This document shows, one piece after another, positions 1-64,000 of a DNA stretch of 64,000 nt; position 1 is the first letter of the stretch; every line of letters begins with the position of its first letter. The stretch covers positions 14,081,295-14,145,294 of the forward strand of contig CP092869.1 in NCBI GenBank assembly GCA_030710605.1. The letters run 5' to 3'. The notes under the pieces were generated by a model. It was not told the origin of the DNA. It saw nothing but the letters and a program-made list of their open reading frames with translations, and ran no database searches. The stretch is from Cordylochernes scorpioides. Lineage: Eukaryota > Arthropoda > Arachnida > Pseudoscorpiones > Chernetidae. The position numbers and the translations under genes are program-made.

Positions 1-293
1 AATATGGAAAGATACACAGAAAGCGACTTAGAAAGATTCATAAATATTATTTACATATAGAGATATATTCTTTGAATTTTATTTACAGTTACATCATTAA
101 ATTTAAAAATATATACATATATACACACATATACACGCATAAACCTATATATTGTTTACAACCACAAGATATGTCCAATATTTCCTTGAGTTCGTTACAT
201 CAAAGACCATTTTTCTTAATGAAATCCAAAATATATTTACAAAGGAAATTAAATTTTATATATGTGTCCTTACTTGAAATTAAATCACTAGGG

Positions 294-623
294 CAGTGAT
301 TCTCAACCTTTTTTTTGTTGCGGCACTATTTTAAAGATTTGAAAATTTGGCGGCACAATTTTAGAATTTCGCGGCACACTTTTGCTAACTTGAATGCAAG
401 AAAATTCAAATTATGTATCAATATTTCTATGCAAAATATAAGTAATATACATCTCTAACATTCAATTTGCTAATTTCGTTATTTTAAAAAGTAAAAAAAT
501 GAAAAAGAAAAAAAGAAAAACCAATACAAACGTGAACATAATCATATGACTAAAATTCGGCGGCACATTTTTAGAATTTCGCGGCACACAAAATTACCGC
601 GGCACAGTGGTTGAGAATCACTG
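294..623. mobile_element. hAT-family MITE, 330 bp
   Basis: Terminal inverted repeats CAGTGATTCTCAACC and GGTTGAGAATCACTG bound the element. An 8-bp direct repeat CACTAGGG lies immediately outside both ends (286-293 and 624-631), exactly the hAT target-site duplication length. The interior repeats the phrase CGGCACA(C/A)TTTTAGAATTTCGCGGCAC in both orientations and has no coding frame. It is non-autonomous. Confidence 0.93.
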
Positions 624-631
624 CACTAGGG

Positions 632-1395
632 CCTAAAGCTATTAAATCGTTGTTGTTCGTACAAGCTTTTGGGAAAGACGCCTCTGTATCCGTAGAAGGA
701 CGTCTTACCAGAAAGCTTGTACCATCATCCTCTTATAACAGAATCTCTTCTCCCTGACTGGTGTTTCTCCTTCTTCTATAGTGGATTGGGAGGTAATCGC
801 TGTCTTAACATAGTTACTTAGTACATGTATGTTATATATAAAAATATTATTTTATTTAAAATAATATATCATAGATTTAAATATTCTGTTAAATCGACCA
901 TCAGAGGTCACGCTTCCTCTATAAATACTCATTGTTGTTCTTCCCCGTTGGCCGGCTCAAAACTGTTTGTACATTTTGTAAATAATCCTTTTGTTTTCCT
1001 TATTCTACTCGCCTTATAAGCCAGGCATTACTTTTATAAAATTATTTTCTTTTATATATTCCTCAGCTCAAATAAAGAAATCTCTGATCAAAACCATATT
1101 TATTATTATTCTTTCAAGATTTTAACCACGACTGCATTCCCATTACCATAATCCTCAACATGATTCTAAAATACAACAGAAATCTCATTCATCTTTATTT
1201 TTATATAACATGTATATGAGAAAGTTGGGTTGAGTTGAGAGATGGTGAAAAGTCTGTGAGTGAAGGATGAATGGACACACCAAGAAGCAAGAGCTTCAAA
1301 AGAAGAACTTCACAATCGTGAAGAGAAGTGATCCAAGAAATTTCGACCATATTATAAAGAATAATATCAAATTCATATACTTAGAATATGTGTTA
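632..1395. other. AT-rich non-coding sequence
   Basis: No gene, repeat family or regulatory site recognised. Confidence 0.6.
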
Positions 1396-1401
1396 TTAAA
1401 A

Positions 1402-1742
1402 ATAAAAGAAAGACATATCCTGACCAGGAGCACATGTGCTTTTACAGATGGAAGATTACAGATCTAGTAGAACAGAAATCAACTAAACATTGATTTAGCC
1501 TGTTACCTGATATTTGGCCAACCCAATTTCTTGATAAATCTCTCTCTGTACCTGTTTATCTCACACACACACACACACACACACAAAAGCCTTTATTAAG
1601 ACACACAGGTCTTACAGAGGATTCTCCTTGGGGTTACAAAACGGAGAAAGTGGGAAATAAAAATGGTGAAAGAATATATACATATGGTAAATATATACAG
1701 ATTATAAGAATTTCTTGATAAATCAAGAAAAGCCATCCACGA
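1402..1742 (-). mobile_element. Foldback element family C, interrupted
   Basis: The reverse complement of 12995-13150 (CATATCCTGACC, AACTAAACATTGATTTAGCC, CAACCCAATTTCTTGATAAA). It is broken by the LINE insertion at 1541-1708 and diverges after CCATCCACG. Confidence 0.7.
1541..1708 (-). mobile_element. Truncated LINE tail insertion with 16-bp TSD
   Basis: A 168-bp insertion bounded by AATTTCTTGATAAATC at 1525-1540 and again at 1709-1724. In reverse orientation it carries the LINE-end phrase AGAATCCTCTGTAAGACC...AATAAAGGCTTTTGTG with a (TG)n tail. The target is a family C element (1402-1742) that reads continuously once the insertion is removed. Confidence 0.8.
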
Positions 1743-2279
1743 ATGTTTTTCGCGCTGTTGGCGCTCGTCAGCGTGGAGTAAGCTATACCACTGCGACCAA
1801 AAAGATATTTGGTCCCAGAGGCTTCTTGAGAAACAAAGAAATAGGTATTTAAGGCCAAACTTAATATGTGTTAAGAATAATAATATTTAAAATATTGAAT
1901 AAACAATCGCAATCTTTATGTTTGTTAGTTGAGAAAGCTAACCCCATTAGAAACTGCATGTTTAATTCTATTCGCCTGAAGTAAATCCAGACTTTTATAT
2001 AAAATTTTCATAATTAGCGTTTGTTAATAGTTCTAATTAGTTTCCAAACAGCACCTATAATATCATTAAACAATGGGTCGTGCAACAATGGTGGTATTTG
2101 TTGCCTATTTTCCCATTTATTGCCGGATTCGATCGTGACAGGACTTTCACCCCTCTGACCTTCTGCTCCACTTCCACGAAGGATTGATAGGAGAGAGAGA
2201 ACCAAATTATTTATAAATTTGACCCCTCGCACTTTTATCTGGCTTGTTTTGAGGCCAATCCGGCTGTGAGCGATGCCAC

Positions 2280-2760
2280 GCTTGGATTTGGGTGCTTTGG
2301 AATATTTATTGTGTAGTTTGAAATTTTTGATTGTGCTGTTTGGAAATTTGGATTGTGGCGTGTGAAATTTTGATTGTTTAGCTTGAAAATTTGGATTGGT
2401 GATTTGGAAATTTGAATTGGGTGGTTTGAAGGGCCTGTAAATTTGAATTGTGTAGCTTGGAAATTTGGATTGGTGTTTTGGAAATTTGAATTGGGTTTTT
2501 GAAGGACCTGTAAATTTGAATTGTGTAGCTTGGAAATTTGAATTGGGTGGTTTGAAGGGCCTGTAAATTTGAATTGTGTAGCTTGGAAATTTGGATTGGG
2601 TGGTTTGAAGGGCCTGGAAATTTGAATTGTGTAGCTTGGAAATTTGGATTGGGTGGCTTGGCAATTTGGGTTGGAGATTTGAAATTTTGGATTATGTGGA
2701 TTGGAAATTTTGGATTGTGTGGTTTGGAAATTTTGAATTGTGTGATTAGAAAACCCAGTT
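2280..2760. repeat. Minisatellite, ~50-bp unit
   Basis: Degenerate units built from GGAAATTTGGATTGGGTGG, TTTGAAGGGCCTGTAAATTT and GAATTGTGTAGCTT. Long frames on both strands are a by-product of the unit. Confidence 0.85.
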
Positions 2761-3404
2761 AGACCTATTGCACACTGGTACGCAAATTTAAGGTTTTGAT
2801 AGAAATGTGTGTGTGTAAAATTCTATAATTAAAAATATACCTTTTAAATGCTTACAAAGAATTAAAAATAGAGAATAAATGGATCACAGAATGTTATGTA
2901 AGTGAAGAGACATCTTCTGATCGCGCAACTGATGATAGTTGGCAGTAGGGTATCATTCAGTTGCATAATCAGAATGTGTTCTTCTATTATTATTATAAAT
3001 ATTCGGCTCTTTTACCACTAATGGCCAAAGTCAACCAAATATTTTATTTTGTAGAAACAGGTTTTCAAAAAAATGCCCATTATGAAAATCGACATCACTC
3101 TAGGAGTCTGAGCTACATCAAAAAATAGATAAAAATCTACACAAAGAGCTTATGAGATAAAAATCGTTTATTGTATGATCATGCGGTGATTTATTTTGCC
3201 ACATAGCCAAGTGGCAATCCTACTCAAGATGATTCCAAACACTTGAGACAAACGCTTCCTGTGGAACATGAGCCTTTGTTCCATGTCGCCATAAATTTGG
3301 TCGTCCATTGTGTCCTCTGGCTTCATATCTCACGTAAGTTATTGACTTCTTCCTAGCTTCTTGTACTATAGATCCATCTACATTTAATCTACAGCTGTAG
3401 CCTT

Positions 3405-4480
3405 TCACAACGTCTCTTGTACTGTAGATCTGACAGACCTATCTACATTCAATCTACAGTTGTAGCCTTTTACAACGTCTCTTGTACTGTAGATCTGACA
3501 GACCTATCTACATTCAATCTACAGCTGTAGCCTTTTACAACGTCTCTTGTACTGTAGATCTGACAGACCTATCTACATTCAATCTACAGTTGTAGCCTTT
3601 TACAACGTCTCTTGTACTGTAGATCTGACAGACCTATCTACCTTCAATCTACAGTTGTAGCCTTTTACAACGTCTCTTGTACTGTAGATCTGACAGACCT
3701 ATCTACATTCAATCTACAGTTGTAGCCTTTCACAACGGCCATAGCGTCTCTTGTACTGTAGATCTGACAGACCTATCTACATTCAATCTACAGTTGTAGC
3801 CTTTCACAACGGCCATAGCGTCTCTTGTACTGTAGATCTGACAGACCTATCTACATTCAATCTACAGTTGTAGCCTTTCACAACGTCTCTTGTACTGTAG
3901 ATCTGACAGACCTATCTACATTCAATCTACAGCTGTAGCCTTTCACAACGGCCATAGCGTCTCTTGTACTGTAGATCTGACAGACCTATCTACATTCAAT
4001 CTACAGTTGTAGCCTTTCACAACGGCCATAGCGTCTCTTGTACTGTAGATCTGACAGACCTATCTACATTCAATCTACAGTTGTAGCCTTTCACAACGTC
4101 TCTTGTACTGTAGATCTGACAGACCTATCTACATTCAATCTACAGCTGTAGCCTTTCACAACGGCCATAGCGTCTCTTGTACTGTAGATCTGACAGACCT
4201 ATCTACATTCAATCTACAGCTGTAGCCTTTCACAACGTCTCTTGTACTGTAGATCTGACAGACCTATCTACATTCAATCTACAGCTGTAGCCTTTCACAA
4301 TGTCTCTTGTACTGTAGATCTGACAGACCTATCTACATTCAATCTACAGTTGCAGCCTTTCACAACGGCCACAACGTCTCTTGTACTGTAGATCTGACAG
4401 ACCTATCTACATTCAATCTACAGTTGTAGCCTTTCACAACGGCCACAACGTTTCTTGTACTGTAGATCTGACAGACCCAG
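3405..4480. repeat. Minisatellite, ~65-bp unit with a 74-bp variant, ~16 copies
   Basis: Units GTCTCTTGTACTGTAGATC ... TCTACAGTTGTAGCC. The longer form adds GGCCATAGC and is interspersed with the short form. Each unit contains the 9-bp inverted repeat ACTGTAGAT/ATCTACAGT. Confidence 0.92.
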
Positions 4481-4589
4481 GTCACTTTGAAATCTACTCT
4501 CTTCTCTTTTATATTAATAATACGTTACTTTTACTATAAATTAGAAAGATATATGTGAATAACCTTCACATATTATTCCTTGTTGTAAT

Positions 4590-4645
4590 TATCATAAACT
4601 AGGTTGCTCTTTTTGAGTAGTACCTAATAAAGTGATTTTGGAACT
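4590..4645. repeat. Short dispersed repeat GTTGCTCTTTTTGAGC
   Basis: AACTAGGTTGCTCTTTTTGA then GTACCTAATAAAGTGATTTT. Related copies lie at 25190-25245, 26800-26850 and 34228-34275. The class is unknown. Confidence 0.6.
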
Positions 4646-5164
4646 AGGAAACTTTAGAAAGAAAAATACTTCCCAAATTTCTAATGGTTACTTTCACTTT
4701 TTGATCTAAAAACTGATAAAGATTTGATGAATAGAGTTGTTAATAGAGAATTTGATATAGTTAGAAGTGAGTTAGTAATGGCTAGGGTCTTGGTAGAGAG
4801 AAAGAGAATGGTAAAATCAGAAGAAATGGCCATATTTGGAGACCTTACGTCACGACTTCAAATCGCGATCCTTTACAGGGGCGGTGTTGGGAAACAGCAG
4901 GAGCTCGTGGCGAAACCCTGATGGCACCATTTGGCCGGCCCACTGTGGCAGACTCTCCTTGTCTGTACCATTTACCATCATATCTCTGTTTCATTGACCA
5001 ATGGGAGCTTTGTATGCATTACCATTTATAGAGTTCAACAGAAATTTGAAGAATATTGTTTAAAAAAAAAAAAAAAAAGATGTACTCCTTTTTGGTCCAT
5101 ATATGTACACTTATAGTAAAATTTAAGAAAGTTAAAATTCTTTGGTGTCTCCGATCGACTGTTA

Positions 5165-5745
5165 TTTTGAGGAAGACAGAGGCAATTTTGTTCACACTTA
5201 GTTATCTCGTGTGGGGTCACTGTGTATTAAATATCTTTCAGAGTTATTCTCTGAATCCCGATATATATGGTAAAAGGTAAAACTTCCTAATGTTTTGTCC
5301 ATGAGTATTTACAAATCTATAAGACAGAGGCATTTTTGTTCACACTTGGTTATCTCGTGTGTCTTCAAATAAAGGTCACTGTGTATCAAATATCTTTCAG
5401 AGTTATTATCTAAATCCCGATATATATGCTAAAAGTTACAACTTCCTTAAGTTTTGTCCCCGTGAGTGCATACAAATCTATAAGACATAGGCAATTTTGT
5501 TCATACTAGGTTATCTCGTTTGTTTTCAATAAACGTCACTGTAATATCTTTCAGAGTTATTGTCTAAATCCCGATATACATGCTGAAAGGTACAACTTCC
5601 TTAAGTTTTGTCCATGAGTTTATTCACACTTGGTTATCCCGTGTGTCTTTAATAAAGGTCACTGTAATATCTTTCAGAGTTATTGTCTGAATCCCGATAT
5701 ACATGCTGAAAGGTACAACTTCCTTAAGTGTTGTCCATGAGTGGA
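5165..5745. repeat. Tandem repeat, ~150-bp unit, ~4 copies
   Basis: Units contain TTTTGTTCACACTTGGTTAT, CTTTCAGAGTTATTGTCTGA and CAACTTCCTTAAGTTTTGTC. One dispersed copy lies at 16590-16740. Confidence 0.85.
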
Positions 5746-5829
5746 TATCTAGACCGAAAGATATGTAGACGAAGAGATCCCTAATATTTGTTGTAAGAAC
5801 ATCCCTAGAGAGAAACGTAGCTCTACCAG

Positions 5830-6095
5830 GCATTTACTATGAACTTACAGCCTATAATCCCCGTTCCTATGGGTGTTAGCCTCATTGAACCGCTGTTGTG
5901 GAGAGGACTTCCAGATATTTTTGACCCTGTTCTGGGAATAAACACGGAGCAACGTTCTGCTCGACCTGACCTTAGCAAAGGCCTTGCGAAATTCCTTGGT
6001 GTAATTTGGGCAACCACTCAGTATATCACTGTCCATATCTATGCTCTTGTGGAACAAATCACAAAGCTACTTATGGAAATGTACAAATAAATAAC
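5830..6095 (+). other. Isolated open frame, function unknown
   Basis: A + frame of 83 codons (PIIPVPMGVSLIEPLLW, DPVLGINTEQRSARPDL) with near-average codon composition sits between two tandem arrays. It has no clear splice sites or known domain. The opposite strand is also open for 64-70 codons. Possibly a transposon remnant. Confidence 0.25.
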
Positions 6096-6304
6096 GAGAT
6101 GTTCCATTGTAAAACTATCGTTATGTAATGTTTCTATGAGCATATTTGTATGCTCACTTCAACTTTTGTTATAATCACTATAATTACTCCATATGGAATT
6201 TGAAATGAATCTATTCAACACGATTTTAAAAATTATTTTCTAAATAAAACAACTAGCGCGGAAGTGCCTTAGGTTTATATTGAATTTGCATAAACGAAAT
6301 TTGC

Positions 6305-6912
6305 AACGAATATCACCTTTACATATCCCATCGTTACATATCCTTTACCTTTACATTTTCCATCGTTACATATCCCATCGTTACATATCCTTTACCTTTA
6401 CATATCCCATCGTTACATATCCTTTACCATTACATATCCCATCGTTACATATCCTTTACCTTTACATATCCCATTGTTACATATCCTTTACATATCCCAT
6501 CGTTACATATCCTTTACCATTACATATCCCATTGTTACATATCCTTTATATATCCCATCGTTACATATCCTTTACCATTACATATCCCATCGTTACATAT
6601 CCTTTACTTATCCCATCGTTACATATCCTTTACTTATCCCATCGTTACATATCCTTTACCTTTACATATCCCATCGTTACATATCCTTTACCTTTGCATA
6701 TCCCATCGTTACATATCCTTTACCTTTACATATCCCATCGTTACATATCCCATTGTTACATATCCTTTACCTATCCCATCGTTACATATCCTTTACATAT
6801 TCCATCGTTACATATCCTTTACCTATCCCATCGTTACATATCCTTTACCTATCCCATCGTTACATATCCTTTACATATTCCATCGTTACATATCCTTTAC
6901 CTATCCCATCGT
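6305..6912. repeat. Minisatellite, ~20-30-bp unit
   Basis: Alternating CATATCCCATCGTTA and CATATCCTTTACC(TTTA). The unit lacks stops in two frames, which explains frames of 146 and 212 codons here. Confidence 0.93.
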
Positions 6913-7560
6913 AGCTAGAAGTTACCAAAACTTGACGGTCGAGGTTCTGTCTGCCAAAGAAAGTCCAATGTCACCGGTCCCACCTAGATGTCCAGTTATG
7001 GAAAGGGCCAAGGTCTGTTGTTGCTGCTGTGGATTTTGTTCACAGGGTAGCAACCTCCACACGTCACGTGTCAGAAAGTTCTAGTATATATCTTTCTAAC
7101 CATTTCTACTTGTTTCCTTTTTCTCCAATATTTTCTCTAAATACAACGTCTGAACATCTGCACTCTTATCTCTTAAGACTTTTTTTTTTTAGCTTTTCTC
7201 CCAAGAATCAGAATGGTTTTAAAATTGATGCAAACTGCACGTCTGTGTTGGAAATAATGTTTATTCGCATATATAAAACACGCATTACGCATTCTAGAGC
7301 TCTTCTCTCTCTCTGGGATCTCTATAACTTCTTTAGGTTTATATATTTTCAATTAAAAACTAAAGTAGTACTAAAGTAGTTAATCAATACCTTTATTCAG
7401 ACCTTTAGTCTTCTATACAGATTCTCCTAAGAGACACAGAAAAGGATTTGATAAAAAAGGAGAAAGAAAGAAATTCGAATTTACAAAATTATTAATTAAA
7501 GTAGCCTTATGTGATTGTAATAATATTTTCAATGATACAATATCATGCTTTCTTTTTTCA
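6913..7560. other. Non-coding sequence
   Basis: Nothing recognised except a LINE-tail-like phrase at 7385-7430 (CCTTTATTCAGACC, ACAGATTCTCC). Confidence 0.5.
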
Positions 7561-7572
7561 ATACATCATATA

Positions 7573-7767
7573 AGGTTGTCCCAAAAGTTCGTGTTTTTCT
7601 TAAAACGTTATTTTTCTTATTACTTGGCGAATAATATTATTACGGCGAATATAAATAATAATACATAATACAATTACTTTATACATAATACAAAGATATT
7701 ATGCATAACGGCGAATAATATTGGTATTTCATTTTTTGCAAGTGTTTACAAACTTTTGGGACAACCT
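7573..7767. mobile_element. mariner-like MITE, ~195 bp
   Basis: Inverted ends AGGTTGTCCCAAAAGTT and AACTTTTGGGACAACCT sit next to TA on the left, with TGTA on the right. This terminus is typical of mariner elements. The interior is AT-rich with TAATAATATTATTA and CGGCGAATA repeats and no frame. It is non-autonomous. Confidence 0.75.
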
Positions 7768-7819
7768 TGTAAAATTCTGAAAAAAAAAATCTGTTTTTAC
7801 CTCAATGAAGTTAAAGTGG

Positions 7820-8160
7820 AAGGGTATTTGGCAATTTGGCCTGGCTGTGGTTAATAGTAAAGGAAGTTGTGAAATGTAATTTGTTGGTAAAATATGGGAA
7901 GGAAGTTGGGGTGTGTTACACAAGCCAGGATATAGTTGCCGGAGGTACTGGCCATTTTGAGCTGGTTTCCAGGCTGGTTCAGTCTTGGATTTACCTCAAG
8001 GGACACTTCGTTGTACAATATAATAGTCAAATACGAAAGAATACTCCAAGAAGTTGGAGTATTGCACATATTCGACAGTGTACCGACAATCGAGAATGGG
8101 TTCCTAACTTCTGGGATCTACCCCCTACGAGACGTTATGCAATATAGTTAGTTCGGTAAT
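7820..8160. other. Non-repetitive interval with overlapping short frames
   Basis: Three overlapping frames (103, 71 and 72 codons) on both strands with no domain I recognise. There is no evidence for a gene. Confidence 0.2.
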
Positions 8161-8164
8161 ATAT

Positions 8165-8550
8165 GCTCAGGAAGATGAAAAGTTACATAAGCTTGGCTAT
8201 TAAAAAGGCAATGGTCATCAAGGGATGATTCTCTGTCCAAAAAATCCTGAATCTTTCCAAAAGGACGTTGCGATGTACACTGCAGTTCGATAAAACATGA
8301 GCAGGAAGATGGAAAGTTGCATAAGCCTGGCTATTAAAAAGGCAATGGTCATCAATGGATGATTCTCTGTCCAAAAAAATCCTGGATCTTTCCAAAAGGA
8401 CGTTGCGATGTGCACTGCAGTTCGAGCAGGAAGATGAAAAGTTACATAAACTTGGCTATTCAAATGGCAATGTTCATCAAGGGATGATTCTCTATCCAAA
8501 CAGCACGGTCTGGATCTTTCCAAAAGGACGTTGTGCACTGCAATTGGTTC
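8165..8550. repeat. Tandem repeat, ~130-bp unit, ~3 copies
   Basis: GCAGGAAGATGAAAAGTTAC, GGCAATGGTCATCAAGGGAT and CTTTCCAAAAGGACGTTG recur in each unit. Confidence 0.87.
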
Positions 8551-9149
8551 GGCAAACTAGTTTCAACATTTTGGGAACTTCCATAAGCCTGGATGTTTGA
8601 AGCGTATTAAGCATTAAAGGATGATTCCCAGTCCAGCCATCGTCGGCCTAAATCTTCCTTCCCAAATGGCCATCGTTCTTCAGGAAGACCTAGGTACGAA
8701 AGAAGAGGGTAAAAAAAAGGCTAACGGCCCTATCTGACTAATTGATAGATCGCTGCTATTGTTCCCACAAATGATTTGAGAAGTCGGTTTGGGACTTCCC
8801 AAGAATAGCAGTCGACGCCCTCCTGGAGAACTCTTCCTTTTTTGCCCAGTAGCCTCTGGCTGGATCTTCGTTCTGCAATGGCTGCATTGTTGTTTATCCT
8901 GTACATCATTGTGGACGGATAATGAAATTGTTCTTTTCTTTGTTCCTGCGGATTTCCTTAAGAGTTGAGAATAACAACACCTTTAAAATATATTTACACA
9001 TACATTTTTAACATCTAAATATGACATAGAATAGAACATGGTAAAGAGAAATTAGTTTGAATAATGAAAACTCCATTTAGGAGATATATATGTAAAAAAT
9101 GTGATGCTCTAATTTTGGCATCTTGATTCTCAATATTAGGATATCCTCT

Positions 9150-9350
9150 TCTTCTTATCTCCACTCAATCATATTAAGGTATCAAGCTTGTAAAGCTTGA
9201 GACTTTTGATGGTGTCTGCCGGGGAAGAGTAGAGCTTATCAATGGATGAGCTAATACAGTCAATAATGTGCTTTGGGGTTGCAGGTTGAGAATTGCACTT
9301 AGTACATAGTGGGAAAACCTTGCAACCATAATATCCTAAATTCCGATATT
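9150..9350 (-). mobile_element. LINE 3' end, diverged copy
   Basis: It contains ATCTCCACTCAATCATATT, AGCTTGTAAAGCTTGA, GTCTGCCGGGGAAGAG and CTTAGTACATAGTGGGAAAA, matching the 3' ends at 51 and 54 kb in reverse. Confidence 0.7.
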
Positions 9351-9644
9351 GGAAATGTAAACTACTTATAATGCGTCTGTTTCTTTAAAAATGAAACAAA
9401 TTTCTACGTTGTTCTTAATGCATTGATAAAAGTGATGTGAGGGCTTGGCTAAACAGTGGTACACTCTCTCAGCGGTTTCACCATTCCTATATGGCGGTGC
9501 ATTATAGCCGTTGAAAAATCAAATTTGATTAGATGACCAATGATCTTCTACAATATGGGGAATGTTCTTGATGGTATCAGTAAGGTAGTGGTGATAGAGC
9601 TTCAGCTTTGACTTCTTCGTCAGGTATTAACTAATCACCGCACA

Positions 9645-10035
9645 TCATGATATGTTGCTGCCCTGTAGGGCGAAGTACGGTGTCATGAGCCCCGAGCCGC
9701 TACGGTAACCGTGAACAGGGAACTCTGAAATGTGGCTGACTAACGGGGCAATGGCATCACCTCTTTCCATGGAAGGATAAGACACCACCACGTATAAAGG
9801 TATCCAGGGGTAGTCTAGCAAGAGGAACTTATGTAACCCAGGATGTGAATAAATCCACACACACTTCCAGAATACATGATTGGGGGGAATGTCTTGGTCA
9901 GTCAACGTTGAGGAATGTTCCATTAGATCGACGCTCCGTCCGTGACGATGGGGATTTGCACCTCCTAGCGGGCGCCCTTTTTGTCTGCCGCCCCGGACAT
10001 TCTACCCCTCGGGGAATGCATGAGTGAAATATGCT
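9645..10035. other. GC-richer segment, unidentified
   Basis: Phrases such as CATGAGCCCCGAGCCGCTAC, CGACGCTCCGTCCGTGACG and AGCGGGCGCCC stand out. Short frames occur on both strands without a recognised domain. It could be the decayed coding part of a LINE adjoining the tail at 9150-9350. Confidence 0.4.
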
Positions 10036-10610
10036 CCACCATGGGTTGGCCTGGTATTGCACTACTTCTTTATTTGGTAGATTATTCCATACTCCTCTCA
10101 GATGTTTGTTCCATCTCCATCACGAATAGTATTGCATTGCTTCTTTCTTATCAGCTTATACAGTTGTTTTTTTTTTTCTGAAGCTTGCTTCAAAGGGTTA
10201 GCCTGATATTACATTACTATCTTATACTATTATACAAGGCTTTTTAAAAAGTGTTCTCTCCACCTCTATCATAGGTTGGCCTGGTATTGCACTACCTCTT
10301 CAGTAGATTATTCCAAACTCCTGAGACTTGCTCCACCTCCAGAATAGGTTGGCCTGGTATTGCACTACCTACTCAGTAGATTATTCCAAACTTCTCTGAG
10401 GCTAGCTCCACCTCTAGAAAAGGTTGGCCTGGTATTGCACTACCTACTCAGTAGATTATTACAAACTCCTCTGAGGCTAGCTCCACCTCTAGAAAAGGTT
10501 GGCCTGGTATTGCACTACCTATTCAGTAGATTATTACAAACTCCTCTGAGGCTAGCTCCACCTCCATAATAGGTTGGCCTGGTATTGCACTGCCTACTTA
10601 CAATGCAGAT
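10035..10610. repeat. Tandem repeat, ~72-bp unit
   Basis: GGTTGGCCTGGTATTGCACT, ACTCAGTAGATTATT and CTCTGAGGCTAGCTCCACCT repeat. The most regular units are at 10330-10600, with diverged ones to 10035. Confidence 0.87.
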
Positions 10611-11035
10611 TTTACACCAGTTTCTTCTCAAAATCCCCCTTCAACATCTTTGATCGTTTATCTAGATGACAAATATGAAGTAAAACACATACAAAATCTC
10701 AACTTTTTTTATCCATATATGTTGTTAAGTCTCTAATATTCATTATTTTAGGTGTATACACATGTGTATAAGAGAATGGAGATCATATAATCAAAAAATA
10801 CATCAATAAGATGCTTTTTGACTTTTTTCATGGTAGTTTCACAGATTTATCACAATTTGGCTTACGTTGTTTAGATCAAATTTCCCTATAAACATGAGAT
10901 ATATCACCATACATATTAACTACATACATTATAAATTCGAAGATTGAAAAAAAAGATTTCTAATGATTGTAACAGAACGAAATTGGAATTCCTGGAATAA
11001 ATAGAATTGTATTACAGAAATTAATGAACAATTAA

Positions 11036-11360
11036 TGGAGGTCGGTGGAAGGATGATCTAAACCGTTGGTTTGCAACCGCTACGACCCGGGATCGAATCC
11101 CGCATTGAGTACTTTTTTTTCTGATTAAAGAAAAAAAAATGCTCCAATGGCCACCGATTCTTGCAAAAGTTAAACCCCACCAGCGAGTGCAAGTAACCAA
11201 ACGGGGATTCTGGCATATTTGTAAGTGCAAAAAGTCGAACTGCTTTTCACATGTGTAGACATGTGGTGTACTTACAGTAAAATCAGTCACCTACTTCTAT
11301 CCACCATGATTATAATGGCCTGTACCACGTGTACTAGGGATAAGCAAAAAAAAAAAATTA
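11036..11360 (+). mobile_element. tRNA-derived SINE (family E), near full length
   Basis: The head GGTCGGTGGAAGGATG and box B-like GGATCGAATCC resemble a tRNA-Glu(UUC) ancestor in the anticodon and T-arm region. The body is unrelated to tRNA, with phrases CCCCACCAGCGAGTGCAAG, CACATGTGTAGACATGTGG and CCATGATTATAATGGCCTG. The tail is TAGGGATAAGCA then poly-A. RNA polymerase III would transcribe it from the internal boxes. Confidence 0.85.
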
Positions 11361-11759
11361 ACAATAAAAAGCATTTTTTATTTATTGTAATTAAGATCAT
11401 TAATGTAGAGGAAATTTTACACTAATAGATATGTAGAGATTAACGTGGAGGGGATCAGAGAGTGAAAACATATCTAATATTGGATGGTTTCAACAGCCTC
11501 TTACGCTGCCAAGATAAACTATGATAAAAACAAACACAAGTTATGAAAACATCCCACAGAAAAACACACTTAGCTCTTGTTTTGCAGCTAAGATTTTCAA
11601 GGTTATTTGGCACTAACTCTTCAAAGCGCCTTTAGTTAAGACATTTCAGTCTTCTACCAACAACATCAGCTCTTTTTACCTATCATAGAGACTTATGGAC
11701 AATTTTCTTGAATGGTAGTCTCAAGACAGGACTTGTATTCCAACCCTACCAATATTATG

Positions 11760-11925
11760 ATGCATTAGCGCGCCATCTGTTATGAAAATTTGAAACTAGG
11801 CAGTAGAAATTGTTTTATTTTAAAAAGAAGAGCCAGGCCCTCCCATTAATTTTTCCATTACAGTAAGGACAGTAGAAATTGTTTTATTTTAAAAAAGAAT
11901 CATACGCGTCTATAATAGTTTCGTA
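11760..11925 (-). mobile_element. Family B, rearranged copy
   Basis: It contains TTAGCGCGCCATCTGTTATG, then GAGCCAGGCCCTCCC, CAGTAGAAATTGTTTTATTT twice and ATACGCGTCTATAATAG. The hammerhead-like core half with CGAAAC is missing. Confidence 0.65.
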
Positions 11926-12166
11926 TTTTCCTACCAAGATTGTAAATTTGATCTATTAGTCTCCATGACCTTGTATAATTATACAATGGTATAATAATGG
12001 AAAATATCAATGGATATACAAAAATTATATGCAAATAAAGATAAATATATTTATATACACACATATGATGTAGAAATTCAAAATTGCCCTCTATCGATAA
12101 AATTTGTAACAAATAAATTTACCTTCCATAGTAAACACAGGGTATATCCCAAACCAATCCTATACA

Positions 12167-12240
12167 ATAGTAGAGCGGTCTAGAGATTAATTTGACGAAA
12201 CCGCTGAGAGGGTTCACTGCTGATGAGCCAAGCCCTCTCA
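12167..12240 (+). ncRNA. Hammerhead-like core in permuted order (family B, copy 1)
   Basis: In 5'-3' order the sequence has AGCGGTC (12174-12180), TTGACGAAAC (12192-12201), CCGCT, GAGAGGG (12206-12212), CTGATGAG (12220-12227), GCCAA and CCCTCTC (12233-12239). These are the three conserved hammerhead blocks plus four complementary pairs: AGCGGT/ACCGCT, TTGAC/GCCAA with one A-C mismatch, GAGAGGG/CCCTCTC, and a weak stem-I pair. The block order is not that of known type I, II or III hammerheads. Ribozyme activity is an inference. An 81-bp array follows directly. Confidence 0.45.
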
Positions 12241-12632
12241 TTCAATAACTTATATCATTGCAGTAAGGTCTGTAGAGATAATATTTGATGATATTATTGA
12301 AAAGAAACACATTGCCACTTATTCAATAACTTATATCATTGCAGTAAGGTCTGTAGAGATAATATTTGATGATATTATTGAAAAGAAACATATTGCCACT
12401 TATTCAATAACTTATATCATTGCAGTAAGGTCTGTAGAGATAATATTTGATGATATTATTGAAAAGAAACATATTGCCACTCATTCAATAACTTATATCA
12501 TTGTAGTAAGGTCTGTAGAGATAATATTTGATGATATTATTGAAAAAAACATATTGCCACTCATTCAATAACTTATATCATTGCAGTAAGGTATGTAGAG
12601 ATAATATTTGATGACATTATTAAAAAGAAAAA
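12240..12632 (+). repeat. Tandem array, 81-bp unit x5
   Basis: Five near-identical units (ATTCAATAACTTATATCATT ... GATAATATTTGATGATATTA) start immediately 3' of the hammerhead-like copy 1. The unit corresponds to the downstream body of family B; a palindromic version of it is at 34631-34763. Confidence 0.9.
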
Positions 12633-12991
12633 TATGTTCAGTAAATGTATTTGTTTTACAAACATGATATAAATACACAAAGAGTTTTAGTTTAATTATA
12701 TTTTCAGTAGAAGAGATCTAGAATATAACGTAATTTGGTAAAACTTGTCACACAAATGTAGGCCCTATATCTATAGTGGATTGTACAGCATGGCTACGAT
12801 AGATGAGTTAGCTAATCAGTAGGATTTCTATAGAAGCACGGCTAGACTACAAGACACAGAATGCTTAGCCTTCCTAACTCTATGATACTCATTGCAGAAA
12901 TTGTTTCACTCGTAAAACTACACATACCACAATCTGAAAAATCAATAGAAAAATTAAAAAATAAAAAATAGGTCAGGTCTTGATATAAAAA

Positions 12992-13172
12992 ATAAAAAAA
13001 GGCATATCCTGACCGTGGATGGCTTTTCTTGATTTATCAAGAAATTGGGTTGGTCAAATATCAGGGAACAGGCTAAATCAATGTTTAGTTGATTTCTTTT
13101 CCCCCAGATAGCGCTCTGCCATCTGAAAAAGCACACGTGCTCTTGGTCAGGATATGCCTTTTTTATTTTTTA
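12992..13172. mobile_element. Foldback element family C, complete (~180 bp)
   Basis: The ends are AAAAAAGGCATATCCTGACC and GGTCAGGATATGCCTTTTTT, perfect inverted repeats of 20 bp. The interior contains CTTGATTTATCAAG and CCAGATAGCGCTCTGCCATC. It is a non-coding MITE-like element. A related, diverged copy is at 60475-60620. Confidence 0.78.
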
Positions 13173-13179
13173 TACTACA

Positions 13180-14090
13180 ATCTATATAGGACTACATACT
13201 TAAGGTATTCGCATATTAGCCTGTTGAAGGAGGTTATTATCCGAAAGCTCGCAGCTTTTTAAACAAAGAAACCCGCCGCGTTTACCTTTGGTCTCTTCTA
13301 GCAATGATATCCTGATATTACTTCTATTGTAGTTCCAGACAACGTACAAACATCGCAGACATCAGCTGACCTAACTCTATTACACCCATTGTTAGAGCAA
13401 GCTTTGTTATAAATGAATTCATCAGTAAAACTTCTAGAACACTTCCAGACAACGTAGAAACATCACTTAGCTGATCTAACTCTATTACACCCATTGTTAC
13501 AGCGGAGCTTTGTTATAAATGAATTCATCAGTAAAACTTCTAGAACTACATATTTCCAGACTGCGTATAACTTAGCTGATCTAAATATAGACTCATGTCG
13601 CAGTTTAGATTCTCTAAAGGAGTTTGCTAATCAACAGAAGTTCTAGAAAAGCATGGCTAGACTATATGGAAGAGTTGCTGTGGTTTATTTGTAGCCAGCA
13701 TTGTGCCTCTCCATGTCAACGTTCCCGGAAGACATCGTCTATATTTGGACGCTCTGTCGTCTTACGTCGCTCTTTCTTAATTGCTAGATATTAGGAATTC
13801 TTACCTCTCGTGAAGACATTGTTGATTGGTCTGGATCTCTCTTCTCTAATTCTTATTATTGATCTCTCATTTCAAGACATTAGGTAATACTATCATGGAG
13901 ATTTTAACACGTATAGTGATGGGGTGTTAATAAAAGACAACGATATCGGTTTTGCTCTTCATTGGAAAATGGGTGCCGTTGCCACGTTAGTCACCTTGGA
14001 CCAGAATTTGGTCAAATATTCCAAGAGTCCAGGGAGGATTGATGTAGTCGAACTTCTCCTATGTAAGATTAAAGGTCTTTTTTTTTTTAT
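13180..14090. other. Non-coding sequence with a short local duplication
   Basis: CCAGACAACGTA and CTAACTCTATTACACCCATTG with TGAATTCATCAGTAAAACTTC occur twice (13335-13440 and 13445-13550). Nothing else recognised. Confidence 0.55.
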
Positions 14091-14094
14091 TATT

Positions 14095-14216
14095 ATTATT
14101 ATGGTAGGTATTTAGTGAGTGTTTTTACTGTAAGTGTAAGTATACCTTGTATTTATATAAATAGAAAAAGCAGTTCGATTTTTTCACTTACAAATGTGTC
14201 ACATCTCTCCGTTTGT
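14095..14216 (-). mobile_element. SINE family E, old degenerate copy
   Basis: It keeps TTTTTACTGTAAGTG, AAAGCAGTTCGA, CACTTACAAATGTG and CCGTTTGTTTACTTAC in the right order with many changes. Confidence 0.6.
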
Positions 14217-14244
14217 TTACTTACATTCTAAGTAGTTTTTCCCA

Positions 14245-15517
14245 AATTCTGAGAAACAGCATAGACAATAGACGTAACACAGATGATGGATCCAACTTGA
14301 AGACATTGACAATTAAAATAATTTTATTGATATCTTGTCAATACATGCAAAAGTGCACAGTCTGCACTATATTAGAAGCTATATATAAAGCTTGAAGAAA
14401 GGTCGATGTTAATCTCCACTTTCTATAAATAATTGTGATGTTTTCATCTGTATCTGGGAGAATCCTGTATGGGACGTGTGTCCTTAATAAAGGATTTTTG
14501 TTGTTGTATTCTGAGATGTCAAAACATCACAGTCAATAGGTGCAACACAGATGATGGATCCAAAACTTGAAGAAAGGTCGATGTTAATCTCAACTTTCTG
14601 TAGATTAACTTCTATGTTTACTTCTGTATCTGGGAGAATCCTGTATGGGACGTGTGTCTCTAATAAAGGATTTTAGCTGTTGCTGTATTCGGAGTTGTCA
14701 AAACAGCACAGTCAATAGGTGCAACACAGATGATAGATCCAACTTGAAGAAAGGTCGATGTTAATCTCCACTTTCTGTAGATTAACTGCTATGTTTACTT
14801 CTGTATCTGTGAGAATCTTGTATGGGACGTGTGTTTCTAATAAAGGATTTTTGTTGTTGTTGTATTCTGAGTTGTCAAAACAGCACAGACAATAGGTGCA
14901 ACACAGATGATGGATCCAAAACTTGAAGAAAGGTCGATGTTAATCTCAACTTTCTGTAGATAACTGTTATGTTTACTTCTGTATCTGGGAGAATCCTGTA
15001 TGGAACGTGTGTCTCTAATAAAATATTTTAGCTGTTGTTGTATTCGGAGTTGTCAAAACAGCACAGACAATAGGCGTAACACAGATGATGGATCCAAAAC
15101 TTGAAGAAATGTCGATTTTAATCTCAACTTTCTTTAGATAACTGTTATGTTTACTTCTGTATCTGGGAGAATCTTGTATGGGACGTGTGTCTCTAATAAA
15201 GGATTTTAGCTGTTGCTGTTATATTCTGAGTTGTCAAAACATCACAGACAATAGGCGTAACACAGATGATAGATCCAAAACTTGAAGAAAGGTCAATGTT
15301 AATCTCCACTTTCTATAAATAACTGCGATGTTTTCATCTGTATCTGGGAGAATCCTGTATGGGACGTGTGTCTCTAATAAAATATTTTAGCTGTTGTATT
15401 CGGAGTTGTCAAAACAACACAGTCAATAGGTGCAACACAGATAATGGATCCAAAACTTGAAGAAAGGTCGATTTTAACTCAACTTTCTGTAGATTACTTC
15501 TGTTTACCCATCTAGGA
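14245..15517. repeat. Satellite-like array, ~178-bp unit, ~7 copies, with LINE-like 3' end in each unit
   Basis: Each unit contains CACAGATGATGGATCC, TTGAAGAAAGGTCGATG, GGGAGAATCCTGTATGGGAC and CTAATAAAGGATTTT(TG)TTGTTG. The last phrase equals the 3' terminus of the LINE type seen at 1541-1708 and 53150-53210. The array is interrupted at its right end by a hAT MITE. Confidence 0.88.
14300..14395. repeat. Dispersed repeat, empty site for the SINE at 48033
   Basis: ATTGACAATTAAAATAATTT, TATTGATATCTTGTCAATAC and GTGCACAGTCTGCACTAT occur contiguously here. At 48003-48400 the same sequence is split by a family E SINE. Confidence 0.75.
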
Positions 15518-15723
15518 CAGGGGTCGGCAATCTTTTAAGTCCGTAGATTCAAAAATTACAACTAGAAAAATATCAGAGTTCTTAAAGAGCCACAGCATTT
15601 TTTCTTGCCAACAATAAATAGTACTCGCATAAATAATATTCACATATGGAACTATATAAAGAGCCGCAGCTTCACATACAAAGAGTCGCATGTGGTTCGC
15701 AAGCCACATTTTGCCGACTTCTG
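15518..15723. mobile_element. hAT-family MITE, 206 bp, inserted in satellite
   Basis: The left end is CAGGGGTCGGCAATC and the right end is TTGCCGACTTCTG. The interior carries the AAAGAGCC(A/G)CAG and GCATGTGG phrases typical of this widespread hAT MITE type. The flanking 8-mers ATCTAGGA and ATATAGGA match at 7 of 8 positions. It interrupts the last unit of the 14.2-15.5 kb tandem array, whose sequence resumes at 15724 (GGATAATCC..GTATGGGAC). Confidence 0.85.
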
Positions 15724-15731
15724 ATATAGGA

Positions 15732-16585
15732 TAATCCAGTATGGGACGAATAAAGGATTGTTGTTGATGGTTATTTGCTCTTACTGATGAGGTTGGACTT
15801 TTGGTATTGACTTATGGATGGGGATATTCCAGTAGCTTAAAAACGATGAGCTGCCAGCCCATACCCATGGAAGGTCATTCTTGGACTTAAACAACACTTA
15901 CGTAAGTCTCTACTCTATTCTTAGCCTTTTCCCACCCACGTAATCCCGAGATTTTCCAGTAACTTTTTCCACTCATTTACTCTCTGCTATCTTTTTTTGT
16001 GACTTGCCTAGCTTTCGTATTATTTTACGTTATGTATTTTAAGGTTTCCTCCCCTTTCTTCTTTTTCATTTTTGTAATTGCTTCTTGCTATTTCCATCAG
16101 AAATGTATTTTTTTCCATGAATTTGTTTTGTATTTCTAAAAATAAGTTTGTAATTTAAACTATATTGGTCTTATTTTGGATGGTATTCTAGCTAAGGGCT
16201 AACCACAGAATGTTTTGAAACTTTAGCTAGAGGAAGGAAGTCTTTTTAAAAATGATTTTGGAGTCTCTTTTTCTGTTCTTTTGCTTGCTATTAATATTTC
16301 CCTTGAATGTTTTAGCATGTATCTTCTGCTTTATTCTATTTTGATATTAAAAGAAGATATAAGGGAATTCTCAAATATTCTCAATCAACTTAGGGCTGAC
16401 TAGGGCTAGATAGCTGACTTTTTCTTGTATAAATATATAAAATAAATAGCTATTTCTATACATATACCTTATACTCCATTGAATAGAAGGGAAATATAGT
16501 TTTTAAGAAAGAAATTCTTTGTAATACACTCATGAACAAACCTTAAGTGGGAATTCTTTGATGTCGCTTATCGATTGTTTTTATA
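15732..16585. other. Non-coding sequence
   Basis: No gene or repeat recognised. It ends at the dispersed 150-bp unit copy (16590-16740). Confidence 0.5.
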
Positions 16586-16739
16586 AAGGAGACATAGGAA
16601 TTTTGTTCACACTTGGTTATCTCGTGTGTCTTCTTCAATAAAGGTCACTGTAATATCTTTCAGAGTTATTGTCTGAATTCAGATATACATGGTAAGATGT
16701 AAAATTTCCTTAAGTTTTGTCTATGAATATATTTATTAA

Positions 16740-17440
16740 CATTTGAAGATGTATCGAAAATGAAGAACCGTGTAACTGCAATGTACCCGGGTATCTGATA
16801 GACTTGGATTGCACAGAAGCACTGAGAGAGAGAGAGAGAGAGAGAGGTGTAGATTCCTCCCAAATGTAGAGTAAGTCAGGATGGTCTACACCACTCAAGT
16901 TGGCCAAAAACCCGTTAAATGAAGAACCGTGTAACTGCAATGTACCTGAGTACCTGATTAACTTGGATTGCACAGAAGTACTGAGAGATTTGAGATTTAA
17001 AAATATTTTATTGACCTCATACACAAGTCAATGGTAGTATTATATAATAATCATAAAAAGAGGGATAAAATAAAGGAGTAAACTATATACAGTTATGTAC
17101 AGTCGAGGAAATTCCCCCAACGACAGAGAGTCCTCCTCCAGACAGTAAGTCACGTTCTCCCCTCATCTCAAGGCTCAGAAAGAACTTGTGTAAAACCTGT
17201 GTACTGAGAGAGAGGTGTAGTTTCCTCTCAAATGTAGAGTAAGTCAGGATGGCCTACACCACCCAAGTTGGCCAAAAACCCGTGAAATGAAGAACCATCT
17301 AACTGCAATGTACCCGAGTACCTGATAGACTTGGATTGCACAGAAGCACTGAGAGATAGAATTGTAGCTTCCTCCCAAATGTAGAGTAAGTCAGGATGGA
17401 CTACACCACCCAGGTTGGCCAAAAACCCGTCCATCCTCGA
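16740..17440. repeat. Tandem repeat, ~165-bp unit, 3 copies with an insertion
   Basis: Units carry GTAACTGCAATGTACC, TTGGATTGCACAGAAGCACT and CTACACCACCCAAGTTGGCC. A ~220-bp segment at 16988-17205 (TTTATTGACCTCATACACAA ... GTCGAGGAAATTCCCCCAAC) separates units 2 and 3. Related sequence occurs at 31240-31345. Confidence 0.82.
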
Positions 17441-17539
17441 ATCCAGACAAAAGAGGCGACAGTAATGGTACCGTACCCCACAATTAACACGCTGCCGATG
17501 GCACAAAAACCTTCATTTTCCCCTGGGAACATGATACTT

Positions 17540-19510
17540 CTTTCTACCCTTGTTGGCGGCTCCAGTAGATACTGAAGTGGTACATCTCATGTTGACTTGG
17601 ATACTGTGTTCGATATCTGTTTACAATTTCTTCAGTCTTTTGTTTTTGAATCGTGCTCGCATCACTGCTACAGTTCGTACTTTGTACCCTGGTAGATACT
17701 GAATTGGTAGATCACATGTTGTCTTGAATACTGTGTTCGATATCTGTTTACAATTTCTTCAGTCTTTTGTTTTTGAATCGTACTCGCATCACTGCTAAAG
17801 TTCGTACTTTGTTCCCTGGTAGATACTGAATTGGTAGGTGACATTTTGTCTTGGATACTGTGTTCGATATCTGTTTACAATTTCTTCAGTCTTTTGTTTT
17901 GAATGGTACTCGATTAGTAGTTCGCAGCACTGCTACAGTTCGTACTTTGTACCCTGGTAGATACTGAATTGGTAGGTGACATGTTGTCTTGAATACTGTG
18001 TTCGATATCTGTTTACAATTTCTTCAGTCTTTTGTTTTGAATGGTACTCGATTAGTAGTTCGCAGCACTGCTACAGTTCGTACTTTGTACCCTGGTAGAT
18101 ACTGAATTGGTAGGTGACATGTTGTCTTGAATACTGTGTTCGATATCTGTTTACAATTTCTTCAGTCTTTTGTTTTGAATGGTACTCGCATCACTGCTAA
18201 AGTTCGTACTTTGTACCCTGGTAGATACTGGATTGGTAGATGACATGTTGACTCGGATACTGTGTTCGATATCTGTTTATAATTTCTTCAGTCTTTTGTT
18301 TTGAATGGTACTCGCATCACTGCTAAAGTTCGTACTTTGTACCCTGGTAGATACTGGATTGGTAGATGACATGTTGACTCGGATACTGTGTTCGATATCT
18401 GTTTACAATTTCTTCAGTCTTTTGTTTTGAATGGTACTCGCAGCACTGCTACAGTTCGTACTTTGTACCTTGGTAGATACTGAATTGGTAGGTGACATGT
18501 TGTCTTGAATACTGTGCAACGATATATGCGTACAATATATTCAGTCTTTTGTTTTGAATGGTACTCGCATCACAGCTAAAGTTCGTACTTTGTACCCTGG
18601 TAGATACTGAATTGGTAGGTGACATGTTGTCTCGAATACTGTGCGACAATATCTGTTTACAATATATTCAATCTTTTGTTTTGAATGGTACTCGCATCAC
18701 AGCTAAAGTTCGTACTTTGTACCCTGGTAGATACTGAATTGGTAGGTGACATGTTGTCTCGAATACTGTGCGACAATATCTGTTTACAATATATTCAATC
18801 TTTTGTTTTGAATGGTACTCGCATCACAGCTAAAGTTCGTACTTTGTACCCTGGTAGATACTGAATTGGTAGGTGACGTGTTGTCTCGAATACTGTGCGA
18901 CAATATCTGTTTACAATATATTCAATCTTTTGTTTTGAATCGTACTCGTATTACAGCTAAAGTTCGTACTTTGTACCTTGGTAGATACTGAATTGGTAGG
19001 TGACATGTTGTCTCGAATACTGTGCGACAATATCTGTTTACAATATATTCAATCTTTTGTTTTGAATCGTACTTGTATTACAGCTAAAGTTCGTACTTTG
19101 TACCCTGGTAGATACTGGATTGGTAGATCTCATGTTGTCTCGGATACTGTACGACAATATCTGTTTACAATTTCTTCAATCTTTTGTTTTTGAATCGTGC
19201 TCGCATCACAGCTAAAGTTCGTACTTTGTACCCTAGTAAATACTGCATTGGTAGGTGACATTTTGTCTCGAATAATGCGACGATATCTGTTTACAATTTC
19301 TTCAGTCTTTTGTTTTGAATCGTACTCGCATCACTGCTAAAGTTCGTACTTTATACCTTAGTAGATACTGAATTGGTAGGTGACATGTTGTCTTGAATAC
19401 TGTACGACGATATCTGCGTACAATATATTCAGTATTTTTTTTTCTTAAATGGTACTCGATTAGTATTTCGCATCACTGCTAAAGTTCGTACTTTATACCT
19501 GGTAGTCCAG
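17540..19510. repeat. Satellite-like array, ~125-bp unit, ~15 copies
   Basis: Units read GTTCGTACTTTGTACCCTGG, TAGATACTGAATTGGTAGG, TGACATGTTGTCTTGAATAC and TCTTTTGTTTTGAATGG. A sub-variant with GTGCGACAATATCTGTTTAC is clustered from 18640 to 19060, which shows local spreading of one variant. Confidence 0.93.
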
Positions 19511-19519
19511 GATTCTCAC

Positions 19520-20370
19520 ATATACTTTAATATCTATAAAGGTCACCTCTCCCATCAAAATAGATGCTAAAATGAAGCGCCATCTGTTGACCGTCGACGA
19601 AAACTAGCGAACTCGGTTCAATGATAAAGCCACAACATTAACTTTGGCAAATAGAGAAACGCTCACCTGAAGACCATGATTTCGGACTATTGTCCTTTGT
19701 CAGTCCAGGGTGGGCTTTGATTTCATGAGATCTACACAAGGAATCAAAGGAAATCTTCAGTATTTTACAAAGAGGCGTGTTAGCACGTTTTCTTTGAACT
19801 TTCTTCTAGAAAGAACGAGCTGACTCACTTCGATTCAATTCGATTTATTTCAAACAACAAAAAAGAATTACACTAAGATTTAATGCGATTTAGTTGTATT
19901 CATAACATAAAAGAAAAAATAGACTATATTAACACAAAGAAAAACAGAAGAAGAAAAAAAACAATAAAAAGAATGATGATAAGAGAGAGAGAGAGAGTAA
20001 CAATAGAATTCTATGAATTATAATTAATTAATAAAATACAATAATAATAATTAAAAAAAAAAACTGACAAGGCGTTTAGATGGTAAAGTTGCGAGGTCAA
20101 TTCTATGGCAAAAATATAGATGGAAAGTTTTGTCTATATAAAAATGAAGGTTATCTCTCTCCTGTCAAAATAGAACTCCCTATCTCAACTTGAATATTTG
20201 TACAATCGGCTGGATTCATTTCTTCTGTCCTTCCTACCTGAATGATACCCGATTTATAATACTTAGCATACATTCCTGCTATAATCAAATTTTGTACCTT
20301 GTGTGTATGTCAACTTTATATTTACATATTAAATAAAATAACCGACATTTAATGAAGATATTCAATAATA
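19520..20370. other. AT-rich sequence with GA microsatellite
   Basis: Contains (GA)n at 19983-19998 and a GCGCCATCTGTTGACCG phrase at 19574 similar to the family B terminus. Nothing else recognised. Confidence 0.5.
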
Positions 20371-20375
20371 CGATA

Positions 20376-20550
20376 CACTAGCGCGCCATCTGTTATGAAA
20401 ATTAGAAACTATTTTAGACGCGTATAAGATTCTTTTTGAAATTAAACAATTTCTACTATCCTTAATGCAATATGGAAAATTTAATGGGAGGGCCTGGCTC
20501 ATCAGTGGTGAACCTTCCCAGCGGTTTCGCCAGTTTATTCTATCAATAAT
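20376..20550 (-). mobile_element. Family B element, single arm with hammerhead-like half
   Basis: On the - strand it reads ATAAACTGGCGAAACCGCTG, GGGAAGG, CTGATGAGCCAG, CCCTCCC, GACGCGTATAAG complement and ends CAGATGGCGCGCTAGTG. The stem-II pair is CTGGC/GCCAG where copy 2 has TTGGC/GCCAA, a compensatory change. No AGCGGTC lies upstream. The left flank of the arm begins near the predicted cleavage position. Confidence 0.7.
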
Positions 20551-20754
20551 ATCAAGCAGATATATATACAAATAAGCTGCTGTAAATCCTTTCACAAGGA
20601 CCTTACGTATATTTGACACATGGTGTCCTGTCCGTGCTCTCTTTGTGTTTTGACATTTCTGATTTACTTAGATTGCTAGTCGGTTGTATATCCTTGCTAA
20701 ATGCTGCATGGATCATTTTAACTTTTCCAAAGTATACGTAGTGCAATCATTGGT

Positions 20755-20880
20755 ATGTAGTTAGTGCACCTCATGTCTACATATGTAGAAAACAGTTTGA
20801 CTTTTACACTTCTAAGGTGTCTGAACATCTTTGTTGCTTGTATTCTCTAGTGGGGTTGGAATGGTTTAAGAATTGATGTC
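20755..20880 (-). mobile_element. SINE family E, old degenerate copy
   Basis: GTGCACCTCATGTCTACATA, AGAAAACAGTTTGACTTT and TAGTGGGGTTGGA are recognisable. The rest is eroded. Confidence 0.55.
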
Positions 20881-20989
20881 CACTGAAGCAGATAAAAATG
20901 TTCAAAGCAGAATTCAATTCTGGGTCTTGATTGTCGAAAATCGACCGTGGTTGGCATTTGTCCTCCGGATATATCATAAAACATGGTAT

Positions 20990-21371
20990 TCAAGTTGGAA
21001 TATCGTCAAATTTCCTATTTATGCTTTCTTTGTCTTCTGAAGAGGCCCAACTTTCTAAAAACAATCGGCAATGTTTTTCCTTAATGTTCTGGTATAAAAT
21101 AGTTGTATTTTAAAAGTCCGAAGTGTGGTTGTTGTTCAGTGCATGATCTACAAGGAGAGACAGTGGGTTATAATTTCTTAATCCTGATTTGTGTTGGTTT
21201 ATACGATCTTTAAGTGGTTTGCTGGTTCCACCTATATAATTTACTTGCCAATTGTTACAAGGTATTTTGTAAATTACGTTGATTTTGTTTTCAATTTTGT
21301 TAATTTGCTTAGTGTCTGGATGGCGTAGGGTCTTTTTTAAATGTAAAGATGATTGATAGGTAGTTATGATG
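20990..21371 (-). pseudogene. Penelope-like element, GIY-YIG endonuclease fragment
   Basis: On the - strand ~127 codons read TLRHPDTKQINKIENKIN, VIYKIPCNNWQVNYIGGTSK, PLKDRINQHKSGLRNYN and, after one in-frame TAA at 21110-21112, KHCRLFLESWASSEDKESI to a TGA at 20990. VYKIPC..C..YIG followed by R..H is the C-terminal GIY-YIG endonuclease pattern of Penelope-like retroelements. The reverse transcriptase part is missing. The upstream side is cut at 21371 where a GC-rich segment begins. Not a functional gene. Confidence 0.8.
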
Positions 21372-21375
21372 TTAG

Positions 21376-21620
21376 GACTCTAGCGATGCGTTCAGAGCCG
21401 TAGCTGTAGGGGAGGGAGCAGTAAAGTTTTTTCTTTGATTGATCAGGGGCGTATTGCATAGCTGTACATAGAGTCTATCTCCTCGAGTGTGCGGGGATCG
21501 ACGTCCCACTTGGTGGGACACCGGCGGCCAATCGGGCGCTAATTGATACGCCGCCGTTCCGCGCGACTGACCGCTGCAGAGATCCGGTGGCATTGTGTCG
21601 GCTGGCACTGATGGAAGGAC
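21376..21620. other. GC- and CpG-rich segment of unknown origin
   Basis: It contains CGGGGATCGACGTCCC, ACACCGGCGGCCAATCGGGC and CGCCGCCGTTCCGCGCGACT in an otherwise AT-rich region, ending abruptly where the minisatellite begins. A - strand frame of 83 codons crosses it but matches nothing I recognise. It may be part of an unidentified transposon. Confidence 0.5.
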
Positions 21621-21639
21621 CATGTTTGTCTGCGTCTCG

Positions 21640-23120
21640 GGATTTCTCCTCAGGTGGGTGATTTCTTCTGTAGGATGGGTAGGTCCTCGTTTTGACCTCT
21701 TCTGGAGACGGTAGGATGGCTAGGTCCTTATTTTGACCTCTTCTGGAGTCGTTAGAATGGCTAGGATTTTAAGTGGATTACTTTTAGAAGACGGTTGGTT
21801 GGTAAGGTCCTTAAGTGGCCCTTCTGTAGATGGCAAGATAGATTTTTTTAGTAGATCACTTTTGTAGATTATAGGATGGTTAGGTCCTTATTTTGACCTC
21901 TTCTGGAGTCGTTAGGATGGCTAGTATTTTAAGAGAATTACTTTTAGAAGACGGTTGGTTGGTAAGATTCTTAAGTGGATCACTTCTGTAGGCTGCAAGA
22001 TATATTTTTTAGTAGATCACTTTTGGGGATTATAGGATGGTTAGGTCCTTATTTTGACCTCTTCTGGAGTCGTTAGGATGGTTAGGCCTTTAAGTGGATT
22101 ACTTTTAGAAGAGGGTTGGTTGGTAAGGTTCTTAAGTGGATCACTTCTGTAGACGGCAAGATAGTTAGTTTTTTTAGTAGATCACTTATGGGGATTATAG
22201 GATGGTTAGGTCCTTAAGTGAATCAATTTTTCGAGACTATAGAATGGTTGAATTTCTTAAGTAAATCACTTCGGTAGACGGCAGATCTTTACGTGGATCA
22301 CTTCTGGAGACGACAGGATAGTTCGTTTTTTTTTTTCTTAGTAGATCACTTTTGGGAGCTACAGGATGGTGAGGCCCTTAGGTGAATCAATTTTTCGATA
22401 CTATAGAATGGTTGGATTTCTTAAGTAGATCACTTCTGAAGACGGTATCTTTAAGTGGATCACTTCTGGAGACGGTAGGTTCTCAAGTGGATTACTTCTG
22501 GATACGACAGGATAGTTAGTTTTTTTTTTAGTAGATCACTTTTAGGGATTATAGGATGGTTAGGTCCTTAAGTGAATCAAATTTTTCGAGACTTTAGGAT
22601 GTTTAGATTTCTTAAGTAGATCAATTCTGAAGACGGTATGTTTTTAAGTGGATCACTTCTGGAGACGATAGGTCTTTAAGTGGATCACTTCTGGTACGAC
22701 AGGATAGTTAGTTTTTTTTAGTAGATCACTTTTAGGGATTATAGGATGGTTAGGTCTTTAAGTGAATCAAATTTTTCGAGACTTTAGGATGGTTAGATTT
22801 CTCAAGTAGATCAATTCTGGAGACGGTAGATCCTTAAGTGGATCACTTCTGGAGACGGTATGTTTTTAAGTGGATCACTTCTGGAAACGGTAAGTTTTTA
22901 AGTGGATCACTTCTGGAGACGATAGGTCTTTAAGTGGATCACTTCTGGTACGACAGGATAGTTAGTTTTTTTTTTTTTTGTAGATCACTTTTAGGGACTA
23001 TAGGATGTTTAGATCCTTAAGTGAATTAATTTTTTCGAGACTTTACGATGGTTAGATTTCTTTAGTAGATCACTTCTGGAGACAGTATCTTTAAGTGGAT
23101 CACTTCTGGAGAGGTTAAGG
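21640..23120. repeat. Minisatellite built from AAGTGGATCACTTCTGGAGACGG-like motifs
   Basis: A short core (TTAAGTGGATCACTTCTGG) is arranged in ~140-150-bp higher-order units together with TTTTTAGTAGATCACTTTTG and ATTATAGGATGGTTAGG. Confidence 0.85.
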
Positions 23121-23867
23121 CGGTTAGGTGTTTTTCTTTTCCTCTTTAAGCATTAAGATAGTTAAGTGGAAGATGGCTATCTGTATGGAAATCGGAATTA
23201 TTTTCTCTTCCGCCAGTCTAGCGGTACGAAGGTAAGGGTTTATAATCTTCTTGATCGCTGCTTCAGTTGACTTCTTCTAAGGACGAACAGATAATTAGGC
23301 CTAATAGAGATTCTTGATGAAGGACTAACGCATCTCCGTTATAATTAATAAAAGAAACACTTTGTAAATTATTTTTGCATATATACTTGTTGCAATTACC
23401 TTTAAATTTTGATTAGATAATTGTTTATGTTCGTTTCACTTTTCCTCTTTCTGGAGATAGAAGATCTAACATCCACATCATCGTATGGTAGAAATAATTT
23501 TGATGACAGGAATAATTTCTGTAATCTAATCTCATTTTTTTTATTTTGACAAAAGTCTTTGCAGCTTCGAATTGCGTTCTTGTAGGGGATGTATGACATA
23601 TATGGACTTCCGCATTGTAGGTTTTACTCGTTTTATCATTGTCAATCGATATTAAATATGTATTATCGTCAATGTATTATTTTGTTGTTTGAAAAAACAT
23701 TTTTCAATTTTGAAGGTTTTTGAAACTCTATGGTAATACAAAAGGAACGTTTCCTTTCTGTGTTACCAGAACTTTTGAGTTCTTCCTTGTATTGCATTGA
23801 TTGCACCAGGATAAAACAAGTTTAGAACTCGCCACCTTAAACCCTTGACATTTGAAGGAATTAGATA

Positions 23868-24175
23868 CTAAAAAGGCATATATTGGATTTAATAAAATAT
23901 TTATTTGTCAATATTTCGGTTGGCTGAACGCCAAACCTTTGTAAAACCACAAAGGACATTTTTCATTGTCAAAATTACCATTTTTACTATTTAGCAACTC
24001 TCCGGTAAGAGGACACCTCTCTCTAAAGGGCACTTTGACTCTGCAATTAGGTGTCCTTTACAGGGAGGTAGTTCTACTGTATATAAAACGAATTTCATGG
24101 CGTTCAGCCAACCGAAATATTGGCAAATCTTTTATTAAATGCAATATATGCCTTTTTTGTTATCTAATGATTTAA
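23868..24175. mobile_element. Foldback element family D with MITE in its centre
   Basis: The left arm is 23870-23946 (AAAAAGGCATATATTGGATT, TTTCGGTTGGCTGAACGCC) and the right arm 24085-24175 (GGCGTTCAGCCAACCGAAAT, ATATATGCCTTTTTTG). The pogo-like MITE at 23950-24079 sits between them. Confidence 0.8.
23950..24079. mobile_element. pogo-like MITE, family 2, inside a foldback element
   Basis: A left-truncated copy ends GGGAGGTAGTTCTACTG next to TA. It occupies the centre of the inverted-repeat element at 23868-24175, between its two arms. Confidence 0.75.
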
Positions 24176-24179
24176 ATAT

Positions 24180-25020
24180 GGATTGCCCTATTTTCAAAAC
24201 GATTTGAAGGAATGGAATAAATTTTCAAAGCTCAACATCAAATGCCTCCCAATCCCATCCTTATCACAACACCTTCTAGAATTCATAGGATCAAACAGAA
24301 AGGAAATCTTCCTTAACCCTACTATGGAATTGTTTGAGTCAAAAGGCAATCCATTAAAAAAGTTTATATAAAAAAGGGCGTATTTGGATCTATAAAGAAA
24401 AAAAAAACATTTTTCTCAAAATATTGTGCATTATTGTGGAATAAATTTATAAAGAGGGAGCAATCTTTTGAAATATTTTAAGAATTTTTTTTTTAATCTT
24501 TACAGATTCAGGTATACCCTTTTGTTTGAAGTTTATATGTTAATTTTGTAATTATTCTTTTTTTTTTTAATTCATAGAAGCATTTTTCTGGCAGACATAT
24601 TCAATTTTTTATCATCATCATTTTTTAATTATTGTTTTTTTTCTTAGTTAGTTAATCAAATCATTTTGCAATTGTAGTTTCTTTTTTTGTTTCTTTGTGT
24701 TCTTTTTTAAGCAATACAATATATAAAAGTAAGGTTTAATATTCAATATAAGCATATGGAACCAACATCGATTCATTTTTAAAACAAAGCAAAATCATAA
24801 GCTTGGAGTTTGATATAGTACTGAAAATTGTTAACTTTTTGGTTTTATACCTAAGTATATTATGTATAGGCTCTTTTTATCTTGTACAATTCTCTCTGAA
24901 GATGCTAATACTACAGCTAATATCCTTCTCTATGGAGTTTCTATTTGGTACTTGTACCAATTAAATATGAAAAACCATTTATACAACTTTCACTTTTTCA
25001 TACACCTTTTTTATATAAAC
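24180..25020. other. AT-rich sequence, one short frame
   Basis: A 62-codon + frame (24183-24371; LPIPSLSQHLLEFIGSN) looks weakly protein-like and may be a transposase remnant. The rest is T-rich. Confidence 0.3.
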
Positions 25021-25024
25021 GCAC

Positions 25025-25150
25025 TAAAGAGGTGGATGAGAGGGTAACACGCTCGATTCCCGACAATAAGTCGGTGGATGAGAGGGTAACACGCTCGATT
25101 CCCGACAATAAGTCGGTGGATGAGAGGGTAACACGCTCGATTCCCGACAG
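25025..25150. repeat. 42-bp tandem triplicate with tRNA-like motif
   Basis: Three identical copies of GTGGATGAGAGGGTAACACG-CTCGATTCCCGACAATAAG. CTCGATTCCCG resembles a tRNA T-arm (box B). The last copy continues into GGGATTGAATCCCG and then the GTTGCTCTTGTTGAGCGG repeat. Confidence 0.85.
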
Positions 25151-25465
25151 TCATGAACCGGGATTGAATCCCGCGTTGTTTCAATTATCATGAACTAGGT
25201 TGCTCTTGTTGAGCGGTACCTATTAATGTGATTTCGAACTATCTACTAAAGAAGTCTATGAGAAAGCTAACTATGCATACAACCTTCAAGAACTGGTATG
25301 GACAAGCACCATCATCTCTCTTGACTGTTGAAGCTGTTGTGCAAGGCCACACTTAAGCTGAGGGCCTCCGTCTAAGAGCTGGGATGTTAAGTAGACTTCG
25401 CTACCTACTACACTCTGAATATTCAACATCATCATTTATGGCAGAAGTCCATATTGATACCTCTT

Positions 25466-25514
25466 TTTGAAAAATAGAACAATCCATAAATAAATCTTTA
25501 ATTAAAAAGGTATA
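25466..25514. mobile_element. Foldback element family D, left-end fragment
   Basis: Only AAATAGAACAATCCATAAAT to AATTAAAAAGGTATA remains. The pogo-like MITE begins immediately afterwards. Confidence 0.6.
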
Positions 25515-25516
25515 TA

Positions 25517-26000
25517 CAGTAGAACCTCCCTTTATCAGACATCTCTCTATAAAGGACAGTTTTCATTTGAAAAATTAACATTTTTACTGGAGGGTCGGTG
25601 GAAGGATGGTCTAAACCGTTGGTTTTCGACCGTTACGACCCGGGTTCGATTCCCGCATTGGGCACTTTTTTTTTCTGATAAAAAAAAAAAAATTGCTCCA
25701 ATGGCCCCTGATGCTTGCAAAAGTCCAACCCCACCAGCGAGTGCAAGTAACCAAACGGGGCTCTGGAACATTTGTAAGTGCAAATTCGAACTGCTTTTCA
25801 CATATGTAGACATGTGGTGTACTTACAGTAAAAGCAGTCGCCTACTTCTACCCACCATGAGTATCATGGCCTGTACCACGTGTAATAAGAATAAGCAAAA
25901 AATATTTTTACTATTTAGCAATTTTCCGGTAAGAGGACAACTCTACCTAAAGAACAATTTGGCTCTGCAATTAGATATATTTTAGAGGGGGATTCTACTG
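25517..26000. mobile_element. pogo-like MITE, family 2, split by a SINE
   Basis: The left part is 25517-25588 (CAGTAGAACCTCCC...) and the right part 25904-26000 (...GGATTCTACTG), with TA at both outer edges. The two halves join in register once the SINE at 25589-25903 and one copy of ATTTTTACT are removed. Confidence 0.88.
25589..25903 (+). mobile_element. tRNA-derived SINE (family E), full length with TSD
   Basis: This is the best-defined copy. The box B-like sequence is GGGTTCGATTCCC, the tail is ATAAGCAAAAA, and the 9-bp direct repeat ATTTTTACT lies at 25580-25588 and 25904-25912. It is inserted inside the family-2 pogo-like MITE, so this SINE is younger than that MITE. Confidence 0.92.
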
Positions 26001-26390
26001 TATTTGAATTTTAAGAGATGATTCTAGAATTTTTCTGATAAAAAAAAAAGAATTAAAGGTTGAAAAAAGGTAAGAAAGTAAATTCTTATCGATTTTTTTC
26101 TTCTTTTTTTGGTATCAGACGATCTCCCGGCTATATCATTCGTCTGTGGGCGAGGAGAAGCTTGCCCCACTTTCTAAATATAAGCCGTGGGGAACCATTC
26201 TGTACAGATGAAAATAACATGTCGGCTAGATGCATTCTCAGTCGAGGGATGGATTCATACCGAACTTCTTGAACAACCAACTGGGAAACTGATGACAAAA
26301 CGTCGCCGGTAAGTTTTTCAAATTCGTTTAACCGCACCGTCTGTATTTTGATAATGGAATTATTTAACGCTATTTTTTTATTACAATATA

Positions 26391-26562
26391 TAGTACCTCT
26401 CTTTAGCGGACACCCTGCTAGCGGATACTTCTCCACAAAGGACAGTTTTCATTTGAAAAATTACCATTTTTACTATTTAGCAACTCTTCGGTAAGAAGAC
26501 ACCTCTCTCTAAAGGACACTTTGGCTATGCAATTAGGCGTTCTTTACAGGGAGGTTCTACCG
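26391..26562. mobile_element. pogo-like MITE, family 2, diverged left end
   Basis: The body matches the reference (GCGGACACC, GGACAGTTTTCATTTG, TTTAGCAACTC, GGGAGGTTCTAC). The left terminus reads TAGTACCTCTCTTT, so the CAGT is damaged. A second, partial copy follows at 26567-26612 and abuts the tRNA-like element. Confidence 0.8.
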
Positions 26563-26613
26563 TATTTGGCAACTCCGGTAAGAGGACACCTCTCTCTAAA
26601 GGAAACTTTAGTA

Positions 26614-26685
26614 TCCAAGGATGGGAATCGAACCCATAGTATTCCGCTTACCGAGCAGATGCCATGTCCACTAGGCTACCATGGA
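26614..26685 (-). tRNA. tRNA-like sequence, Thr(GGT)-like; pseudogene or SINE head
   Basis: A 72-nt cloverleaf can be drawn. The acceptor is TCCATGG/CCTTGGA (one mismatch), the D arm closes with GCC/GGC, the anticodon arm is TCTGC-loop-GCGGA and the T arm is ATGGG-TTCGATT-CCCAT. The 7-nt loop TCGGTAA would give anticodon GGT, but position 33 is C instead of the near-universal U. There is also no TTTT terminator in the next ~25 nt. Both points argue against a functional gene. It abuts a pogo-like MITE fragment. Confidence 0.5.
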
Positions 26686-26859
26686 CTTATATTTTTCGTT
26701 CAAAAGAAACACATGCGGGATATTTTAAAATGTCTTTCTACAATCATAAGCTGGATTATATTGCATTATAAATTACATAATAATCATTGTTGTAAATAAC
26801 ATAAGCTAAGTTGCTCTTTTTGAGCGGTACCTAATAGGGTTATTTTGGAATTATTCTGT

Positions 26860-27820
26860 TAAGTTGCATGTTTTACTATATCTCAGATATTGAAGAAGGC
26901 CTCTAAGAGCGTGTGTCCAAACACTAAGCTATAATTGAGGTGTCTTCTCTAATGAGATATCAGACAACTAGAGAAAGGGCTAAGAATTCTCAAGTCTTAT
27001 TGCCGAAACGACATTGTATGCAAATCTACGGAGCGTTGGACCTCAATGACATTTCTCCAGGAACTTCTGCAACTTCCTTAGCACCACAGACCTTTTGTCT
27101 GTGAATTCAAGTCATCTGACATCTGTGAAATTAATGAAGAATTAAGGAAAAAGTCACTAGAACTAGCGATCTTAACTGTTTTCCTCGAATTTACACTCCC
27201 AGTCTTATGAAAAGCGTTAAAAATAATATTTAAAGTTTACAAAGCTACGTTTAAAACCAAATTTACAGCTCGGGACAAATATAGTCCTAAAATAAAAGGA
27301 AAATAATTGTTATAAATATTTCTCTCTTTAGTAAAATTTGACGTTAATGCTTTCTCAAATCCTAAAGGAACATATTCTGATTTTTTACTTTTATTACCAA
27401 CTTGTAAGTAGATTTTGGTTAAAAAAATATAGCCTTATCTTTTCGATTCGCAAAAATCGATTCAATTACCGTGTGTGTTTATAACTATAACAATGATCAA
27501 TCACAAAAGGTGATGGTGTCTTGTCCATCGAGAAGATCAGATCGGTCCATTTACACTGATGACACAGTAGCATGGATCGTCAATTCCTGATTTTGTTGCT
27601 CCATGGCAGAGGGGGGTATTCATCATGGTTGGTATTCACTACTATCACAATTGGTATTGGTTATTGCATTCAGGAATGTGTAGGGAATTGGTAAATATTG
27701 GTAGGTCCCTACCACGTCAACTCTACCACCATTTCGTCAAGAAAGTAAGAAGAATCTGTTTCAAGGTCTGTAATTAAAATCAATCAAGTCAATGCGATAT
27801 ATACGGCAGAAGTTTGAAAA
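26860..27820. other. Non-coding sequence
   Basis: No family recognised. Base composition is more balanced from 27500 to 27760, but no convincing exon was found. Confidence 0.4.
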
Positions 27821-27821
27821 T

Positions 27822-27933
27822 TTTATTAGACAGGTCACTTTTAATATAAATCGCATCGTACTACGTATTTAAAATCGGGCGCTATAGAGAGAGAGGCGCT
27901 ATTTAGAGGGGGCGCTATAGACAGGTTTAACTG
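27822..27933. mobile_element. pogo-like MITE, family 1, left-truncated
   Basis: The right two-thirds of the same element is present, ending GACAGGTTTAACTG followed by TA. The left terminus is missing. Confidence 0.75.
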
Positions 27934-28067
27934 TATTTTGTAAAAGTATAGCATTAGCTGATGAATCATTTTATAGAATTGGTGTATTTCCAGTCGTTAG
28001 TAAGTTCATCTACATCAAGATTCGATCTGTCCATGTGATGTGATACCTACAGTAGATACATACTTAC

Positions 28068-28141
28068 AGGACTCTACCATCTTTCAAGGAAACTTCATCA
28101 TAGTCGACCATATGGTCTCCCAATGACAATGTCCCATCACC
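28068..28141 (-). CDS. Candidate small internal exon, unknown protein
   Basis: A 74-nt - strand block between acceptor CTACTTGCAG and donor GTAAGTATG, encoding GDGTLSLGDHMVDYDEVSLK then DGRVL. The G-D-G...G-D..V pattern is loosely PDZ-like, but the block is too short to assign. No partner exon was found. Chance is a real alternative. Confidence 0.25.
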
Positions 28142-28461
28142 CTGCAAGTAGACGCAACTCTACTTCCCGGTGACCCAGGTTCAAATGATTGTCAACCTAA
28201 TTTTTTTTCTCTCGTCGATGACATCCTGGTGGGAGAGTTGTCCGGACCACCGCAATCTCTTCAACTTCTTTTTTTTATTTCTTTAACACGACAGGCGTCA
28301 TATTGTACTTACTTAGTTGTGTTGCCATTTTGATGAAGGTACAAATATAGAAATAAATATGTTTTTACTGTCCTATAAGCTTATGTCCATAGTTTTTCTG
28401 AGATTCCACCCTTCAGTGCTGCGTATATAAGCAGAATCGTCCAGATACAGTATTAGAGCTC

Positions 28462-28535
28462 TGAGAAGCGGTCTGGTGGATTAAATTGGCGAAACCGCTG
28501 GGAGGGTTCATCACTGATGAGCCAAGCCCTTCCTA
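28462..28535 (+). ncRNA. Hammerhead-like core in permuted order (family B, copy 2)
   Basis: This is the best-preserved copy. AGCGGT (28467-28472) pairs with ACCGCT (28494-28499). C28473 would be the cleavage-site base. TGGTG (28474-28478) pairs with CATCA (28509-28513), and TTGGC (28486-28490) with GCCAA (28521-28525). GGGAGGG (28500-28506) pairs with CCCTTCC (28527-28533) through one G-U. GAAA is at 28491-28494 and CTGATGA at 28514-28520. In this order stems I and II form between two hairpin loops, as a kissing complex. Confidence 0.5.
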
Positions 28536-28678
28536 TATGTTTTTTCATCGCGGTAAGGAGAGTACAAGTTTGTATTATTTATAAAAGAAACATTCGTGCT
28601 TTTAAATCCTTTCATTTTATATGTTTTTCTCTCTATGTTCCATTTTTTTTTCAATTAAATTTTATTTATATATATATA

Positions 28679-28839
28679 CAGTTAAACCTGTCTATAGCGC
28701 CCCCTCTTGGGACTCACCAAAATAGGGTGCTATAGACAGGTCACTTTTAATGTAAAATGTTCACATTTTAATATTTAAAATCGGGCGCTATAGAGAGGAA
28801 GGCGCTATTTAGAGGGGGCGCTATAGACAAGTTTAACTG
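28679..28839. mobile_element. pogo/Tigger-like MITE, family 1 (161 bp)
   Basis: The ends are CAGTTAAACCTGTCTATAGC and GCTATAGACAAGTTTAACTG, flanked by TA on each side. The interior has repeated GGCGCTAT motifs (CGGGCGCTATAGAGAGG). CAGTnRAACC termini with TA target sites are characteristic of the pogo/Tigger group of Tc1-mariner elements. It has no transposase. Confidence 0.85.
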
Positions 28840-29154
28840 TATATATTCTCTAATAACGAAAAAACTAGATCTTTGGACAGAGTTTCTTTATTTTGAGATG
28901 TTGCAAGCTTTCCAATAAAATTTTGCTCTTCAACGTTCAAATCCAAGAACAAATGACGAGAGATGATATCGGACGTGAATAGTGTAAAAGCTCCAAGCTT
29001 TCAAAGTTTCACAAGTCTTCTTCAGACCAAAGATAGCAGATAGGGATCCTATTAAAAACGAACCACGTATTGTAGTTGTGTTTTGATAATGCTCTGCAAT
29101 TATCCTAACCATTATGATAAGTTTTCGTATAATGTTAACCATTGCAACACAATA

Positions 29155-29312
29155 GATGAGCGGATACTCACGCTATAAGAAGATATATTTTTACTGAGAA
29201 CAGTTTCCATCAACAAAATTACTATTTTTACTAATTAGTAGCTTTCCAGTAAGAGAACATTTTGTCTTTGCAACTAGGTGTTGTTCTTCAGAAAGAGATT
29301 TGAACTCCATAA
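29155..29312. mobile_element. pogo-like MITE, family 2, old degenerate copy
   Basis: It is recognisable through GAGCGGATACTCACGCTA, ACAGTTTCCATCAA and TAGGTGTTGTTCTTC in the right order, with many substitutions. Both termini are eroded. Confidence 0.5.
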
Positions 29313-29397
29313 GAATTTCTTATAGAATTTCAATCTCCTTTTACAAAATTCCTTTCAAATAAGTTTTATAAAAATTGATTAAGAACGATTCTGAAAA

Positions 29398-29665
29398 AAA
29401 AATATAGAACAATCCATATTAAAATCTTTAGATAATAAAAAGGCATATATTAAATTGAATAAAATATTTATTTACTAATATTTCGGTTGGCTGAAAGCCA
29501 ACCTTTGTCAAGGCATTACATTTTTGTATCATTTTGTAAAAAAATGTATATTATCAATACCTTGATAAAGGTTCAGCCAACCGAAATATTGACAAATAAA
29601 TCTTTTATTCAATCCAATATAGGACTTTTTATTATCTAAAGATTTAAATATGGATTGTTCTATAT
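29398..29665. mobile_element. Foldback element family D, complete (~268 bp)
   Basis: Long inverted arms from AGAACAATCCATATTAAAAT, through AATATTTCGGTTGGCTGAA, to AAGGCATTAC. The mirrored arm runs 29560-29665 and ends GGATTGTTCTAT. The centre is short and AT-rich. There is no coding capacity. Confidence 0.8.
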
Positions 29666-29845
29666 TCAAAACCCTTCTTCTTAATCCATTTTCATAAAAC
29701 TTACTTGAAAGGAATTTTATAAAAGGATTGAACTTCTATATGGACTTCCTATAGTTAGAATCTCTTTCTGGTGTTCAGCAAACCGAAATATTGGCAAATA
29801 TTTTTTTTATTATCTGCACCGGCACCGAGGCTTCTAACACTCCTC

Positions 29846-30297
29846 TTTTTATTTATTTATTTCGTCTCAATTTACAGGTGTTACATTCGAGCACAGCTCA
29901 AGAGTCACCTTGTCCTGGCTATTTACACATGGCGAGTTGGTGGAGTAGAGGTGGTCCCCCTAGGCCTTGCAGGAGGGCAGCTGTTGGGCGATGAGCTCTT
30001 GACTAAGTGTCAGGGCCGGGTCGTCGGAATCGGGGATTGATATCTCCTTTATTTTGTAGAATATCTTGTATGGTTGGATTATTTGAATTTTTCATTTGAA
30101 GCTGTAATTTCTTAACGGAAGTTTGGTACATAGCTTCTAGATCGGGTTGGTTCAAGTCCTCCTTCAGTATCTTGTTTGATAGGTTGAATGGAGCTCCTAT
30201 ACTTGTCCGAAGGCAGATTCTCATGAATGCGTTTATCCTATTTTTGTCTGTGGTTGTAATATATTTGCACCAAACTGGGAGTGCCTATGTTACTCTT
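29846..30297 (-). mobile_element. LINE ORF2 C-terminus and 3' UTR, 5'-truncated
   Basis: From 30297 down to the stop at 30003 the - strand reads ALPVWCKYITTTDKNRINAF ... NPRFRRPGPDT, the usual C-terminal region of a non-LTR ORF2 downstream of the RT. A ~140-nt UTR follows, ending AATAAATAAATAAA near 29848. It is a different family from the LINE ends at 51 and 54 kb. Confidence 0.75.
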
Positions 30298-31559
30298 TTT
30301 TATTGTCACTTCTATTACACATTACATATAACCAGAATAACATTCAACAGGTATTTACATTTATTTACACACCAGAGCCAATATAAACATATATTTACAA
30401 CTATTTGCTCTAGGAAACAGGACTACAGCAGTCGGCGATTCCCACACCAGTTTCAGATAGGAAACAGGCAAAAGCGCCATCTATTGGCGGAGGTTGTAGG
30501 TGTTTTCAGGCCTTATACGCGACAATATATTGTATTTTAAATGCTTTTTTATTATCTGAAGAAGAGAAAGGTATAGTTTGGAGTATATTCTCGGTGGAGG
30601 TGCTGAAATAAGCTGTTTCCCTCCCCCTCCTCAACGGAAATATCACGATAAGAATCAGCAGCAAAGAAACGACGCTGTGGATTAAACGGCTCCTTATTGG
30701 CGGTAGGTTGATAAGGTGGCATTCACCTCCTTTGTTCCGGTAGACGCACGCGACCCTCCCTTGCCGGAAAGTGGAAGAGAAACAATTGAGATCCTAGTGG
30801 GATAAGAGTTGGCTATGACGACAGCTAATTCAAGAATTAGCCACCAGGAATCTCTCTTCCACATTGTTCCAATTTTTTCTTATCGAGTCGAAGAGATGAT
30901 AGAACGAAAAAAAGAACTACGATTTGAATTGTTCGTGATTATAATGATCCTTTCCGAACTAGATTAGATTTGTACTAACACCTACTCACATATTCTCATG
31001 CCCAGCAATGGCCGCAGCCTTGCAGAAAATTGACTTAGACCCAGAGCAGCAACTTTACACACCCAAGATAGTGGATATTGCTGCTGCTGTGATAGAGATG
31101 CATGGAGATATCTGAGACTCTTCTTTGGACACGACAACAACAACAACATTTGATTTGTAATAACGTTGCTATAATACCCATCAATGGTAAACATACAATA
31201 ATCTAAAGACAGTAAAAGGGAAAAACACAAAGAAAAATAAACTGTATATTGTTACGTACAGTTGAGGAAGCTCTTCCAACGACAAAGAGTCGACTTCAGA
31301 CAATTAGGTATTCGTGAACTCCTCTCAAGGCTCGGGAACAACTTGTAGATGGGATGTTTTGGTTGAGAAGAGGCCGGAATGGACATCGTCCAGCATTTGT
31401 CCGAAGAGCACCAGTCGTGTAAGGATAGCTGCTGGCTTTTCCAAACTAGATGCAAAGACTTGTCAAAAATCCAAGACATGGACTGAGAATGGGAAATAGA
31501 TGGCGTCTAGTCTTGACGTTTATTTTGACGAGAGAGGCGCCCTATGCTCTTTTTAGATC

Positions 31560-32700
31560 ATTTTCCTCCCGGTAAAATGGCCCCTGTGATACCAGTTCGG
31601 CGGTACAACTACTACAATAGGAACGATACAGAGAAAATTAGCATGACCCCTGTGATACCAGTTCGGCGGTACAACAACTACAATAAGAAGGATACAGAGA
31701 AGATTAGCATGACCCCTGTGATACCAGTTCGGCGGTACAACAACTACAATAAGAAGGATACAGAGAAGATTAGCATGACCCCTGTGATACCAGTTCGGCA
31801 GTACAACTACTACAATAAGAAGAATACAGAGAAGATTAGCATGACCCCTGTGATACCAGTTCGGCGGTACAACAACTACAATAAGAAAGATACAGAGAAG
31901 ATTAGCATGACCCCTGTGATACCAGTTCGGCGGTACAACAACTACAATAAGAAGGATACAGAGAAGATTAGCATGACCCCTGTGATACCAGTTCGGCAGT
32001 ACAACTACTACAATAGGAACGATACAGAGAAAATTAGCATGGCCCCTGTGATACCAGTTCGGCGGTACAACTACTACAATAGGAACGATACAGAGAAAAT
32101 TAGCATGGCCCCTGTGATATCAGTTCGGCGGTACAACTACTACAATAGGAACGATACAGAGAAAATTAGCATGGCCCCTGTGATACCAGTTCGGCGGTAC
32201 AACTACTACAATAGGAACGATACACAGAGATTAGCATGGCCCCTGTGATACCAGTTCGGCGGTACAACTACTACAATAGGAACGATACAGAGAAGATTAG
32301 CATGGCCCCTGTGATACCAGTTCGGTGGTACAACTACTACAATAGGAAGGATACAGAGAAGATTAGCATGGCCCTTGTGATACCAGTTCGGCGGTACAAC
32401 TACTACAATAGGAACGATACAGAGAAGATTAGCATGGCCCTTGTGATACCAGTTCGGCGGTACAACTACTACAATAGGAAGGATACAGAGAAGATTAGCA
32501 TGGCCCCTGTGATACAAGTTCGGCGGTACAACTACTACAATAGGAACGATACAGAGATTAGCATGGCCCCTGTGATACCAGTTCGGCGGTACAACTACTA
32601 CAATAGGAAGGATACAGAGAAGATTAGCATGGCCCCTGTGATACAAGTTCGGCGGTACAACTACTACAATAGGAACGATACAGAGATTAGCATGGCCCTT
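31560..32700. repeat. 66-bp minisatellite, ~17 units, open on both strands
   Basis: The unit of 66 bp (22 codons; some of 63 bp) encodes repeated PVIPVRRYNYYNRNDTEKIS-like peptides on + and a Val/Pro-rich peptide on -. Because the unit is a multiple of three and lacks stops, frames of 234, 158 and 169 codons result. Differences are mostly shared between neighbouring units. No splice sites, promoter or homology indicate a gene. Confidence 0.9.
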
Positions 32701-32759
32701 GAGCAAGGATGACATGAAAAATCGTGAAGCGTTCTCACTACCGCTGACTATTATTGATA

Positions 32760-33830
32760 GCCATCTTTGAGTATTAATATGATTGAGTGGAGATAAGAAA
32801 GAAGAAGTACTACTCGCTACCTTTATTGACTAATGTTTTGATACAACAGCTGACTAAGGGTTTAACAAGGAGTAATAAGGATCTTGCACACAGGTTGATT
32901 GAATCAATTTGTCATTTGATCCATCCAGTGGCCCCAATCCATCTAACGTAACCAAGGCCAAGGCGTCTCTCTAAGTATCATCTCAACTCATTGAACTGGA
33001 CGCGGTTCAAATTGATCCTGTCCTTGTCTGGAGGAGGACTCTCTCAAGATGGAAGCGCCTCCCTTCCTGAAAACAACAACAACAACAACAACAAAAAGGC
33101 TTTTATTAGGGCCCATTGCCCTGTATGGATACGCCACACAACAATAAAACAATACACTAATTTTTTCTCCCTTTCCCCTTGTGCATGCGAGTGTTTGTTT
33201 GAAAAGGGGATTTATTTACACATATGTTCTAAAACTTTCCTCACTACCTCTTTTGTGTATGAATCTATTTACAATTGATCTGTAGAAATTATAGAGTTCT
33301 ATTGTTATATTTCTTTTTTTCTGAAATAGTTCTCAGCGTCTTCAGTGGGTTTCTAAATCTCCAGAAGGTGTTTTTAAGAGTTTTTTTCTCTTTCTTCACC
33401 TAAATATTTGCATTCTATGATCCCTTCCTGAAAACAGATTTTTATATTTTATCACCAAATTTTAAATAATATCATTTATCTTTGTTTAATTTCTCATTAA
33501 TTTTTGTAACAATAGACAGTGTTAATTAAATGTTTGAATTGTCAATTTTCTAACGTAACCAACCGGTTGGTAGGTAGCCCTAGACCCACTCGAGCCTCAC
33601 ACTCCAGTTTTCACACTTTTTGTGGCGTTTCCTGTCGCCAGTGTACGGTCTGCCAAGTCTCGTTTGGCTCAACAATCCGTGGGTATACTCCACCGACCCC
33701 ATTGTTGCCACCTTCACTCTGCACGTTGGCTAAACTTGATTTATAGACCCTACTTAGAACAGAATATCTTAGGTCATAAACTCAGAGAGTTGCGATTTCA
33801 TATTTATCCAAGAAATATTTAGTTATTTTT
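32760..33830. other. Mixed non-coding sequence
   Basis: Contains an (AAC)n run and LINE-tail phrase at 33070-33125 and a GC-richer patch at 33560-33730 with no recognised product. Confidence 0.4.
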
Positions 33831-34043
33831 TGAAAATAAAGCAATCCATAAATAAAGCTTTAATTTAAAAGGCATATATTGGATCAAAATATCATTTATT
33901 TTACCAATATTTCAGCTGGCTGAACGCCAACCTTTATCAAAGTGTTATAACATTTTAAAGTGTGTCAACAACAAACTCAGCGCCACATAACGTCAACAGA
34001 ATTAAGTTTTTAATATATATATATTGTTATATATATATATTGT

Positions 34044-34205
34044 TGAGGAACATGCGCTATGTGTAGCTGCTCCTAACATGGAGTACAAACGCTGGTCATC
34101 CTGTATCCCTGGAGCCCTTATGTACAGGGTACTATCAGCCAGGCCAGCTGAGCCTAGGTTTTTTGGTGAGCTTGTTACTGCTCCCCCTCCTCCTTTTTCA
34201 TCCAT
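34044..34205 (-). mobile_element. SINE-like retroposon family F, fragment
   Basis: The middle part only, from GAGGAACATGCGCTATG to CTCCTTTTTCATCC. It is embedded between the two arms of the family D foldback remnant at 33835-34955. Confidence 0.7.
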
Positions 34206-34630
34206 GTCATTATTGTAAATATGATCAACTGGGTTTCTCTTTTTGAGCGGCATCCGATAATGTTATTTTGAACTGGAACTATTTAAGATCTCAGTAAAAA
34301 GAGAAAATGCTAATCTCTGTAACAAAAAAACTATACAGAGAAAAGTCCTTGCTGGAAATTTACATTCTAGCGAAGTTATTTTGGTCCCCGAGCCAGAACC
34401 GAATAACCAAGGAAGAAAAAAAGCGAACTGCGTCTATATTTGTGGTCCATCGATATTTTTGGCTTATTTTTGGGATAATGAAGTATGTCTCCTTGTGAAG
34501 GCATCCTTTAGCCAACCAAAGATTATTCAACCTGGATATGTCCACATTTTTAATTACTTTTTTTTTTACAACTCTCTAAATAAAACTCAAAGGTAACAAT
34601 CTCCAAAATATATACATATATATATTATTT

Positions 34631-34763
34631 ACTGGAAATGCGTTTCTTTTAGATATCATCAAATATTATCTCTACAGACCTTATTGCAATGATATGTAAT
34701 TTGCAGTAAGGTCTGTAGAGATAATATTTGATGATATCTAAAAGAAACGCATTGCCAGTAAAT
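34631..34763. repeat. Inverted repeat, ~60-bp arms
   Basis: TTACTGGAAATGCGTTTCTT ... is mirrored by AAGAAACGCATTGCCAGTAA. The arms match the 81-bp unit at 12.2-12.6 kb. It can form a long hairpin. Confidence 0.85.
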
Positions 34764-34948
34764 TTATTTGTGTAAAATTTTAACGATAGATGGCAATAAA
34801 ATTTAATTTACTAACATATATATATATATATTAAATATGTTGATAAATATGACGCACATAAAATATGTTATAACACCTTAATAAAGGTTAGCGTTCATCC
34901 AACTGAAATATTGGTAAATGATATTTTGATCCAATATATGCCTTTTTA

Positions 34949-34959
<11 letters not shown>

Positions 34960-35001
<42 letters not shown>

Positions 35002-38000
35002 GTGAATACGTATTTTTCAACGTTTTTTGTTTATTGTTAAAATAAATAATTTTAAAATGAAAGGACAGTAAAAAGTATGCGAAAAAAGTTAGGCTTTTCA
35101 ATCTTGCTTATGGTAATGTAGAAATAAAAGGCCAAACAGCAATGTCAACCGTCAGTATATTTATTCATATAGATCAAACACAATCTTTCAGATATATTTA
35201 TCTAGAAACGTCTGGAAAAGTCGAGACACCTGGATAAATGTTCTTGTAACATGCTTTGTATTTATTTATGTAAAATATTTAATTATTCTCTGATTTTTCT
35301 TCATAGTTAGGCAGTCGGCAACACTGTACTTTCTTTCTTTCTCTAATTTTACATAAGTTTTGTTTATATATTACGGTTAACCTTGTTGTAATTTAATTAA
35401 ATATTAAAACACAAACTATTGTTGCTATCCTTTATTTCTAAATAGGAAACGTTACAGCTATATATAGAAAATAACATTATCTTTTGATAATATATTAAAA
35501 CATGATGATGCTATTTTATTTAAATACTTTAAATATAGTAACTCCATATCTTGGCAGTTTTTTTTTTTCAGATGTTCTGTAATTGTCAAATGTTTTTTTC
35601 TGTATATATATATATATATATAAAGATATATGGAGCATACACATTTAAATCCACCTTTTATTCTTTATTATTATTATTATTTTTTAGAAAGTTGTTGACA
35701 CCTGACTGTGTTTACAGTCTTATATAATTGCTATCACTGAAGAGAAAGGGAAGCTATATAAATAATCTAATTGATGTAAATAATTATGTGTAATTGCTAT
35801 CTGATGTTAGAGCAGAATAAAATTACAGAACATTCTCGCATTACAAAACTTTTTGGGAAAAGTGTTTCTTATATTTATTTTTATTTGATATATATATATC
35901 TACACTTTTCTTAAGAATATATTCTGGGCTACTGAGAAAGAATACTGTAGAGTATGTCCCTCACAACGTCTCAAGTCGTAAAAAATGTCGCCTAGGCTCA
36001 AAATGGATGTCCTTCAAAATAACGAGACCGAATGTGAAAAACAAGTAATTTTCCAAAGAAAAATTTCAACTTTCTTTTATCCTTAAAAAAAAAAAGTTAT
36101 TTATAAATAAATTTAAAAGAATTTATTACACCAAATAGTTATTTTAACAGACGCAATTCAAATCATATTCTATGATTAAAATTAAGATTTATATAGAGCG
36201 CTTAATTTAAAAAGGTTCAACATCAATCTATAGCTATTTTCTTTTTAATTTTTTATTCTACTACATATCAGTGACTCTTTGACACCAATGTATTGTAAAT
36301 TGTTGGTTAGAATCTTGGTTTGTATTTTATCAATATAGTGATTAAGGCGTTTGAAATAATGTAATTTCCTAATTCAAAATCATTGAATAATGCTCCAATA
36401 GAGTTAAATTTCTCTATCTTTGGGGAATATCTTTTCAACATGTTGTTGTCCCGACTTTTATATATTTTTATTTTAAAAATCTAAGTGAAATATCCCCCCT
36501 AATTCGAAACATTCTAAGAAACCTTTCACATGGCCCATGTTCCGCATTCATAACTAGATACTCTGATATCTATCTTTCTGCGGGCAGTTACAGCAATCAC
36601 CATTACACCATGTAGGTCTGCCATGGTATTATGTTGCTCAATAGGTGAGAGATGATTATTCCTTCCATGGATATCATTAGGTAAGGCACACTTTCTTATG
36701 GCTCATCTCAACACAGAAATCCATTGGATGATTAACCAAATGATCTCATTGGATCTAGAAACCTCTCTAAGGATGCTACCCTATATTTCAGATAAAGTGG
36801 TCACTTTATGGAATTTAAAAACCTATTTAGCACGATGGTTTCTTTAGAAAAAAAAAAAGCATTTTACTGTGCATCCTTACTGATGGACATCCTTACTAAT
36901 GAGAAAAATATTGGGAAGGCTTAACTCATCAAATCATTCTAAATATATATATGGCACACTTTTACCTTATAATTGAAGAAGATAGTTGATTTTTGAGAGA
37001 TCCTTTTAATGATTCGATTTGGTATTGTATAGAGAAAGCGGAAGCTTAAAGAGAGATGTGATGGTCTTAGAAAGATTTAACTGTATATTAATAATAAGTT
37101 TTACCTTTGATCAGACATATATTGGAGATCTCTGTCAAAAACAAGATATTCAATTCTTAAATTTACTGTTTCTTTTTGTAAATTTGTTATACTCGGTTGT
37201 GTAAAGATATTTCGCGCAGTTTGATCAAAATATATATTTTTAAAAAGTCTTAAAAGAAAGCGTATAGCTTATTGAAATATTGGATTTGAAGAATTAGCGT
37301 GTTATATATATTTATTCAAACTCTACACAATCTATTATGGTTCTTCATGTAATTCTTTATATGTATTTGAGCAGCCGTGAGTATTCGTCCTACATATTTT
37401 TTACTGATGAGGAAATAACAAACGCGGAAATTTTCAGGGTGGCCAGATATCGCTTTTTTCTTAACTTCCTTCTTGTTCTTATTTTGATAACATCACGTTT
37501 GTAGGTGATTGCCTTTGGCATAAATGTTGTGGTTTCCAACCGCGTCTCTTCTTTTAAAAATTGTATATTTAAAAACATACATTCTTGAGAGTTTATGCGC
37601 ATTTGTTTTTCGAAATTTTACTTGAAAGGGTTCTTTTTTTTTTGTATGCCTTTATTTCATGCTTAAACACACACACACACAAATATTTATATTATTTATG
37701 AGTGGGACGCATTGTTTCAAAATCCCGATACCCCCCTCCCTTTATAACAAACAGAATTTTAAGTTTTTTTTTTGTTTAAAGAGTTTAATTTTACCTTATT
37801 TATAACTTCTTAATATTAAAAACTTTATATAATAAATAATATGCGGAAAGTAATCTCTCGTCTTTTTTTTTTTTCAAAAATTTACTTTTCCTCGAAAATT
37901 TTGAAACGGACTTTTGACTAGCGGGTAGTTTATTTTTGTTTTTGGTTAAGTCACTTCTTCTCGAAGCGAAAGGAAGTTCTATGTTTACACTTGCGATTTC

Positions 38001-38280
38001 TAGTTTCTATCTCAATTATATTTTTTATTTCTAAAAATTGGCATTAAGAATGATAATAGAGGAACTAATAGAAATATATTTGACATGCCAAAAAATTTAA
38101 GATGAATTCAAGTTATAAATTAATTGAATATAGGTATAAATATTTTAAGAAAATGTTTCTAAATTGAAACAATATCTAATTGCAATCCTCGAATGAAAAC
38201 GTAATATTATCAAACAGAAGAAACACGCGTTTCGCGTTTTTTTTTAATTTTTTTTTTTTTAGAAGCGTAAATATATTAAT
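34960..38280. other. AT-rich intergenic or intronic sequence
   Basis: Mostly AT-rich with (TA)n tracts at 34955-34985 and 35603-35625, and poly-T runs. A degenerate family B trace lies at 36908-36940. No gene recognised. Confidence 0.55.
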
Positions 38281-38281
38281 A

Positions 38282-38453
38282 CAGTCGAACTTGGATAATT
38301 CGAACCCCAAGGGACCATAAAAAAATTCGAATTATCCAAAAATTCGAATTAAAAACGGAATTTCTATTTATCGGAAATTCTAGTGACCAAGATAAATATT
38401 CGAATTAAAGAGGTTTTCGAATTAAAGAAGTTCGAATTATCCAAGTTCTACTG
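38282..38453. mobile_element. pogo/Tigger-like MITE, family 3 (172 bp)
   Basis: The left end is CAGTCGAACTTGGATAATTC and the right end is GAATTATCCAAGTTCTACTG, both next to TA. The interior is built from ATTCGAATTA repeats. The terminus differs from families 1 and 2, so three pogo-type MITE families share the window. Confidence 0.88.
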
Positions 38454-38904
38454 TATATCAATTTTTAAGACTTCATTTTTTAAATAATTGTTGATGCTGT
38501 CAAAGAAGTAGTTTAAGTAACTTTAAGATGTATGTGAATCATTATTGATTTTTTGAATTGCCAATAATCAAACAGCTTCAATATTTTACCATTTTGTTAG
38601 AGTAAATGTAAATTTTTTTTTGACATTATGGCATTGTCTGCTTACACAGTGCAAATACCCAAAGTCCATGTCAATGTACACTCCAAATATCGAATTTTCA
38701 AGCAAGATACCTACTTTATAACTTACCTACTTTATATCTTTGTACATAAAGGTACAACTAGATTGTAAGATAGTGCTTTAGTATATATTTTTATTGATTT
38801 AGTTTTTGAGGAAATTCTCTAAAGTGTGTATATGTGTATGAAATAAGTTTAGTAATTCTTGCATCTAATAGATGGGGAAGTGGATCCTCAAAATTTGAAG
38901 ATCT

Positions 38905-39262
38905 TCTTCTTCTTCTTTCTTATCTCCACTCAATCATATTAGGGTATCGAGCTTGTAAAACTTGATAACCATCATGACTGGGTGAAGTAGAATGCGTCTG
39001 CCATTGTCATTAAGACTGAGAGCACTACTCAGTGGCAGGCCTACTTAGCTCCAAAAGAAATGGCCGCCTCTGACATGAGGAACAGACGCCATGCGCAGCC
39101 ACTCCTAACATGGAGTACAGACTCATCCTGTATCCCTGGATTAGGAGCCCTTACAGGATACTATCAGCCAGGCCAGCTGAGCCCAGGTTTTTTAGTGAGC
39201 TTGTTACTGCTCCCCCTCCTCCTTTTTCATCTGGGCTTGGGACAGGCAAAGGCGGAGTTAAA
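38905..39262 (-). mobile_element. SINE-like retroposon family F, full copy
   Basis: Read on the - strand it starts near AACTCCGCCTTTGCC, runs through GGAGGAGGGGGAGCAG and TGAGGAACAGACGCC (complement), and ends in CAAGTTTTACAAGCTCG...GGAGATAAGAAAGAAG. Its last ~60 nt are shared with the LINE ends at 51100-51178 and 54600-54675, so it is probably mobilised by that LINE. The Pro/Leu-rich frames across it are not genes. Confidence 0.75.
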
Positions 39263-39349
39263 ATGCAGTAAAAATGAGATGGGTACTAAAGATATAATCA
39301 ACTGAAGTTACCAAATGGTAAGGAATTCTACCTACACCATATACCAAGT

Positions 39350-39522
39350 GTACTTGATAACAGTAACTATTTAAAACATGCTATGATACATTTTCTCATT
39401 CATTACTTTTGTCTGAAGATGGTAACAATACTGTTACTCTATCGTCACACCATTTATTTAGATTTGGTCTTATTACCTTGTGTTTATAATCTACATTCCA
39501 AATTGTACCTTATCATTTTTAT
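39350..39522. mobile_element. Inverted-repeat family T, right half
   Basis: It reads CACTTGATAACAGTAACTAT, TTTGTCTGAAGATGGTAAC and CCAAATTGTACCTTATCAT. A second half-copy (39720-40195) is split by the SINE at 39745-40054. Confidence 0.75.
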
Positions 39523-39744
39523 CTCTATACTAGATTATGAGAAAAATTACTATAAGAGAATTTAAATAAGACTTTTTTTATTCAAAAGAAATTACACAAT
39601 TAACAGAATGGAAGAAAGAGGAAATATCAATGATATTTATAGATATACTTTTTTTTCCACTTTTAATTCTAAGAATAATATTCTGTGATTCTCAGATAAC
39701 TGTCTTCTTCTTATCTGTTATCTTGTTTACACACTTGATAACAG

Positions 39745-40054
39745 TTTTTTTTTTTTGCTTATCCCTAGTACACGTGGTACAGGCCATGATAATCATGGTG
39801 GGTAGTTAAGCGACTGCTTTTTACTGTAAGCGCACCACATGTCTACACATGTGAAAGCAGTTCGACTTTGCACTTACAAATGTGCCAGAGCCCCGTTTGG
39901 TTACTTGCACTCGCTGGTGGGGTTGGACTTTTGCAAGAATCGGGGGGCCATTGGAGCATTTTTTTTTTTTTAAACAGAAAAAAAGTGTCCAATGCGGGGA
40001 TCGAACCCGGGTCGTAGTGGTCGTAAACCAAACGGTTTAACCAGCCTTCCACCG
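39745..40054 (-). mobile_element. tRNA-derived SINE (family E)
   Basis: A reverse-orientation copy starts with the poly-T (tail) at 39745 and ends at CTTCCACCGA. It interrupts an inverted-repeat family T element between CTTGATAACAG and TAACTATTTAAA. The uninterrupted order is seen at 39352-39378. Confidence 0.88.
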
Positions 40055-40359
40055 AGTAACTATTTAAAACATGCTGTGGTAAAATTTCTCATTCAGTACT
40101 TTTGTCTGAAGATGGTAACAACGCTGTTACCGAAACGTCACACACTATTTATTTATTTGGATTTAGTCTTATTTCCTTGTTTTAGATATACTTTTAGTTA
40201 TATCTAAAAAAGTTTTGCTTATAACGGGGTTTTTGTCCCCAACATGCTCAATGGCATTAACCGAGGAATTCATACAGAATGTTCCTGTTTTTTATATAGA
40301 GAGATAGGATCAACTCTGTATATAATGTCTCTCTCTCACATGGAGTTTGTTGTGTTCAG

Positions 40360-40536
40360 CTCATCACGTAGCTCTGAACGAGCCTCAGCATGCCATCCTC
40401 CCCCCTTCAAACAGAATCGAAGTTGTGGCGTTGACGTACGCAACACTCGCGGACATCCACCTCCCAACGGCAAGAAGACTCCAATCAGACGTCTCGATGA
40501 GGAAGCACTTAAGAGGTCTCGAGTTCTCAACAGCCA
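40360..40536 (+). CDS. IQSEC: IQSEC/schizo-loner Arf-GEF, internal exon (N-terminal region)
   Basis: This internal exon is 177 nt long and encodes 58 complete codons plus split codons at both ends. The acceptor TTTGTTGTGTTCAG precedes 40360 and the donor GTAAGT starts at 40537. The peptide begins Ser/Arg-rich and ends EEALKRSRVLNSQ. Its C-terminal part matches the segment EEEAIKRSRSLSES that, as I recall it, directly precedes the IQ region in animal IQSEC proteins. The exon ends in phase 2 (CA|), and the first base of the exon at 54835 (G) completes a Gln codon. It is GC-richer than its surroundings. IQSEC proteins activate Arf6 at membranes and synapses and act in Drosophila myoblast fusion and axon guidance (loner/schizo). 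The middle Pro/Lys-rich stretch is not something I recognise. Identity rests on the last ~20 residues and on the junction with the next exon. Confidence 0.8.
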
Positions 40537-40622
40537 GTAAGTATAGCCGTTGTTATAACTACCTACCCCATGTACGCTCTATGGCAGGGGTTAGCTACTT
40601 ACATATACAGTTATAGTATAAT

Positions 40623-40993
40623 ATAGGCGGAACTCCGCCCTTGCCGGTCCCAAGCCCGGATGAAAAAGGAGGAGGGGGAGCAGTAACAAGCTCACTAAAA
40701 AACTTGGGCTCAGCTGGCCTGGCTGATAGTACCTTGTAAGGGCTCCTAATCCAGGGATACAGGATGAGCAGCATTTGTACTCCATGTTAGGAGTAGCTGC
40801 ACATGGTGTCTGTTCCTCATGTCAGAGGCGGCCATTTCTTTTGGAGCTAAGTCGGTCTGCCACTGAGTAGTGCTCCCAGTCTTAATGACAAAGGCAGACA
40901 CATTCTACTTCACCCAGTCATGATGGTTGTCAAGCTTTACAAGCTTGATACCCTAATATGATTGAGTGGAGATAAGAAAGAAGAAGAAGAAGA
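40623..40993 (+). mobile_element. SINE-like retroposon family F, full copy
   Basis: It begins GGCGGAACTCCGCCCTTGCC, about 85 bp downstream of the IQSEC exon, and ends GGAGATAAGAAAGAAGAAG. It is the clearest + orientation copy and serves as reference. Confidence 0.78.
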
Positions 40994-41149
40994 CAGTTAT
41001 AGTCTTTCTAACTCAACCAACTAGTATTGCTTTAATTCAACCAATCCAACCATTTCCTTTTTTCAAATTACCATCTTTAATTCAACTGACTATAATTCTT
41101 TAACACTTGCAATTTCGGTTTATTTATTTTTAAATGGAATATTCCAGAA

Positions 41150-41290
41150 TTGGCCAAATTAATGGTTGACATGGAAACAAAGATGTCAACTCTACACAGT
41201 GTTGTTACCAAGAGGTTTGAAGGGACAGGTAGCTTGCACAAAGTAAGCTGAAGGAGGTATTGCTATAGTTTTTTTATATTAAGAAAGGTG
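41150..41290. repeat. Local intronic duplication (unit also at 41815-41925, 46225-46290, 46985-47080)
   Basis: The phrases TTGACATGGAAACAAAG, TTACCAAGAGG and GCACAAAGTAAGCTG recur. The R1 LINE sits between the second and third units, and the third is split by SINEs. Confidence 0.55.
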
Positions 41291-41300
41291 TCTTCTTGAT

Positions 41301-41790
41301 TAATTAAAGGAATGATTATAAGGCACAATTTGGTTATCTATATATATAAAAATGAATGTTTGTATGTTTGTCTGTTGGTTGGTCTGTATGTCCGGTATAC
41401 AAATTTGCAGTAGTTCACTAATTCAAACCAAAATTTCAATACATAGGTAAAAAATAACGAGGATGACGATAGGCCATTTTAAAAAATATATAAATCAATT
41501 ATTAAAACTATATATTCAAATTATTCTAAATAGCTCACGAGCAGCGCCCTCGAGAACGCGGTGGAACTGATGGCGGGGCGCAGACATTTACTCGCTGGCA
41601 GCCAACGGGCACATGTTTAATGTGTTTGAATAATACATTTAATCATGTAAACCCGGGCGTTGCCCGGGTCATTCGTCTAGTAGATGATAAACACAAGGAA
41701 AAAAGCCAAATCCAAATAAATAAACAGTGTGTACACATTTGTTGGTTTGGGTTTGGTCTTATTACAGTGTGTTTATAAAGGAATGATTAA
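41301..41790. mobile_element. Inverted-repeat family T copy containing the Helitron
   Basis: The left part ends ACAATTTGGTTA at 41336 and resumes TAGATGATAAACACAAGG at 41681. The right arm (GGTCTTATTACAGTGTG) ends near 41790. Confidence 0.75.
41337..41680 (+). mobile_element. Non-autonomous Helitron, 344 bp
   Basis: The 5' end is TCTATATATATAAAAATG, preceded by A. The 3' end is a GC hairpin (ACCCGGGCGTTGCCCGGGT) followed 8 nt later by CTAG and then T. TC...CTRR ends, a 3' hairpin and insertion between A and T are the defining Helitron features. There is no target duplication and no Rep/helicase frame. It interrupts an inverted-repeat family T copy, GGTTA|TAGATGATAAACAC, whose uninterrupted form occurs nearby (for example near 51612). 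Confidence 0.93.
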
Positions 41791-42151
41791 GCACATATCT
41801 CTCTGATTCACTATATTAGAGATTAATGGTTGAAACAATGAAGTAAACTCAACCTATTGTAACATGATGGTTATCAAGAGGTGGTACTGGTAGCTAGCAC
41901 AAAGTAAGCTGGAGTTTCCAGTTTATTTTTTATTTTATTAATTAACTTTATTAACATCATGAAACGCGATATCCCAAACTCAGGGATATTTGCGCCAATA
42001 CATTTCACTGCATTACAGCAATTCGGCTATATACAATCCTGTTCAATTCATTATTTTACATAAATTAACTAAAGAAAATTGTCCAAAGAGAAAAACAAAC
42101 AACAAAGCAAAACACACAGAGCAAGCATCGCAGTTCTTTTTTTTTTTTTTT

Positions 42152-45100
42152 CTAAGATTCCTTCTCTTTTTTCCAATTCAAGAGAAAGTTGTATATGTAT
42201 TTACAAAATTGATCAAAATTTTTATACTTTTCTTTTTTGTCTACAAATTCATCAAGCTGTCCAATACGACCAAATCTATTTTCCCTAAAATCCCGGAAAA
42301 TTGGGCACTCCAGAAGTAGATGTCTCGCGTCTTGAATTTCACCTCCGCAGAAGCATCCTGGTTCCTTCACGGCGCCGATAGTTGCCAAAAATTTCCCAAA
42401 ATTGCCATGATCTGTAATGAATTGGATATTATAAAAATTTGGACGGAAAAATCTTGGAATTCCTAATTCGAAAAAGCTTCTGAAAATTACATTAGTGTTC
42501 TCAAAAATTTCATTCATTTTTGCGTGTAAGAATGATTTGACTATACTTGGAGCATGGGGTTCGTAAGTAATTAGATCTTCAATGGACATTTGAGCTAGAT
42601 CAAATTTGATTATTCTGGATTCTATATAATCTGTTAGGAGTGGAATTTTTGCCAAGCTATGCACACAGTTTGATGAAGTAGTTTTGTATGCTCTAACTGC
42701 CCATAAAATGATCTGGTACTGCATGGAGTTCAGTTTTTGTTTACAACGATTGTTTAAATATTTGAACCAAATTTCAGAACCGTATGTAAGTACAGGCCTA
42801 ATGATTGTTTTGAATAAAGTTAACCTCTTTTCAGTGTCTAAACCCCACATATTGCCACTTAGTGAACATAATAAATTTTTCATACGTCCTGCCTTACACA
42901 GAATATCATTAACATGCGGTGTAAAGTTAACTTTGTTTTTCCATTTGTGATTAGAAAATTTCATTCCCAGAATTTTTACTTGCTTGACCGGCATTATTAT
43001 ATTGTTATTAACCTTAATAGGTATTTTTTGTCTGTTATGTAGGTATAGCATATTAGTCTTCTCTGTACTGATCGTTAATTTATTTCTATTACACCATTGG
43101 ATCACATAATTTAAGGTGTATTCACTTGCGGTTTTTAGTCCTTCAATAGTCTTATTCCAGCAAATTATTGTAACGTCGTCTGCATAACATATAATATCTG
43201 CATTCATTGAATCAAAATTTATCAACAAATCATTTAGCAAAATATTCCATAGAAGTGGAGATAAAGGTCCACCCTGTGGACATCCTTTAGTTAGTTTCTT
43301 ATAAAAAGTTTCTGATTCGTATGTAAATTTCACCTCCCTTTCATTATTCAAATAAGATTTTATGATCCGTATTAAATCTGAAGGAACATCATCATTATCC
43401 ATTCTTTTTATAATAGCAGGCCACCATGCATTGTCGAATGCACCCGCAATATCTATAGCTATCAAGGAAGTCAATTCTTTTTGTTTATGTTTCAATATAG
43501 TTTCTATAATTTTATCCATTCCAGTAATTGTTGATCTAGATTTCATAAAACCATGCTGCCTTGAGCTCATTAAATTATTCTCTAAATAATAGTTACTTAA
43601 TTTATTTTTTATTATATTCTCAAATGTTTTAGCTAGATTAGATGTCAATGATATAGGTCTATAACTTTTATTTATTTCATAATTCGTTTTGCCTGGTTTT
43701 GGAATTATTTTTAAGAATGATTTTTTCCATTCATCCGGATAATATCCCATTTCTATACATTTATTGAATAATTTATGCAGAATTGGGATTATTTTTATTT
43801 TAGCCTGTCTAATCATATTGTTACTAATGTAATCAGGGCCCGGTGCTTTTTTAATATTTGTTTTTAAAATTGTTTCCTCTATTTCCTTAGATTCGATATA
43901 AACACTACTTTTATTTTTATATTTAGGCGTATAATTTCTAATCAAAATATGATCATCTTTATCCAAACCTCCAATATCATCCTGAAATAGATCGTTCATT
44001 AAACTTTTTATTTTGTCGGTCTTTAAATGATCTGGTAAATTATCTATTAGTGGTAATCCTAAATTTCTATTTTTCGATCTCAATGACTTGAATATCCTGT
44101 AAGCATTACCAAATGAGTTATTTGAATGACTTTCTTCTATAAAAATTCTCCAACTCGCTCTTTTTGCCTTTTTACTTTTATTTAAATATTTATTTCTCAT
44201 TGATTTATAGGTCTTTTCAAGGACCTTTCCATGTCGGTAATACAAATTTCTAATATAGTGGAAATCGTTTTTCATTTTCTCCAGCTTCCCATCCCACCAG
44301 TATGTATTTGTTTTATGATTTCCGCTTCTTGTCTTGACATTTAGTGACAGATAAGCTGCCTCTTTAATTATTTGTGTGAGAGTCTTTACAATGTTGTCAA
44401 TATCTTTGATGTTTGACGCGTGGTTTATCATGGTGATAATATTATCTACGTCTTGTATTGCTATTTTTTCGGTAAATGTTTTCCAATCAGCATCTTTTTC
44501 TATAAATTTCCATGTTGAGTTTTGAACTGTCCTTTGCCTGTTAAAATTGTGATAAATGTCAAAGGTTATTGCTACGTGATCTGAAATGTGCGTCAATATA
44601 GTCGTCTTCCAGTTTTGTACCAAACCTATTGATTTTTTGTTTGAAATCGTAAGATCTATAAAGCTAGAATTTCGGCAGGTGGGTATCTTAAGATTATGAA
44701 TAAATAGGTTATGTTCATCTATGATGGAGTGGAATTTGAAACCATTGGAGTTTGTTGTCGGATCAAACCAGACTGGGTGTCTTGAATTAAAGTCACCACA
44801 TAGTATAATAGGTTGTTGATTGTAGGTCTCCAGAAGCTCTTGAATAAATTTTCTATGAGTGTCATTAAATCTATGTGGATGTATATAAAAGTTTGCGATA
44901 ATAGTATTTGATTTTGCTGAATTTAAAGAAGTGGTTGTACAAAAGGAGTTTGTGAATTTATTGATTTTATTAAATTTTAAACTCTTATTCATAAAGATCG
45001 TTGCAGTATAAATTTGTTCATCTGTCGTTGAATGCACTATTTGAGATTCCAAATCGAAAATTACATCTCTATCAATCAGATAAGGTTCCTGTATTAGGAT

Positions 45101-45211
45101 GATATCTGGTGGGTTGTCTTTTATAGAAGCTTGAAGCTCATTCAGTGCCAAGATACTTTTTCTTACATTTTGTTGTAAACATTTAATTCCTTTTCCCTGC
45201 ATGATATTCAA
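42152..45211 (-). CDS. R1-clade LINE ORF2: endonuclease and reverse transcriptase, intact frame
   Basis: This uninterrupted frame of 1019 codons encodes an APE-type endonuclease at residues ~10-225, with QNVR, LIQEP, GDFNSRHPVW (~138) and SDHVAITF (~207). The reverse transcriptase spans ~430-720. It shows SYRPISLTSN, AIDIAGAFDNAWWPAII (~585-600), KGCPQGGPLSPLLWN and the catalytic CYADDV box (~675). Near residue 952 there is a C-terminal cysteine-histidine motif (CFCGGEIQDARHLLLEC). No RNase H domain is visible. The AFDNxWWP signature and domain order point to the R1/TRAS clade, whose proteins nick target DNA and prime reverse transcription on it. The copy lies antisense in the IQSEC intron. 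The absence of stops over 3 kb suggests recent insertion. Confidence 0.92.
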   Translation of the reverse strand: MNIMQGKGIKCLQQNVRKSILALNELQASIKDNPPDIILIQEPYLIDRDVIFDLESQIVHSTTDEQIYTATIFMNKSLKFNKINKFTNSFCTTTSLNSAKSNTIIANFYIHPHRFNDTHRKFIQELLETYNQQPIILCGDFNSRHPVWFDPTTNSNGFKFHSIIDEHNLFIHNLKIPTCRNSSFIDLTISNKKSIGLVQNWKTTILTHISDHVAITFDIYHNFNRQRTVQNSTWKFIEKDADWKTFTEKIAIQDVDNIITMINHASNIKDIDNIVKTLTQIIKEAAYLSLNVKTRSGNHKTNTYWWDGKLEKMKNDFHYIRNLYYRHGKVLEKTYKSMRNKYLNKSKKAKRASWRIFIEESHSNNSFGNAYRIFKSLRSKNRNLGLPLIDNLPDHLKTDKIKSLMNDLFQDDIGGLDKDDHILIRNYTPKYKNKSSVYIESKEIEETILKTNIKKAPGPDYISNNMIRQAKIKIIPILHKLFNKCIEMGYYPDEWKKSFLKIIPKPGKTNYEINKSYRPISLTSNLAKTFENIIKNKLSNYYLENNLMSSRQHGFMKSRSTITGMDKIIETILKHKQKELTSLIAIDIAGAFDNAWWPAIIKRMDNDDVPSDLIRIIKSYLNNEREVKFTYESETFYKKLTKGCPQGGPLSPLLWNILLNDLLINFDSMNADIICYADDVTIICWNKTIEGLKTASEYTLNYVIQWCNRNKLTISTEKTNMLYLHNRQKIPIKVNNNIIMPVKQVKILGMKFSNHKWKNKVNFTPHVNDILCKAGRMKNLLCSLSGNMWGLDTEKRLTLFKTIIRPVLTYGSEIWFKYLNNRCKQKLNSMQYQIILWAVRAYKTTSSNCVHSLAKIPLLTDYIESRIIKFDLAQMSIEDLITYEPHAPSIVKSFLHAKMNEIFENTNVIFRSFFELGIPRFFRPNFYNIQFITDHGNFGKFLATIGAVKEPGCFCGGEIQDARHLLLECPIFRDFRENRFGRIGQLDEFVDKKEKYKNFDQFCKYIYNFLLNWKKEKES

Positions 45212-45246
45212 ACTAAATAAACAAAAATCTTAGCTGCGAAATTTGC

Positions 45247-46155
45247 CTAATTGTCGGTTGGATGATATCTCGTTCGTTGGATAATTCTGTCTATCTGTAT
45301 TTTGTATAGAGGACAGTCCGAGGAATTAGCTCTATGATTCGGCGAGTTTCTAAATTTAGGATGTTTTAGACAGTTATAACAATTGCAAATTTTTGAACAG
45401 TCATGAATTCCTTGCGCGCCGCATAATTTGCATATCTTGACGTTAGCACAATCGGCCAATTTATGGTTGGGATTAAATTGAAGGCATTTCTGACATTGTT
45501 TTACCAGAATCTTATCTTCCACAAAACAGCGTTCAAAGTCAGTATATAATTTATTATTCATATTTTTAAGGATTCGGTAAACCTTTGGAGAAACCCTAAG
45601 AACTATGTTGTGGTGGGGCGTGTTCGATTTCATGCTAAACAGAACATGGATATCATTTTCCATTTCGTTCAATTCAGGGTTCATACTGCAGATTGTTTTA
45701 GTAAAATTAGCGGTTTCTGTAAGTTTATTAACATTTTTGACTATTACTGTAGGATCTCTTGGTTTGGGGATAAAAATTTTGCTGATATTTGCGAGTTCCT
45801 CTGCCCTGCCTAACTCATCATTTAGAGATTCCATGTCTGATTCTGTAGGGGTCTTTATTATTACAGATTTCCTAGCATTTATAATTTTGTTAATCTTTAT
45901 TTTTTTTCCTTCATCCCTAAGCTTTTTAACTTTGCCTGATATAGTTTGATACATTTTTGTATTATCTTCCACATTTATAGGTGTTGCCACTATTGTGAAC
46001 TCCTTATGTAAATTTTTTTTTTTTTTTATGTAATCTTGTGATGTTTCTGTACGAGCTACTTGAGCATATGTTGGAGTTGTTTTGACTAATTCATCTTGGA
46101 TCCCTTTCAGTTTTTGGTCCATAACATCTGTAATTGTTGTTTTCATTAGTTCCAA
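45247..46155 (-). CDS. R1-clade LINE ORF1 (Gag-like nucleic-acid-binding protein)
   Basis: This frame of 302 codons lies upstream of ORF2 in the same retrotransposon. The N-terminal ~200 residues are Lys/Glu-rich with no clear domain. Residues ~221-285 hold clustered CCHC-type zinc knuckles (CQKC...H..C, CKLCGAQGIHDC, CYNC...H..C), as in Gag-like ORF1 proteins of R1, TRAS and jockey elements, which coat the element RNA. The stop is 35 nt before the ORF2 start. A poly-A run near residue 45 encodes consecutive lysines and is a likely slippage site. The usual R1 ORF1 is longer and no long 5' UTR follows, so the copy is probably 5'-truncated and the first Met at 46155 may not be the natural start. 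Confidence 0.8.
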   Translation of the reverse strand: MELMKTTITDVMDQKLKGIQDELVKTTPTYAQVARTETSQDYIKKKKNLHKEFTIVATPINVEDNTKMYQTISGKVKKLRDEGKKIKINKIINARKSVIIKTPTESDMESLNDELGRAEELANISKIFIPKPRDPTVIVKNVNKLTETANFTKTICSMNPELNEMENDIHVLFSMKSNTPHHNIVLRVSPKVYRILKNMNNKLYTDFERCFVEDKILVKQCQKCLQFNPNHKLADCANVKICKLCGAQGIHDCSKICNCYNCLKHPKFRNSPNHRANSSDCPLYKIQIDRIIQRTRYHPTDN

Positions 46156-46290
46156 TATATATTATTTTTTATTTGAATTATTTATATTGAATTTTTTATT
46201 TGATTAATTGAAAGAATAGTTAAACATATATTTCTCTGATTCTCCACAATAGTTGACATGGAAACAAAGAATTCTACATATTGTAATATC

Positions 46291-46619
46291 TTTTTTTTTT
46301 TTTTTTGCTTATCCCTAGTACATGTGGTACAGGCCATGATAATCATGGTGGGTAGAAGTAGGCGACTTCTTTTACTGTAAGTGCACCACATGTCTACCTA
46401 CACATGTGAAAAGCAGTTCGAATTTGTACTTACAAATGTGCCAGAATCTCATTTGGTTACTTGCACTCGCTGGTGGGGTTGGACTTTTGCAAGAATCAAA
46501 GACCATTGGAGCATTTTTTTTTTTTTTTACTCAGAAAAAAGTGCCTAATGCAGGAATTAAATCCCGGGTTGTAGCAGTTGAACACAAACAGTATAGACCA
46601 CCCTTCCACCGACCCCCAA
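46291..46619 (-). mobile_element. tRNA-derived SINE (family E)
   Basis: A reverse-orientation full-length copy with a 16-T run at its tail. It lies 110 bp outside the 5' side of the R1 LINE. Confidence 0.87.
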
Positions 46620-46636
46620 TAACATGGTAACATATT

Positions 46637-46990
46637 CTTTCTTATCTCCAACAATCATATTAGCGTATCAAGTTGTGACCCTTGATGGTGTCTGTTTGAC
46701 AACCATTGGGTGAAGTAGAATGCGTCTGCCTTTGTCATTAAGACTAGAAGCACTACTCAGTGGCAGGCTGACTTAGCTCCAAAAGAAATGGCCGCCTCTG
46801 ACATGAGGAACAGACGCCATGTGCAGCTGCTCCTAACATGGAGTATAAACACTGCTCATCCTGTATCCCTGGGACGCTTACAGGGTACTATCAGCCGGGC
46901 CAGCTGAGCCCTGGTTTTTTAGTGAGCTTGTTACTGCTCCCCCTCCTCCTTTTTCATCCGGGCTTGGGACCGGCAAAGGTGGAGTTCACA
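46637..46990 (-). mobile_element. SINE-like retroposon family F
   Basis: A reverse copy beginning with the tail TTCTTTCTTATCTCCAA and ending GGCAAAGGTGGAGTT. It lies directly next to the family E SINE at 46291-46619. Confidence 0.75.
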
Positions 46991-47299
46991 CATGGCAACA
47001 GGATTGTCACCAAGAGGTAGCTAACACAAGGTAAGCTGGAGGAAGGAAGGAGGGAGGTATTGCCACAGTTTTTTATTTAAGAAAGGTGGGGTGGGATATA
47101 TTTAGTGGCCACCCCCATCCCAGAATATAATGGAGGGTTTCCAGTTATTGCAAAAGTTGATTCTTCTTATTGTTGAGTACAGTACCTGGCTCTCCTCACT
47201 GTACCTGACTCTGGTTTCTATACATTCTGGTGATTGTCAAATCACATTCTATTTGGCATTATTTGCATTTATTTGTCAATTATTGAAACGTAGTAAAAA

Positions 47300-47395
47300 A
47301 GTGAAATTGTTCTTCTTTGATAAGGCACAATTTGAATTATAGATTATAAACACAAGGCAATAAGACCAAATCTAAATAGATAGTGTGTGATGTTT
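47300..47395. mobile_element. Inverted-repeat family T, left arm only
   Basis: GATAAGGCACAATTTGAATT to GTGTGTGATGTTTCGGCAAG, then cut by LINE-derived sequence. Confidence 0.7.
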
Positions 47396-47399
47396 CGGC

Positions 47400-47742
47400 A
47401 AGAGTAGAGAAGGGGAAGAGCAGAGCTCATCAATGGATGAGTTTGACAACCAAGATGATTGGGTGAAGTAAAATGTGTCTGCCTTTGTCATTAAGACTGG
47501 GAGCACTACTCAGTGGCAGGCCGACTTAGCTCCAAAAGAAATGGCCGCCTCTGACATGAGGAACAGACGCCATGTGCAGCCGCTCCTAACATGGAGTACA
47601 GACTCATCCTGTATCCCTGGATTAGGAGCCCTTACAGGGTACTATCAGCCAGGCCACCTGAGCCCAGTTTTTTAGTGAGCTTGTTACTACTCCCCCTCCT
47701 CCTTTTTCATCCGGGCTTGGGACCGGCAAAGGTGGAGTTCCT
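47400..47742 (-). mobile_element. SINE-like retroposon family F, joined to a LINE tail
   Basis: A reverse copy ending GGCAAAGGTGGAGTT. Its first 50 bp (GGGGAAGAGCAGAGCTCATC) come from the coding 3' end of the partner LINE instead of the usual family F tail, so it is a chimera of the two. Confidence 0.7.
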
Positions 47743-48032
47743 AAAACAAGTTGAGATGTAGGAGCTGGCTGGTCAAATGAGGAAAAATCAGCTCAGGGAG
47801 ATAATTGCAACGCTGTACCCTAATAACCCTGCCCTTGGTGCTCCAGAGTTATTGCCTCAGTCAATAATTTTCTTCCGTTTAATATGCAGCGTGCAAATTG
47901 GGTAGATACCTACTGACATCTGGCATTGACTCAGGGCATACAGGAATAGAACTCGGAGCTATACCAACTTCCAGTACCTATAGCATTAGGTACATCTAGA
48001 CAATTTGACAATTAAAATAATTTTATTGACAG

Positions 48033-48350
48033 CTTTTTTTTTGTTTTGCTTATCCTTAGTACACATGGTACAGGCCATGATAATCATGGTGGGTAGAAGT
48101 AGGCGACTGCTTTTACTGTAAATGCACCACATGTCTACACATGTGAAAAGCAGTTCGACTATGCACTTACAAATGTGTCATAGCCCCGTTTGGTTACTTG
48201 CACTCGCTGGTGGGGTTGGACTTTTGCAAGAATCGGGGGCGATTGGAGCATTTTTTTTTTCAAACATAAAAAAAGTTCCTAATGCGGGAATCGAACCCGG
48301 GTCGTAGCAGTCGAAAACCAACGGTTTAGACCATCCTTGCACTGACCCTC
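48033..48350 (-). mobile_element. tRNA-derived SINE (family E) with short TSD
   Basis: A reverse-orientation copy with TATTGACA on both sides. It splits a repeat (AATAATTTTATTGA|TATCTTGTCAATACATG) that is uninterrupted at 14308-14375, giving an internal empty site. Confidence 0.87.
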
Positions 48351-48420
48351 TCTATTGACATCTTGTCAATACATACAAAAGTACACAGTCTGCACTATTT
48401 AAAAAAATATAATTATATAT

Positions 48421-48512
48421 GAAAATTCAAAACTTATTTTAGACGCGTAAGATTCTTTTTGAAATTAAAATAGTTTTGAATTTTCATAACAGATGGCGCG
48501 CTAGTGCATCGT
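48421..48512. mobile_element. Family B, terminal fragment
   Basis: The short piece from GAAAATTCAAAAC, TTTTAGACGCGTAAG to CAGATGGCGCGCTAGTG, partly palindromic. The AT-rich 15-mer AATATAATTATATAT occurs on both sides and may be a target duplication, but it is low complexity. Confidence 0.65.
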
Positions 48513-48544
48513 AATATAATTATATATATATGTGTCATACTATG

Positions 48545-48663
48545 TACCTGCTTTTCACATGTGTAGACATGTGGTGCACTTACAGTTAAAGCAGTCACCT
48601 ACTTTTGCCCACCATGATTATCATGACCTGTAGCATGTGTACTAGGAATAAACAAAAAAAAAA
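48545..48663 (+). mobile_element. SINE family E, 5'-truncated
   Basis: Only the 3' part is present, from GCTTTTCACATGTGTAGACA to the AATAAACAAAAA tail. It is inverted relative to the copy 200 bp upstream. Confidence 0.8.
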
Positions 48664-49159
48664 CTATGTACAATGAATATGGCGCTTCTACCACCGCTGC
48701 AGAGTTTGGTGGAGAATCACCAGTGGGTCTCCAGCGACATCATGCATTTCGTGATCTACGAAGAATACGTAGATTGTGTAATTTGCTGTTGAGGAGATGG
48801 TGATGGTGTGGTCCTCGAGACCAACTGGAAAGGTCCAGCTAGAGATCTCTGCCGTGTGATTGGCTAATTTCACCTCCAGCCTACTTGCCAGAATGCCCTG
48901 TAGCAGCCAATAGGTTCCCCTTCCTCCCATTGATTAACCTCCATTTGGTCCACTGTCATGACGGTGGTGACAGTTCAGCCAAAAAATGGCTAATGACCCA
49001 TTGACCAAGTTATAGCCACATATGGTTTTTTTCCCATCTAATTATGCATCTTTTTTTCTCTCCAAATGTGGAAGTAACTTTGAATTAAGAGCTAAATCTC
49101 TGAGTGTTCTTTGAATCCAAAGTTGTGGTTCAGTTTTCTGGAACTTTAGACAACTGTTA

Positions 49160-49410
49160 TGATAAGGCATACAATTTGGATTTATAGATTATAAACACAA
49201 GGTAATAAGACCACAAATCCAAATAAATAAATAGTGTGTGACGTTTTGGTAACAGCATTGTTATCATCTTCAGACAAAAGTATTGAATGAGAAATTTTAC
49301 CACAGCATTGATAAGGCACAATTTGGATTATAGATTATAAACACTGTTACCGAAACGTCACACACTATTTATTTATTTGGATTTGATCTTTTTACCTTGT
49401 GTTTACCACA
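49160..49410. mobile_element. Inverted-repeat family T, direct plus inverted pieces
   Basis: One left arm (49168-49312), a second partial left arm (49311-49345), then a right arm ending near 49406. Two copies appear to have recombined. Confidence 0.75.
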
Positions 49411-49436
49411 GAATGTTTTTTGGAGGACTAGAGGAC

Positions 49437-49500
49437 ACCTTTCCCTAAAGGACACTTTGGCTCTGACATTAGGTGTCCTTTACAGGGAGGTTCTACTATA
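49437..49500. mobile_element. pogo-like MITE, family 2, right-end fragment
   Basis: It contains AGAGGACACCTTTCCC, TTAGGTGTCCTTTACAGG and GAGGTTCTACTAT. Confidence 0.7.
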
Positions 49501-49783
49501 TTGGAAAAAAAAAAAAAAAGAGACCTAAAGTTTTCCTTTCTCTAACTGGAAAGGTAACCAGGCAGTAAGGCTGAACAAGCCAATGGAAGAGTGTTGTCCC
49601 ACATGTGTTGGCAGACTGTTTCAGCTGGTGCAGATAGTGGCACACTATCTAATCTCTCTCGTCATATTTACATATGAGTCAGTGGCAGCACATGGTAGGT
49701 CGTCTTCTTCACTATGTGGTAGGATTTCCTATTTTTCTTCATATATTCTCTCACCATTCTTATCTCATATATATATATATATA

Positions 49784-50065
49784 CAGTTAAACCTGTCGCC
49801 CCCTCTTGGGACTCACCAAAATAGGGTGCTATAGAGATGGGGTGCTATAGACAGGTCACTTTTAATGTAAATCGCATCGTACTACGTACAGTTAAACCTG
49901 TCTATAGCGCCCCCTCTTGAGACTCACCAAAATAGGGTGCTATAGAGAGGGGGTGCAATAGACAGGTCACTTTTAATGTAAATCGCATTGTACTACGTAT
50001 TTAAAATCGGGCGCTATAGAGAGGGAGGCGCTATTTAGAGGGGGTGTTATAGACAGGTTTAACTG
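49784..50065. mobile_element. pogo-like MITE, family 1: left half joined to a full copy
   Basis: From 49784 to 49888 there is the left part of the element, ending ...ACTACGTA. A full copy from 49889 to 50065 follows directly. After the full copy, the right half expected if it had simply inserted into the first is absent. Recombination or deletion between copies is therefore more likely than plain nesting. Confidence 0.8.
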
Positions 50066-50084
50066 TATTATATGTAAATTTCAT

Positions 50085-50500
50085 GATTAGGTATAGTATT
50101 TGGATTAGAGATTATTGAAATACAAGGTAATAAGACCAAATCTAAATAATTATAATAACGAATAGATTCAAAAAGGATAAGTTTCTTCATTTGAAAAATC
50201 ATTCGAGCTTTCGGGCGCAAGCTGCCCTTCTACAGGAATAAATCTAAATAATGTCTGATGTTTCTGCTACAATGTTATTACTGAAATGTCACACAATTAT
50301 TTATTTATTAGGATTTGGTCTACCTTACATAAATTTCATATTCATAGATTCAAATTTTATGTTATAGATTAGAAACACAAGGTAACAAGATCAAATCTAA
50401 ATAAATAGTGCCTTGACATTTCAGTTACAATGTTGTCACCGATGCAACACACACCTATTTATATATTTGTATTTGGTCTTATTACCTTGCGTAAATTTCT
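50085..50500. mobile_element. Inverted-repeat family T, several diverged pieces
   Basis: Pieces at 50115-50150, 50240-50320 and 50345-50495 carry AATAAGACCAAATCTAAATA, AATGTTATTACTGAAATGTC and ATTTGGTCTTATTACCTTG. They are older than the palindromes at 60-61 kb. Confidence 0.6.
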
Positions 50501-50575
50501 TTTTCTTCTTATTTTTTTTAATACAAAGTTGTGTTAGATTAAATCTATAATTGTTAATTTGTAGCTAGGCTTATA

Positions 50576-50735
50576 CAGTTAAACCTATCTATAGCACCCC
50601 CTCTAAATAGCGCCTCCCTCTCTATAGCGGCCGATTTTAAATACGTAGTACGATGCGATTTACATTAAAAGTGACCTGTCTATAGCACCCTATTTTAGTG
50701 AGTCCCAAGAGGGGGCGCTATAAACAGGTTTAACT
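50576..50735. mobile_element. pogo-like MITE, family 1, inverted copy
   Basis: A complete copy runs from CAGTTAAACC to GGTTTAACTG with flanking TA. It is inverted relative to the copy at 49889-50065, about 510 bp away. Confidence 0.85.
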
Positions 50736-50844
50736 GTATTTGGAAGTAATTTTAGGCCTTGCTGTAAATCTCATTTAAATTGAGTGTTGTTCAGAACAAC
50801 AACAACAAAGTACATGTGTTAATACACAATGTGTGCGGAAAAAC

Positions 50845-50942
50845 ATAAGAAAACCAAATCCAAATAAATAGTGTGTGACATTTCAGTAACAATGACATAC
50901 ACTATTTATTTATTTGGATTTGGTTTTATTACCTTGCGTTTA
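50845..50942. mobile_element. Inverted-repeat family T, minimal palindrome
   Basis: ACCAAATCCAAATAAATAGT and its inverse with only TCAGTAACAATGACA between them, so most of the centre is deleted. Confidence 0.7.
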
Positions 50943-50954
50943 AACAACAGTCTT

Positions 50955-51178
50955 TGATTTCCAGACTTAAGTCTGGTCATCTACAGACAATGACTTTCCA
51001 GAATGGTTGCAAGGTTTTCCCACTATGTACTAAGTGTCAACCTGCAACCCCAAAACACATTATTGACTGTATTAACTCATCCATTGATGAGCTCTACTCT
51101 TCCCCGGCAGACACCATCTACAAGCTTTACAAGTTTGATACCTTAATATGATTGAGTGGAGATAAGAAAGAAGAAGAC
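50955..51178 (+). mobile_element. LINE 3' end with ORF2 C-terminal motif
   Basis: The open frame to 51151 encodes the last ~65 residues of a non-LTR ORF2. It reads RLKSGHL, then a Cys-His motif CTKCQPATPKHIIDC, ending KLYKFDTLI. A short UTR ending GGAGATAAGAAAGAAG follows. The R-L-x-(S/T)-G-H plus CxxC..HxxxC arrangement is typical of jockey-like ORF2 C-termini. The element is 5'-truncated. Confidence 0.75.
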
Positions 51179-51349
51179 CTTGTGTTTATAATCTATAATC
51201 CAAATTGTGCCTTAGCAATGTGTGTGAAGTTAACGTTAGAGTTGAGATATAAAGTATGCACAATTGATAGGTGACATTTAAAAAGTCTGTATGATGTTTT
51301 GATACATTATTGCTGTTGATATCATAATGCTTTCTTGTATCAATATATC

Positions 51350-51574
51350 TTTTTTTTTTGCTTATCCCTAGTACACATGGTAAGGGCCATGATAATCAGA
51401 GTGGGTAAAAGTAGACGACTCCTTTTACTGTAAGTGTATCACATTTCTACACATGTGAAAAGCAGTTCAACTTTTGCACTAACAAATATGCCAGAACCCT
51501 GTTTAGTTACTTGCATTCGCTGATGGGGTTGGACTTTTGCAAGAAACGGGGGCCATTGGAGCCATTTTTTCTTT
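51350..51574 (-). mobile_element. SINE family E, head-truncated copy
   Basis: The tail and body are present (TTGCTTATCCCTAG, CACATTTCTACACATG, CATTCGCTGATGGGG). The tRNA head is missing beyond GGAGCCATTTTTTC. Confidence 0.8.
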
Positions 51575-51596
51575 GAGAGAGAACATCATATTATGA

Positions 51597-51890
51597 TTGA
51601 TAAGGCACAATTTGGATTATAGACTATAAACACAAGGTAATAAGACCAAATCTAAATAAATAAATAGTGTGTGACGTTTCGGTAACAGCGTTGTTACCAT
51701 CTTCAGACAAATGTACTGAATGAGAAATTTTACCACAGCATGTTTTTAAATAGTTCCTGTTATCAAGTGTTAAACATGCTGTGGTAAAATTTCTCATTCA
51801 GTACTTTTGTCTGAAGATGGTAACAACGCTGAAACGTCACACACTATTTATTTATTTGGTCTTATTACCTTGTGTTTATAATCATATTAT
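51597..51890. mobile_element. Inverted-repeat family T, near-complete copy
   Basis: The left arm is TGATAAGGCACAATTTGGAT ... GTGTGTGACGTTTCGGTAAC ... TTTTACCACAGCATG and the right arm is its reverse complement, with a ~27-bp asymmetric centre. The right arm has lost a few bases next to GAAACGTC. No coding frame. The structure is that of a foldback or long-TIR MITE. Confidence 0.85.
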
Positions 51891-52324
51891 GATGATACAA
51901 ACAGAAGAAAGGTCAAATTAGGATCCATATAAGGAGATGGTTTACGGTAACCAACATTTAACTCCAAGGTACATGTCCATGTTGGCAACTCATGTTTGGA
52001 AATCCCTCCGTCCCAAAGTGGAATTGTAATAGCATCAAACTGTGCCAGCCAACCATGTCACTATCCCATATAGAGGGCAAGCTATCTTCTATCCTTCCTA
52101 TCTCCCTGCCATTTATCCACCACATCTTGTGTTGTTTCACACTGTATTCCTTTCTTTCAAACTTGATGGATAATGGGTCAGCTATTTTAAAGTTCTTTTT
52201 TTTCAAGACTGCAAGGAGGAAAAAAAAGACCTAACAAAGTAACTGAACTTTTTTTTTTTTATTTCAATTTAAAGTGCTATGTCCCCCTAGGGATACTTAC
52301 GCTGTCATACATGTATGTCTTTAC

Positions 52325-52470
52325 ATTTGTCTATACACACAAGGTAATAAGACCAAATCCAAATAAATAAATAGTGTGTGACATTTCGGTAACAGCGTTG
52401 TTACCATCTTTAGACAAAAGTATTGAATGGTGACAATAATCTATAATCCAAATTGTGCCTTTACATTTGT
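52325..52470. mobile_element. Inverted-repeat family T, left arm plus right tip
   Basis: AAGGTAATAAGACCAAATCC to ACAAAAGTATTGAATGGTGA, followed by ATCTATAATCCAAATTGTGC. Confidence 0.7.
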
Positions 52471-53149
52471 CTATACATATATACAATAATTTTAGGCCGT
52501 AAATAGAATAGTCATATGATGTTAGCAATGGGAAAGAGAGAAAAAAAAAACGAGAAAAAAGAACTGTGTACAAAAGAAAGAAGTGTCTGGTATTATGTAC
52601 AATGAACATAATATAAATTATCAGTTTCTTAAAAGATATTTGTTGCTATATAATTTAAAATTAATGATAATGAACTGTATGGAATTTTTTTTTTCTTCAC
52701 AAGATGCAGCCATTTACTCAATTATTTACTTCTTCACTGTGTTCTATGCACGATGTATATAGTTCTTTTGTACATTGATATTCTTTTCTTTTCTTCTTTT
52801 TCTCTTTTCTGAGCGAGGATTCAATTTCTTCCCCTGCTTCTAATTTCTTTTTAGATTCATTTCTAACAGGAGTCTGTATAAGACGGAGTGTCTTAATAAA
52901 GGCTTGTGTGTGTGTTGTTTCCACCTGTCTGGGCAATTCTATGGGCAGGCCGGTATTGATCATTCAATACCTGTAGGGTTTCTTGTTAGGGAAGACTGGA
53001 AGGTACGTACATGTGGGCATTGATGCCTCACTTTGTCTTTCTCCCAGGTCTTTATAATTCATAGTGGCTTGGAGTTTGTGATTGCTCACTGTGTCTAAAC
53101 AACATCTTGAAGGATTTAAATCTCCTGTGGATGTAAATTAAACAATACA

Positions 53150-53400
53150 ACAACAACAAAAGCCTTTATTGAGGACCTCTCGTCCTATAAAGGATTCACC
53201 AGTTTACAGAGTAATTGAAGAGAACTAAGAATACAGAGATATATGTAGTAGGTATAGTATAGTATTTTCTACACTGTGACTATATACAACAGCAGCAACA
53301 AGCCTTTTACTGGAATCAAAGTCCCATACAGGATTCTTCATTCTAATCCTGACAAAGATTATTTACATATAATTATTTACATCATAAATTAAACAATACT
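53150..53400 (-). mobile_element. Two adjacent LINE tails
   Basis: AACAACAACAAAAGCCTTTATTGAGG and AACAGCAGCAACAAGCCTTT followed by TCCCATACAGGATTCTTC are reverse copies of the AATAAAGG(C/A)TTTTGTTGTTG LINE terminus. Further single copies are near 7385-7430, 33075-33125 and 52880-52915. Confidence 0.65.
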
Positions 53401-53607
53401 ACAGGTTTCTGTATATGAGTTTCTTTTCATTTTATTAACGTAGTCTCAAAGATTTTAGGCATTTCTGTCCTTATACAGAACATAAATAAACGGATAAAAT
53501 GTCGCATTCATTTATTCATGTTTTCCTGTAGAAGGGCAGAGATGCCTGAAAGCTTGAAACTACTTTAATAAAATGAAAAGAAACTCATCTATTAAAACCT
53601 GTGGTTT

Positions 53608-53995
53608 AGTCTTCCTTCTTCTTTCTTATCTCCACTCAATCATATTAAGGTATCAAGCTTGTAGAGCTTGTTGATGGTGTCTGCTGGGGATGAGTCTCTT
53701 CTTCTTTCTTATCTCCACTCAATCATATCAGGGTATCAAGCTTGTAGAGCTTGTTGATGGTGTCTGCTGGGGATGAGTCTCTTCTTCTTTCTTATCTCCA
53801 CTCAATCATATCAGGGTATCAAGCTTGTAGAGCTTGTTGATGGTGTCTGTCGGGGAAGAGAAGAGCTCATCAATAGATGAGTCAATACAGTCAATAATGT
53901 GTTTTGGGGTTGTAGTTTAACACTTAGTACATAGTGGGGAAACCTTGCAACCATTCTGTCATTGTCCGTTGATGACCAGACTTAAGTCTGTGGTT
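53608..53995 (-). mobile_element. LINE 3' end with triplicated tail
   Basis: A reverse-orientation LINE end. Its first ~85 nt (TTCTTTCTTATCTCCACTC ... GTCTGCTGGGGATGAGT) are repeated nearly exactly three times (53612, 53698, 53782) before the ORF2 end continues to 53990. The triplication could reflect template jumping at the tail or later unequal exchange. Confidence 0.7.
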
Positions 53996-54197
53996 TAGTA
54001 AACAACATTTATTGTGGGGTAGAAGGATATCTCAGCCACATCTAACAATTGTTTTATTTTTGTCACATTTCTGTGGTAAATTATATCTAACTTCTCTCTC
54101 AGTAGGACAATATATAGCACAGGTCCTAATTGTGCAATTGAAAGTTTAGAAAAAAATGTAAATTTGTCTAAAATTTCAATTGTAGAAACAAAAGAAC

Positions 54198-54372
54198 AAG
54201 TTAACCAAGTTGAAAAATTATGATGCACATGTTCCCAATATATATGGTGCTCCAAAGGTCCACAAGCCTAACTGTCCATTACGCCCAATAGTAAACAATA
54301 GACCTTCACCAACATATGCCTTGGCAAAATGGTTAGCACAACAATTAAAAATCTACCAATATTTTAAAAGAA
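54198..54372 (+). pseudogene. Penelope-like element, reverse transcriptase fragment
   Basis: About 55 codons including [20 protein letters not shown] and [14 protein letters not shown]. The (I/L)YG(L/A)PK(I/V)HKP..PLRPI motif is diagnostic of Penelope-like reverse transcriptases. No other domain is preserved here. It lies between two LINE 3' ends, 460 bp upstream of the IQ-motif exon. Confidence 0.8.
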
Positions 54373-54449
54373 CTAAAGGTAATAAACAAGACCCCAAATC
54401 CAAATAAATAAGTAGTGTCCCATTTATTTATTTGGTATTATTATATTTT

Positions 54450-54676
54450 ATTTATGATTTCCAGACTTAAGTCTGGTCATCTACGGACAATGCCTTTCCA
54501 GAATGGTTGCAAGGTTTTCTCACTATGTACTAAGTGTCAACCTGCAACCTCAAATCACATCATTGACTGTATTGGCTCATCCATTGATAAGCTCTACTCA
54601 TCCTCAACAGACACCATCAACAAGCTTTACAAGCTTGATACCCTGATATGATTGAGTGGAGATAAGAAAGAAGAAG
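54450..54676 (+). mobile_element. LINE 3' end, same family
   Basis: The same C-terminal motif (RLKSGHL, CTKCQPATSNHIIDC, KLYKLDTLI) and the same tail. It lies 160 bp upstream of the IQ-motif exon and directly after the Penelope-like fragment. Confidence 0.75.
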
Positions 54677-54834
54677 AGAATTCTAATCTATATAATCCAA
54701 ATTGTATTTAATCATTAAGTTGATGATTTGTTGTCTCTAACTAAAGAATCCGCTGAACTGTGGTGATGTTTCCCCATTACATTCCATGTATATTCCCTCC
54801 ATCCTCCATGACAGATGTGTGATTGGCTGTCCAG

Positions 54835-55339
54835 GTACGAGCTGTCCCAAGACCTGCTAGACAAGCAGGTGGAGATGCTAGAGCGGAAGTATGGTGGTGT
54901 ACGTGCACGCCATGCTGCTCTGACTATACAGAGAGCCTTCCGCAAATACTGCATGATGAAGAGGTTCAGGGACATTGCCAATGCCTCTAAGGGAGAGCGG
55001 AGGCTATCTCGCCGGCTGTTCTCCCAGGAAGGAAGCAGTCTGTTCAACAACGGGGAGAGCAGTCAGTCGTACCTGTACCGTGAGCTGGGAGAGAGCCGCA
55101 CTGTGGTGGCCACCCGCTCCTCTGAGGCAAGGCGCCACCTGGAGATCAAGATCTCCAAGACCACTCTCACTACCACCACCAACGGCCATTACTCCCCACG
55201 TCCCTCCATGCTGGCGCACCACCCCTGCCACTGGACAGCCTCTCCGCCACCCCTACGGACCCCCAACTCCCCCTCTTCTCCACCCCATCTGCTTAGTCCG
55301 GCCCTCACCCGGGACTCCATCTCCTCCGAAGACAGCTCA
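54835..55339 (+). CDS. IQSEC: IQSEC/schizo-loner Arf-GEF, IQ-motif exon
   Basis: This internal exon is 505 nt long, with acceptor GGCTGTCCAG before 54835 and donor GTAAGT at 55340. It enters in phase 2 and leaves in phase 0. It opens with YELSQDL followed by [13 protein letters not shown], the hallmark of the IQSEC family. Next comes an IQ motif ([15 protein letters not shown]), which in this family binds calmodulin. The remainder is low-complexity Ser/Pro/Thr-rich linker (for example [14 protein letters not shown]) and ends SISSEDSS. The catalytic SEC7 domain and the PH domain are not in the window and should lie 3' of 64 kb. The frame stays open past the donor to 55492, but that extension is repeat sequence (see 55405-55700) and is not family-like. 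The GC content and codon use stand out sharply from the AT-rich flanks. Confidence 0.9.
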
Positions 55340-55404
55340 GTAAGTCCATCACACTTCACTTTGCATAACAACCTCTTTCCTCCTATTCCATACCTAATGA
55401 AGAG

Positions 55405-55705
55405 AATTTGGTTTGTTGTTGTGTCCAATGAAGAGCCCAGATGTCTCTATACATCTCTATCACAGCAGTCATTCTCTATCTTGGGTGTGTAAAGTTGCTG
55501 TTCTGGGTCTATGTCAATTTTCTGTTGTTGTCGTGTCCAATGAAGAGCCTCAGATGTCTCCATACATCTCTATCACAGCAGTCGCAATGTCCTCTATCTT
55601 GGGTGTGTAAAGCTGCTGTTCTGGGTCCATGTCAATTTTCTGTTGTTGTTGTGTCCAATGAAGAACCTCAAATGTCCCAAACATCTCTATCACAACAGTG
55701 TCAAG
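55405..55705. repeat. Tandem repeat, ~118-bp unit, ~2.5 copies
   Basis: Units contain TGTCCAATGAAGAGCC, CATCTCTATCACAGCAGTC, CTATCTTGGGTGTGTAAAG and CTGGGTCTATGTCAATTTTC. They start just after the donor of the IQ-motif exon. An inverted dispersed copy is at 30998-31150. Confidence 0.85.
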
Positions 55706-55879
55706 GCTGTTGGAGGTATATACAGTAGCTGGGAGGAGAAAGAAAGAGAGAATATAATACTCTGTATAGGAATTATGATTATCATAAGTCTTAAGTGATG
55801 TGATATTTTCACACAGCCAACCTTATTGTCACAACAAATTCTACACCTTCAGCCTTCTTTACATCATTATGATGTTGTA

Positions 55880-55952
55880 TCAACTCTAGTACCATGAACT
55901 CATGGAATTCATGTAATCTTTACACAAGGGGATAAGAAACAACAGCAACATG
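55880..55952 (+). mobile_element. LINE tail fragment (same family as 58085-58373)
   Basis: It holds ATGAACTCATGGAATTCATG and ACACAAGGGGATAAGAAAC, the terminal ~70 nt of that LINE. Confidence 0.65.
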
Positions 55953-56970
55953 ATGTTGTATCTAGAGGTTGTTGATTGGATTCAAATTTTTATTGTCTTT
56001 TAACATTCCCCCTGTTATTCATTGAAATATTGATTAAAACACACACAACATAAAAGAGATAATATGAATATATTTGGCGTCATATATAGATTAAAATATC
56101 TTGATATTCTATTTTATTATTGTTCTCTAATATTAAAAAAAATAAATAAATAACACACAAATAAAATAAACTCTATGAATTCTTATATTAAAATAAAATA
56201 TTTATTTTTGACCATCCCAAGCTCTTGTTTACTCATTTTCCCCCCTCATTTCAATTCAATTTATTTTTTTTTTTGCATTGTTTGTTTATTTTGATTTTAA
56301 AAATAATAATAATTCTGATCTATTAGGCTTATTATTTACAATACATTTTCTCTTATCATTTTTTTTTCTGCCAAATGTTTCTATTTTATCAAGTCATTCA
56401 AACATTTCATCTCATACTTGAAAAAAAAAAGCAAGTAATTAAAATGCATGCTCACTGCTAACAGTAAAAAAACAAAAAAAAATCTTGACTCTAGACCATA
56501 GGGAATGGGCAATGTACCATCATCCCATCATGCTGCTGTCTATGAAGAGGTGGGATTTGCATTAGCTAAAGGATGTGATTGCATTTAAAGAAGAATCTTG
56601 GATCCCAACCAACATTTTGAGGTAAATGACTGGCAAACAACCTAGGAAGTCTTTCTAACTTTCTGTTTTTAAAACTGCCACCTTCAGCCAGTTTTTTTTT
56701 CTTTCCTTTTAGAGATAAAGAGACATTCTTTCTTTTTTTCCCCTCATTCTTATTTTAAATAATCACAAAAGTCTCTTTTTCTTCATTTCTAATACTACCA
56801 TTTCTTATCACTTTCTTCAAAATTTATTTTATATAAACATTTTGCTGTATTTTCTCAACTTCTTGAAATAGAGGAGAGAAAGCTTCAGATCCTGATTTCT
56901 TTAAAATAGAATCTTCAAGTGATAGCATCATCATTGATATTCACTTTGGAATTCTTCAGCTCATAGGAAA

Positions 56971-57048
56971 AATAACTTCTTAGGTCCATTGAAATCTATA
57001 AAATGTTTATAAACATTTTATAGCCTTAAATGGACCTGAGAAGTTATA
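56971..57048. repeat. Palindrome, ~35-bp arms
   Basis: AACTTCTTAGGTCCATT, ATAAAATGTTTATAAACATT and AATGGACCTGAGAAGTT form a hairpin with little loop and few mismatches. Confidence 0.82.
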
Positions 57049-57067
57049 TAAACATTTTGTTTTTCTC

Positions 57068-57185
57068 TCTCTAGACTTATGATAAGACACAATTTGGATT
57101 ATAGATTCTAAACACAAGGTAATAAGACCAAATCCAAATAAGTAAACATTCTTTATTTAGATTTGTTCTTATTACCTTGTCTCTA
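57068..57185. mobile_element. Inverted-repeat family T, short palindrome
   Basis: GATAAGACACAATTTGGATT to CAAATAAGTAAACATTCTTT, then TATTTAGATTTGTTCTTATT. The centre is missing. Confidence 0.7.
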
Positions 57186-57779
57186 GACTTATGTTGTATT
57201 TATTTACACATAGAGATATTCTTTACTCTTCTTTTCTTTTCTTCTTTCAAGTAATCACAGAAGTGTCTTTCTTTTACTCTAGTTATAACACTAATACTTC
57301 CATTAAAATTTGTTTGATATAAACATGTTGTGTTTCTCTATTGACTTATTTTCTATTTATTTACACACACACACATATAGAAATATTCTTTCTCTTCTTT
57401 TTCCACCCTCTTCTTTCAAATAATCAAATAAGTCTTTCTTTTACTCCAGTTTTTTCTAATACAAGCATTTCTTATCACTTCCTTCAAAATTTGTTTGATT
57501 TAAACATTTTGTGTTTATCTCTAGATTCTCTATGTTCTATTTATTTACATATTTCCGCTAATTATTCACTTCATTCATTTGGCCAGGAATTTATCTCTTA
57601 ATGTTTGTTGATATTTAAGTGTATGCCATGATTTCCTCTTTTTTTTTTTTTTAGAATCATCTGTATTTTCCAGGATGGATCTCAGTGGTAGTACATAGCT
57701 TCAGAGCTGATCTATCTCACTCGCTATCTTTGAAAGGATTTATTCATCTATTTTTTTTTTTTACTGGCAATATGTAGCA

Positions 57780-57958
57780 CAATAGAATCTCCATGAGAGG
57801 ACACTCACGCTAGCGGACACCTCTCTACAAAGGACAGTCTTCATTTGTTAAATTACCAATTTTTAAAATTTAGCAACTCTCCGATAAGAAGACATCTCTC
57901 CCTAAAGAACATTTTGGCTCTGTAATTAGGTGTTGTTCTTTACAGGGAGTTTCTACTG
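57780..57958. mobile_element. pogo-like MITE, family 2, diverged copy
   Basis: The body carries TAGCGGACACCTCTCTAC, TTTAGCAACTCTCCG and GGAGTTTCTACTG then TA. The left end has lost its CAGTAGAACC. Confidence 0.75.
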
Positions 57959-58084
57959 TATATAGATATAGTGTATATTTACTGTATTAAAGATATTAGA
58001 GTATTATATTTACTGTATATGATATACTGTATTATTGTTATATATAGTATTTGAGAGAGAGATGAGTTGTGTGTTCGATGTATT

Positions 58085-58373
58085 TCTTGTTGTTTCTTAT
58101 CCCCTTGTGTAAAGATTACACGAATTCCATGAGTTCATGCTCCTCGAGCTGTTTTATGATGAGCAGCGGCCTCTCCCAAAGGTCCTGTTTAGTGCATCTA
58201 ATGCAAGCCAAAATGTGTTCTGGAGCTGAAGGTGCCAAGCTACCTTTTGGGCAAGTGGGGTAGATTTTGTTATTATTTTCTATCTTCAATGGCTTGAGAT
58301 GGCCTGTTCTGAATCTTGTTAGTGTTGTTTGATGCTGTCTATTTCTGAGGTTCAGAGCTCCTCCTGGATCCAC
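58085..58373 (-). mobile_element. Second LINE 3' end (related, different family)
   Basis: A frame of 85 codons ends at 58116. It reads RFRTGHLKPL, the Cys-His motif CPKGSLAPSAPEHILAC (second Cys replaced by Gly) and ELMEFV. The UTR ends CACAAGGGGATAAGAAACAAC. A second copy of this tail lies at 55885-55950 on the + strand. Confidence 0.7.
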
Positions 58374-58559
58374 TCCACTGTACCAACTGTGCTTAGGTGG
58401 GATCCTCCAGTTCTTGTTTATTTTTGTTATGGCTACTGTTTCTTTCTTTCTTGAGATGTAACTCGGACTCTTTTTGAGTGGATTAGGTTAGGGTAAATAG
58501 GCTAAATCATCTAGTACTCCTCTCTGATACAGTCAGTCATTATATAACACCACTTCACC

Positions 58560-58925
58560 ATGATAAGGCACAATTTGGATTATAGATTATAAAATACAAG
58601 GTAATCAGACCAAATCCAAATAAATATATATAGTGTGTGACATTTCTGTAACAGCGTTGTTACTGAATACTGTCTTCATCTTCTTCTTTCTTATCTCCAC
58701 CCAATCATATTAGGGTATTAAGTTTGTAGAACTTGAGACTTGACAACCATTATGATTGAGTGAAAGTAGAATGCATCTGCCTTTGTCATCAAGACTGGGA
58801 GCACTATTTTTTTTCTGATGATGGTGAAAATGCTGTTGCTGAAACGTCACACACTATTAAATTATTTGGATTAGGTCTTATTTTCTTGTATTATAATTTA
58901 TAATCCAAATTGTGCTTTATCATAA
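58560..58925. mobile_element. Inverted-repeat family T, arms separated by LINE tail
   Basis: The left arm is 58561-58670 and the right arm 58808-58925. A LINE/family F tail (TTCTTATCTCCACCCAATC, CATCAAGACTGGGAGCAC) lies between them. Confidence 0.7.
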
Positions 58926-58996
58926 GGTCTTTATAAAATGGTTAGATGTATCCAAAGAGAATGAGATGATACTTTTGTTTATCCAAGATCAAGATA

Positions 58997-59123
58997 TTAT
59001 CTTGTTCTAAGATCTCTTTGTGACATCTCATTATGTGCTCCACTGGTATATTTGGTTGTCATCTCAATGTACTCTTCAAGTAGTTCTCTGATACCATCAG
59101 AAGGAGGAGGATGCTTTAGCTGT
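58997..59123 (-). CDS. Candidate terminal exon, unknown protein
   Basis: On the - strand an acceptor (TTTTTCTTCTTCCTAG) precedes 59123. One base plus 41 codons then run to a TAA at 58997: QLKHPPPSDGIRELLEEY, IEMTTKYTSGAHNEMSQRD and LRTR. The composition is protein-like and unlike the surrounding repeats. Its entry phase (one base to complete a codon) fits the donor at 59836 on the same strand. I do not recognise the protein. It would be a gene nested antisense in the IQSEC downstream intron, or a pseudogene. Confidence 0.35.
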
Positions 59124-59199
59124 CTAGGAAGAAGAAAAAGAAAGTCACAAGTGAGGATAAATTAGTGAAATATTTCAGTATTAGTGAACCAACCTTCTC

Positions 59200-59780
59200 T
59201 CTTTGTCTGAAGATGGTAACAACGCTGTTACCGAAACGTCACACACTATTTATTTATTTTGATTTGGTCTTATTACCTTGTGTTTATAACCTCCTTAATT
59301 GATAAAGCACAATTTGGATTATAGATACAAGAGAATAAGACCTAATCCAAAGTGACATTTCAGTAACAGCATTGTTACCATCATCAGACAAAAGATTTTG
59401 TCTGAATAATTGTCTGATGATGGTAACAATGCTGTTACCGAAACGTCACACACTATTAAATTATTTGGATTATGTCTTATTTACCTTGAACCTCCTAAAT
59501 TGTAACTCTTTTTTTTTTTTTTTTTAACATAGGGTAATAAGACCCAAATTCAAATAAATAGTGAGTGATGTTTCAGAAAGGTCAATATGATAAGGCACAA
59601 TTTGGATTATAGATTATAAACACAAGGTAATAAGACCAAATCCAAATAAATAAATAAGTGTGTGACGTTTCAGTAACAGTGTTGTTTCCATCTTCAGACA
59701 AAAGTACCATTAACCTGTTACCAAAACGTCACACACTATTTATTTATTTGGATTTGGTCTTATTACCTTGTGAAAGGTAA
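59200..59780. mobile_element. Inverted-repeat family T cluster
   Basis: A right half at 59205-59290, a palindrome at 59302-59492 and another at 59588-59776 with CAAAAGTACCATTAACCTGT at its centre. Three copies lie within 580 bp. Confidence 0.75.
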
Positions 59781-59835
59781 ATAGAAAAATAAGTTCATTG
59801 ATACTAAGAGTGAACACTCAGTATTTTGTACTTAC

Positions 59836-59936
59836 ACATCCCCTATAGACTTGACACAGTAGCCATGGAAGAATGTAAACAACAGTTGGGGAATGTGTGA
59901 TACCAACGGTTTATCAGCAAAATGACAAGAAATAGG
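59836..59936 (-). CDS. Candidate exon upstream of 58997-59123, unknown protein
   Basis: The - strand frame reads ISCHFADKPLVSHIPQLL and FTFFHGYCVKSIGD, ending GT| before a donor GTAAGTAC at 59835. The join completes a Val codon and continues into QLKHPPP. The 5' edge is not clear: a stop lies ~25 nt beyond 59936 in this frame. A neighbouring frame (59942-60100) also looks protein-like (KEISRKPAIGLSSIKML), so a missed splice or an old frameshift is possible. Confidence 0.3.
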
Positions 59937-60099
59937 TTGCATCAGGCCACCATTTCACACTGTTCTGTGCAATACTCTTCAGTTGTTACCTCCATTATCA
60001 ACATTTTTATCGATGACAATCCAATTGCAGGCTTTCTAGATATCTCTTTCCCACTTGGATTATGTGGGGGCACAAAGGTAACAGTTCTCACTCTCTCTT

Positions 60100-60405
60100 C
60101 TAACTCCGCCTTTGCCGGTCCCAAGCCCGGATGAAAACAGAGGAGGGGGAGCAGTAACAAGCTCACTAAAATACCTGGGCTCAGCTGGCCATGCTGATAG
60201 TACCCTGTAAGGGCTTCTAATCCAGGGATACAGGATGAGCAGTGTTTGTACTCCATGTTAGGAGCAGCTGCACATAGCATCTGTTCCTCATGTCAGAGGC
60301 GGCCATTTCTTTTGGAGCTGAGTCAGCCTGCCACTAAGTAGTGTTCCCAGTCTTAATGACAAAGGCATTCTACTTCACCCAGTGTGGAGATAAGAAAGAA
60401 GAAGA
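60100..60405 (+). mobile_element. SINE-like retroposon family F
   Basis: A + orientation copy from AACTCCGCCTTTGCCGG to GTGGAGATAAGAAAGAAG, with an internal deletion in the shared tail (CACCCAGTGTGGAG). Confidence 0.75.
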
Positions 60406-60474
60406 CACTCTTCTATAACTGGCTCCTGTCTTTGTTAAACCTCCTGCCAACAGCCAGAAACATGTACGTGGTTA

Positions 60475-60620
60475 GCTTTTCTTGATTAATCAAGAATGGG
60501 TATTTGGCCAATTCTGGAATAATTAAAATTCAACGAGAATAGTTGATATTTATTCCGATAGATGGCGCAAGCCATCAGCAACTTTCAGTTGCACGATAAG
60601 GAGATGCCTTTTTCATAATT
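60475..60620. mobile_element. Foldback element family C, diverged copy
   Basis: It keeps GGTTAGCTTTTCTTGATTAA, GTATTTGGCCAA, GATAGATGGCGC and GATGCCTTTTTCATA in the same order as the complete copy. Confidence 0.6.
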
Positions 60621-60677
60621 TGTGGAACTCGTTGTGTATTTATCAATTTAAAGTGTGTAGAACTCTTATGAGATTCT

Positions 60678-60905
60678 GTGATAAGGCACAATTTGGATTA
60701 TAAACATAAGGTAATAAGACCAAATCCAAATAAATAAATAGTGTGTGACGTTTCGGTAACAGCGTTGTTACCATCTTCAGACAAAAGTACTGAATGAGAA
60801 ATTTTACCACAGCATGCTACTTTTGTCTGAAGATGGTAACAACGCTGTTACCGAAATGTCACACACTATTTATTTATTTGGATTTGGTCTTATTACCTTG
60901 TTTTA
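60678..60905. mobile_element. Inverted-repeat family T copy
   Basis: The arms meet at TTTTACCACAGCATGCTACT. The left arm begins GATAAGGCACAATTTGG; the right arm ends CTTATTACCTTG and lacks the last ~35 bp. Confidence 0.85.
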
Positions 60906-60932
60906 GTGTGTAGAACTCTTATGAGATTCATT

Positions 60933-61208
60933 GATAAGGCACAATTTGGATTATAAACATAAGGTGATAAGACGAGATAAGAAAGAAAGAAAGAAAGAGG
61001 TAATAAGACCAAATCCAAATAAATAAATAGTGTGTGACGTTTCGGTAACAGCGTTGTTACCATCTTCAAACAAAAGTACTGACAGTACAGTAATTTTGTC
61101 TGAAGATGGTAACAACGCTGTTACCGAAACGTCACACACTATTTATTTATTTGGATTTGGTCTTATTACCTTGTGTTTATAATCTATAATCCAAATTGTG
61201 CCTTATCA
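60933..61208. mobile_element. Inverted-repeat family T copy with purine-rich insert
   Basis: A complete palindrome TGATAAGGCACAATTTGG ... CCAAATTGTGCCTTATCA. The left arm carries a ~34-bp insert (GAGATAAGAAAGAAAGAAAG) at 60968-60998, apparently the partner LINE's tail. The central CCACAGCATG segment is deleted. Confidence 0.85.
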
Positions 61209-61719
61209 TTTTCACAAATAAATTAAACTTCTACTGTTCTTACTACGATAAAAAAATATTGGGAGGGCTTGTCTCATCATTGAAGCATTTAATTCCAATT
61301 TCCCAGCAGGGAACACCAGCTGAACCAGCCAAGTAAGACTTGTTGTTGTTTTACTTCCTCCCTTGTCTGAACACTGACAATTCCCTTGTTGTTTTTTTGT
61401 CTTGTGTGAAGTAAACATAATTAAATCTCTCCTTTGAGAACAATACAAATTAACTTGGCGAGAAATGTTTGGAGTGAAATTGGCCCTTCTTGTTTTTTGT
61501 TTAATTAGTTTTTATTGTTATCAAGCGTCTCCTGTATTGTATTGTGTGTACTGTAAGAACTTCTTTTTCTCTCTGTCTCTCACAAGTCTACATCGATGTC
61601 GCAGTAGAACCTCTTTTAAGAAACTGTCTGGAGAGATTATACCATGGTTTCAAGGGGATTGGTAAAAGATAGGTACACACTGCCACTTTTTGATAACCAA
61701 GTTTCAGAATTGAATAGAT

Positions 61720-61882
61720 GCTTATCCCTAGTACACGTGGTACAGGCCATGATAATCATGGTGGGTAGAAGGTGACTGCTTTTACTGTAAGTGCACCACA
61801 TGTCTACACACGTGAAAAGCAGTTGGACTTTGCACTTACCAATGTGCCAGAGCCTCGTTTGGTTACTTGCACTCGCTGGTTT
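61720..61882 (-). mobile_element. SINE family E, partial
   Basis: It comprises GCTTATCCCTAGTACACG through TTGCACTCGCTGG in reverse orientation. The tRNA-derived head is absent. Confidence 0.8.
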
Positions 61883-61904
61883 GAATTGAATTGATGAGAA
61901 TTGA

Positions 61905-62430
61905 ATAGATGGATTGGATTAATAAATAATGTGTGATGTTTTGGTAACAGTCTTCTTCTTCTTTCTTATCTCCACTCATAATAAGAAAATAAGACTTAAT
62001 CTCTCCAAATAAATTAATAGTGTGTGACGTTTCGGTAACAGCATTGTTACCATAATCAGACAAAAGAATAAATGAGAAAAGCATATCACAGCATGTTCTT
62101 AAATAGTACTGTTATCAAGTGTGTAAACAAGATAGCATAAAGAAAAAAAAGTTTGTCTGATGGTAACAATGCTGTTACCGAAACGTCGCACACTATTTAT
62201 TTGGATTAGGTCTTATTACCTTGTAGCTATAATCTATAAACTAAATTGTGATTTATCAAAATGCATTATGATAAGGCACAATTTGGATTATAGATTATAA
62301 ACACAAGGTAATAAGACCAAATCCAAATAAATAAATAGTGTGTGATATTTCGGTAACAGCATTGTTACCATCATCAGACAAAAGTACTAAATCTCATTAC
62401 CTTGGTACCTAGGTCTTATTACCTTGTTGT
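61905..62430. mobile_element. Inverted-repeat family T cluster
   Basis: One copy at 61975-62255 (centre TAAATAGTACTGTTATCAAG) and a second at 62268-62425 whose right arm is mostly deleted. Confidence 0.75.
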
Positions 62431-62801
62431 CAAAATGCATTGTTTTAATGCATTTTTAAAGGGAGAGGTACCTATCTTGGTATAGTGTTTACATATAGTA
62501 TCTATCGAAGCTAAAGTACGGAGTATGCCCAGAGACAATAGTACTTGCCCAACAACCTCGTCTAATGACTCCACTGATTGATGAACCACTCTGATTGGTT
62601 AATGAGGAAGTGCTTGTCTATTGGCTGAATCCATTCTGTTCTTCCTCTCGCGTGGCAACTTTTGTGTCAAGTGTAAACCAGTGTCTACAGAGCATTGCTT
62701 CTACAACAGATGGTGATACATCAAGGCAGGTTACAAACACAAGGTAATAAGACCTAATCCAAATAAATAGTGTGTGACGTTTCTTTTACACCGTTGTTAC
62801 T

Positions 62802-63272
62802 CACAAATTACAAAACTATTTTAGACGCGTAATATTCTTTTTTAAAATGCTAAAAATGAAGAGAAAAAGTTTTCTTTATTAAAATATATATTTAAAATAT
62901 ATTTTAATAAAGAAAACTTTTTCTCTTCATTTTTAGCATTTTATAAGCCATTAAAGAGAAATTTCGTGATTTTCGTTTTAATATTCTTTTTAAAATAAAA
63001 CAATTTCTACTGCCCTTACTGCAATGGAAAAATTAAAGGGAGGGTCTGGCTCATCAGCGGTGAACCCTCCCAGCGGTTTTGCCAGTTTAATCTACTATTT
63101 TATTATATTGTTAGATTAAACTGGCGAAACCACTGGGAGGGTTCACCACTGATGAGCCAGGCCCTCCCTTTAATTTTTCCATTGCAGTAAGGGCAGTAGA
63201 AATTGTTTTATTTTAAAAAGAATATTACGCGTCTAAAATAGTTTTGTAATTTGATAACAGATGGCGCGCTAG
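62802..63272. mobile_element. Family B element, 471-bp palindrome with 15-bp direct repeats
   Basis: Two ~165-bp arms in head-to-head orientation meet at 63098-63112 (GCCAGTTTAATCTAC..TTAGATTAAACTGGC). The right arm keeps CTGGCGAAAC and CTGATGAGCCAG. The left arm has CAAAAC in place of CGAAAC. TACACCGTTGTTACT flanks the element at 62787-62801 and 63273-63287. The host is an inverted-repeat family T copy that continues on both sides. The left arm is itself interrupted at 62842-62978. Confidence 0.85.
62842..62978. mobile_element. Small palindromic insertion inside the family B left arm
   Basis: A 137-bp segment flanked by TAATATTCTTTT (62830-62841 and 62979-62990). Most of it is a near-perfect palindrome with arms of ~46 nt (AAATGCTAAAAATGAAGAG ... 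CTCTTCATTTTTAGCATTT). The right arm of family B lacks it, so it is younger than the inverted duplication. Confidence 0.8.
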
Positions 63273-63549
63273 TACACCGTTGTTACTATCTTCAGACAAA
63301 AGTACTGAATGAAGTTCAGATGTTCATTCAGTACTTTTGTCTGAAGATGGTAACAATGCTGTTACCTAAACTATGTTACCACACTATTTATTATTTATTT
63401 GATTTTGGTCTTATTACCTTGTGTTTATAATCTATAATCCAAAATAGACAAAAGTACAAAGTCTAAAATGGGATAAAATTGAGAATTCTGAACTTGTAGA
63501 ACATAAAAAAATCACAGGGCATAATTTCAATCTAAAAGAAATAAAGATA

Positions 63550-63727
63550 CAGTAGAACCTCCCTGTAAAGGACAACACCTAATTGCAAAGCCAAAGTGTC
63601 CTTTAGGAAGAGGTGTTCTCCTACTGGAGAGTTGCTAAATAGTAAAAATGGTAATTTTGCAAATGAAAACTGTCCTTTGTGGAGAGGTGTCTTCTAGTGT
63701 GGGGTCTGCTAAAGGGAGGTTCTACTG
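63550..63727. mobile_element. pogo/Tigger-like MITE, family 2 (178 bp)
   Basis: The left end is CAGTAGAACCTCCCTGTAAA and the right end is GGGAGGTTCTACTG, each next to TA. The interior reads AGTGTCCTTTAGG, GAGAGTTGCTAAATAG and GAGAGGTGTC. It is the most complete copy in the window and serves as reference for the others. Confidence 0.87.
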
Positions 63728-64000
63728 TACTAGATTATGAGAAAAAATGCTTAAAGAGACAATTTAAAAAAAGCCTTAAAATATGCAAAAATTAATTGTT
63801 GCATATTTTATCGATAGATGGCAATTAAAATTTTAAAAAAAGCCTCTATCATTCAAAATAAAATGTGCTACAATTAACAGAATGGAAGAAAGAGGAAATA
63901 TCAATGATATTTACAGAAACACTCTCAATTATATTATAAAACAAGGTAATAAGACCAAATCCAAATAAATAAATAGTGTGTGACGTTTCAGCGTTGTTAC

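Follow-up and report, generated by a model that had tools for sequence, protein, structure and literature searches.

Does a short stretch of pseudoscorpion DNA that holds all the parts of a hammerhead ribozyme in an unfamiliar order encode such a ribozyme, and what might it do for the repeat that carries it? The stretch lies at 28467-28533 (+) of the window, by which we mean the whole 64,000 nucleotides analysed here from contig CP092869.1 of Cordylochernes scorpioides.

The ribozyme and its place among hammerheads

A sequence-only reading of this DNA had claimed that every hammerhead block is present in reordered form, and this is borne out: the core letters are complete, four helices can be drawn, and the blocks bearing the cleavage site (S), GAAA (G) and CUGAUGA (C) follow one another in the order S-G-C. 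Block S (28467-28480, +) comprises the arm IIIa AGCGGT (28467-28472), C17 (28473) and Ia TGGTGGA (28474-28480), with the cut predicted between C28473 and T28474. The Ia-IIb loop TTAAA (28481-28485, +) leads to block G (28486-28499, +), made up of IIb TTGGC (28486-28490), GAA (28491-28493) and IIIb ACCGCT (28494-28499), which begins with A15.1. Hairpin IV (28500-28533, +) carries block C in its loop, its arms IVa GGGAGGG (28500-28506, +) and IVb CCCTTCC (28527-28533, +) enclosing Ib TTCATCA (28507-28513, +), CTGATGA (28514-28520), IIa GCCAA (28521-28525) and a G (28526). Stems III, I, II and IV have 6, 7, 5 and 7 bp, respectively; all 25 pairs are standard, three of them G-U. The Ia-IIb linker is 5 nt, and the linker between stem III and helix IV is 0 nt.

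A strict descriptor (core motifs plus four helices of at least 4 bp each, both strands) matched the 64-kb window once, at 28467-28533, and none of 100 dinucleotide shuffles; a relaxed descriptor with 3-bp helices and without helix IV found three matches in the shuffles. Rfam hammerhead models gave no match in the window at gathering scores and none in 28300-28700 up to an E value of 10. A 5S rRNA-like match upstream of the ribozyme (17.2 bits against a gathering score of 38; E 0.56) and weak snoRNA matches were set aside as chance.

Since S-G-C is no circular permutation of S-C-G, the window ribozyme falls outside hammerhead types I, II and III. The earlier claim that this order matches no known hammerhead must nevertheless be withdrawn, as the accessible text of Eckert et al. 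(2023, PMC10085705) describes it as 'type-SGC', a natural non-circular permutation. The window copy has the S-G-C order with the NUH, GAAA and CUGANGA core letters, stems I, II and III and the I/II helix of that type. In the same text, 583 type-SGC sequences are predicted, their source being metatranscriptomes and no named organism's genome. Five type-SGC RNAs were cleaved at the expected site, while a sixth, without the nucleotides at the site, was not; the RNAs cut in cis during transcription in vitro, constructs SGC-1 to SGC-5 reacting at 0.007-0.13 per minute, and in one RNA all four helices were probed by disrupting and compensating changes.

As far as that account goes (PMC10085705), the pseudoscorpion ribozyme shares with HRIMA-1 and type SGC the block order, the conserved core letters, stems I-III, the short Ia-IIb linker and the helix that links stems I and II at their far ends. 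It differs in the length of that linker (typically 3 nt in HRIMA-1, 5 nt in the window copy) and in stem I, which is fixed at 5 bp in HRIMA-1 and has 3-7 bp in the pseudoscorpion family, depending on the subfamily. The setting differs as well, type SGC being metatranscriptomic and found beside hairpin ribozymes, whereas the pseudoscorpion copies lie in animal DNA inside a retroposon. The near-zero linker had been raised as a steric worry. The worry is real, and it has already been met in nature: the linker between stem III and the I/II helix spans 0-44 nt among type-SGC members, including a few cases of 0 nt that their authors, in the text available, call not obviously compatible with the crystal structure (PMC10085705). 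Action in trans or as dimers, offered earlier as an alternative, is thus possible but not required, given cis cleavage by type-SGC RNAs and the few published members without a linker (PMC10085705).

Covariation in stems I-IV, the check proposed with the original reading, gives a mixed picture. In a hand alignment of the window copies, three pairs have changed on both sides: GC has become AU at the second pair of stem I and also at the second pair of helix IV, and UA has become CG at the fifth pair of stem II. Stem III has no double change and so contributes no covariation. When six window copies were aligned with MAFFT, 85.6% of 125 cells were paired, against at most 51.3% with one strand slid. 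Shuffles of these six copies reached that pairing in 2/500 cases, the covariation score in 7/500 and the number of double-change cells in 25/500; the two remaining measures of the five, double-change pairs (63/500) and further pair types (281/500), fail to beat the shuffles. Because MAFFT misplaced a gap in copy 12174, its five double-change pairs include artefacts, and the hand alignment gives three. The same three recur among 20 distinct complete copies from contig C1 of the assembly, a set preselected for pairing. In these, columns 12/43 of outer stem I are paired in 9/20 copies and columns 11/44 and 14/41 in 16/20. Pairing is kept in stems II, III and IV and in the inner part of stem I, but not in its outer part in subfamilies B and C.

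An abundant family and its copies in the window

The earlier reading had also supposed that a repeat family spread the ribozyme, and this is supported: across the assembly (2.62 Gb, 24 contigs), the pattern of blocks G and C has 25,726 + 25,855 = 51,581 exact matches, and the reversed pattern has none. The Ia-to-IVa stretch of subfamily A alone has 8,233 + 8,037 exact matches genome-wide. Among the first 100 places listed for the G+C pattern, all within the first 4.3 Mb of C1, the whole ribozyme can form in 62 (stem III at least 4 bp, I at least 3, II 4 and IV at least 6), and the other 38 cannot form all helices; exact AGCGGN is kept in 54 of the first 74. If the share of 62/100, taken from this one stretch of C1, held throughout, the genome would contain about 32,000 complete ribozymes. 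The G+C motif had no match in viral and genome contig collections or among plasmids, where arachnid DNA is not expected.

Three subfamilies can be distinguished. Subfamily A has AGCGGTC|TGGTGGA and the stem II arms TTGGC/GCCAA; B has AGCGGTA|TGGTAGA and CTGGC/GCCAG; and C has AGCGGTC|TAGAGA, helix IV GAGAGGG/CCCTCTC and Ib TTCACTA. Position 17 is therefore a C in subfamilies A and C and an A in subfamily B, and the NUH rule permits either nucleotide there. Unit lengths, taken from neighbouring complete copies, are 371-375 bp for A (eight units), 371 bp for B (one) and 368 bp for C (two). The units have a GC content of 38% and no coding frame, and they contain a TATA-like box whose first nucleotide lies 49 nt upstream of the cut in A and 39 nt upstream in B and C. 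Between one A unit and one B unit, 63/67 ribozyme columns are identical compared with 190/320 other columns, which makes the ribozyme the better kept part of the unit.

Copies are dispersed, tandem and head-to-head, some with target-site duplications. Locus L009 contains tandem, near-identical units with perfect ribozymes, and at C1:7156415-7161945 eleven exact matches on one strand are followed by four on the other, with a usual spacing of 372 bp. Subfamily C also forms a tandem array with a 122-bp unit at L118 (G000:C1:3060463-3061563), where the tail of each unit runs straight into U1.1, as if cut monomers had been joined end to end.

At E<1e-10 the family is represented in the window by eight copies or fragments, and weaker tail units occur besides. 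Block S is present in two of the eight, and one window copy is intact, the subfamily A copy with the ribozyme at 28467-28533; this extends over 28440-28612 (+), with 95-97% identity to other genomic copies over 28440-28560 and a profile match to about 28611. The other, a subfamily C copy at 12174-12239 (+), is damaged, with one mismatch in stem II and a weak stem I, and is followed on its 3' side by a tandem array of its 81-bp tail unit (12237-12635). These two copies share no upstream homology beyond IIIa. The copies at 20545, 63109 and 63097 belong to subfamily B. We had considered that 20545 and 63109 start inside Ia, an idea dropped because complete subfamily B copies have Ia TGGTAGA. The remaining members are a decayed copy at 9360-9485 (-) with CTGTTTA in place of CTGATGA and without block S, a fragmentary copy with an inverted 3' end (11750-11936), a 5'-truncated copy (61211-61285, -), a tail-only copy with an inverted 5' part (48421-48513) and a head-to-head pair of C-type tail units (34623-34757).

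Three of the window insertions are flanked by duplications. The subfamily B copy at 20371-20545 (-), which lacks IIIa and nucleotide 17, lies between 9-bp repeats TATTATTGA (20543-20551 and 20362-20370); random junction pairs match as well in 47/200,000 cases, or 32/20,000 with free boundaries. If the whole duplication is target DNA, this copy starts at 20542, 3 nt inside the predicted cut, and its homology to intact B copies extends to the cut itself. The head-to-head subfamily B pair at 62802-63273 (63097 minus, 63109 plus), whose left arm holds another palindromic insert, has an exact 14-bp duplication ACACCGTTGTTACT (62788-62801 and 63274-63287), and the tail-only copy at 48421-48513 has one of the same length, ATATAATTATATAT (48407-48420 and 48514-48527). 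The inverted 5' parts of copies recall twin priming, although this is an inference.

Several other repeats share the window. A short repeat beginning CAGTTAAACCTGTCTATAGCGCC occurs at 27827-27936, 28676-28846, 49797-50073 and 50572-50739, and two of its copies flank the ribozyme copy. A 66-bp tandem array at 31577-32743 (17.1 units by TRF) consists of units corresponding to positions 1-65 of U6 snRNA in Rfam, with 14 U6 matches above the gathering score, and ends in one full-length U6-like copy (32641-32743). An open frame at 54812-55492 (+) may resemble an IQ-motif exon of an IQSEC/Schizo-type gene.

Copy ends and the predicted cut

Turning to the ends of the copies, we mapped 79 loci (78 from C1 and the window) onto the units, which yielded 159 inner 5' ends and 147 inner 3' ends. 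The 3' ends concentrate at unit positions 141-190 (100/147), and AGATGGC lies at position 154 of unit A and position 151 of unit B. Within the window, A(A/G)YAGATGGCGY is a recurrent word, present at 11770, 19577, 20383, 30474, 31495, 48488, 60557 and 63256, and AACAGATGGCGC with up to two mismatches has 10 matches where 1.84 are expected, also outside the ribozyme family; it is perhaps a 3' end common to several repeat families.

The 5' ends are scattered over the whole unit, with minor groups, except that 16/159 lie right at the predicted cut, on positions -1 and 0. Of the separate adjacent pairs, the runner-up (positions 52-53) holds six, and the 11 ends on the other 19 positions within 10 nt lead one to expect about 1.2 on two positions. 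All ends at -1 belong to subfamily B, since the A before the cut extends the match. Two of the 16 were dropped, L131 because it is the edge of the array from which unit C was taken and L077 for its mutated block S, and ends were merged within the L118 array, between the two arms of L132 and between the two arms of 62802-63273. Ten insertions at the cut remain (L068, L108, L118, L119, L122, L129, L130, L132, 20545 and 62802-63273); the junction is the same in L129 and L130, although their flanks differ, and the ten therefore represent at least nine distinct junctions. An ungapped breakpoint method placed most of these copies at 0 or +1; it merged identical copies and left out those within 52 nt of a locus edge or without an exact GAAACCNCT N14 CTGATGAG, among them copy 63097 (minus). 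Loci chosen for their resemblance to complete copies (L009-L058, 56 distinct copies) had no end at the cut. At L132, two B copies meet as a perfect head-to-head palindrome whose axis is the cut.

A number of genomic copies thus have their 5' ends at the cut after C28473, a position named beforehand from the hammerhead model. Most simply, the RNA that was copied started at U1.1, as would the 3' product of hammerhead cleavage, a reverse transcriptase stop there being a less simple possibility; on the simplest reading the pile-up of 5' ends is apparently a trace, left in DNA, of cleavage in vivo.

A proposed retrozyme-like element and its probable working

Together, these observations lead us to propose that a non-autonomous, retrozyme-like retroposon of about 370 bp has, very probably, the type-SGC hammerhead as its processing signal. 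In this proposal, transcription would start from the TATA-like box 39-49 nt upstream of the cut, a putative promoter, and pass through one or several tandem units. Hairpin III would present Ia and IIb, and hairpin IV would present Ib-CUGAUGA-IIa, with the loops pairing as stems I and II. Leader-bearing or multimeric transcripts may then cleave themselves in cis 3' of C17 (A17 in subfamily B), which would remove a short leader or free a unit-length RNA with a 5'-hydroxyl end. The RNA may circularise, and a resident enzyme would reverse transcribe it where the target is nicked, starting in a preferred 3' region close to AGATGGCGC; such target-primed reverse transcription would give rise to target-site duplications and 5' inversions. 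As the cut removes IIIa, an inserted cut monomer would be unable to cut again, and tandem units or uncut RNA must then keep the family alive.

The nearest parallels are the animal non-LTR retrozymes, which, in the accessible text of Cervera and De la Pena (2020, PMC7229834), likewise have tandem units of 150-450 bp with a hammerhead in each, low GC (38% in the pseudoscorpion units), many copies and target-site duplications of more than 4 bp (9, 14 and 14 bp at the three window insertions). By the same source, retrozymes carry type I hammerheads whereas the pseudoscorpion units carry type SGC; circular RNA has been seen for retrozymes, while the pseudoscorpion family is known here from DNA; and the abundant head-to-head arrangement is unlike retrozymes (PMC7229834). 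Penelope-like elements with type I hammerheads, as described in the available part of PMC11167929, resemble the family in their tandem or partial-tandem copies and in a hammerhead within a repeated UTR, and differ from it in that the pseudoscorpion units have no coding frame and their hammerhead is not type I. The pseudoknot-containing hammerhead of Zhan et al. (2024, PMC11300833) also combines a hammerhead core with a pseudoknot, but there the pseudoknot replaces stem II; it is not S-G-C, and the accessible text mentions no permutation. The pseudoscorpion feature combines known kinds, a type-SGC hammerhead and a retrozyme-like element, and forms no new category.

The genome offers a candidate for the mobilising enzyme. 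GIY-YIG frames are abundant (17,015 first-look candidates genome-wide; of 150 scored, 146 matched), and a Penelope-like enzyme is accordingly a candidate mobiliser; Cervera and De la Pena suggested such an enzyme for retrozymes, according to the text at hand (PMC7229834). Two 801-bp stretches near Penelope-like frames contained no ribozyme, and one of them holds fragments of an A-like unit; the partnership is no more than suggestive. On G000:C1, C14, C3 and C24, GIY-YIG frames are often arranged head-to-head with a few kb between them, which recalls the ribozyme units. A non-LTR retrotransposon (LINE) within the window (42152-46161, -), with neighbouring open frames of 1025 and 304 aa, was rejected as a partner, its 3' end sharing nothing with the element by eye; a match in C. 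scorpioides is 97% identical to the larger frame over 25% of the 500 residues searched, and several others are near 51%.

Some points count against the processing-signal reading, namely the outer pairs of stem I lost in many B and C copies, the two covariation measures that fail to beat the shuffles, the zero linker between III and IV, the loss of IIIa on cutting, the possible start of copy 20371-20545 at 3 nt inside the cut, the lack of ends at the cut among L009-L058 and the failure of the LINE and of the two Penelope-like stretches to yield a partner with this ribozyme. A further point comes from the Penelope-like element PAc: as the accessible text of Frangieh et al. (2024, PMC11167929) has it, PAc inserted in vitro with no need of hammerhead cleavage and no reads fell at the presumed hammerhead cut, which argues against a needed role of cleavage. 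The zero linker could also mean that the cis fold is forbidden and that hairpins III and IV come together from different copies, in trans or in a dimer. Tandem and head-to-head units do put copies side by side, and Eckert et al., as far as their text is available, find zero-linker cases hard to fit to the known structure (PMC10085705); but the published type-SGC RNAs cut in cis during transcription, and the paper lists a few members without a linker, whether or not these are among the RNAs that were cleaved (PMC10085705); we regard an obligate partnership between copies as unlikely.

Two other explanations would deny the present copies any activity. The structure might have been copied from a once active source, the copies now being inert and the pile-up of ends being old or due to reverse transcriptase stopping at a structured stretch. 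The 38 of 100 sampled copies that cannot form all helices, and the single intact copy in the window, would suit such a fossil; yet the near-identical tandem units with perfect ribozymes at L009, and a ribozyme conserved between subfamilies whose remainder has diverged, speak against it, and there is no reason for reverse transcriptase to stop at precisely the position that the hammerhead model had named in advance, which leaves inert copies improbable in our judgement. The head-to-head palindromes invite the other explanation, a palindromic or foldback element acting at the DNA level, its hairpins resembling hammerhead blocks by chance. We find this hardly credible: none of the shuffles matched the strict descriptor, the pairing of stems I and II runs from loop to loop and includes double changes, and duplications of varied length together with a preferred 3' region fit reverse transcription, not cut-and-paste.

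Returning to the processing-signal proposal, a broader form of it also seems probable: that a non-circularly permuted hammerhead serves as the standard processing signal, active in vivo, of a whole arachnid retroposon family, its cut readable from copy ends and palindrome axes. What is new is the home of type SGC, in the genome of the arachnid Cordylochernes scorpioides and inside an abundant small mobile element. No second report of type SGC was among the matches listed in the literature searched, and no paper was found there on a type-SGC hammerhead as the processing signal of an animal retroposon, a search whose scope most subscription papers fall outside. If the proposal holds, type SGC is not confined to metatranscriptome RNA but takes the place that type I usually has in an animal mobile element, and type-SGC hammerheads would gain a named host, a genomic address and a probable job. 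For a fold with a linker geometry that its discoverers left unexplained, the family would supply thousands of natural variants. The proposal would also bear on the origin of non-circular permutations and mean that ribozyme activity can be read from DNA copies and that retrozyme-like elements can run on another hammerhead topology.
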